Assembly: GCA_019352075.1 (NCBI GenBank)
Contig: JABBOA010000005.1
Location: 1-37,391, forward strand
Length of the DNA stretch: 37,391 nucleotides
Origin: Acidobacteriota bacterium
Lineage (GTDB): Bacteria > Actinomycetota > Acidimicrobiia > Acidimicrobiales > RAAP-2
Direction of reading: 5' to 3'
Numbering within the stretch: position 1 is the stretch's first letter; each line of letters starts with the position of its first letter. The position numbers and the translations under genes were made by a program. Shown piece by piece: positions 1 through 37,391 of this stretch. The notes under the pieces were generated by a model, which was not told where the DNA came from, did not search any database, and saw only the letters and a list, made by a program, of their open reading frames with translations.

Positions 1-831
1 CGGCGTCCATTTAAGAATCCGCTGAGCCTTCTCACTGGAGATGCCCGACGCATCTGGACGCGACGTGGCTCGCAGTTCGATCTGATCCCCGTAGTACTGA
101 CGCAGGATCTCGGCGAAGTTCCTACCCCCAACGTTGTCCGGCGACGCGATGTAGAAGACCTCGTGCCCGGGGAGGTCGGACTCGGTAGCCAGCACGATGG
201 CGTCCGCGAGGTCGTAGACGTCGATATAGCTCCACAGGTTGGCGCTGAGTTCTGCGGCATCGCGAACCTGAGGACCGAGATTGCGCTCGTAGTTGTCTTC
301 GTTCTGGACCCAACTGGGGCGCAGTGAGATGCACCGGATGTCCGAGCGCTCGACGGCGGCGGCCATCAACTGTTCACCAAAGTGCTTGGACAACGCGTAC
401 GGGTCCTGGGGGTGCACCGGGTGATCTTCGTCGACCGGCGCGTAGTCGGGGAGGAACGCACGTTCGGGGAAGAAGAAACCTGGCACGGTCTCACTCGAGA
501 TATTCACGAAGCGCGCCACCGCGAACCGGACGGCCGCCTCGAGGACGTTGAAGGTCGCCATCAGATTCGTGCGAAACACCACCTGGGGCGGGTTGCCGCT
601 CGGCTCAGGGATCGCGGCGGCGTGGACCACGGCGTCGGCGCCACGGATGACGGCGAAGGCTTCACCGGCGTCGGTGAGGTCGGCCATTTGATACTGCGCC
701 GCCCCCTCAGGCTCGCGTTCGAAGACTGGCCGAGTCAGATCGGTCGCGAGCACCTCGTGACCCGCGGCCAGCAGGGCCTGGACGGCGGCGCGACCGACCT
801 TGCCGTGGGCACCCGTAACGACCACCTTCAT
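1..831 (-). CDS. NAD(P)-dependent epimerase/dehydratase, 3' end missing
   Basis: The reading frame starts at the ATG whose complement lies at 829-831 and runs off the left window edge, so it is absent from the ORF track. About 277 codons are visible. The protein begins MKVVVTGAHGKVGRAA, a Rossmann GxxGxxG nucleotide-binding loop at residues 7-13. Further on it has NISSE and the YALSK (YxxxK) catalytic pair of extended short-chain dehydrogenases, so it probably acts on a nucleotide sugar or related substrate; the substrate cannot be named. An AAGGAG site lies five bases before the ATG. It diverges from the helicase gene across about 250 bp. The C-terminal substrate-binding part is only partly visible. 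Confidence 0.9.
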   Translation of the reverse strand, partial: MKVVVTGAHGKVGRAAVQALLAAGHEVLATDLTRPVFEREPEGAAQYQMADLTDAGEAFAVIRGADAVVHAAAIPEPSGNPPQVVFRTNLMATFNVLEAAVRFAVARFVNISSETVPGFFFPERAFLPDYAPVDEDHPVHPQDPYALSKHFGEQLMAAAVERSDIRCISLRPSWVQNEDNYERNLGPQVRDAAELSANLWSYIDVYDLADAIVLATESDLPGHEVFYIASPDNVGGRNFAEILRQYYGDQIELRATSRPDASGISSEKAQRILKWTP

Positions 832-1084
832 GATTACTCCTTCGCCTCTCCCGGCACCGTCACTGAACGGACCGTGGACATCGATCAGCAAGATTCGCGG
901 ACTACACCAATGGTCTAGCGCGCCGCCGTCGTCGTCTGCCTCCCAGCACCCTTAGGGGCTCCACACCCCGAGAACATCCCCTTGGCGCAGGGGGGTCCGC
1001 TCGGGTCGCCGTCGTGTGCCACACTCTCCTGGCCACGACTTGTGAATATCGCTTGTCTCGAACCACGGCGCGAAAGGAGTCCCG

Positions 1085-3178
1085 ATGACGTCGTCGAACA
1101 ACCCTACCCGCGACGAACTCCTGGCGAGCGCCGATGAGCATCTCCTCGCGGTCCTCCAGCGGATGGCTGGTCCCGGCGCGGTCCCCCACGCCGATCAGGT
1201 CGAAGCCGTTCGCGCGCTGGTGGCCGACCGGGCCCGGGTACTCGTCGTGCAAGCGACCGGGTGGGGGAAATCAGCCGTGTACTGGGCCGCGACGGCGGCA
1301 CTGCGTTCGCTCGGCGCTGGCCCCACCCTGGTCGTCTCACCCCTCTTGGCCCTGATGCGCAATCAGGTGAGTGCCGCGGTCGCGGGTGGCCTGTCGGCCA
1401 CGACGATCAATTCCACGAACCTCGATGAATGGGAACTCGTCATGTCCGACGTGGAGAACGGCCGCGTCGACGTGTTGCTCGTTTCCCCCGAACGCCTGGC
1501 GAACCCCACCTTCGCGCGGCGAATGGCACCGGTCACCATCGCGGCGGGGTTGATAGTGATCGACGAAGCTCACTGCATCTCCGACTGGGGCTTCGACTTC
1601 CGACCGGACTACCAACGACTCAGCAAGGTGCTGACCGCGTCACCCACCGTGGCGGTCCTCGCGACCACCGCCACGGCGAATCGTCGCGTCACCGAGGACG
1701 TCGCACGACAGCTCGGTGAGCACACGCTGGTCCTGCGGGGCGGCCTCGCTCGCACCTCGTTGCGCCTGTCGGTCGTCCCCGGACTCGGTGCACTCGAGCG
1801 CTACGCCTGGGTCGACGAGGCCCTGGGTCAGATACCCGGTTCGGGAATCGTGTACGTGCCGACGGTGTCCGAGACCGTGCGGCTGGCTGACTACCTGTCC
1901 TCTCGAGGCCATAGCGTCGCGGCCTACTCGGGTCAACTGGACAGCGCGTCACGCGAGCTCGTCGAGGACCGTCTCCGTGACAATCAACTCAAGGCCGTCG
2001 TGGCCACGTCCGCGCTGGGAATGGGCTACGACAAGCCCGACCTCGGCTTCTGCATTCACGTCGGTTCGCCCGACTCCCCCGTGGCCTACTACCAACAGGT
2101 CGGGCGCGCGGGACGCGCCATCGCCCACGCCGAGGCGGTCCTGCTCCCGGCGGAGACCGACGAACGACTCTGGGAGTATTTCGCCACCGCGTCGGTTCCC
2201 GATCCCTCGAACATCGACCGGGTGACCTCCGCCCTCGAAGCGACGGACGAACCCCTCAGCGTCGCGCGCCTGGTCGACGTCACGGGCATTCGCAAGGGTC
2301 GACTCGAGGCGCTCCTCAAGATCATGGCCGTCGACGACGCCGTCGAACGCCGGAGCGAGGGATGGCGCTCCACCGGGCACCGCTATCGCTTCGACCCCGT
2401 GAAGTGGGACGCGATCGTGGAGGCGCGACGGGTCGAAGCCGACCTGATGCGCCGTTACGCCGCCGGGGCGGGCTGCCTCATGGAGTTCCTCCAACAGGCG
2501 CTCGATGACCCGGACCCGGGGCCGTGCACAAGATGCTCCGTGTGCACGGGTGTCGTGCCGGAGCCGGGACTGCGGATCGACCCGTCGAACGTCGAGGCCG
2601 CCCGTATCTATATGCGCGGCGTCGACAACGTCATCGAGCCACGCAAGCTCTGGCCCAACGGTCTGAGCAACGGTCTGAGAGGCAGGATCACTGGCGCGTC
2701 CCCGGGTCGCGCGCTCACCTACGCCGATACCCCGGGCTGGAGTCAGGTTCCTCGTCTCCTCGACGGCCGCGACGAGCCGTTGCCCGAGGAGGTGTTCCGC
2801 GGCGTCGTCGCGGTCTTGGGCCGTTGGAGAGACTCCTGGGGACATCGACCGGTGGGCATCATCGTGATCCCTTCGGCGCGCCACCGGGCCATGGTCGGCG
2901 ACCTCGCACGGCGACTCTCCTCGGTGGGGAAACTGCCACTCATCGACGCGTTCGAAAGGGTTGGCGCAGAACCGGAGCAGGGACTTTCCTCGGCGCAGCG
3001 CGTCGAACGACTGACCCAGAGCATCCATCTGAGAGCGAACGTGAGTGTTCCGCTTGGTCCGCTCCTGCTCATCGACGCGACGTATCGAACGGGGTGGACG
3101 ATGACGGTGGCATCTTCACTCGTGAGAGGAGCGGGCGCGACGGCGGTGCTTCCCCTAGTCCTCCACCAATTACCGTGA
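1085..3178 (+). CDS. RecQ-family ATP-dependent DNA helicase with C-terminal phosphoribosyltransferase-like domain
   Basis: A 697-residue superfamily 2 helicase. Motif I is ATGWGKS (about residues 57-63) and motif II is DEAHCISDWGFDFRP (from residue 160), the RecQ signature that continues into the aromatic-rich loop. The helicase C-lobe has the motif QVGRAGR. Four cysteines near CTRCSVC form the usual RecQ zinc cluster. The last 130 residues do not resemble an HRDC domain. They contain GIIVIPSARHR and LLLIDATYRTGWTMT, which resemble a phosphoribosyltransferase PRPP loop; this fusion is known in actinobacterial RecQ-like proteins. The start is supported by AAAGGAG just upstream. The likely role is unwinding DNA during repair or recombination; the job of the C-terminal domain is unknown. 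Confidence 0.93.
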   Translation: MTSSNNPTRDELLASADEHLLAVLQRMAGPGAVPHADQVEAVRALVADRARVLVVQATGWGKSAVYWAATAALRSLGAGPTLVVSPLLALMRNQVSAAVAGGLSATTINSTNLDEWELVMSDVENGRVDVLLVSPERLANPTFARRMAPVTIAAGLIVIDEAHCISDWGFDFRPDYQRLSKVLTASPTVAVLATTATANRRVTEDVARQLGEHTLVLRGGLARTSLRLSVVPGLGALERYAWVDEALGQIPGSGIVYVPTVSETVRLADYLSSRGHSVAAYSGQLDSASRELVEDRLRDNQLKAVVATSALGMGYDKPDLGFCIHVGSPDSPVAYYQQVGRAGRAIAHAEAVLLPAETDERLWEYFATASVPDPSNIDRVTSALEATDEPLSVARLVDVTGIRKGRLEALLKIMAVDDAVERRSEGWRSTGHRYRFDPVKWDAIVEARRVEADLMRRYAAGAGCLMEFLQQALDDPDPGPCTRCSVCTGVVPEPGLRIDPSNVEAARIYMRGVDNVIEPRKLWPNGLSNGLRGRITGASPGRALTYADTPGWSQVPRLLDGRDEPLPEEVFRGVVAVLGRWRDSWGHRPVGIIVIPSARHRAMVGDLARRLSSVGKLPLIDAFERVGAEPEQGLSSAQRVERLTQSIHLRANVSVPLGPLLLIDATYRTGWTMTVASSLVRGAGATAVLPLVLHQLP

Positions 3179-3769
3179 TCCCGGCGTCGACGACGAACGG
3201 TTCCCCCTTCGACGCGGTTCGACGAGCGACCAGCACCACGCGTGACGCGAGGTGAGCCCCTCGGCGCCACCGGTCGTGGTCGTCCGCCCGCGCGGTCTTG
3301 AGTTCGCCGGCCCGCGCGTCGGGGGCACAGGCGATCACCGCGTCGCGACGGGTACCGTCCTCACCCCGACACCCGGGTGAATTTTCACCCGCCGTGACGG
3401 CGGACCGGTTGACGTCGGACGTGCTCGACGCATTGAGCGATGATCGCGAGAACCCATGGCGTGGCACCTCGACACGTCGGCACTCTGGGAGCTCGTCACT
3501 GCTCAGGTGGAGTCCGCCGCCCTGGGCGAATGGTTCATTCTCACATGATGCGCCGTCCGCCGAAAAGGTGGCGGCCTTTCGGGCGGCCCTAGGCCTCCGT
3601 CGTCCCACGGGGCCCACTCGACCGCGCCGCCGATCGATAGTCCCAGTGCAACGCCCTCGCGCGATGCGCGCGGACCACGAAGGCCGGCGCAACGAACAGT
3701 GGTCGACTCGACAGAGGGCCGGCGCGTCACCCCCCGCACCCGTCGATCGATGGTCGGAGCCCCTCGCGA
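3179..3769. other. Gene-poor stretch after the helicase gene
   Basis: No ORF here has a convincing ribosome site plus a recognisable protein. A 30-residue ORF from 3456 (MAWHLDTSALWEL) faintly recalls the start of a zinc-finger anti-sigma factor and is followed after its stop by CAVRR in the same frame. It may be a relic, but the evidence is thin. Confidence 0.4.
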
Positions 3770-3952
3770 CTATTCGTGACCTTCGAGCGGCTCGTGGTCA
3801 GATCGCGGATCGACGTCGGTGGGCACGCGGTCTATCGACTCCTTGCGCGGTCCCTCGGATTCACCGAACTTCGGCCGGCGCATCCACACGTACGCACCGG
3901 CGTAGATGGCACACAACACGAACATGATGACGATGGGAAAGATGATGGCCAC
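3770..3952 (-). CDS. Small single-pass membrane protein, hypothetical
   Basis: The ORF track gives a 108-residue version, but a perfect GGAGAAAGGAGG ribosome site lies about six bases before an in-frame GTG (complement at 3950-3952). The real product is therefore probably 60 residues. It starts with a hydrophobic helix (AIIFPIVIMFVLCAIYAGAYV, residues 2-22) and then has a charged, proline-containing cytoplasmic tail rich in Asp, Glu and Arg. I do not recognise the family. It is isolated between decayed sequence and an integrase relic on the other strand. The strong ribosome site and clean topology argue that it is real. Confidence 0.6.
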   Translation of the reverse strand: MAIIFPIVIMFVLCAIYAGAYVWMRRPKFGESEGPRKESIDRVPTDVDPRSDHEPLEGHE

Positions 3953-4281
3953 TGGACGCCTCCTTTCTCCATTGCCCTTCTGCGGCGCGATGGCCGCGCC
4001 ACGCCGCCAGAGTCTCGCGAGGGACAACCACTCGGTGGCGGGACACTGGATCCCGAAATACTGGAGATGGTCCTCACGACCGAAGTCCATCGTCACGACA
4101 GATTGGCGCTCACCAACAGATTACGCTCAGCACCTGATGCCTCGTGCGGGGTCCTTGTCGAGATGCCCCGCGAGCGCGTCGGGCTCGAGTGAGGCGCGAG
4201 GCGCTTGCCTGGTCGCACCACGCGAGACGGGATGATGGCGATGTCGCGACGGGGAGGAAGGTTCACGGGCCCACGCGGTGA

Positions 4282-4851
4282 GCGAACCACGAAAGTTCGA
4301 TCCACCACCGAAGCTCCGACGGACGATGGATCGGAGCCGTCCGGCGGGGCGTCGGACCCGACGGCCGACCTCTTCGCAAGTACGTCTCGGCCGCTAGTCG
4401 TTCCATGGTCGCCACCAAGCTCAAGGCGCTCCAAGATCAATCTGACGATGGGTTACTTCTCACCGATGGTCACATCACGTTGAGCGTCCTCTTCGAGCGC
4501 TGTAGCGAGGACGTCCTGCGACACCACGTCGAGGCCAGCACGCTCCGTAACTAGGTGAACATCGCGCGAATCCACATCCCGCCCACGCTGGGACACACGA
4601 AACTCATCGACCTCAGCGTGAACGACGTCGACCATCCTCCCTCGCTCAAGCGCGATGCGCGACTCGCTGCCTCGACGGTGCGACGGATTCGCATCGTCTT
4701 GGCCCGGTGTCTCGACCAGGCGATCCGCCGGGGTCCGGCCGCACGATGGACCCCCTCGCGGCGTCAAGGTCTACCCGCTCGGGGTCCACTTAGAAAACGA
4801 TCAAAAGTTGGCCCGGTCGCTTCGGTGATATGTTGCATCCAGGACGTCTAG
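4282..4851 (+). pseudogene. Relic of a tyrosine-type site-specific integrase (N-terminal half)
   Basis: One frame reads SSDGRWIGAVRRGVGPDGRP, then RKYVSAASRSMVATKLKALQ, then ITLSVLFERCSEDVLRHHV and STVRRIRIVLARCLDQAIR. This is the arm-binding plus SAM-like core-binding region of actinophage-type tyrosine recombinases. A TAG stop at 4552-4554 interrupts the frame exactly where homologues have the tyrosine of 'TLANY', so one nonsense change (Tyr to stop) would explain it; the frame continues unbroken afterwards as VNIARIHIPPTLGH. The catalytic domain with the Arg-His-Arg-Tyr residues is absent. No clear start is seen; a frameshifted beginning may lie near 4234. It is a remnant of an integrated element. 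Confidence 0.8.
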
Positions 4852-4904
4852 ATCTCGCATCCTTCTCGCCTGGCAGTGAGCCGGTGAATGAGCAGGAGGT
4901 TGCC

Positions 4905-5168
4905 GTGAAGCCCGTTGGCCCCGAGAAATCCCTCGATCGCGCCGATACGCCCGGGAGCGTCGTCGCCATCACGCCAACACCCGTCACCGGCGACGTCGAA
5001 CGAGGACCCGCCGTTACGCCGGAGGTGGACCGGGGGGTGGGGCCGTCAGCGGCGACCGACTCGAGTGCTGGCTCGACCGTCCGCCGCGAGGAGTCTGGCG
5101 ACACCGGCGGTCTACTGCATCGCCAAACCCGTTGCGGTGCTTCATTCTTCGCGCGCGCGAGCAGATAG
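4905..5168 (+). CDS. Hypothetical 87-residue protein, GTG start
   Basis: An AGGAGG at 4894-4899 sits five bases before an in-frame GTG, an ideal ribosome site. The product (starting as MKPVGPEKSLDRAD) is rich in Pro, Thr, Val and acidic residues, has no membrane segment and is probably largely disordered. I do not recognise it. Its stop is two bases before the ATG of the next gene, which suggests translational coupling. It could also be the remnant of a longer gene, since it lies just after the integrase relic. Confidence 0.4.
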   Translation: MKPVGPEKSLDRADTPGSVVAITPTPVTGDVERGPAVTPEVDRGVGPSAATDSSAGSTVRREESGDTGGLLHRQTRCGASFFARASR

Positions 5169-5170
5169 CC

Positions 5171-5623
5171 ATGGGCACCCGACTCGCGATCCCCCAGCCA
5201 CTTCGCAACGCCGTCGGCGACGACTCGGATGATACGGGCGCACTCATCCTCTTCACCTCGCCCGCATTGATCGGACGAAAGATCGACCTCACTCCGTCCG
5301 ACGCCCGCGGGCCTGCGGTCCGGAGCACCGTGTGCCAACGCGATCTCCCTCAGGGGGTATCGGTCGCCGCCGCCTACCCCCACCTTCGTCCCGGGATGTA
5401 CGCCATCGAAGGTTCCGACCAGCGAGTCCGCATCTCCGGCGGGTGCGTCATCACGCTCGACTACCTCGACGAGTGCTGTCGGATCTACTACCACCCCTCC
5501 AGCACGTCGGTCCTGACCGATGGTCGCGACGACGAATTCGAGTGGGCGACGATCGCTCATCGCAACTCCCGCGACGTCGATGGGACCTCAACACCGGTTT
5601 CATCCACGCACGACGAGCACTAG
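5171..5623 (+). CDS. Conserved hypothetical beta-rich protein (about 150 residues)
   Basis: The protein contains TGALILFTSPALIGRKIDL, then a VAAAYPHLRPGMYAIEG segment and a VRISGGCVITLDY strand. This resembles a small actinobacterial family of unknown function (my recollection of the pattern GALVLYT...GREIEVSP...YAAVYPxLPAGxY). The layout suggests a small beta-sandwich, possibly a carbohydrate-binding or transthyretin-like fold. The C-terminal tail after about residue 105 is low in recognisable features. The ATG at 5171 is preferred to the upstream ATG at 5132 because the conserved part begins shortly after it; the ribosome site is weak, so coupling to the upstream ORF is likely. Confidence 0.65.
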   Translation: MGTRLAIPQPLRNAVGDDSDDTGALILFTSPALIGRKIDLTPSDARGPAVRSTVCQRDLPQGVSVAAAYPHLRPGMYAIEGSDQRVRISGGCVITLDYLDECCRIYYHPSSTSVLTDGRDDEFEWATIAHRNSRDVDGTSTPVSSTHDEH

Positions 5624-5758
5624 TGACTCCCGCAATGGGCGAAGACGTACGACCTAATGAAACCTCGATTCTGGGGGCCCTTCCGAGGTGTGATGGTTGC
5701 GCTGCGCCGCTCAAGGAATTCATTGCCCCAAGGGTCGGCGAATCACCGATAGGCATGA

Positions 5759-6358
5759 CTGTCGGGCGCCATCACCTCACTGCTCCTGATCGAAGGGTCC
5801 TTTGAGCGCCTCACCCGATTCTTCAAGGTGTTGACGAGAACCCTCGTCGTCTACATCGTCGTGATGGTCAGCGTCACACGGGACTAGCTGAGGTTCCTGC
5901 AGTGCGCAGGGGGACCGCACGTCCACTGAGACAATTCCTGCATCTCGGTCATGGGGGCCTTGCTCGGCCCGACGATCTCGCCCCACGTCTTCCTCTGGCA
6001 GTACGCCAATCGCCGTGAGCTGATGCGTGATGAACCAGTGGGCGGACCCCGCGTCGCGCCACTGAAGGAGAAGAGTGACCAACAAGCCCGCTTCAAGCGA
6101 CGCACCCGCCGCGTCGACGTCTTGTCCGACATGGTGTTCTCGAACATCGTCATGTTCACGATCATCGCGACGACGGGACCGACGCTGCACGCCCACGGAA
6201 TCACGAATCTCCCAAGTGCCGCCCCAGCGTCCAGCTCGCTCAAGGCGATCGCGACCGTGCCCTCCACGGCGCGTTCGACCAGTCATCGGGCGAAGCGCGA
6301 GGACCTGCTCGTCGTCGCGACACGGGGTGGGCGATTGGGGTGCGCCACCGACCTTTAG
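5759..6358 (+). pseudogene. Relic of an NRAMP-type divalent metal (Mn/Fe) transporter
   Basis: A single frame reads GAITSLLLIEGSFERLTRFFKV, a hydrophobic segment, two stops (TAG at about 5885 and TGA at about 5927), then MGALLGPTISPHVFLWQYA, MRDEPVGG, RRVDVLSDMVFSNIVMFTII and LHAHGITNLPSAA. The segment TISPxxFxWQ and the following RxxDVxSxMxFSNIVMFxII block match the TM6-TM7 region of NRAMP/MntH-like transporters (family knowledge). The upstream half and the end of the gene are missing. Two in-frame stops and the missing ends make it a pseudogene. Confidence 0.78.
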
Positions 6359-6403
6359 GGTCGGAGGGACGGCACCCGACGTGATGCCCTTAAGGAGCAA
6401 GTC

Positions 6404-6874
6404 ATGGACATCATCCGTAATCCCGACGGGAGCCTCGTGGTACCCATCATCGAGCCGCGCCATCACGACGGTGACGATGTCGCCGGCGCGCCCTCCGACG
6501 AGGCGGGAGCGGATGGCGCCCCGACGACCCGGTTGTTGCACCCGGGCGAAGGAGGCTACAGTGACGCCCTCTCCCTGTGGGACCTGCAGCAGAATCCCGA
6601 CCATACGACCATCTCGACCGAGAGTGGACGTGAGGAGGCGATGTCCGTCGTGCACACCTTGGCCGAGTCGTCGCCCCACGACGTGGCCACCGCCCTCAGT
6701 GACGTGCACGACGCTGCGGCGAGTGGCGAGGCGCTGCGACACGTGTTGATTGGGGGCACCCACTCGGTCGAGGCCTTCTCCGACGAAGTGGCCGAAGCCG
6801 AAGGGGGCGAACCCCTCGCCGCCCATCAGATGACGAAGATCATCGGAGAAGTGCTCGCGGAACTGGATAAATAG
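6404..6874 (+). CDS. Hypothetical acidic protein, 156 residues
   Basis: The ORF starts MDIIRNPDGSLVVPI with an AAGGAG site a few bases before the ATG. The composition is acidic and Ala/Gly-rich with no membrane segments or signal peptide. The second half (VVHTLAESSPHDVATALSDVH ... MTKIIGEVLAELDK) looks helical. I do not recognise a family. It lies just downstream of the NRAMP relic but has its own ribosome site and no interruptions, so it appears intact. The minus-strand 373-residue ORF over this area is a shadow. Confidence 0.6.
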   Translation: MDIIRNPDGSLVVPIIEPRHHDGDDVAGAPSDEAGADGAPTTRLLHPGEGGYSDALSLWDLQQNPDHTTISTESGREEAMSVVHTLAESSPHDVATALSDVHDAAASGEALRHVLIGGTHSVEAFSDEVAEAEGGEPLAAHQMTKIIGEVLAELDK

Positions 6875-7035
6875 GCCTCGTCGTTGACCCCTCGACATCC
6901 GTCGCCGGAGCGACGGTCGCGGACAACGTCACTCGTGAGTGGCGACGCTGGGCGAGCACGGTCGTTCGAGGCTGACGAGGTGGTCTCGACGGTGGACGTG
7001 GCGGCGCCCAGAGGGGCATCGACGCTCACCCGGTC

Positions 7036-7251
7036 TCACCCCTCCCCCGCGCCGACCAGCCAGTTCGCTTCGATGAACATCGGCGGACGTGCCAGGCGTT
7101 GCCCCCTCACCACGCGGGGCTCGCTGTCGGGGACCCACCCGCGCTCGCGCACTCCCATGACGACCCCCGCCCGGGCGTCGTGGTCGTTCGGATCTGGGGC
7201 GACGCGCCCACCTTGTTCGCTGGGGCGGTCGTGATCGTCGGCTTTCGTCAT
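7036..7251 (-). CDS. Possible small hypothetical protein (71 residues)
   Basis: This is the C-terminal part of a longer track ORF, cut to the ATG at MTKADDHDRPSEQGG. Its codons are strongly G-first and GC-third, as expected of coding sequence in this genome. The ribosome site is weak and no family is recognised. It is rich in Arg, Asp and Gly, ending in ARPPMFIEANWLVGAGEG. It may be a fragment of a decayed gene. Confidence 0.25.
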   Translation of the reverse strand: MTKADDHDRPSEQGGRVAPDPNDHDARAGVVMGVRERGWVPDSEPRVVRGQRLARPPMFIEANWLVGAGEG

Positions 7252-7869
7252 CGCCACTTCGATGGGCGTGGTCGACACCACCGGCTCACCGTGACTTCGG
7301 GGCTTCGACGTATCGACGAGACGCCTCATCGGACACGTCCGATGGACCACCACAACAATCCCTGGTGACGACTGGTGGTGCGCTGGGGGGTGTGCGACGA
7401 CGTCGCGTCCCCGAGCCCAGACGCCTCGTTGGCGTTCGTCGCGTGCTGGCAGCGGTCTCCCGTGCAGCTCCAATGACCGTTCTCGAAGAGACAACGAGAC
7501 GGAGTAGCGGCGCGGGCGCCCTTTAGGTGCCTCTTCGCCAGGCCGGCGTGACTCGCGGCCCGATACGGCCACTTCACGTTCGAGGAGATACGCTCGATGA
7601 ATCGATACGGCGTCCACCGCTCGGGCGCCGAGACACTCACCGCGAGGGGTGATTTCGCACCTCGCTGACGTGTTGTGGACGACGGCCTCAAGGAGTCGCG
7701 ACGCGACTTGCGGATCCAGCCAGTGAGCCCAGGGCCCACGCTGACCGCGATGCTCGGATCACCCGGCGCGATGGCCGTCGCCCAATGACTCTCGTCGTCG
7801 AGGACCACGAAGGGCACGGTGGCGTCAGATGACGAGCGTGGTACGTCGTGATCGACGTCGTGGCTCCCC
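7252..7869. other. Stretch without a recognisable gene
   Basis: Overlapping ORFs exist on the minus strand, one with a Cys-containing segment (SRCLFENGHWSCTGDRC) and one with VPFVVLDDESHWATAIAPG. Neither gives a family I know, and the frames switch, which is what a decayed gene would look like. I cannot assign anything. Confidence 0.3.
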
Positions 7870-8043
7870 TCACTTCTTGAAAGCATCCTTCACCTTCTCT
7901 CCGACTTGCTTGAGGCGACCCTTCATCTGGGTCTCCCGTCCCTCGACTTCGCGTTCGCCGTCACCCGTCACCTTGCCCGCGGCTTCTTCGACCTTGCCCT
8001 TGGCTATCTGGGCAACGTTCTTGATCTTGTCCTTCTTGCTCAT
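7870..8043 (-). CDS. CsbD-like stress-response protein
   Basis: This 57-residue gene is too short for the ORF track. The translation begins MSKKDKIKNVAQIAKGK and continues VEEAAGKVTGDGEREVEGRE and KGRLKQVGEKVKDAFKK. This is the CsbD family pattern: short, Lys/Glu-rich, with GKxxExxGKxTGD. CsbD-like proteins are general-stress-induced small soluble proteins of unknown biochemistry. A GGAGG ribosome site lies about six bases before the ATG. The following short hydrophobic peptide gene lies upstream on the same strand and may be co-transcribed. Confidence 0.88.
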   Translation of the reverse strand: MSKKDKIKNVAQIAKGKVEEAAGKVTGDGEREVEGRETQMKGRLKQVGEKVKDAFKK

Positions 8044-8195
8044 TCTTCCTCCGCTTCACTACACGGCGAGGGGAAGTCCCTCGCCCATCACCGTCTCGAC
8101 AAAGTGACTGGAATTCTTCGCATCCGACCTGGCCACTGGCTGCGCCGGCCACTTCGCCGCTCGCCGCGCGCACGTCGCCACGTGCTGGGGTGACC

Positions 8196-8267
8196 TCAAC
8201 GCCTCACGAAATAGAAGATGACGATGACGACCACGATGACGATGATGGTTCCAACTCCGATGTACAT
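8196..8267 (-). CDS. Very small hydrophobic membrane peptide (23 residues)
   Basis: The frame from the ATG (complement at 8265-8267) reads MYIGVGTIIVIVVVVIVIFY-like: one unbroken Val/Ile-rich membrane helix followed by FVRR and a stop. Similar tiny peptides starting MYIG are, in my recollection, common in high-GC bacteria near CsbD genes. The ribosome site is weak. It lies about 150 bp upstream of the CsbD-like gene on the same strand. Confidence 0.5.
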   Translation of the reverse strand: MYIGVGTIIVIVVVIVIFYFVRR

Positions 8268-9577
8268 TTCACCACTGCTTTCTCAAATGATTTCTCGATG
8301 GCTCGAGCGTCGACGACCGGCGACGACACGCGAACGAAGGTGACGACCACTCATCGAACCCGTTGACGAGGGCCGAGGCGGTCCTACACCGTTCGCGAGG
8401 GAGTGCGGTGCGATGCCCACTAAGGAATCGGGACCGTGGGCGATTCCCCACCGCAGGGATCAAGTCTTCGCTCGACGTCGATACCGGAAGGAACATCTCG
8501 CACCTTTCTCTGCGTTCCGTGCTGATGCAAGGGACACAGGAGGCGGGGTCTTGACTTCCTTCTCGCATGGTAATGCCCCCGCGGTTTCGTCAAGCGCTGG
8601 AGCGTCGAACGACGCGGCGAACGAGAGCGGGCTCGAGCGACCGGGCCGAACGTGATCGCCCCCGGGGTCCTCGACCAGTCGTCGACCGAGCAGCGCGCAG
8701 CGATGGTGCGCGCGTACGCCGTGCGCTCCGCGCCGTCGTACCGCGAGGAGGACCACTCGTCGATGATGCGTCACCGCCACTCGGGGAGTACACCCTCGCC
8801 TCGTCGCGTCGGGACCGAGAACCGCGCACGTGAACGTGACCTCGTTCACGTCGTCGCCGACGACACCCCACTGCTGCGGCGGCCCGAATTGCAATGGCGT
8901 CGAATCCCCGATATGGTTGCGGCAAGGACGTCAGGACTTCGCTTCCTCTTCACTCGGTGCAGACCGAAAAGAATGAGGTGAGAAGTGCGATTCCCGTGGA
9001 ACCAACGTGACGTGAACGACGTGGTCGGGACGAGATCTGTCTCGACGGCCCCCGGCCGCAACACTCCAGGGGATTGTGGTCGCGTTCCCCCCCCTCGGGC
9101 GTACAGGCGTGATGATCGGTTCTCTCGCGCTCTGAATCCATGCCCGGGCGATGGACGCGTCGACTCACGAGTGGCGCGACCCGAGCTCGTCGCGACGCGA
9201 CCCCCCAGTCTGGCACACCCTCGCAATTCGCTAACTGCCACCGTGGTCACGGTGAAACGCCGATCGACGGAGGTGCTCAATCCCCCTGGCGCCTCCGTCG
9301 ACGGCGTACGGACAAGGACCTCGGTGGTCGGGTGTGGGCTGGCGCTGGGTCGCTCGGGCACCTTGGCCGCGGCCGGGTACGCGGCGTCATCGGGTGAGAC
9401 GTCCGAGCGCTCGCACACCCGTCCCGGGTCTCCGCGACGCGACCTGACGCAGTCGCGATCGTTCGGGGCGACGCGACGATCACCACTCCGCGCGAGTTCA
9501 CCGGCGCCGCGCGAGTCGCTCGCGGGCCGCGGTCGACGCTGGCGGGTCACGCACTCGCGCGAGGAGGGGGCGCGCTC
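8268..9577. other. 1.3-kb stretch without a convincing gene
   Basis: ORFs on both strands are Arg-rich and lack recognisable motifs, ribosome sites or coding-like codon use. The minus-strand 373-residue ORF (8846-9967) overlaps the real gene at 9578 and is a shadow. A segment near 9330 (VVGCGLALGRSGT) very faintly recalls a CDGSH iron-sulfur motif, which often lies beside the redox-enzyme family found next, but two of the expected cysteines and the histidine are missing. Confidence 0.4.
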
Positions 9578-10672
9578 ATGACGAAACTCGAGCCCGGTCT
9601 CGCCGAGGGCAGCGCCGCACCCCCTGCGGCACGCCCACTCCCGTTCAACACCGACGCCGCCCTGGCGACGCCGACGAACGTGTCCGACTGGCCCCTCATC
9701 CCGTGGGCCAGGGGGCCCCTGAGTACCGCGGTCATCGACGCACTGCAACGCGGACGTAGCGCCTTCGGCCCCCCGCCATCCCTCGAACACGTCGACGTCC
9801 TCACCGACGACGATTTCCAACTCGCCCTCTACCTCTGCTACGAGACGTCCTACCGGGAGTTCAACGCAACGGACTGGCGACGCGACGCGGGGCTCCAAGA
9901 TTTTCGCACCCAGTTGGAGCGGTTCTTCGAGTCGCGCCTGCGAGTCGAGGTGGAACGCTGGGAGCATGGCTCGGGGGCGTCCCCGCTCCGTCGACTCGAT
10001 GAACTGCTCGACTACTCACGGATGACCCTGCTGGCGAGGTTCGTCAGTGAGTTCGGCACCCTGGAGCACCTGCGTGAGCTATGCGTTCACCAGTCCGTGA
10101 TTCACGTGCACGAGGACGATTCTCGCCCCCTCGTGATGACCCCGTCCTCGGGCGCGGTGCCGGTCACGAGAGCCCACGATAGATTCAGTCGCCGTGAGAA
10201 GGACCGCGACGGTCGTGGCGTCACCGCACAGCTCAGCGACACCATGACGGCCCTCGGACTCGACCCCTCCAGTGGGTCCTACGTCGAAATGGCGCCGGGA
10301 CCCACGCTCGCACTGTTGAACCTGACGTCGATGTTCGCGGACCAGGAGAAGTTCCGCGCCGCCTACCTGGGCCAGCTCGCGGCGGCGGTGAGTTCATCGG
10401 CGGCTTCGCGGGAGCCGATCTCTCGGGCCCTGGGAAAGTTCGGAATCGACGCACTGGGCCGTCGATTCTTCGACAACGTCGCGAGCGTTGACCCTCGCCT
10501 CGCGCGCATCGCCCGCGATCGTGGCGAGAGTGGGTACCTCGAAACCGAACTCGACAGCCTCCTGTTCGGGGCGACCGCGATGCGCGTACTCGAGGGGGGA
10601 TTCGTCACCCACCTTCTCGCGGCGTGGGAGCGCAAGGCGACGTCGCTCGCGCCGTGGGTGATGTCCGACTGA
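9578..10672 (+). CDS. Haem-oxygenase-fold 'iron-containing redox enzyme' family protein, probably degenerate
   Basis: A 364-residue protein. The segments DDDFQLALYLCYETSYREF (about residues 86-104), FVSEFGTLEHLRELCVHQS, DTMTALGLDPSSGSYVEMAP and LALLNLTSMFADQEKFRAAYLGQL line up with the actinobacterial haem-oxygenase-like diiron family. The places where relatives carry metal ligands do not fit. Relatives read roughly KEADPHTW, DEYGGG...H and HVEADAxHE; this one has HEDDSRPL, HDRFSRREKDRDGRG and NVASVDPRLAR. The fold therefore seems kept while the site is lost (see findings). The ATG at 9578 lies after GCGCTC with a GAGGAGG a few bases upstream. It could be a structural paralogue, a scaffold or an early pseudogene. 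Confidence 0.72.
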   Translation: MTKLEPGLAEGSAAPPAARPLPFNTDAALATPTNVSDWPLIPWARGPLSTAVIDALQRGRSAFGPPPSLEHVDVLTDDDFQLALYLCYETSYREFNATDWRRDAGLQDFRTQLERFFESRLRVEVERWEHGSGASPLRRLDELLDYSRMTLLARFVSEFGTLEHLRELCVHQSVIHVHEDDSRPLVMTPSSGAVPVTRAHDRFSRREKDRDGRGVTAQLSDTMTALGLDPSSGSYVEMAPGPTLALLNLTSMFADQEKFRAAYLGQLAAAVSSSAASREPISRALGKFGIDALGRRFFDNVASVDPRLARIARDRGESGYLETELDSLLFGATAMRVLEGGFVTHLLAAWERKATSLAPWVMSD

Positions 10673-10941
10673 CCCTCGGGCACTCCCACGCTCGCCCGGG
10701 ACAGTCCTGAGGCCGGTCAGGCAGGAACCAGGCAAAGGGACTAGGACCGACCCACCTTCGCCACTCGACGTCGCCCGCAGGCCTCCCGGGGTACCCGCGA
10801 GGCCCTCGCCCCGTGCTCTGTCGACGCCCGACAGTCGATCGCTGACGCGCCGGTGGCTGAAGGAATGTTGCGCCGCGGGACAATGGGTGAGGTCCGGGTC
10901 GACGTCACGGGGAGCGACGCGGCGGGACCGCCCCGCGCCCG

Positions 10942-11691
10942 TCAGGAACCTTTGGCCAGCCTCTCGTGGGGCCGATCGAGTTCGCTCATTGGCAGGTTCC
11001 CCTCGACGACGCTGGCGGCGACGTCGGTCAGGCGAAGGTTGTGGTTACGCGAATGGGCGCGCAGAATGGTGAAAGCATCCGCCATATCACATTGCAGATA
11101 TTGGCCGATCATGCCCTTGGCCTGTTCGATGGTGATTCGCGAGTTGAGCGCGAGACTCAGTTGATCATTCAGCAACCTGGCGCCGATCGCAACTTGGTGT
11201 TGCAAGATGGCGATGGTCGCGATGTCGGCCAAGCCCTGAACGGCCGCGACGTCTTCGTCCGTCAGCAGTCCCACGTCGGTGCGAAAGAGATTGAGGGCGC
11301 CAATCGTGCGGCCGCGAAGTCGCATGGGCAGACAGTGCACCGAACGGAAGCCTTGTTCCATCGCGCGAGGAGTGAAACTCGGCCAGCGATGGTCGTCCTG
11401 GGATAACTCGTGATTCACGATCGCCGCGCCCGCGGTGTAACAATCGACGCACGGACCTTCATTCGTCTGGATCTGGTACAACTCCAGGAGCCGCATCGAA
11501 TCGCTCGAGGAGGCCAGGTACTGCAACTCACCGCTGGTATCCTCCAACATCACGCCGGCGGCGGCCACGTCGATTGTTTCGACGCATCGTTCGCTCAGCA
11601 GCGTCAAGATATCGATGACGTCGTAATCGTCGACCAGGTTGTCGGCCATCTCGACCAGTGTGGCTACTAGGAGCGATTCACGTTCCACCAT
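10942..11691 (-). CDS. GAF and ANTAR domain antitermination regulator
   Basis: About 249 residues from the chosen ATG (MVERESLLVATLVEMADNL). The GAF sensor covers roughly residues 15-165, with the motifs EGPCVDCY and LPMRLRGRTIGALNLF. The C-terminal ANTAR RNA-binding domain begins near NSRITIEQAKGMIGQYL. ANTAR proteins bind paired hairpins in nascent RNA and stop termination. The upstream AGGAGA is one base from the ATG of MSK and about ten from that of MVER, so MVER is the better start. It lies directly downstream of a second GAF-ANTAR gene on the same strand, about 85 bp apart. Confidence 0.88.
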   Translation of the reverse strand: MVERESLLVATLVEMADNLVDDYDVIDILTLLSERCVETIDVAAAGVMLEDTSGELQYLASSSDSMRLLELYQIQTNEGPCVDCYTAGAAIVNHELSQDDHRWPSFTPRAMEQGFRSVHCLPMRLRGRTIGALNLFRTDVGLLTDEDVAAVQGLADIATIAILQHQVAIGARLLNDQLSLALNSRITIEQAKGMIGQYLQCDMADAFTILRAHSRNHNLRLTDVAASVVEGNLPMSELDRPHERLAKGS

Positions 11692-11775
11692 TTTGCTCAT
11701 TCTCCTCATTCCGACGTCACGCCGGAGCACCCGCCTCGTCGGCTTCATCGTCACGTGAGTCGAACGAGGCCCCCT

Positions 11776-12576
11776 TTATAGTGAAACTTCACTCCACCGG
11801 CTCTGGGAGGAATCATACCGGAGTTCACGCCGGATGACCCGAGTGGCCACTTCGCGGAGTTTTTGACCCTCGACGAAGGCCCGCGTGCGCAACAACCCCA
11901 GCGCGGCCGAAATATCGACGGCGCCCTGAACCGAGACCATGCCCGCCGCCTGATGCACCGAGAAGTCCAGAGTTGATTCGTTCCTCAACTCCTCGGACAA
12001 GGTGCCGGGGGGGGCGCCGGCCTGCAAGGCGAGGATCGCGCGGCCCACCACCGACGTCAGGAGTAGCGCGGTGACGCACTGATCGTCGCTCAAATCACCC
12101 GGTTGATCGCAGTAAAGACAGAGAGCGCCCAGACGGATGCCTCCGAGGCGCATTGGGAACCCGAAGGCGGCCCGCACGCCCAGCGCGTACGCCTGGGGGG
12201 CGAAGAATATCCACCTCGACGCTGCCGCCGACGACAGGTCCGATTCGCTCGAGGTCGTTCCGATGGTCAGACTCTCCGAACAGGGGCCTTCGCCCACGGC
12301 AACTTCGAGGTCGATCACCGAACGCGCGAATGAGTTGTTGCCACAAAATGACGTCGCCGTCACCGGATCGTTGGCGAGGATGATGCCCGCACCCCTCACG
12401 CCCACGATCTCACTCGCCACCGCACACAACGAGCCGCGCTCGCCGTCGTCCGATTCGTGTCGCGCCATCGCGGCGTAGATCGCGATCAGGCCCTCAGACG
12501 ACACGTGCGCCACCCGGTATCTGAGCGAACGCAATGCGTCGGGCCGACCTCGCACCCGCGGGCCACCTCGCGCCAT
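11776..12576 (-). CDS. Second GAF-ANTAR regulator, start uncertain or N-terminally frameshifted
   Basis: The frame encodes a GAF domain (GEGPCSESLTIGT, FGFPMRLGGIRLGALCLYC) and an ANTAR-like C-terminus (FSVHQAAGMVSVQGAVDI). The conserved part begins near SSEGLIAIYAAMARHESDD; the residues before it (MARGGPRVRGRPDALRS) look unnatural, and a stop codon lies immediately upstream of this ATG. The real start is probably an internal GTG (VSSEGL, with GGTGG upstream), or the gene is frameshifted, because a perfect AGGAGG and ATG lie upstream in another frame (12658). It probably forms an operon with the next GAF-ANTAR gene. Confidence 0.8.
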   Translation of the reverse strand: MARGGPRVRGRPDALRSLRYRVAHVSSEGLIAIYAAMARHESDDGERGSLCAVASEIVGVRGAGIILANDPVTATSFCGNNSFARSVIDLEVAVGEGPCSESLTIGTTSSESDLSSAAASRWIFFAPQAYALGVRAAFGFPMRLGGIRLGALCLYCDQPGDLSDDQCVTALLLTSVVGRAILALQAGAPPGTLSEELRNESTLDFSVHQAAGMVSVQGAVDISAALGLLRTRAFVEGQKLREVATRVIRRELRYDSSQSRWSEVSL

Positions 12577-12658
12577 TCACTCGCCGGCTCGACGCGGCGT
12601 GTGGCGCCGTCCGCGCGAGAACCCACTGCTCGAACTGCGGTGCTGAAATCTGGGCCAT
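12494..12658 (-). other. Strong ribosome site and ATG opening a 54-codon frame that runs into the GAF-ANTAR gene
   Basis: A perfect AAGGAGG lies nine bases before the ATG at 12656-12658. The frame reads MAQISAPQFEQWVLART and stops at 12494, inside the start region of the GAF-ANTAR gene but one base out of phase. It is either a short upstream ORF coupled to the regulator or its true N-terminus separated by a frameshift. Confidence 0.45.
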
Positions 12659-13080
12659 TAGCAAATACCTCCTTCTCGCAGTTCGTGCGGACTACTCGCC
12701 AAGAAACAAGGGGTCCACGGTCCATCGCTCGATCATGGTTCGCGGCGACGCGCGCCTGGTTGGCCACTCACTCGCCTCACTGGCGTTCTTCCGATTCGCA
12801 TCCTCCTGCGAGTCAGCAATCTTGATCGAGCCACTGAGGACTTCGCTGACTCCCTCTGCGAAGGGCCACGATGGCTCCCTCCGTCGACGAGACGGTCGTG
12901 ATGACTAGAGACCCCACCCTAGTCCCCCATCCCCGACGTCTCGAAGTTATCTCGATTCGTTGGCCGTCGACCTCGATGACGCGGTGGCGTGATGCTCCGC
13001 GTTGAGCGCGTGCACCTCGAAATCCCCGGCCGGCGCCGCGGAGGTGGAGAGAGAGGCAGAGAGCGGGTGAGCGGGTGGAT
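12659..13080. other. Intergenic region without a recognisable gene
   Basis: It lies upstream of the GAF-ANTAR pair and downstream of the HNH-like gene. It should contain the GAF-ANTAR promoter. No ORF with a credible ribosome site was found. Confidence 0.4.
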
Positions 13081-13935
13081 TCACGAAATCACGAACGTCG
13101 TGCGCGCCGACCCCGCGCGGCACGTGACCGTGGCCGACGCGGCACCGGCCCCCGTCGTCGAGGCGATCCGCCACGTCCACGTGGCCTCGCCGCGGGCGTT
13201 CGTCGTCGTGGACCCCAGTCCACCCGCCGTACTGCGGCGTCCGCTGGGTAGCACCACCACGAGGTCACAGGTGTCCTTGGCCACGCTCGAATGTGCGGTG
13301 AGGCTCTCGCGACCCCCCGGCGCCACCGAGGTGAGCACCATCGAGACGCTCACGCTCGCCGACGGGCGCGACGACGAGGCACCGGGTTCGCTGGTGACCG
13401 GAGACCTCGCGGTCGGCGAACCCGGCCGGGGCCACGAGCCGAGGTAGCGGTGGTACGTCGCGACCCAGTCCGTGGCGATCTGCGTCTGCGCGGAACGCAG
13501 GGCCAACGCGCCGGCGCACACGAGCCGGTGCAGACGGTTCTCCAGGATGTCCTTACTGTTGAGATAACCGTGGGGATGGTCGTTCCACTCCGGCCACAGA
13601 TTGGCCATCGCGTTGCTACCTCCGAGTTCGAGCGGGATCAGGTGGTCGACCTCGTACTCGTAGGGGACGTGGTGCGCAATGGCGTACTCGGCGTACACGC
13701 GGTACTTCTCCGACGCCGGCACGTCGCGAACGCGCGTCGCGTACCCGAGACGGCACACGGTGACCGCCGACGAGGTGAGGATCGCTCCCGGGGTCGCGCG
13801 CGGATCGTTGAGCGGCTCACCGTGACTCTGGCGGAAGTGGGCCCCGGGGCTCACCGCGTTCGCCGCGTCGACGGGCGCAGCGAACGTCGCGCCGATGACG
13901 AGTAGTGATCCCCACATCACGGCCAGTTTGTGCAC
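13081..13935 (-). CDS. Secreted HNH-type endonuclease-like protein
   Basis: The preferred start is GTG at 13933-13935. It gives MHKLAVMWGSLLVIGATF..., a typical signal peptide with cleavage after VDAANA; the longer track version begins with Arg-rich sequence that looks non-coding. The core has YEVDHLIPLELGGSNAM followed by NLWPEWND and LHRLVCAG. The DHLIPLxLGGxN...NLWP arrangement is typical of HNH nucleases. After about residue 180 comes a Ser/Thr/Pro-rich linker, then a beta-rich segment resembling a secreted immunoglobulin-like domain (STTTNARGEATWTW). It is probably an extracellular nuclease acting on DNA for nutrition or competition. The YihY gene lies upstream on the same strand. Confidence 0.75.
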   Translation of the reverse strand: MHKLAVMWGSLLVIGATFAAPVDAANAVSPGAHFRQSHGEPLNDPRATPGAILTSSAVTVCRLGYATRVRDVPASEKYRVYAEYAIAHHVPYEYEVDHLIPLELGGSNAMANLWPEWNDHPHGYLNSKDILENRLHRLVCAGALALRSAQTQIATDWVATYHRYLGSWPRPGSPTARSPVTSEPGASSSRPSASVSVSMVLTSVAPGGRESLTAHSSVAKDTCDLVVVLPSGRRSTAGGLGSTTTNARGEATWTWRIASTTGAGAASATVTCRAGSARTTFVIS

Positions 13936-14033
13936 GACGTGACCGTACCCCCTCTCGGACCACGGCGAACCCGGGCGGGGCCGGCTGGCCGGAGTGCAGC
14001 GACCATCACCACGGCCATCGCCTCGCGACACCC

Positions 14034-15110
14034 TCACCCCTGCATCAACGGCTCGTCAGGGTCCGACGGGGAACGTCGTTCGATCCCCGGCGACGAATTG
14101 TCGACGCGATAGCCACGCTCGCGATATTCGTCCTGGGTCATGGGCCGGCCCCGGAAACTCGCGGTGACGTGTTGCTCGGGGCGCCGCTGGTTCTGGATGA
14201 CCTGCAGGGCGAGGGAGCGTTGATCGGCGGCGGTCAGGGGCGGCTGCACCATGCCCCGCGGCCACAACCGATGATGCAAGACGGTGTTGATCTCGGCGGA
14301 GTAGATCGTGATCTGCGCGCCGAGATAGATCCACGCCACCAGTCCCAGCACGAGGCCGAAGAACCCGTACAGGGCGCTCGCTCCCCTGAGGTCGTGACCG
14401 ACCACGTAGCCGCCGGCCGCCTGGAGGAGCGTCCAGGCTACTCCCCCGACCACGACCCCGGGTATCAGCGATCGTGTGCGCACCTGTCGGGGGGTGAGCG
14501 TGCGGAACGCCGCGAAGTACAGCGTCACGTTGATGACCGCGGCGAGGATCTCGCCCACGACCCCCAGCCAGAAATCGTGGCGGCCGAAGGTCCCGAATCC
14601 CGCGAGCACGGTGGTGAGGATCAGCGCGACGCCCAGTTCGACCAGGAAGACACCCGCGCGCGCCATGCGCGTGAGGTAGTTGGGCCGGACCGCCGCCGGA
14701 ATGTTCCAGATCTGCTCCATCGCGTAGAGGGCCGCCTGCGCCAGTCCGGTGGCGCCGTAGATGAGGCCCCCGATGCCGAAGGCGAGTCCGAGCACCGAAC
14801 TGCGCTTGATGGCGTGGATGTTGTGACCCAGCTGCTGGCCGATGATGGGGAATTGTCCCAGGGCCGAATGCAGCACCCGCGCGCGCTCGCCCGGGTGACC
14901 CGCGAGGACGATGCCCAAGATCGTCACCAGCAGGAGCAGGAGCGGGAACACGCTCACGAACATCGCGTAGGTGACCTGGACGGTCAAGTTCCCGGCGTTG
15001 TCGTCCCCGTACTTCTTGATCACGCCGAAGATGAACGACGGCAGCCGGTGCCGCTGTTGGAATCCGTCCACCCGACGGATCATCCGTTCGACGACGTTCA
15101 CGTGACCCAT
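14034..15110 (-). CDS. YihY/BrkB family membrane protein
   Basis: A 358-residue membrane protein with about six hydrophobic segments, the first in VTYAMFVSVFPLLLLLVTIL. Landmarks are AGNLTVQVTYAMFVSVFP near the N-terminus, LIYGATGLAQAALYAMEQIWN in the middle and LYGFFGLVLGLVAWIYLGAQ near the end, typical of YihY/BrkB (once mis-called ribonuclease BN). The family's transport role is unresolved. The C-terminal 70 residues are hydrophilic. It is 57 bp downstream of the AI-2E family gene on the same strand, so the two may be co-transcribed. Confidence 0.9.
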   Translation of the reverse strand: MGHVNVVERMIRRVDGFQQRHRLPSFIFGVIKKYGDDNAGNLTVQVTYAMFVSVFPLLLLLVTILGIVLAGHPGERARVLHSALGQFPIIGQQLGHNIHAIKRSSVLGLAFGIGGLIYGATGLAQAALYAMEQIWNIPAAVRPNYLTRMARAGVFLVELGVALILTTVLAGFGTFGRHDFWLGVVGEILAAVINVTLYFAAFRTLTPRQVRTRSLIPGVVVGGVAWTLLQAAGGYVVGHDLRGASALYGFFGLVLGLVAWIYLGAQITIYSAEINTVLHHRLWPRGMVQPPLTAADQRSLALQVIQNQRRPEQHVTASFRGRPMTQDEYRERGYRVDNSSPGIERRSPSDPDEPLMQG

Positions 15111-15167
15111 GCGTCCACCGTCGGATCGGTGGCGTCCACGACGACGCCCATCCTCACCGGCCCTCCG

Positions 15168-16313
15168 TCATCGCTGGTTCTGCCGGGGGATCACCACTTC
15201 TTCGAGCAGGAGCTGGAGGGTGGCGGCCGCCGGCACCGCCACGAGGGCCCCGATGAGCCCCAGGAGTGCCCCACCGACCAGCGTCGCGACGATCGTCAGG
15301 CCGGCCGAGACCTTCACGGTGCGCCGCATGACCCGGGGATTGAGGAAGAAATCCTCGAGGTACCGATAGACGACGTAGAACCCGGCGGTGGCGATACCGA
15401 TGGGCAGGCCCTTGGTGGCCGCGACGAGCGAGACCAGCAGCCCCGCGACCGTGGAGCCCACGATGGGGATGAGGTCAAAGAGGGCGACCGCGAACGCCAA
15501 CACGAGGGCGTACGGGATGGAGAAGGCGATGAGCCACAGGTACGTGCCGACCCCCGAGATCAACGACGTCACGAGATTGCCCAGCATGAAGCCGCCGACG
15601 CGCGAGAACACCTCGCTCGTCAGTAGGTCGACCCGGTCGCGACGGCTACGCGGGATCACCGACAGCCAGAGTTCTCGAACGCCCGGCAACGCGATGAGGA
15701 AATAGATCGTCATCGCCACGACGCTGATCGTCGCCACGCCCAGTGAGAGCAACTTCTTGCTCGCACCCAGGACGCCCCCGAAGGGGAAATGGAACGCGGA
15801 ACCTCCCTTGAGGTAACCGGTCAGGTGGAACTTCACCGCGAGTTGACCGGCCCAGCCCTGGCCGGCGGCGACACTGGCTTTGTAGCGAGGGTAGTTCTTC
15901 ACGAGGACGTGGAACTCGTGGGAGACGGGGGTCGCCGCGGACAGGGCCAACACCGCGACGATCAACAAGAAGCCGATGGTCACCACGCTCACGGCGATCC
16001 CGCGGAGCAGTCCGCGCGCGACGAGGAACTCGATGATGGGGTTCAACCCGATGGCGAGGAACAGAGCGAGACCGATGATGACGATCACGGTCGTGATGTC
16101 GGCGATGCCCCGCACGATCACGTAGGCGACGGCCACGCCAAACGACGCGTTCATCCCGACGAGGAAGGGGGTGCGGTGATTGAACGGTCGACCCGGCCCC
16201 CCCAGGACAAGGTCCGCCTCGTCGATCCCTCGTTGCGTCGCCGCCGGGAGTATCAAAATCGGCGGCACCTCGGCACCGAGGTCGCCGTTGGGGGAATCAG
16301 AGGGAGACGTCAC
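15168..16313 (-). CDS. AI-2E family transporter
   Basis: A 381-residue membrane protein with about eight helices. Recognisable blocks are LFLAIGLNPIIEFLVARG near residue 85, LDLIPIVGSTVAGLL-type sequence (FDLIPIVGSTVAGLLV) near residue 285 and an ending LLGLIGALVAVPAAATLQLLL. This is the AI-2E exporter family (TqsA/YdiK type), which transports autoinducer-2 in some members but probably other compounds in actinobacteria. The start is GTG with AGGA about five bases upstream. It probably heads an operon with the YihY gene. Confidence 0.9.
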   Translation of the reverse strand: MTSPSDSPNGDLGAEVPPILILPAATQRGIDEADLVLGGPGRPFNHRTPFLVGMNASFGVAVAYVIVRGIADITTVIVIIGLALFLAIGLNPIIEFLVARGLLRGIAVSVVTIGFLLIVAVLALSAATPVSHEFHVLVKNYPRYKASVAAGQGWAGQLAVKFHLTGYLKGGSAFHFPFGGVLGASKKLLSLGVATISVVAMTIYFLIALPGVRELWLSVIPRSRRDRVDLLTSEVFSRVGGFMLGNLVTSLISGVGTYLWLIAFSIPYALVLAFAVALFDLIPIVGSTVAGLLVSLVAATKGLPIGIATAGFYVVYRYLEDFFLNPRVMRRTVKVSAGLTIVATLVGGALLGLIGALVAVPAAATLQLLLEEVVIPRQNQR

Positions 16314-16389
16314 GCGCGTCCTAGAGTTCGGACTCGTCGACCCGATCGCACCACACCATCATCGTCACCCTCTTTCGTTGCGTGCACGA

Positions 16390-16417
16390 GATCCTCGCGT
16401 GTCGATCCTCGCGTGTC
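16390..16417. repeat. 14-bp tandem repeat, two copies
   Basis: The unit GATCCTCGCGTGTC occurs twice head to tail and is followed by a partial third copy (GTCCTCGCGTCGTCG). Confidence 0.75.
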
Positions 16418-16685
16418 GTCCTCGCGTCGTCGTGGCCCATTCTGCGCAACCTCAGACCCAGAGTCAAGGAGGTTTTTGAATCGCTGGCATTCACTAGCGC
16501 GGAGCGATCATGTCGAGACGGCGCCAATTGACTGGCGAATCACGTCGAGAGCGTGGTTCACATGATTCGCCGCGTTCGAGATCTCACAGCGCTTTCTCAA
16601 CGTACGCGAGCGTCAACTTCGTTGGTTGGCCGCAGCGACGACCTGGCCATGGGTCACGCCGTCCTCGCCGCAGCGCTCGTGGTGA

Positions 16686-16723
16686 GCGCGAGCGCCAACG
16701 CGCGAGCGCCAACGCGCGAGCGC
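16686..16723. repeat. 14-bp tandem repeat, 2.7 copies
   Basis: The unit GCGCGAGCGCCAAC is present twice in full and once in part. It is GC-rich and could be a slipped-strand expansion; no function is apparent. Confidence 0.75.
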
Positions 16724-16739
16724 ACGGAGGCCGCGTCGT

Positions 16740-17162
16740 TCACGACCCCGACGACCCCACGGCCCTCTTCAGTAGTTCGACCAGGGTCTTCTTGTCGGCG
16801 GGCGTCAACTTCGTCACCGCGTAGGCGTTCGGCCAGAGATTGCCCTCATCGAGGTGCGCGGCCTCTTGAAAGCCGATGGTGGCGTAGCGCACCTTGAACT
16901 TTGCGGCGCTCTGAAAGAACACGACGACCTTACCCTCGGTGTTGGTGTAGGCCGGCATGCCGTACCACGTCTTCGCCTTCAAGTCCGTGTGCTTCGCCAC
17001 CAGCTGGTGCAGGGTCTCGGCCAACTCCTGGTCCGCGCCCGTCATCTCGTCGATCGCCGCGCGACACGCGGCCGCGAGGTCGGCATCGGCTTTGGCGGCC
17101 TTGGCCTCCGTGGCGGCCGCGCGCATGGCCGCCTTCTCTTCCTTGCTGAAACTCGAACTCAC
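16740..17162 (-). CDS. DUF1801 / YdhG-type protein
   Basis: A 140-residue soluble protein. The N-terminal 40 residues are Ala/Lys-rich and helical. The core has KTWYGMPAYTNTEGKVVVFF followed by KFKVRYATIGF, the DUF1801 fold related to YdhG, sometimes annotated as an iron chaperone. The biochemical role is poorly known. The start is GTG with GGAGG six bases upstream. It stands alone on the minus strand. Confidence 0.85.
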   Translation of the reverse strand: MSSSFSKEEKAAMRAAATEAKAAKADADLAAACRAAIDEMTGADQELAETLHQLVAKHTDLKAKTWYGMPAYTNTEGKVVVFFQSAAKFKVRYATIGFQEAAHLDEGNLWPNAYAVTKLTPADKKTLVELLKRAVGSSGS

Positions 17163-17342
17163 GGGAGCCTCCGTCCTATGACCTGTTCCTCAGAAAACTA
17201 GTGGACGACTGATGAGCGTATCAACCACCTCGCGCGGCGCATGAGACTCCGTCGGGACACTTGCGCGACGCGTGCACCTCGGCCGGTGCCTTCACCCGTG
17301 TGCGTCGAGCCATCGCGCGCCACCACGAGAGGCCCGCGATGA

Positions 17343-18812
17343 TCATTGCTCGGTCGTGGGCGTGTGGGTCTCGAGGAACTCGTAGATCCCGACGCGGTCC
17401 ACGCCGGTGAAGGTGCCCGTCGGGATCGCCGCGAGCAGTGACGAGTTCAGCTGTGCGCTCGGCAGCGCCATGCCGTCCCAACGATTGGCCAGTGGGTCCG
17501 GGGGGCGACGACAACACTTCTCGTCGGGACAGGTGGACTTGAATCGCTTCTTGGTGTCGCGACCCCGGAACCAACGGGCGTCCTCGAAGGTCGTCCCCAC
17601 GCTCACGGAGAATATTCCTGAGGACGTGGTCTGGATGCTCGACGTGCACCAGTACGTCCCGGCGGGTTTGTCGGAGTACTGGTGATAGGGAGTCAGCCGG
17701 TCCTCGATGGAGAACACCTGGCGTGCCGCCCACCACCGACAGACGATCTGGCCTTCCACCGATCCCAGGGCGTCGGTGGGGAAGACGACGTTGTCGTTCT
17801 CGTAGGCCTTGGAGATGACGCCGCTGTCGTGGACCTTCAAGAAGTGCACGGGGATCCCGAGATGGTGCGTCGCGAGGTTGGTGAAGCGGTGCGCGGCCAT
17901 CTCGTAGGGGACGGCGAAGGTGTCGCGCAGGTCCTCCACCGACAGCTCGCGCGCCGTCTTGGCGGCGCCGAGGTAGTCGACGGCACTCGCCTCGGGGATC
18001 AGTAGCGCCGCGGCCAGATAGTTGGTTTCCACTCGCTGGCGCAGGAGCTCCTCGTAATCCTTGGGCTCCTTCATCTCGAGCACGTGCAACGCGAGGGCCT
18101 GCAACAGCGCCGAACGCGGATCGACGCCGCTCAGATTCGCCGGCAGGTAGATCCGGCCATTGCGATGATCGGTGATGCTGCGCGTCGATTTGGGGAAGTC
18201 CCCGGCGTAGTGCAACGAGAAACCCAGGTGCGCGGCCAGCTCGCTGGCGCTGCGTTGCGAGAGGGGGCCCCCGTGATGATCGACGAGCCGTAGCAGGTCT
18301 CGCGCGATCTCCTCGAGGTGCGCGAAGTAGTTGTGACGATTGCGCTGATCCAAGCGAAGGGCGGTGTTCGCTCGCCGCGCGATCTCGGGCGTGGCGGCGC
18401 GCTCCACGTGGAGACGCTGGATCTCGTCGTGAAGCGCCAGTATCGTCGTGATCGCGTCGTCGCTCAGCGACTTTCGGATCGCGAGACCCGAAATATTGAG
18501 CGAGGAGAAGACGCTGCCGCGTTGGGCCCGGTCGAGCGCGATCTCCAAGGCCGCGCGTCGTGAGGGCGGCTCCGCGTTCATGAGGGTCTCGACCGTCGTG
18601 GCCAGCGCCGCGGCGAGCTGTCGCAGTTCACTCAGTTTGAGTTCCTTACGACCGTTCTCGATGAGCGACACCTGCGAGGGCGCTCGGGCGAGTCGCCGGG
18701 CGAGGTCCGTGATGGTGAGACCCTGAGCGAGGCGCCGTTCTCGGATGCGTCGCCCGATGGCGAAGGCCATCGACGCGTCTTCATCGATTTGCGCGGGATG
18801 GACGTTGGTCAT
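17343..18812 (-). CDS. ramB: RamB/ScfR-type transcriptional regulator of acetate and glyoxylate metabolism
   Basis: About 489 residues from the chosen ATG (MTNVHPAQIDEDASMAF); the upstream extension in the track is AT-rich intergenic DNA. Residues about 15-70 form an XRE-type helix-turn-helix (GLTITDLARRLARAPSQVSL). The middle is an IrrE/ImmA-like domain (NYLAAALLIPEASAV) and the end a Cys-containing domain (CPDEKCCRRPP), the architecture of RamB/ScfR regulators. RamB in corynebacteria and mycobacteria controls isocitrate lyase and malate synthase genes. Here the gene diverges from exactly those genes across 131 bp with a palindrome beside its start, so the assignment is supported by context. 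No good ribosome site precedes the ATG, so it may be translated from a leaderless or short-leader mRNA. Confidence 0.88.
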   Translation of the reverse strand: MTNVHPAQIDEDASMAFAIGRRIRERRLAQGLTITDLARRLARAPSQVSLIENGRKELKLSELRQLAAALATTVETLMNAEPPSRRAALEIALDRAQRGSVFSSLNISGLAIRKSLSDDAITTILALHDEIQRLHVERAATPEIARRANTALRLDQRNRHNYFAHLEEIARDLLRLVDHHGGPLSQRSASELAAHLGFSLHYAGDFPKSTRSITDHRNGRIYLPANLSGVDPRSALLQALALHVLEMKEPKDYEELLRQRVETNYLAAALLIPEASAVDYLGAAKTARELSVEDLRDTFAVPYEMAAHRFTNLATHHLGIPVHFLKVHDSGVISKAYENDNVVFPTDALGSVEGQIVCRWWAARQVFSIEDRLTPYHQYSDKPAGTYWCTSSIQTTSSGIFSVSVGTTFEDARWFRGRDTKKRFKSTCPDEKCCRRPPDPLANRWDGMALPSAQLNSSLLAAIPTGTFTGVDRVGIYEFLETHTPTTEQ

Positions 18813-18813
18813 C

Positions 18814-18836
18814 GAGAAATAATAGCGATATTTCTC
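18814..18836. promoter_or_regulatory. Candidate RamB operator (inverted repeat) in the ramB-aceA intergenic region
   Basis: GAGAAAT and ATTTCTC form a perfect 7-bp inverted repeat around a 9-bp spacer, immediately upstream of the regulator's ATG. A further TTTCTCAAT lies at about 18882-18890, nearer aceA. The whole region is AT-rich against GC-rich surroundings. The position suits autoregulation plus control of aceA; binding is inferred. Confidence 0.55.
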
Positions 18837-18943
18837 ATTGAACGAATTTCTATCAATCTTTAGTCCAATATGGTCATAATTTTTCTCAATTACGTCGCCG
18901 TCACTGTTATGTTGACCCACCAACACCCGCAGGAGGGAACGAC

Positions 18944-20266
18944 ATGGAAGAGATGCTCAGGGGATTTCAACCCGGCGACCAGACCCAGACCGAGGACCAG
19001 CTCGAGTTCGAGTGGGCCAGCGACCCTCGCTGGGAAGGAGTCCGACGCGACTACGCCGCCCGCGAGGTCATCGCCCTGAGGGGCCCGGTGCGCGAGGAGC
19101 GCACCCTCGCGTTGCGCGGCGCGCAACGCCTGTGGCAGCTGATCCAGGACAGTCGCGCCGACGCCACCCAGTGGGTCGCCGCCCTGGGGGCACTCACCGG
19201 CAACCAGGCCGTCGCCCAGGTGAGGGCCGGACTCGAGGCGATCTACCTGTCGGGCTGGCAGGTGGCGGCGGACGCCAACCTGAGTGGACAGACCTACCCC
19301 GACCAGAGCCTCTACCCCGCCAACTCGGTGCCCGCGGTGGTGCGACGCATCAACAACGCGCTGCTGCGCGCGAGCCAGGTCGACTTCGTGGAGGGTCATA
19401 CCCAGACGGACTGGCTGGTGCCGATCGTCGCCGACGCGGAGGCGGGTTTCGGCGGCCCACTCAACGCCTTTGAGTTGATGCTGTCGATGATCGAGGCCGG
19501 CGCCGCGGGCGTGCACTGGGAGGATCAACTCGCCAGTGAGAAGAAGTGCGGCCACATGGGCGGCAAGGTGCTGGTCCCCACGGGCCAGCACCTCCGCACC
19601 CTGAACGCGGCGCGCCTCGCGGCCGACGTGGCGAACGTGCCGACGCTGGTCATCGCTCGTACTGACTCCCTGGCGGCGAACCTGCTGACCAGCGACGTCG
19701 ACGAACGCGATCGCCCCTTCTTGACCGGTGGGCGGACCTCGGAGGGGTTCTACGAGGTCACGAGCGGCTTCGACGCCGCCCTCGCACGGGGACTGGCCTA
19801 CGCACCCTACGCCGATCTCCTATGGGTCGAGACGGGAGAACCCGACCTCACGCTGGCCAAGAACTTCGCCGAGCGCTTCAAGTCGGAGTTTCCCGACAAG
19901 ATGCTGGCGTACAACTGCTCGCCGAGTTTCAACTGGAAGCGCCACCTCGACGACGCCCAGATCGCGAGCTTCCAGCGCGAGCTCGCCGCCATGGGCTACG
20001 CGTTCCAGTTCATCACCCTGGCGGGGTTCCACTCGCTCAACCACTCGATGTTCACTCTGGCCAAGGGCTACAAGGAGCGCGCCATGAGCGCCTACGTCGA
20101 ATTGCAGGAGGCCGAGTTCGCCGCCGAGACCAGCGGCTACACGGCCACCCGCCACCAACGAGAGGTCGGCACCGGCTACTTCGACCGGGTCTCGACCGCG
20201 CTCAATCCCACCAGCGCGACCCTCGCCCTGGTGGGCTCGACCGAAGAGGAGCAGTTCTCGCGATGA
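18944..20266 (+). CDS. aceA: Isocitrate lyase
   Basis: A 440-residue enzyme that splits isocitrate into glyoxylate and succinate. The catalytic loop KKCGHMGGK has its cysteine at residue 202. [10 protein letters not shown] and [11 protein letters not shown]-type sequence ([17 protein letters not shown], about 161-177) supply the metal and substrate site, and NCSPSFNW lies downstream. Length and motifs match ICL1-type enzymes. AGGAGGG lies seven bases before the ATG. It is divergent from the RamB-like regulator, and its last codons overlap the malate synthase start (ATGA), so the two are co-translated as one glyoxylate-shunt operon, expected to be induced on acetate or fatty acids. Confidence 0.97.
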
Positions 20267-21876
20267 ACGCCGCACTCGACACCCTCGCCACCGTGCTCGT
20301 CACCGGCCCGATGCGCGAACGATACGACGAGATCCTCTCCGACGAGGCGCTCGAGTTCCTTCGCCAATTGCACTTGTGCTTCGAGGCCGACCGCCGCCAC
20401 GCACTCGCGGAGCGCGCGATGACGCGACACCGGATCAAGAACGGCGGACGCTTCGACTTCCTGGCCGAGACGCGCGCGGTGCGAGATGACCCGTCCTGGC
20501 GCGTGGCCGGAGCGGGCCCGGGACTCGAGGACCGGCGCGTGGAGATCACCGGACCCACGGACCCCAAGATGACCATCAACGCGATGAACTCGGGCGCCCG
20601 GGTGTGGCTGGCCGACCAGGAGGACGCCACCAGTCCCACCTGGGGCAACGTCATCGGGGGCCAGCTTTCCCTCCTCGACGCCATCCGCCGACGGATCGAC
20701 TTCGTCGCCCCCGACGGCCGTGAGTACACGCTGGGCGAACAGACGCCCACGATCGTCATGCGCCCGCGGGGCTGGCACCTGGTCGAGTCGCACCTGCGCC
20801 TGCAGGCCGGCGACGGAGAGTCCATCCCCATGTCGGGCTCCCTGGTGGACTTCGGACTGTATTTCTTTCACAACGCCACGGAGCTGATCACGCGCGGGCG
20901 CGGTCCGTACTTCTACCTGGCCAAGACCGAGAACCACCACGAGGCCCGGCTGTGGGACGAGGTCTTCACCTTCGCCGAGAACTACGTCGGCGTCCCCCAC
21001 GGGTCGATCCGCGCGACGGTGCTCATCGAGACGATCCCCGCGGCCTTCGAGATGGAGGAGATCCTCTTCGAACTGCGCGATCACTGCGCGGGGCTCAACG
21101 CCGGACGCTGGGACTACATCTTCTCCATCATCAAGAACTTCCGTGACCGGGGCGAGGAGTTCGTCCTGCCCGACCGCTCCCAGATCACCATGACGGTGCC
21201 CTTCATGCGCGCCTACACCACGCTGCTGGTCGAGACCTGCCACCGCCGAGGTGCCCACGCCATCGGCGGGATGAGCGCCTTCATCCCCAACCGACGCGAC
21301 CCCGAGGTGACCGCGAGGGCCATCGAACAGGTCCGCGCCGACAAGCGACGCGAATCCCACGATGGCTTCGACGGCACGTGGGTGGCGCACCCCGACCTCG
21401 TGCCGGTCGCCTTCGCCGAGTTCGACGAGGTCTTGGGGAAACGACCTAATCAGGTCGACCGGGTGACGAACGCCGTGCGACCCTCGGCCCACGCGCTGAC
21501 CGACCTGGCCATTGCGGACTCCTTCGTCTCAGCCGGCGGAGTGCGCACCAACGTGTCGGTGGGCGTGCGCTACATCGAGAGTTGGCTGCGCGGCGTGGGC
21601 GCCGCGGCGATCGACAACCTCATGGAGGACGCCGCCACCGCGGAGATCTCGCGCTCGCAGATTTGGCAGTGGGTCCACGCGCGCACCACGACCACGGAGG
21701 GCGACACGATCACCGCGGACTTCGTGTCATCGATGATCGCCGACGTCATGGGCGAGATGGAGCGCTTCGCGGGCGACCGCTTCGACGACGCCGTGGCGCT
21801 CTTCGAAGAGGTCGCCCTGGGCGAGGAGTTCGCGTCGTTCCTCACCGTCCTCGGCTACGAGCGCTACCTGCAGTAG
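20263..21876 (+). CDS. aceB: Malate synthase A
   Basis: The true start is the ATG overlapping the aceA stop; the longer track ORF extends into aceA in another frame. The protein has 537 residues. [30 protein letters not shown] and [10 protein letters not shown] are signature blocks of malate synthase [20 protein letters not shown] carries the active-site glutamate region, and [13 protein letters not shown] follows. It condenses glyoxylate with acetyl-CoA to malate, completing the shunt with aceA. Its length fits the A type (about 530 residues) rather than the 720-residue G type common in mycobacteria. Confidence 0.97.
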
Positions 21877-21878
21877 CG

Positions 21879-21921
21879 GACTCGCTGCGACGCGGACCCC
21901 TCGGCCCCACCGCAGCGAGTC
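21879..21921 (+). terminator. Possible hairpin terminator after malate synthase
   Basis: GACTCGCTGC and GCAGCGAGTC form a perfect 10-bp stem three bases after the aceB stop, with a 23-nt loop. No T-run follows, so it may be a stabiliser or a weak terminator. Confidence 0.5.
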
Positions 21922-22009
21922 ATCGGAGCAACGCGTCGCCGAGTTGTCGAATGAACAACGTCCCTCTGACGGGTCACGTCGACCACTCGAGAACACGCTC
22001 GTCGACGGC

Positions 22010-22951
22010 TCAGCGACGAGCACCGTGCACGAGCGACGCCACCTCGGCCATCGGAGCTTCGATGGGATCGAGCGTCGCCGCAGACGCGAGAGCCGAGTCA
22101 GCGCCGAGGGGGCGTCGGGTCGCGCTCAACGCCGCGAGGGCGAGCAGGACGATCAAGGGCCCACTGTTCGGGTCGGTCGACTGTCCCGACGTGAGGTCAC
22201 CGAGACCCTCGAAGAGGAGCCAACTCGTCAGCGCGACGACCGTGCCGATTCCCAGTGAGAGCCGCCGGGTCCACCCCGGCACGAGGGCCCACAGGGCCAC
22301 GAGCACCTCGAGGGCGACCACCACGGCGGCCGACCACCCGGGGAACCGCAGTGCGGCCAGATGCCGGTCGATCGCGGAGATCCACTGCGGGGCGCCCGAT
22401 GCCGAGGACCGCAGCGTCATGGTGAAGGACATCGCCGAGTTGTTGCCGTTGACGAGTTGCAAGGCGGCTCCGGCCAGCCACAGCGCGCACCACGCCGGGA
22501 GCGACCAGGCCGGCGGCGGCGCATCACCTGCGTGGACATCGCTCGGCCACGCGAGGAGGGCGATCACGACGTAGAGGAGGGCGGCGCCCGGTGCGCCGCT
22601 CAGCAACGTGGCACCGCTGAAGATACCGCCGAAGCCCTCGCCGAGGGCCCAGACCATCGTGGCCCAGACCATCGACGCCGCGAGCGCGGCGCGTGAGTAG
22701 CGCCGCACCAGCAGGCCCAGGCCGAGCAGGATCTGCGTGAGCGCGACGCCGGTGTTGGCGAGCGCCGGGTGCGACGACACCAGGTCGAGCGCCAGGTGCA
22801 GGGGCGCCGCCACCGCACTGGTCAGGCCGTGGCTGGCCGGGGCGAGAGTCATCGCGGCGAAACGTGAGGTGAACATCGAGGGCTGACACTGCAGGACCCC
22901 GTCGAGGAGCCACAGGACAGCCAGGCTGAGTTGCAGATGACGGCGCGTCAT
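22010..22951 (-). CDS. Multi-pass membrane protein of unknown function
   Basis: About 313 residues with roughly eight hydrophobic segments. It begins MTRRHLQLSLAVLWLLDGVL, and has LGEGFGGIFSGATLLSGAPG and LLYVVIALLAWPSD in the middle. The pattern resembles actinobacterial DoxX-like or hypothetical membrane proteins with LLDGxLQxQPxMF and GAPGAxLLY; no function is known to me. AAGGAG lies about ten bases before the ATG; the track uses an upstream GTG, which is only four bases from it. It follows a palindrome and lies downstream of the secreted protein gene on the same strand, so the two may be functionally linked. Confidence 0.75.
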   Translation of the reverse strand: MTRRHLQLSLAVLWLLDGVLQCQPSMFTSRFAAMTLAPASHGLTSAVAAPLHLALDLVSSHPALANTGVALTQILLGLGLLVRRYSRAALAASMVWATMVWALGEGFGGIFSGATLLSGAPGAALLYVVIALLAWPSDVHAGDAPPPAWSLPAWCALWLAGAALQLVNGNNSAMSFTMTLRSSASGAPQWISAIDRHLAALRFPGWSAAVVVALEVLVALWALVPGWTRRLSLGIGTVVALTSWLLFEGLGDLTSGQSTDPNSGPLIVLLALAALSATRRPLGADSALASAATLDPIEAPMAEVASLVHGARR

Positions 22952-22981
22952 GGACACGAGACTCCTTCACGATCTCAGGGT

Positions 22982-23026
22982 GGGTCCTCGCCACCCGTCG
23001 CCTCTGGCGACGGGTGGCGAGGACCC
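22982..23026 (-). terminator. Long perfect hairpin after the secreted protein gene
   Basis: Arms of 21 bp (GGGTCCTCGCCACCCG... and its exact complement) enclose a 3-nt TCT loop, between the 23043 gene's stop and the next gene. It has no T-run on either side. It probably ends or protects the mRNA of the secreted protein gene. Confidence 0.7.
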
Positions 23027-23042
23027 AGGGACGGACCCGGGA

Positions 23043-23723
23043 CTAGTTGACCGCGAAGTACAGGAACAGGTTGGTGGGGATGATCGGCGTGGTCAGCTTC
23101 TTGTTGACCTGCTGGTTCAAGAAGGCGAAGGACCGGTGCGCGTTGATCGCGTCCCATTCGCTCTTGCTCGTCACACCGATGACCTTCACGTCCCACCACT
23201 CGGGCTTGCCGCCATTGGCGGTGGTGATGAAGTGCTCGTGACCGGGTGTCGCGAAGTTCTTCAACGCCCCCGTGAGCTGGGCCGCGGTGAGTTGGGGGTA
23301 GAGGCCCTTCAGGGCGGGCTCGAGGCGGCTCAGGTCGATGGTCCCGGGGTGGTCGACGCAGGCGATCGCACTCGGGCATTCCATCGACATCGTGGGCACG
23401 GTGAAGCCCAGGGGCACGGTGATGTAGAGCGGGTCGTAGTTCATCGACGGCGCCACCTTGAAGTTCGCTCCGGCCTCACAGCCCGACGTCGCGGCCGACG
23501 GCACGCGACGGTCACAGAAGAATCCCTTGGAATAGGTGAAGCTCGTGGTGTGGCCGCTGAAATACGCCTGGGTCATTCCGAACTCGTTCACTCCCACGCC
23601 GTCGTGGACCGCGTTGCTCGGCGTCGGGGCCGACGCTCCGGCCGCCACCATCCCGACGCCGCCCGCGGCGACGACGGCGAGGGAAGCGACGAGCATCCTC
23701 ACTCGATTGGTCGAAATCTTCAT
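23043..23723 (-). CDS. Secreted hypothetical protein with signal peptide
   Basis: A 226-residue protein. It begins MKISTNRVRMLVASLAVVAA with a hydrophobic core to about residue 30 (likely cleavage near AAGASA). The mature part has four cysteines (FFCDRR, SGCEAG, MECPSA, IACVDH), which could form two disulfides, and ends VNKKLTTPIIPTNLFLYFAVN. I do not recognise the family. GAGGAGA precedes the ATG at good spacing. A 21-bp palindrome sits upstream of the ribosome site and a long hairpin follows the stop, so this is a self-contained unit. Confidence 0.75.
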   Translation of the reverse strand: MKISTNRVRMLVASLAVVAAGGVGMVAAGASAPTPSNAVHDGVGVNEFGMTQAYFSGHTTSFTYSKGFFCDRRVPSAATSGCEAGANFKVAPSMNYDPLYITVPLGFTVPTMSMECPSAIACVDHPGTIDLSRLEPALKGLYPQLTAAQLTGALKNFATPGHEHFITTANGGKPEWWDVKVIGVTSKSEWDAINAHRSFAFLNQQVNKKLTTPIIPTNLFLYFAVN

Positions 23724-23740
23724 TGCATTCTCCTCTTCTC

Positions 23741-23761
23741 ACCCGATCACGTTGATCGGGT
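23741..23761. promoter_or_regulatory. Palindrome upstream of the secreted protein's ribosome site
   Basis: ACCCGATCA and TGATCGGGT form perfect 9-bp arms around CGT, just before the ribosome site of the minus-strand gene. It could be an operator or an mRNA 5' hairpin. Confidence 0.55.
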
Positions 23762-23976
23762 CACGTCTCTATTCGTCGCGGTGCACCATCGCGGATGTCG
23801 AAGATTCGAAAATCTCATGAATCGAGGATCACCTCGTCACGGAGCGCACCACGCACGTACTCCTCGGGTTCGCCACGGTCCGCGAGACCATCGCGGTGAG
23901 TCGGCGCGACGAATGGCCACGAGTATTCACGGGAAGGGGTCGACGGGCGAGTGCGACTTCTCGATACGCTCGAAGC

Positions 23977-25005
23977 ATGGACACCTACCCCCCCTCCCCC
24001 GACCGCTACGACTCCATGACGTATCGTCGCTGTGGCCGCAGCGGCATCCGCCTCCCGGCCATCTCGCTCGGACTGTGGCACAACTTCGGTGACGACCGGC
24101 CACTCGACACCCAGCGCGCGATCCTGCGGCGCGCCTTCGACCGCGGCGTCACGCACTTCGACCTGGCGAACAACTACGGTCCGCCCTACGGCAGCGCCGA
24201 GACCAACTTCGGGCGGATCCTGCGCGAGGACTTCTCCTCGCTACGCGACGAGCTGATCATCTCGACCAAGGCCGGCTGGGACATGTGGCCCGGCCCCTAC
24301 GGGGACCTGGGTTCGCGCAAGTACCTGCTCGCCAGTCTCGACCAGAGCCTGAGGCGCCTGGGGGTCGACTACGTGGACGTCTTCTACCACCACCACTTCG
24401 ACCCGAGCACCCCCCTCGAGGAGACCCTCGGCGCGCTCGACAGCGCGGTGCGCCAGGGCAAGGCCCTCTACGTCGGCATCTCCTCGTACTCCGACGAACG
24501 CACCGCGGAGGCGATCAGCATTCTGCGCGCCCTGGGCACGCCGTTGTTGATCCACCAGCCTTCGTACTCGATGCTCAATCGCTGGATCGAGAGTCGGCTC
24601 CTCGACGTGCTGGCCGACGCCGGCGTCGGGTGCATCGCCTTCTCGCCGCTCGCCCAGGGCCTACTCACCAGCCGGTACTTAGAGGGGGTCCCGGCCGGCT
24701 CACGGGCGTCGCAGCGCACGTCGCTGACCGAGGACATGTTGAACGAGTCGAACCTCGACCACGTCCGTCGCCTCAACGACGTCGCGTGGGGTCGCGGTCA
24801 GACCCTGTCGCAGATGGCTCTCGCCTGGGCCTTGCGCGACGAACGAGTGACGTCGGTGCTCATCGGTGCGAGCAGCGTCGCGCAGCTCGACGAGAACCTG
24901 GACGCGCTGCGCCACTCGTCGTTCTCCCCCGAGGAACTGGACCGGATCGACCAGGACGCCGTCGAAGGCGGCATCGACCTGTGGCGAGGTCCCTCGACGA
25001 GTTGA
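23977..25005 (+). CDS. YghZ-type aldo/keto reductase (L-glyceraldehyde 3-phosphate reductase-like)
   Basis: A 342-residue NADPH-dependent reductase. MTYRRCGRSGIRLPAISLGL, ITHFDLANNYGPP-type sequence (VTHFDLANNYGPPYGSAE), ELIISTKAGWDMWPGPYG and FYHHHFD carry the catalytic Asp-Tyr-Lys-His set. Agreement with E. coli YghZ (Gpr) is strong along the whole length, including GISSYSDERT, LLIHQPSYSMLNRW and GCIAFSPLAQGLL. YghZ reduces methylglyoxal and L-glyceraldehyde 3-phosphate, so detoxification is likely. The ATG lies about six bases after a TACGCT -10-like hexamer with no ribosome site, so a leaderless mRNA is possible. It converges with the P-type ATPase gene. Confidence 0.93.
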   Translation: MDTYPPSPDRYDSMTYRRCGRSGIRLPAISLGLWHNFGDDRPLDTQRAILRRAFDRGVTHFDLANNYGPPYGSAETNFGRILREDFSSLRDELIISTKAGWDMWPGPYGDLGSRKYLLASLDQSLRRLGVDYVDVFYHHHFDPSTPLEETLGALDSAVRQGKALYVGISSYSDERTAEAISILRALGTPLLIHQPSYSMLNRWIESRLLDVLADAGVGCIAFSPLAQGLLTSRYLEGVPAGSRASQRTSLTEDMLNESNLDHVRRLNDVAWGRGQTLSQMALAWALRDERVTSVLIGASSVAQLDENLDALRHSSFSPEELDRIDQDAVEGGIDLWRGPSTS

Positions 25006-25160
25006 GGTGGTGAGGGCCCGACGGCCCGATGAACCAGGTTGGCGTGGCACCTCCTCGCGCCGCGCGAGACTCCGTTCGCCGTGCACCGCGCGCACGCCCC
25101 GGCGGCCGCGTCACGAGGTGGTGCGGCCCACGCCGCCGCGACGGCGTCGCGATCGGAGCC

Positions 25161-27560
25161 TCACACCCGCGGATCGTGCCCGCGCGGGTCAATGTCGCGG
25201 TTCGATGATCGCCGGGCCGCGCGCCACACCACGACGACCAGCGCCGCGCCCGCGGCGCCGATCGCGAGGGTGGCCGTGAGGATCCCCGCGGGCAGTTGCA
25301 ACGCGTAGAAGGAGCGTACGGCGTGGACCGGGAACAGCGACACGAAGCCCAGCACCACCGCGGCGACCAACAGCGTGCGTCGCCACGTCATCGGCAGCGC
25401 GACGATCACCAGGACGGTCACGCTCAGCATCAGCGCGACGATCGTGGCGCCCGTGCGCTGCTCGAGCAGGGAGAGATGCCGGGAGCGAGCCAACGCGTCG
25501 GCGGCGAAGACCGTGATGGCGACCACGAGACCGATGGGGACCGTGAAGCGTAGGACCCGCCCGACGAACCCCGGCGTGTAGCGCCGACGGTTGGGGGCGA
25601 GCGCGAGGAAGAACGTGGGGATGCCGATGGTCAAGGTGTCGATGATGGTGAGGTGTCGCGGCAGGAAGGGGTAGGGCCACAGGAGGACGCTGACCGTCGC
25701 GGCGAGGATCGTCGCCCACACCGTCTTGACGACGAAGATGTTCGCCACTCGCTCGATGTTCGCGGTCACTCGACGACCTTCGGCCACCACGTCGGGCATC
25801 GTCGCGAAGCGTCCGTCGAGCAGCACGATCTGCGCCACCGCCCGGGTCGCTGGGGCCCCCGAGCCCACCGCGATCCCGATATCGGCCAGCTTGAGGGCCA
25901 GGGCGTCGTTGACCCCGTCGCCGGTCATGGCCACGGTGTGGCCTCGGGCCTGCAGCGCGGTGACCATGGCCTGCTTCTGGCGGGGCGTCACGCGGCCGAA
26001 CACCGAGCGTGCCTCGAGGATCTCCCCTAAGGCGTCGACGTCATCGGGGAGGTCGCGAGCGTCGACCGGTGCGTCCGCCGCGCCCACCCCCACGCGGGCC
26101 GCGATGGCCGCCACGGTGAGCGGGTTGTCGCCCGAGATCACCTTGGTGACGACGCCCTGTTCGGCGAAGAACCGGACTGTCGACGCCGCGTCCTCTCGGA
26201 CCTGCTCCATGAGGGTCACGAGGGCGACGGCCCGCAGATCCGCGGGCAGTTCGTCACCACGGAGAGTCGCCTCACCGTGGGCCAGCGCGAGGACCCGTCG
26301 ACCGGTGGCCGCCAACTCCTGGGCCCGGGCGAGCGTCGACGCGTCGACGTCGCCGAGCACCATCTCCGGCGCGCCGACCACCCACGTGCCGTGATCCGAG
26401 AAACTCGCGGCGCTCCACTTGCGCGCCGACGAGAAGGGGACCGCGGCGTCGCGGACCCAGTCGGCGGGTGGGGCGAAAGTCCGTCCGATCGCGCTCAACG
26501 TGGCGTTGGCGTTCTCGTCATCGGCCAGGGCCCCCAGGGCGGCGTCGACGGGTAGTCCCACGCCGACGGGTTCGACGCCGTCCACGACGATCGTCCCGTC
26601 AGTGAGCGTTCCGGTCTTGTCGAAGCACACGACGTCGACGCGCGCGAGGACCTCGATGGCGGTGAGTTCCTGGACCAGCACGCGGCGGCGCGCCAGCGAC
26701 ACCGCCGCCACCGCGAAGGCGACGCTGGTCAGGAGCACGAGTCCCTGGGGCACCATGCCGACCAGACCGGCGACCGTGCCACTGACGGCGTCGCCGAGGC
26801 TCTTGCCCGCGTGGTACTGACTGTAGAGCAGGGCCAGCGCGATCGGTCCGATCGCCCAGGTCACGTAGCGCAGGATCCGGTTGGTCCCCTCGATCAACTC
26901 CGAGTGCACCAGCGTGAATCGACGCGCCTCGATGGTCAGGCGACGGGCGTAGGCGTCGGCCCCCACCCCGGTCGCCTGAAAACGACCCGCGCCGGCGACG
27001 ACGAAACTGCCCGAGAGCACCTCGTCGCCTTCGCGCTTGTCGACCGGCTCGGCCTCGCCCGTCAACAAGGATTCGTCGACCTGGAGCCCCGACGTCGACC
27101 GGACGAGGCCGTCGGCCACGACCTGGTCGCCCGTGCGCAGGGCGACCAGGTCGTCGAGCACCACTGCCTCGATCGCGACGTCCCCTTCGACCCCGTCACG
27201 CACGACGCGCGCGAAGGGCGCGTTGAGGACGGCGAGGCGGTCCAGGGTGCGCTTGGCCCGCCATTCCTGGATGATCCCGATGAGGGCGTTGGCGACCAGG
27301 ACGACCCCGAAGAGAGCGTCGCGCAACTGGCCCACCGCGACGATCGCGGCGAACAGGATACCCAGCAGGAGATTGAAACGGGTGAACACGTTGGTCCGGA
27401 TGATCTCGCCCAGCGTTCGCGAGGTGCGTTCGCCCCCCACGTTGACCTGGCCGGCGGCGATGCGCGCGGCGACTTCGGCGCCGGTCAGTCCGGTGGTCCT
27501 CGTGCCGTTGGACGTGCCCGGCGCGTCGCGCGGCGTCAGGTGGGCGTGGGACTCGGCCAT
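25161..27560 (-). CDS. P-type cation-transporting ATPase (CtpE-like)
   Basis: An 800-residue membrane ATPase without N-terminal heavy-metal domains. The dephosphorylation loop reads LLTGEAEPV, the phosphorylation motif is DKTGTLTDG (Asp near residue 313), and the hinge is TGDGVNDALALKLADIGIAVG. The fourth transmembrane helix has VPQGLVLLTS in place of the usual PEGLP. The architecture (about ten helices, short cytoplasmic N-terminus) fits the CtpE/Ca2+-type actinobacterial pumps; substrate assignment is inference. The start is ambiguous between adjacent GTG (27563) and ATG (27560), with no clear ribosome site. It converges with the reductase gene. Confidence 0.9.
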   Translation of the reverse strand: MAESHAHLTPRDAPGTSNGTRTTGLTGAEVAARIAAGQVNVGGERTSRTLGEIIRTNVFTRFNLLLGILFAAIVAVGQLRDALFGVVLVANALIGIIQEWRAKRTLDRLAVLNAPFARVVRDGVEGDVAIEAVVLDDLVALRTGDQVVADGLVRSTSGLQVDESLLTGEAEPVDKREGDEVLSGSFVVAGAGRFQATGVGADAYARRLTIEARRFTLVHSELIEGTNRILRYVTWAIGPIALALLYSQYHAGKSLGDAVSGTVAGLVGMVPQGLVLLTSVAFAVAAVSLARRRVLVQELTAIEVLARVDVVCFDKTGTLTDGTIVVDGVEPVGVGLPVDAALGALADDENANATLSAIGRTFAPPADWVRDAAVPFSSARKWSAASFSDHGTWVVGAPEMVLGDVDASTLARAQELAATGRRVLALAHGEATLRGDELPADLRAVALVTLMEQVREDAASTVRFFAEQGVVTKVISGDNPLTVAAIAARVGVGAADAPVDARDLPDDVDALGEILEARSVFGRVTPRQKQAMVTALQARGHTVAMTGDGVNDALALKLADIGIAVGSGAPATRAVAQIVLLDGRFATMPDVVAEGRRVTANIERVANIFVVKTVWATILAATVSVLLWPYPFLPRHLTIIDTLTIGIPTFFLALAPNRRRYTPGFVGRVLRFTVPIGLVVAITVFAADALARSRHLSLLEQRTGATIVALMLSVTVLVIVALPMTWRRTLLVAAVVLGFVSLFPVHAVRSFYALQLPAGILTATLAIGAAGAALVVVVWRAARRSSNRDIDPRGHDPRV

Positions 27561-28443
27561 CACGTGATTCTTCGCGGGCGCTCGGCGCTCGCGCGCCCGA
27601 GGGATCCGCGAACCTCCTTCGCGACGCAGGTCATGTCACCGCCTCTCCGGCTCACGACAAGGAATACCACCTCGCCCACGGCCCCGTGACCGTGAATGTA
27701 CCAGTACTCGCCGTTGAACGCCTCGTCGTCACTACGGTCGAGTGACACTTCTTGGCGACGAACGTTGCGCCCGTCGAGGGCGAGCGCCTCGCCGCGTTCA
27801 CCACCCCCCGGGAACCAAGGGCCAAGAATCTGTGCTCAACCCTCACCAGATGCGAGAGGGCGCTACCGCACCGCCAACGCCCGGGAGGTGAAGCACGACC
27901 GGGCTAGGGGCGGATGGACCACCGCGTGGATCCTCGGGGCGACTCCTCGTTGGACCTGACTCGCCGCCCGTGCGGCGCTTCATCGGCACGGACTGGCTCG
28001 CGTCGGGACCACGGTCTCCGCGACGGCGATGCCTGTGCGCCCATCGGTGGTCCCCACCGTGGAGGCCCGAGCTCGGTGATGGAGACGTCGTTCACTCGTG
28101 AGCACCTTTGAACCCCGGCAACGACCAGCGCACGCTCACCTCCTCGCACCCAGAGCACCGCGGTCGCGGCTCGTCCGACCGCGCCTCTCGTTGCCGGTCG
28201 CCCAGACCCGCCCTAGGGGGCCACCGCGGCGAGTCGACTAACACGATGATGAAAAGAATTCAAGAATCAACCTCGGCCATACCTACATTCCTACATTATC
28301 GTTCCATTTTGTCATCCAACGTTCACGAGTTACTCGGGTAACTTGGGACGATTGGCACGGCCACGCGGTATCAACGAATCAAGAGAATCACACAATGTTC
28401 GACAAACGTCGGACTTTAAAGATCCAGGGGGGAACAAACGCAT
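27561..28443. other. Long intergenic region before the ABC binding-protein gene
   Basis: It separates the P-type ATPase start from the binding protein. It holds the putative GntR operator (listed) and a short palindrome (AGTTAC-TCGG-GTAACT, 28328-28343). The 62-residue minus-strand ORF at 27560-27748 (NGEYWYIHGHGAVGEVVFLV) has a protein-like middle but unnatural ends, so it is not called. The last 200 bases are AT-richer than the surroundings. Confidence 0.4.
28280..28297. promoter_or_regulatory. Putative GntR operator upstream of the binding-protein gene
   Basis: TACCTACATTCCTACATT contains two head-to-tail CCTACATT units (28282-28289 and 28290-28297). It shares TACCTACATT with the gntR-tauE region and TACATTCCTAC with the rhodanese region. 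Regulation by the nearby GntR protein is inferred. Confidence 0.55.
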
Positions 28444-29517
28444 ATGGAGAGAGACACTTCACGTCACGGGGGCAACAAGGGGTGGGCCCACTGGTCACGT
28501 CGCCGGCTCATGGTCACGACGGCCAGCGCCTTCGTCGTCTTGGCGGCGAGCGGGATGTCGGCGGCGGGCGCATCGTCACGTAGCCACCTGACGTCACACG
28601 CGACCAAATTGACCAAGGTGACGGTCACGCTCGCCCTCGATCCGCCCAAAATGATCTTCATGGGATTCTGGGTCGCCCAGCAGGAGGGCTTCTTCGCCCG
28701 CAATGGCCTCGACGTGACGCTCATGCCCGAACAGGGTGGCGTGCAGGCGGCGCGGGCGGTGGCGGCGGGAGACGCGTACTTCGAAGCGGGTGGCACCGAC
28801 GCCATCGCCGCGGCCTACGCCCAAGCCCACAACCTGGAGGCGATCTGGTCCTACGGTGGTGACGACCTCTCCCTCGTGGCTGACAAGAGCATTGCCTCGG
28901 TCGCCGCGCTCAAGGGCAAGACCATGGGCGCGGGGGACGCCACGGGCCCGGCGTTCGAACTCAGCGAGATCGCCCTTCGCAATGCGCACGTCAACACGAA
29001 GGACGTGAAGATTGCGGTGCTCAATGGTCGCCCGGCTCTCGTCGGAGCGATGGCCGCTGGCGCGATTCAGGCGTCGGTCTTTCACGTGGACGATGGCTAC
29101 ACCTTGTTGAGCAAGGACCACAACGTGCACATCATCGCGTCGATGGCCAAGGTCGCGCCGCAGTACTGGTACGGTGCGGTGGGCATCCCCGTCTCCTACG
29201 GCCAGAAGCACCGGAGTACGGTGGTGGCGTTCCTCACGTCGATGATCGAAGCCCAGCGTTGGATGTACACGCACCGGACCCAGACCATCGATCTGTCCGT
29301 CAAGTACACCGGCGAGACCCCCGCAGTGGTCGCCAAGTCCTACGACTACTTGACCGCTAACAAGTTGTGGACCACCGGCGTGGGCATGACGGACAGCCAA
29401 GTCTCCTACACACTCAACCAGTACAAAGACAACGGAATTATCCCCACGGTTCCGAAAGCGACGGACATCTTCAACCAGACCTTCGTGAAGGCGGCGTTGG
29501 CGAAAGTTGGTGGCTAG
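28444..29517 (+). CDS. ABC transporter substrate-binding protein, sulfonate/nitrate/thiamine-precursor type
   Basis: A 357-residue exported protein. The N-terminus SRRRLMVTTASAFVVLAASG resembles a Tat or Sec signal with no lipobox Cys. The mature part has VALDPPKMIFMGFWVAQQEG-type sequence followed by FFARNGLDVTLMPEQGG, then GTDAIAAAYAQ and SVAALKGKTMGAG, characteristic of NMT1/THI5/SsuA-like proteins that bind sulfonates, nitrate or pyrimidines. The permease and ATPase genes lie about 3-5 kb away on the opposite strand. A GGGGGGAACAAACGCAT stretch precedes the ATG. The neighbourhood (TauE, rhodanese, lipoyl protein) makes an organosulfur ligand the most likely guess. A strong terminator follows. 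Confidence 0.88.
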   Translation: MERDTSRHGGNKGWAHWSRRRLMVTTASAFVVLAASGMSAAGASSRSHLTSHATKLTKVTVTLALDPPKMIFMGFWVAQQEGFFARNGLDVTLMPEQGGVQAARAVAAGDAYFEAGGTDAIAAAYAQAHNLEAIWSYGGDDLSLVADKSIASVAALKGKTMGAGDATGPAFELSEIALRNAHVNTKDVKIAVLNGRPALVGAMAAGAIQASVFHVDDGYTLLSKDHNVHIIASMAKVAPQYWYGAVGIPVSYGQKHRSTVVAFLTSMIEAQRWMYTHRTQTIDLSVKYTGETPAVVAKSYDYLTANKLWTTGVGMTDSQVSYTLNQYKDNGIIPTVPKATDIFNQTFVKAALAKVGG

Positions 29518-29546
29518 GAGGGCTCCGAGTCACCACTGGCTCAGAG

Positions 29547-29594
29547 AAGCCCAATGGCTCGCGCGAGACGATCGCGCGAGCCATTGGGCTTTTA
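29547..29594 (+). terminator. Rho-independent terminator after the binding-protein gene
   Basis: A 20-bp perfect stem (AAGCCCAATGGCTCGCGCGA with its complement, 5-nt loop GACGA) is followed by TTTT-rich sequence. It ends the binding-protein transcript and isolates it from the convergent gntR gene. Confidence 0.85.
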
Positions 29595-29690
29595 GCTTTA
29601 GCGCGAATCGAGTTCACCGCCGGCGTGGGGGCCCTCCCTGCGTCGATGGCGACCGGGCCAGGCTCCGTGGGGGCCGGGCGATCCGCCTCG

Positions 29691-30500
29691 TCACAGCGTC
29701 GTGGCGTCAGCGTGCGTCGCCGCTCCCGTCAGTTTGGACAGGTCGAACTGATAACCGGTTCGTGGCGGGAAGTCAGCGATAAGGCTGAAGCTGTCCCCGC
29801 GAATGATCGTGCGACGCCACTCGACGGGTTCGTCGCGCGCGCTGGCCAATCGCTCGATGGCGAGCGCGGCCTGGTCCGATTCGAGATTGAGGAGCCGACG
29901 GTCCTGCTTGGTGGGGACGATCGCGCGAATCCTCTCTCGGCTGACGTCGATGCGAAGGGCGAAGCGGTCGAGGAGTTGGCCATAGAGCGCGGTGTGCGTG
30001 AAATCCACCGAGAGAAACTTCTCGCCGAATCTCCCAGGCATCCACACCCGATCCACCGCGAGCGGCTCTTCGTTGGCGAGCCGCACCCTTTCGAGAAACA
30101 ACAGAGGGGCCCCCGGGTCCTGGCCCAAATGGGCCGCGACCTTCGAGTTCGTCCTCATCTCCTGAGACCGCACCACGCTGCGCTGCTCCATTCCCGCCGC
30201 CTCGACCGACGCAAAAAGGCTGTAGACGGCGCCCAGAGGTTGCTCGATCTCGTGGGCCGAGGCCAAGCGAGGCCGTCGGCCCCGCTCGGCCACGACGACG
30301 CCGTCGCCGCGCAGTCGCCTCATGGCTTCACGAACAGTGTTGCGACTCACGCCATACTCCTTGGCCAGTTCCAACTCGCCCGGGAACGCCCTCTCGAAAT
30401 CGCCCCGGTCCAGGCGACGCGTGAGGTCGGTGTGCAATTGCGCCCACAACGGCAGAGCGCTGTCGCGGTCTAGGGGGGTCTCACCCAATTTACGCTCCAC
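29691..30500 (-). CDS. GntR-family (HutC/UTRA) transcriptional regulator
   Basis: A 269-residue regulator with a GTG start (complement at 30498-30500) and an AAGGTGAGG ribosome site. The winged helix-turn-helix lies at residues about 15-80 (ELAKEYGVSRNTVREAMRRL, RPRLASAHEIEQ), and the effector-binding UTRA domain covers about 90-245 (RVRLANEEPLAVDRVWMP, ALYGQLLDRF). HutC-type proteins repress transport or catabolic operons and are released by a ligand. It diverges from tauE across an intergenic region carrying a palindrome, and the same sequence motif occurs upstream of the binding protein and the rhodanese. Proposed role: local regulator of the whole sulfur cluster, inferred from context. 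Confidence 0.9.
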   Translation of the reverse strand: MERKLGETPLDRDSALPLWAQLHTDLTRRLDRGDFERAFPGELELAKEYGVSRNTVREAMRRLRGDGVVVAERGRRPRLASAHEIEQPLGAVYSLFASVEAAGMEQRSVVRSQEMRTNSKVAAHLGQDPGAPLLFLERVRLANEEPLAVDRVWMPGRFGEKFLSVDFTHTALYGQLLDRFALRIDVSRERIRAIVPTKQDRRLLNLESDQAALAIERLASARDEPVEWRRTIIRGDSFSLIADFPPRTGYQFDLSKLTGAATHADATTL

Positions 30501-30551
30501 CGCCTCACCTTACAAAAGTTCACGACGCGTAACGGTGACCGTATCAAGAGT

Positions 30552-30565
30552 AATGTACCTACATT
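30552..30565. promoter_or_regulatory. Palindromic operator between gntR and tauE
   Basis: AATGTACCTACATT is a 14-bp inverted repeat (AATGTA-CC-TACATT). TACATT may also serve as the -10 hexamer for tauE, with GTGACC-like sequence upstream, so binding would block transcription. Confidence 0.65.
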
Positions 30566-30607
30566 AGAATGTTGTTTGTTTCTAAAGTCCTGTGTAGAGG
30601 GGTGCAA

Positions 30608-30688
30608 ATGTGCGCAAGGGAGCATGACCGCGACGAGGCAGTGCCGTCGTCGCCCCAGTCCGTCGGGTGGCGGGGTGGCGAATGCTGA
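30608..30688 (+). CDS. Leader peptide with cysteine codons overlapping the TauE start
   Basis: A 26-residue ORF, too short for the track, reads MCAREHDRDEAVPSSP...GGEC and stops inside the TauE start (its TGA is two bases after the TauE ATG). GAGGGG lies about five bases before its ATG. Cys is at position 2 and at the last position. Cysteine-codon leader ORFs control sulfur genes by attenuation in mycobacteria; the same mechanism here is inference. Confidence 0.5.
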   Translation: MCAREHDRDEAVPSSPQSVGWRGGEC

Positions 30689-31554
30689 GCAACTGGTTTC
30701 TTTCGATCGTTCTCGGGGCGGCTATTGGTCTCTCCCTGGGCGCGCTCGGCGGCGGCGGATCCATCCTCACGGTGCCGGCCCTGGTCTACGTCCTTAACGT
30801 GAACGCCAAAGTGGCCACGGGGGCGTCCCTGCTGATTGTTGGTTCGAGCGCCCTCTTTGGCACCTTCGCTCATCACCGATTCCGACGGGTCCAGTGGAAG
30901 GTGGGACTGTCCATCGGCGCCATCAGCATCGTCGGCTCCGTCGCCGGCACTCGCCTGAACAAGATGATCGATCCGAATCTGCTGCTCCTGCTCTTTGCGA
31001 TGCTCATGTTCACCGTCGCCATCATGATGGTTGTCCGCAGCCGCAAATCACCTCCGTCCCCGGTGGCGAACACGAGCGCGCAGAACTCGCTGGAATTCGC
31101 TACCGGGGCTCGGACCGGCTCGGATCTCCCCCTCGTTGATCCGTCGCCGCGGGCGGGGGTAGTCGAGGTCCGACCTCGACAGTATCGGCCCGGTCTCGTG
31201 ATTGCGGTGGGCGTGGGCGTGGGATTCCTCACCGGCTTCTTGGGCGTCGGCGGAGGATTCATCGTGGTGCCCAGCCTGATCCTCGCCCTGGGTTTCGAGT
31301 TGCCCGAAGCGGTGGGGACGTCACTGCTGATCATCTTCGTGAGCAGCGCCTTCGCCCTCGCCGAACGAGGCGGGGTGCACGGCATCAGTGACGCGATCGT
31401 CGTCCCTTTCGCGGTCGCGGCCATGCTTTCGGCCGTCGTGGGCAACGCATTGGCCAATCGTCTGCCCATCCGCAAGTTGAACTACGGCTTCATCGCACTG
31501 GTCACGTCCGTCGCGATTTATGTCAGCATTCGGAGCATCCTGGCGCTGACGTGA
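30682..31554 (+). CDS. TauE/SafE-type sulfite/organosulfonate exporter
   Basis: A 290-residue membrane protein with about eight helices in two halves. The repeated TauE motifs GALGGGGSILTVPALVYVL and GFLGVGGGFIVVPSLILALG are clearly present, one per half. Members export sulfite or sulfoacetate, or import other small anions. The preferred start is the ATG at 30682, which overlaps the leader ORF stop; the track's GTG at 30667 is possible. It diverges from gntR. A linker of about 50 polar residues between the halves is longer than usual. Export of sulfite released from a sulfonate would fit the cluster; this is inference. Confidence 0.9.
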   Translation: MLSNWFLSIVLGAAIGLSLGALGGGGSILTVPALVYVLNVNAKVATGASLLIVGSSALFGTFAHHRFRRVQWKVGLSIGAISIVGSVAGTRLNKMIDPNLLLLLFAMLMFTVAIMMVVRSRKSPPSPVANTSAQNSLEFATGARTGSDLPLVDPSPRAGVVEVRPRQYRPGLVIAVGVGVGFLTGFLGVGGGFIVVPSLILALGFELPEAVGTSLLIIFVSSAFALAERGGVHGISDAIVVPFAVAAMLSAVVGNALANRLPIRKLNYGFIALVTSVAIYVSIRSILALT

Positions 31555-31962
31555 GGGATAGGCCGGTCGGGGCCCCGTGTCGCTCTGGCCTAGGACGTCG
31601 ACACTGGCCGAACCGCCGTCGCGTCGATCGCGTTGCCCCGCTCGCCGGGACCACGGAGGTCGCACGTTCCTGCACGATGGCGACACCGCGTCGTCGGCCC
31701 TGCCGAGAGATCACCGGGCGAGACGGCGTCACGGTCAAGAGTGCCGGGGCCGGGGCCGGGGCCGGGGCTCGGACCGACGGAGTCAAGGAGGGTCGTGACC
31801 CGCTGAATCGGCGCCTCGTCACCCCCCGAGGTTGATGTCGCGCCACCCGTCGACGACACTCGTCACGGACACGGCGCCTCCGCGACGCCAGTGACCCGCA
31901 TGACCGTTCGCGACCGACGAAGGCGAGGGGCGTCTTCGTTCCTAGCGAGCGGCGCGCGCCAC
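31555..31962. other. Convergent intergenic region with G4-type repeat
   Basis: It lies between tauE (plus) and the OsmC gene (minus). It contains four GGGG runs separated by CC (31746-31767). No gene was recognised; the overlapping ORFs are Arg-rich shadows. Confidence 0.45.
31746..31767 (+). repeat. Four-GGGG tract, potential G-quadruplex
   Basis: GGGGCCGGGGCCGGGGCCGG-type tract with four G4 runs spaced by two bases on the plus strand. It matches the simple G-quadruplex pattern and could pause polymerases from either convergent gene. Confidence 0.6.
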
Positions 31963-32376
31963 TCATTCACCTATCGGTGCGGGACTCACCAGTCGAATGT
32001 TGACCTCGGGGTCGTTGTGCAGTGTGTTGTGCACCTTGCAGCGCGCACCCACCCGCATCAAGCGCTCCAGGTCCGACTCGGACATGTTGCCCCGGACCTG
32101 AATGGCCACATCGATCTGCGCGACGCGTTCGGGGCTCTTGGCCGTCTCCCCGTTGACGACGATGTCGATCCCCTCGAATCCTTCGATCCCTTGCGTGACG
32201 GCGAAATTCCTCATCGTGCCCGCAGTGCACGCTCCGAGGGCCGCGAGCAGGAGTTCCGCCGAGCGAAAGCCGTCACTCGCGCCACCGTCGCCGGGCAACA
32301 GATCGACGGCCACGACCGCATCGCGGGCACTCACCTCAAAGCGACCAGCCCCGCAATCCTTGACAACTACCTCCAT
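31963..32376 (-). CDS. OsmC/Ohr-family protein
   Basis: A 137-residue protein. It has Cys50 in ELLLAALGACTAGTM and Cys113 in GARCKVHNTLHNDPEV, the two redox cysteines of OsmC/YhfA-type proteins. OsmC and Ohr reduce organic hydroperoxides with a lipoylated partner (lipoyl proteins are the known reductants for Ohr). A lipoyl carrier lies in the same gene group, so functional pairing is plausible. AAAGGAG precedes the ATG. It is downstream of the ABC permease gene on the same strand, about 107 bp away. Confidence 0.88.
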   Translation of the reverse strand: MEVVVKDCGAGRFEVSARDAVVAVDLLPGDGGASDGFRSAELLLAALGACTAGTMRNFAVTQGIEGFEGIDIVVNGETAKSPERVAQIDVAIQVRGNMSESDLERLMRVGARCKVHNTLHNDPEVNIRLVSPAPIGE

Positions 32377-32482
32377 TACTGACTCCTTTCATCCATTTGT
32401 CGCTCGGGACGGCTGAGCGCGTCAGGCGATGCGTGGACAATCGCCACTCCCGTCTCACCCGCTCGCACCGTGTCGTCGGGGT

Positions 32483-33316
32483 TCAACGTTCCGCCCACGG
32501 TGCGATTTTCCTCTTGAGCCACCGCGTGGAACTCATGAGCAACACACCCAGGGCCATCACGACGAAGATGGGCACGAACATTCGCGCGGTTTGAAAAGTA
32601 TCGGCGTTGTTAAGGACCAGACCGCCCAGTCCCGACGCGTTCGTGTAGAACTCCGCGATGATCATTCCCGTCAGGGCGTGACCCAGTGAGATGTTGATAC
32701 CCGCCGCGATGTAGGGAATGCATGAGGGCAGCACGACGTGACGCCACGTCTGGCGATCGGTGGCCCGAAAGGCCTTGGCGACGTCGCGATACATCGGGTC
32801 GACCGAGATGGCGCCCTGGTAGGTGTTGAGCAGCAACGGGAAGAAGGAGAAGCTCCCGATGATCGCCACCTTGGCCATGAACCCGAAACCGAACCACAGG
32901 ACGTACAACGGCACGAGGGCGATCAACGGCGTGGAGAAGATAGCCATCACGAAGGGCTGGATCACCCAGTCGACGACCCGGTATCGCGCCCACACCAGCC
33001 CCAGCGGCACGCTGATCAGCAGCGCCAATCCGAAGCCGGTCACCATGGCTTCGAGACTCAACAGGGTGTCCGTGCCTAACTGCCCATCAGCGATCATGTG
33101 TCCAGCGGCGGCCAGGATGGCCGAGGGCGGCACCAGCAATAGGGGGCTGATGCCCGACGCGTAGATCTGCCACGCGACGAAGAACACCGCCACCGCCGTG
33201 AGCCGCACGGCCCACTTCAACGGCGCCACGTTCTTGGTCCGGCGCAGGCTCGACGGGGCGGTCGGCGACCGTTTCGTCACTTCGACCCGCAATTCCTCAT
33301 CAGCCACCTTCGTCAT
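32483..33316 (-). CDS. ABC transporter permease, SsuC/TauC type
   Basis: A 277-residue permease with about six helices. The EAA loop is present near residues 185-205 (MYRDVAKAFRATDRQTWRHVVLP), in the position contacting the ATPase, and SCIPYIAAGINISLGHAL follows, typical of SsuC/TauC sulfonate permeases. GAAGGAG precedes the ATG. It is about 110 bp downstream of the ATPase gene and, with the binding protein and ATPase, completes one importer. Confidence 0.9.
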   Translation of the reverse strand: MTKVADEELRVEVTKRSPTAPSSLRRTKNVAPLKWAVRLTAVAVFFVAWQIYASGISPLLLVPPSAILAAAGHMIADGQLGTDTLLSLEAMVTGFGLALLISVPLGLVWARYRVVDWVIQPFVMAIFSTPLIALVPLYVLWFGFGFMAKVAIIGSFSFFPLLLNTYQGAISVDPMYRDVAKAFRATDRQTWRHVVLPSCIPYIAAGINISLGHALTGMIIAEFYTNASGLGGLVLNNADTFQTARMFVPIFVVMALGVLLMSSTRWLKRKIAPWAER

Positions 33317-33427
33317 CTTCCGGCTCCTTCACGTGAATTCAACGACTCTCCGCCCACCTTCGACGAGGATGCGCCTCGTGCCCCGAGGTGCAACGAACCC
33401 CCCTCGTTGCCGCACCGGCGATGGGTC

Positions 33428-34258
33428 CTACGCATTGAAGGCATCCACCGTGCTGCTCACGAGGAGTTGTCGTATGTCGTGGTGCAGGTCCGCGAACGCC
33501 GGGAGGATCCGCGCGCTCTCCTCGGTGCGCGGACGGGGAAGATCGATGTCGAAGCGACGAAGGATTCGCCCCGGTCGCGCACCCATCACCACCACTTCGT
33601 CACTCAGGACGATCGCCTCGTCGATGCTGTGCGTGACGAAGAGGACCGACTTTCGCGTGCGCTCCCAGATCTCCAGCAGTTCGTCGTGGAGCTCCTCACG
33701 CGTCTGCGCATCCACGGAAGCGAAGGGTTCGTCCATCAACAAGATGTCGGGGTCGAGCGCGAGAGCTCGGGCGATACCGACCCGCTGTTGCATGCCACCG
33801 GACAACTGATACGGGAACTTCTTCGCGGTGCCCGTGAGGTGCACCATCTCGAGAGTCCGGTCCACCCGCTCGGCGATGGTGCCGCGGTCCACGCCCGCCA
33901 GTTCGAGTCCGAACGCGACGTTGCGACGAACGGACTTCCAGGGAAAGAGACTGCCCTGTTGAAAGACCACCGCCAGCGACGGCCTCACCCCTGGGCTCGA
34001 CGACTTCGCGTCACCCGTGATCAAATCGCCAGAATCCGCTTGTTCGAGACCCGCGATGATTCTGAGCAACGTCGTCTTGCCGCACCCCGACGGTCCGACC
34101 AGAGACGTGAAGGAACCTTTGGTCAAGTCCAAGGACACTCCATCGAGGATCAGCTCGGATCCGAACCGCTTCGTGACTCCCTCGCACGAGATCGCGGGGA
34201 CACCACCGCGTCGTGACGGCTTCGCCGCTCCAGCTTCTGTCGAGACGTCTCCGTCCAT
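33428..34258 (-). CDS. ABC transporter ATPase, SsuB/TauB type
   Basis: A 276-residue ATPase from the chosen ATG (MDGDVSTEAG), preceded by AGGGGGGG; the track's upstream start extends into intergenic sequence. Walker A is GPSGCGKT (about residues 55-62), the signature is LSGGMQQR, and Walker B is ILLMDEPF, followed by the switch histidine (LFVTHSIDEAI). The sequence is closest to SsuB/TauB/NitD ATPases. It powers the adjacent permease at the cytoplasmic face. It heads the permease-OsmC group on the minus strand. Confidence 0.9.
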   Translation of the reverse strand: MDGDVSTEAGAAKPSRRGGVPAISCEGVTKRFGSELILDGVSLDLTKGSFTSLVGPSGCGKTTLLRIIAGLEQADSGDLITGDAKSSSPGVRPSLAVVFQQGSLFPWKSVRRNVAFGLELAGVDRGTIAERVDRTLEMVHLTGTAKKFPYQLSGGMQQRVGIARALALDPDILLMDEPFASVDAQTREELHDELLEIWERTRKSVLFVTHSIDEAIVLSDEVVVMGARPGRILRRFDIDLPRPRTEESARILPAFADLHHDIRQLLVSSTVDAFNA

Positions 34259-34616
34259 AGAATTGCCCCCCCTACGGTCCTGCCCACGCGTCACCAACTC
34301 CCCCACGAAGTTGTTAGCGATAGTTGGAGACGATAACCCATGGGGAGTACGCGCGCGCCATGGCCATTCGTAAATTCTTTTCATTGGTCGCGTCCGCGCA
34401 AGTACGTGCAATTTCAATCGACTTCAACAAGATTGTCCAGGACGGGCACCGTCGCGCGCGACATCGCCGGCGCCGCCACGACGCTCGACGCGACGACGAA
34501 AGAGGATATGTCACCTACCGCGTCACCGCGGACGATCACGCCTCATGAGCACGGCCGCCGGAAGTGAAAATCCCGTGGCACCACTGCGTCGCGCGCGCAG
34601 GCGCACCGCACGTGAG
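34259..34616. other. Intergenic region between the lipoyl-protein gene and the ATPase gene
   Basis: Holds no credible gene. An AT-richer segment (34370-34400) may be a promoter for the ATPase gene. No copy of the GntR-like motif was seen here. Confidence 0.4.
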
Positions 34617-34997
34617 TCACTCAGTGGTCAATTGACGGTACTGCGCGGCGCTCAGGAGCGACGCGAACTCCGTCTCGTCGACGCCCGAGAGGAGGCCGAT
34701 CCATCCCTCGCCGTAGGGGTCGCGGTTGATGAGTTCCGACTGACGCGACAGCAGCGAATTCACCTCGATGAAGATTCCGCCCACCGGGACGTAGAGTTCC
34801 GACACCGACTTGGTCGACTCGATCTCGCCCACTCGCCGATCCTTGACGTAGTGCACGTCCACCGGCGCGAGGTCGACGTAGACGACGTCTCCAAGCGCAT
34901 CCTGCGCAAAGTCCGTGATACCGAATCGGACCCGGTCGCCTTCCCAGCGCGCCCACTCGTGGTTGGAGCTGTAGCGCAGGTCATCCAGCGCGTGCAT
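34617..34997 (-). CDS. Orphan GcvH-like lipoyl carrier protein
   Basis: A 126-residue lipoyl-domain protein. The lipoylation lysine lies in GEIESTKSVSELYVPVGG (Lys63); glycine-cleavage H proteins usually have ES(V/T)KAAS. The flanks NHEWARWEGDRVRFGIT and LGDVVYVDL are typical GcvH. The glycine-cleavage T, P and L genes are absent from the window. In sulfur-oxidising bacteria, related lipoate-binding proteins (LbpA) carry sulfur for the Hdr-like pathway, but LbpA-type assignment would need phylogeny. It is the first minus-strand gene of the group, divergent from the rhodanese across a region with the shared operator motif. The ribosome site is weak. Confidence 0.9.
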   Translation of the reverse strand: MHALDDLRYSSNHEWARWEGDRVRFGITDFAQDALGDVVYVDLAPVDVHYVKDRRVGEIESTKSVSELYVPVGGIFIEVNSLLSRQSELINRDPYGEGWIGLLSGVDETEFASLLSAAQYRQLTTE

Positions 34998-35065
34998 GGC
35001 CCATGGACCCAGGTTCCTTCTCGCCGACGTGGAGACGTCACGGACACTTCGTGAAAATTTGTCAG

Positions 35066-35076
35066 TACATTCCTAC
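35066..35076. promoter_or_regulatory. Putative GntR operator between lipoyl-protein and rhodanese genes
   Basis: TACATTCCTAC is identical to 11 bases of the motif upstream of the binding protein. It lies between two divergent genes, so one operator could control both. Binding is inferred. Confidence 0.5.
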
Positions 35077-35089
35077 CACTGGCCTTGTT

Positions 35090-35200
35090 ATGGTCTGTGG
35101 TGGCAGCACCGTCGTGCACGGGTCGTTCGTCGGATTGCGCGACGTCGGCCGCGAATCCGGCGCGTGCCGTCACGCATCTCCGCAGGGGCGGAGTGACTGA
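35090..35200 (+). CDS. Possible leader ORF before the rhodanese gene
   Basis: A 36-residue ORF begins MVCGGSTVVHGSF, contains two Cys (positions 3 and 26, in GACRHASP) and ends at 35200, within the ribosome-site region of the rhodanese. It lacks a good ribosome site of its own. It may be an attenuator-type leader like the one before tauE, but the evidence is weaker. Confidence 0.3.
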   Translation: MVCGGSTVVHGSFVGLRDVGRESGACRHASPQGRSD

Positions 35201-35215
35201 GGAGGGGATCACAAG

Positions 35216-36073
35216 ATGCTGTTGGTGGAACTTTCAGACGTGTCGAATCTGCCGGCACCCGTTCTCTTCGTCGACGCCCGCATCGAGAAGGACTATCACG
35301 CGGGTCACGTACCCGGCGCTATCCATCACGACTCGTTCGACTACGCCAACGATCTCACCGATGGTGACAATCTCGGCAAGGTCGTCGACGACTGGCACCA
35401 GATGTTCCTCGGCGTCGGCGTCCCCAAAACCGGCTCCGTGGTCTTCTACGACGCGGGGACCGAGAACCGCTCCTCGCGTCCCGCGTTCATGCTTCACTAC
35501 CTGGGCCACGAGAACTCCTACGTCTTGCACGGGGGCATGACCGCCTGGCTCGACGACGGCGGCGAGGTCACCACTGATCCCACCACCTTGCCCGCGACCG
35601 ACTGGGCGGCGCTGGCGCCGTCGCAACGTGAGGACATCATCCTCGGCGTCGACTCGGTGATCGAGAAGTTGGACGATCGTGGCGTCGTAGTGCTCGATGT
35701 CCGCGACGAACCCGAGTTCCTGGGTGTGCGCAAGATGGAGGCGAACCCTCGACTCGGGCGTATTCCTGGTGCCCAGGGCTTCGAGTGGACGCGGTTCCTC
35801 ACTCGTCGGCCCGATTTCCCTCCCGCGGCAGGGTCCTCGCGCAATGACGGCTACGTCTTCGAACACCTGCGTCCCAGTGAAGACGTGCAATCGGAACTCG
35901 CCGAATTGGGCGTGAAGGACCTCGACAGCGAGGTCGTCATCTATTGCCAGAAGAGTCACCGGGCATCACTGGCGTACGTGGCGATGACGCAAATGGGCTA
36001 CACGAACACCCGTGTCTACGTGGGCTCGTTCCGTGAATGGTCCAAGCGTCTGGACCTTCCCATCGAATCGTGA
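35216..36073 (+). CDS. Tandem-domain rhodanese (thiosulfate/3-mercaptopyruvate sulfurtransferase family)
   Basis: A 285-residue protein with two rhodanese domains. The first begins LFVDARIEKDYHAGHVPGAI; at its active-site position it has YDAGTENRSS (no cysteine), as is usual for the inactive first half. The second has VLDVRDEPEFLGV and the catalytic loop YCQKSHRAS with Cys244. The C-terminus continues YVGSFREWSKRLD, as in SseA/CysA2-type enzymes. It moves sulfane sulfur from thiosulfate or a thiol to an acceptor. GAGGAGGGG lies about eight bases before the ATG. It is divergent from the lipoyl protein, a possible sulfur acceptor. Confidence 0.92.
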   Translation: MLLVELSDVSNLPAPVLFVDARIEKDYHAGHVPGAIHHDSFDYANDLTDGDNLGKVVDDWHQMFLGVGVPKTGSVVFYDAGTENRSSRPAFMLHYLGHENSYVLHGGMTAWLDDGGEVTTDPTTLPATDWAALAPSQREDIILGVDSVIEKLDDRGVVVLDVRDEPEFLGVRKMEANPRLGRIPGAQGFEWTRFLTRRPDFPPAAGSSRNDGYVFEHLRPSEDVQSELAELGVKDLDSEVVIYCQKSHRASLAYVAMTQMGYTNTRVYVGSFREWSKRLDLPIES

Positions 36074-36152
36074 TGACGAACCCGTTGCCCTGACCGCTTC
36101 TACCGGGCCCACGCACTCGACGGCGCCGGGCGGAGTCGAACTCGATGACCGC

Positions 36153-37313
36153 TCACCCGTCGCCCTCGACTCCGATCAGGCGCGCGATCAACATCTTCTG
36201 CATCTCGCTGGTGCCCTCGCCGATCTCGAGGATCTTGGCGTCGCGGTAGTGGCGCGCCACGAGGCTCTCGTTCATGAAGCCGTATCCCCCGTGGATCTGC
36301 GTGGCGTCGCGCGCGTTGTCCATCGCCGCGTTGCTCGCGACCAGCTTGGCGATCGACGCCTCCTTCTTGAAGGGACGGCCCGCCAGCAGGCGCGCCGCCG
36401 CGTCGTAGTAGGCGCAGCGCGCGACGTGCGTTCGCGCCTCCATGTCGGCGATCTTGAAGGCGATGGCCTGATTCGAACCGATGCTGCGGCCGAAGGCCTC
36501 ACGCGAGTTCGCGTAGGCGACGCTCTCGTCCACGCACCCCTGGGCCGCGCCGACCGCGAGGGCGGCGATCGCGATGCGCCCCTCGTCGAGGATGCGCAAG
36601 AAGTTGGCGTACCCGTGGCCGCGTTGGCCCAGGAGGTTCTCGGCCGGGACGCGCAGGTCCTGGAACGACAAGGGGTGGGTGTCCGAGGCGTGCCAGCCCA
36701 CCTTGTCGTAGGCCTGGTGCACGACCAGTCCGTCGGTCGGCACCTCCACCACGATCGTGCTGATCCGGTGGCGCGCCTCGTGCGGATCGGTGACGGCGGT
36801 CAGGGTCACGAGGCGCGTCAGCGTGGTACCCGAGTTGGTGATGAAGCTCTTGGAACCGTTGACGACCCACGTGTCGCCCTCGAGTCGTGCCGTGGTGCGC
36901 GTGCCACCCGCGTCGGACCCCGCGTCGGGCTCGGTGAGGGCGAAGGCGCCCAGCGCCGCGCCCGAGCACAGTACCGGCAGCCAGCGGTCCTTCTGGGCGT
37001 CGGTCCCGAAGCGGTAGATCGGCATGGCGCCGAGTGAACAGGCGGCCTCGAGCGTGATGGCCACGCTCTGGTCGACGCGGGCGATCTCCTCGATGGCGAG
37101 GCACAGCGTGAAGTAGTCCCCGCCCATGCCGCCGTACTCCTCGGGGAAGGGCAGCGCGAACAGACCCATCTCGCCCATCTGTCGAACGACGTCGTAGGGG
37201 AAGGTGGCCGTGGCGTCGTGGTGCGCGGCCACCGGCGCCACCACCTGGCGGGCGAAGTCCGCCACCGTGTCGCGCAGCATCTCCTGCTCCGTCGTCAGAC
37301 TCGTGTCGATCAT
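36153..37313 (-). CDS. Acyl-CoA dehydrogenase
   Basis: A 386-residue FAD enzyme. FALTEPDAGSDAGG and ITNSG carry the flavin-binding signature, QIHGGYGFMNE is the C-terminal signature, and the catalytic base is Glu366 in EIGEGTSEMQK. Length and motifs fit short- or medium-chain acyl-CoA or branched-chain acyl-CoA dehydrogenases. It introduces the alpha-beta double bond in fatty or amino-acid-derived acyl-CoA and passes electrons to ETF. GAGGGAGCG precedes the ATG. It converges with the rhodanese gene; together with the glyoxylate operon it fits growth on fatty acids. Confidence 0.93.
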   Translation of the reverse strand: MIDTSLTTEQEMLRDTVADFARQVVAPVAAHHDATATFPYDVVRQMGEMGLFALPFPEEYGGMGGDYFTLCLAIEEIARVDQSVAITLEAACSLGAMPIYRFGTDAQKDRWLPVLCSGAALGAFALTEPDAGSDAGGTRTTARLEGDTWVVNGSKSFITNSGTTLTRLVTLTAVTDPHEARHRISTIVVEVPTDGLVVHQAYDKVGWHASDTHPLSFQDLRVPAENLLGQRGHGYANFLRILDEGRIAIAALAVGAAQGCVDESVAYANSREAFGRSIGSNQAIAFKIADMEARTHVARCAYYDAAARLLAGRPFKKEASIAKLVASNAAMDNARDATQIHGGYGFMNESLVARHYRDAKILEIGEGTSEMQKMLIARLIGVEGDG

Positions 37314-37391
37314 CGCTCCCTCTTCTCGTCGTCACGGCGCGAGGCGCGTCGGGGTGCTCTGGCACTCGCGACGTCCTCGCCACCTTCTCGC

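Follow-up and report, generated by a model that had tools for sequence, protein, structure and literature searches.

A conserved importer, OsmC and tandem rhodanese gene cluster that includes a glycine-cleavage H-protein paralogue

Gene content of the cluster

The window, which is the whole stretch of 37,391 nucleotides that was analysed, contains eight genes that a preliminary description had reported as a cluster, and profile searches confirmed all eight at their positions. The genes and the short elements around them are listed below, with profile matches in brackets.

28284..28294, + strand: operator-like site TACATTCCTAC, exact 11-mer, some 150 bp ahead of the binding-protein gene
28444..29517, + strand: ABC substrate-binding protein of the NMT1/SsuA superfamily with signal peptide (PF09084, 2.9e-14)
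29547..29591, no strand: terminator-like perfect 20-bp inverted repeat from the palindrome scan, where the binding-protein and GntR genes converge
29691..30500, - strand: GntR/UTRA (HutC-type) regulator (PF07702, 6.3e-29; PF00392, 3.6e-11)
30551..30566, no strand: palindrome TAATGTACCTACATTA, candidate GntR operator, between the divergent gntR and tauE
30667..31554, + strand: TauE/SafE exporter (PF01925, 9.8e-47)
31963..32376, - strand: OsmC-fold two-cysteine protein (PF02566, 5.4e-14)
32483..33316, - strand: ABC importer permease (PF00528, 1.5e-30)
33428..34417, - strand: ABC importer ATPase (PF00005, 1.5e-32), with the ATG at 34258 as the likelier start
34617..34997, - strand: GcvH2, an H-protein paralogue (TIGR00527 gcvH, 121.6 bits, cut-off 115.85)
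35066..35076, + strand: operator-like site TACATTCCTAC, exact 11-mer, in the divergent gcvH2/rhodanese promoter region
35216..36073, + strand: tandem rhodanese sulfurtransferase (PF00581, two stretches, 6.4e-31)

The gene cluster is real and not a chance grouping. The gene set stands above chance because the run GcvH-ATPase-permease-OsmC-x-GntR, together with a rhodanese adjoining GcvH, recurs in locus L146, and because operator-like sequences are common to three promoters of the cluster and occur at no other place in the window. With this recurrence and these sites, the earlier view of the genes as one conserved, apparently co-regulated module is upheld. The 11-mer TACATTCCTAC has 2 copies in the window, a number reached by 0 of 100 shuffles, while the palindrome TAATGTACCTACATTA has one match in the window (with at most 3 mismatches) against 0.02 expected. 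The shared sites may function as operators; a search of L146 for the palindromic operator found none, which counts against the module model proposed below.

The host is a soil-type actinobacterium. Mis-binning of the contig was rejected, for in composition the 28 kb outside the module lie closer to the genome (r 0.97) than do any of 123 other stretches.

Importer and exporter

The importer had been described as sulfonate-type, which holds at the superfamily level and fails at the family level, where all three subunits are far under the curated sulfonate/taurine cut-offs (permease 83.6 of 347 bits, ATPase 226.6 of 357 bits). With 61.7 bits against the cut-off of 163.5 for the SsuA family (TIGR01728), the binding protein leaves the proposed organosulfur uptake unproven, and its structure model is too poor (pLDDT 48) to suggest a ligand. 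Relatives of the binding protein in L146, L147 and L148 share 46-65% identity with it; the permease has relatives with 73-74% identity in genome G475 and 58% in G092, and the ATPase has relatives with 70-71% in G475. TauE has no match in L146-L148 and is confined to the window version of the module. As had been noted before, the scanned window proteins include no visible desulfonating enzyme. We consider that the module imports a small molecule, probably a sulfur-containing one, and deals with the sulfur or peroxide by-products that arise from it.

OsmC and rhodanese linkage in relatives

Glu41, Cys50 and Cys113 of OsmC are invariant in the aligned members of its subfamily (13 of 13), and 90% or more of the relatives retain Arg12, a possible counterpart of the Ohr catalytic Arg19. 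The predicted structure matches OsmC/Ohr folds, including Ohr with dihydrolipoamide (6ebd, 6ebg); this fold, the two redox cysteines and the catalytic Glu agree with a thiol peroxidase of the Ohr/OsmC type. It is the sole OsmC found in the genome. The rhodanese has its catalytic residue, Cys244, in the CQKSHR loop of the second domain, and the catalytic Cys is kept in 13 of 13 aligned members; its nearest solved structures are sulfurtransferases, and the two domains with the catalytic Cys in the second predict an active tandem rhodanese.

The deepest link in the module is that between OsmC and the tandem rhodanese. All loci of this OsmC subfamily (16 of 16, from 7 families) have the two genes in a shared cluster, and in 12 of the 16 the rhodanese starts 0-21 bp downstream of OsmC, compared with a rhodanese nearby in just 2 of 57 other OsmC loci. 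Among the titles and abstracts retrieved from the literature for OsmC in combination with a rhodanese, TusA, GcvH or sulfane sulfur, none gave an account of this linkage.

The fullest recurrence, L146, belongs to another family of the order and reads binding protein-rhodanese-GcvH-ATPase-permease-OsmC-aldolase-GntR, which matches the window gene order from GcvH through GntR, the closing gene being a relative of the GntR regulator (41%). Two further loci have the importer, rhodanese and OsmC in common with the window and lack GcvH. The neighbourhood is conserved in relatives, although within the host's own genus the module is missing from nearly all sampled members. GcvH2 searches of genome contigs brought up mainly housekeeping GcvH, which lie in pgsA-gcvH-FHA loci, and no second module; nor was a module seen on plasmids when OsmC, rhodanese or the binding protein served as query.

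Ancestry of GcvH2

GcvH2 also exceeds the cut-off of NF002270 (134.6 against 117), and its lipoyl lysine, Lys63 (codon 34809-34811), lies in the GcvH motif ESTKSVSE. In the phylogeny, it falls on the GcvH side (100/100), within a mainly Acidimicrobiia GcvH clade (98/99) and apart from GcvH1 of the same genome, while the true LbpA of the same order makes up a separate clade (100/100). These placements come from a smaller, careful GcvH tree; the search of a larger tree was unconverged and its clade tests were uninformative. GcvH2 has a branch length of 0.82 against a median of 0.32, and deviates at alignment positions 4, 44, 47 and 87, each conserved in 90% or more of the housekeeping GcvH. It is 44% identical to the GcvH of L146, which also keeps the lipoyl lysine; the two need not be orthologues, and their pairing is neither recovered nor contradicted by the trees.

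The preliminary description had connected the carrier with the LbpA-dependent sulfur oxidation pathway, and this reading was not sustained. LbpA is characterised by two cysteines, one towards each terminus; in LbpA of the same order they are typically near residues 7 and 143, and GcvH2 has zero. The positive control for LbpA, L226, is accompanied by a pair of LplA-type ligases, a pair of radical SAM proteins, EtfBA and DsrE2, whereas no sHdr or dedicated lipoylation genes (sLpl, LipS1/S2) were seen among the scanned window proteins. Likewise no sHdr-type gene pair was found in the genome (9% missing), which holds one unrelated CCG-domain protein. Judged by motif, cysteines and tree position, GcvH2 is of GcvH and not of LbpA ancestry, and on these grounds and the genome content, membership of an LbpA/sHdr pathway was rejected.

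Glycine-cleavage partners had been called absent, which is correct for the window; in the genome, GcvT-GcvPA-GcvPB are encoded on contig C37 and a second, housekeeping GcvH lies on C66 in the usual pgsA-gcvH-FHA locus, so that GcvH2 is one of two H proteins here and not the sole one. Lpd (dihydrolipoyl dehydrogenase), E2, LipB and LipA are found together on C15.

Proposed working and alternative explanations

The role that we favour for GcvH2 is to supply electrons to a thiol enzyme, and not to serve the known sulfur-oxidation pathway. Tentatively, and at a little under an even chance, we regard it as a duplicated H protein through which Lpd would pass electrons on to the two-cysteine OsmC, with OsmC resolving a rhodanese-linked persulfide or a peroxide. 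The cluster would then be an accessory uptake-and-redox module governed by its own GntR regulator. The NMT1-superfamily importer would bring in a small molecule, probably sulfur-containing, to be degraded by enzymes encoded elsewhere, and sulfite or a related anion would leave the cell through TauE. The tandem rhodanese would load sulfane sulfur onto Cys244, and the Cys50/Cys113 pair of OsmC would resolve the resulting persulfide (or a peroxide), ending as an OsmC disulfide. GcvH2, lipoylated by the genome's LipB/LipA, would re-reduce OsmC and be recharged by the dihydrolipoyl dehydrogenase at the expense of NADH. Against this model, the window has no gene for a sulfur-releasing reaction, GcvH seldom accompanies the OsmC-rhodanese pair, and GcvH2 shows modest identity to its L146 counterpart.

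The link between a lipoyl protein and OsmC, suggested before, has precedent, for lipoylated proteins are the reductant of Ohr in X. fastidiosa (PMC5962072), and, as far as its title and citation tell, peroxides are reduced in Trichomonas by OsmC and a glycine decarboxylase complex that is incomplete (Nyvltova 2016, as cited by PMC10332631).

It is unlikely that GcvH2 simply serves GcvT-GcvPA-GcvPB as a second H protein or lipoyl relay, which would be useful if import yields glycine. The partners are present, GcvH2 passes the curated model and sits in the GcvH clade, and in G475 (85% complete) no GcvH besides that of the module turned up; however, the genome already has its housekeeping GcvH, and GcvH2 is diverged and embedded among OsmC and rhodanese instead of gcv genes. 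Since 14 of the 16 OsmC-rhodanese loci have no adjoining GcvH and just 2 have one, the module can do without it, and GcvH2 could be a passenger that arose by duplication and stands outside a working unit of importer, rhodanese and OsmC. This is rather unlikely as well: two separate families place GcvH at the same spot, flanked by rhodanese and ATPase, and each has retained the lipoyl lysine.

A role as acyl carrier for a 2-oxoacid dehydrogenase E1 pair of the same catabolic route (M24 hydrolase, E1 alpha/beta, 3-hydroxyacid dehydrogenase) is very unlikely. M24-E1 alpha-E1 beta genes are joined to the importer-rhodanese-OsmC set in L147 and L148, the window's genome carries an M24-E1-HIBADH cluster on C52, and plasmid relatives of that cluster include lipoyl or E2 genes, but GcvH is missing where the E1 genes are in the cluster, and vice versa. 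H proteins are not known to act as E1 acceptors. Least probable of all is an LbpA-type, sulfur-loaded carrier of an sHdr-like pathway, which the adjoining sulfurtransferase would favour and the features of GcvH2 and its genome described above contradict.

Significance

OsmC proteins are commonly classed as peroxidases and GcvH as a component of glycine cleavage. A more specific and rather doubtful idea is that the rhodanese-coupled OsmC is a dedicated persulfide (sulfane-sulfur) reductase, in which the rhodanese would load Cys50 with sulfur, formation of the disulfide with Cys113 would free sulfide, and a lipoylated, repurposed H protein would donate electrons. If true, bacterial GcvH-type carriers would have a third kind of job, beyond their part in glycine cleavage, lipoyl relay included, and in sHdr sulfur oxidation. 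That OsmC and rhodanese are strictly linked across a bacterial class suggests that one OsmC subfamily takes part in sulfur handling, and rhodanese, OsmC, GcvH2 and Lpd make up a small testable set in which the lipoyl carrier may power this role. A GcvH adjoining a sulfurtransferase should not be named LbpA before its cysteines are checked.

Comparison with known systems

Ohr/OsmC proteins were reportedly described as lipoyl-dependent peroxidases by Cussiol in 2010. The window shares with them the OsmC fold, the two-cysteine redox centre and a plausible lipoyl-protein reductant with Lpd recycling, but its OsmC is far from classical Ohr in sequence and is tied to a tandem rhodanese, an importer and a dedicated H-protein paralogue encoded in the cluster. 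The Trichomonas vaginalis system (Nyvltova 2016), as its title and citation present it, likewise pairs OsmC with a protein of the GcvH type, for which the L protein (Lpd) presumably does the recycling; it differs in its incomplete complex, whereas the cluster here is bacterial, includes a rhodanese, an importer and a regulator, and belongs to an organism whose complete GcvTP is encoded elsewhere. With LbpA-sHdr sulfur oxidation (Hyphomicrobium denitrificans and others), the window has in common a GcvH-fold lipoyl carrier near sulfur-transfer genes, and differs from it in the cysteines, motif and phylogeny of the carrier and in that no sHdr, sLpl or LipS1/S2 genes were found. The importer belongs to the same ABC superfamily as SsuABC and TauABC (NMT1/SsuA binding protein, SsuC-like permease, TauB-like ATPase), from which it is set apart by its low family scores and by the lack of a visible SsuD/TauD.

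Gene organization and host genome

The eight genes named in the preliminary description were all found between positions 28444 and 36073, arranged as follows.

34997 to 31963, minus strand: gcvH2 (34617-34997), ATPase, permease and OsmC genes, head to tail
divergent from gcvH2: tandem rhodanese gene
mutually divergent pair: gntR and tauE
left end of the module: binding-protein gene, with a perfect 20-bp inverted repeat between it and gntR

The inverted repeat looks like a terminator shared by the binding-protein gene and gntR. Operator-like sequences are common to three promoter regions of the cluster: TACATTCCTAC occurs as exact copies at 28284 and 35066 (two copies were reached in 0 of 100 shuffles), and the palindrome TAATGTACCTACATTA at 30551 is a candidate operator. 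Because no further matches to these sequences were found elsewhere in the 37 kb, they support the view that the cluster forms one regulon under its own GntR protein.

The host genome is a 2.06 Mb draft in 165 contigs (91% complete), whose order, Acidimicrobiales, was inferred from its nearest relatives. The composition of the 28 kb outside the module correlates with the genome's other contigs at r 0.97, beating all 123 other stretches, while that of the module is less typical (0.89), yet close to related genomes. Besides, the product of the window gene at 9578-10672 has an iron-containing redox domain of the heme-oxygenase-like type.

Distribution of the module and its core pair

With the OsmC protein as query, 25 of 26 other sampled genomes of the genus gave no match and one matched at 37%, so the module is accessory. 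A counterpart (L146) lies in G475, a genome from another family of the order, where binding protein, rhodanese, GcvH, ATPase, permease, OsmC, class II aldolase and GntR genes follow on one strand, with identities to the window's proteins of 73% (permease), 70% (ATPase), 57% (OsmC) and 47% (rhodanese). Both loci share the run GcvH-ATPase-permease-OsmC-x-GntR with the rhodanese adjoining GcvH, x being TauE in the window and the aldolase-family gene in L146. The only GcvH found in G475 (85% complete) is the module copy (L241, G475:C172).

Two further loci, L147 (G475) and L148 (genome G092), contain the importer, rhodanese and OsmC, lack GcvH, and also hold a distantly DddP-like M24 protein, E1 alpha, E1 beta and a 3-hydroxyacid dehydrogenase. 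The M24-E1 set stands alone on another contig of the window's genome (L293, C52:1-5100) and in many relatives; on plasmids from Rhodobacteraceae and Streptomyces (plasmid loci L210, L211 and L213) it is joined by lipoyl or E2 genes. This widespread catabolic cluster carries a 3-hydroxyacid or SDR-type dehydrogenase and is often accompanied by SSADH, E2 or lipoyl genes.

A class-wide search revealed the module-type OsmC subfamily in 12 more genomes, all 12 with a tandem rhodanese 0-21 bp downstream on the same strand, although two of these loci are cut by a contig end and not all are independent (L330 and L331 are close relatives). Together with the window, L146, L147 and L148, OsmC and rhodanese co-occur in 16 of 16 loci from 7 families. 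Among 57 other OsmC loci fetched for comparison, some with short flanks, two had a rhodanese gene no more than 1.5 kb away, in opposite orientation. Glu41, Cys50 and Cys113 of OsmC and the catalytic Cys of the rhodanese are invariant across 13 aligned members.

Judging from gene neighbourhoods, the pair appears to serve several metabolic contexts, since a threonine-synthase-like PLP enzyme gene lies just upstream of it in L324, L325, L326, L328 and L330. L324 additionally carries creatininase-family and D-2-hydroxyacid dehydrogenase genes, and an oligopeptide-type ABC importer is nearby in L324, L326 and L328. An AhpD/YciW-like protein is encoded near several pairs (L147:3375-3977, with a CxxC motif; L324; L325; L303); AhpD proteins are another known link from lipoyl proteins to peroxidases.

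Identity of the lipoyl carrier

The carrier had been likened to LbpA, the sulfur-loaded lipoyl protein of sHdr-like pathways, a reading that the sequence contradicts. Two cysteines conserved among published LbpA proteins are absent from GcvH (PMC6067878); GcvH2 has no cysteine, scores over the threshold of the curated gcvH model and keeps Lys63 in the GcvH motif ESTKSVSE, whereas LbpA-type proteins of the order (G092 and similar) have terminal cysteines and the motif ES(G/A/S)KWVGP. In a tree of 43 sequences, 12 LbpA proteins group in a single clade (100/100). Both GcvH2 and the GcvH of L146 fall among actinobacterial GcvH (98/99), on longer branches than usual and apart from GcvH1, the genome's housekeeping copy. 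GcvH2 also departs from housekeeping GcvH at four positions conserved in at least 90% of those. GcvH1 is encoded on C66 (pgsA-gcvH-FHA-merR). C37 carries the genes for GcvT, GcvPA and GcvPB; those for Lpd, an E2, LipB and LipA are on C15. An sHdr set did not turn up in the draft: the only CCG-domain protein of the genome, a single polypeptide on C72, best matches TfrB and LdhH-type proteins.

LbpA-type proteins, mostly in tandem pairs, occur in many Acidimicrobiales (L226, L227 in G137:C185, L243-L262). In L226 (G092:C31), two of them have as neighbours two LplA-type ligases, a pair of radical SAM proteins, EtfBA and DsrE2, and this locus is a likely sHdr system within the order.

Proposed function

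The proposed sulfonate-type importer is related to sulfonate importers at the superfamily level only; the structure model of the binding protein is of too poor quality to point to a ligand. The strict link to rhodanese suggests that OsmC would resolve a product derived from sulfane sulfur, with a peroxide as a possible alternative target. No second OsmC was found in the 91% complete draft.

GcvH is present in 2 of the 16 loci, so its putative functional tie to the OsmC-rhodanese pair rests on two gene neighbourhoods and on precedent. The OsmC model (moderate confidence, pLDDT 72) is similar to OsmC/Ohr structures, including Ohr-dihydrolipoamide complexes. Given this likeness and two known systems, the simplest reading is that GcvH2 would pass electrons from Lpd to OsmC: lipoylated proteins reduce Ohr of X. 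fastidiosa (PMC5962072), and an OsmC-H-protein system is reported in Trichomonas, according to a title cited in PMC10332631.
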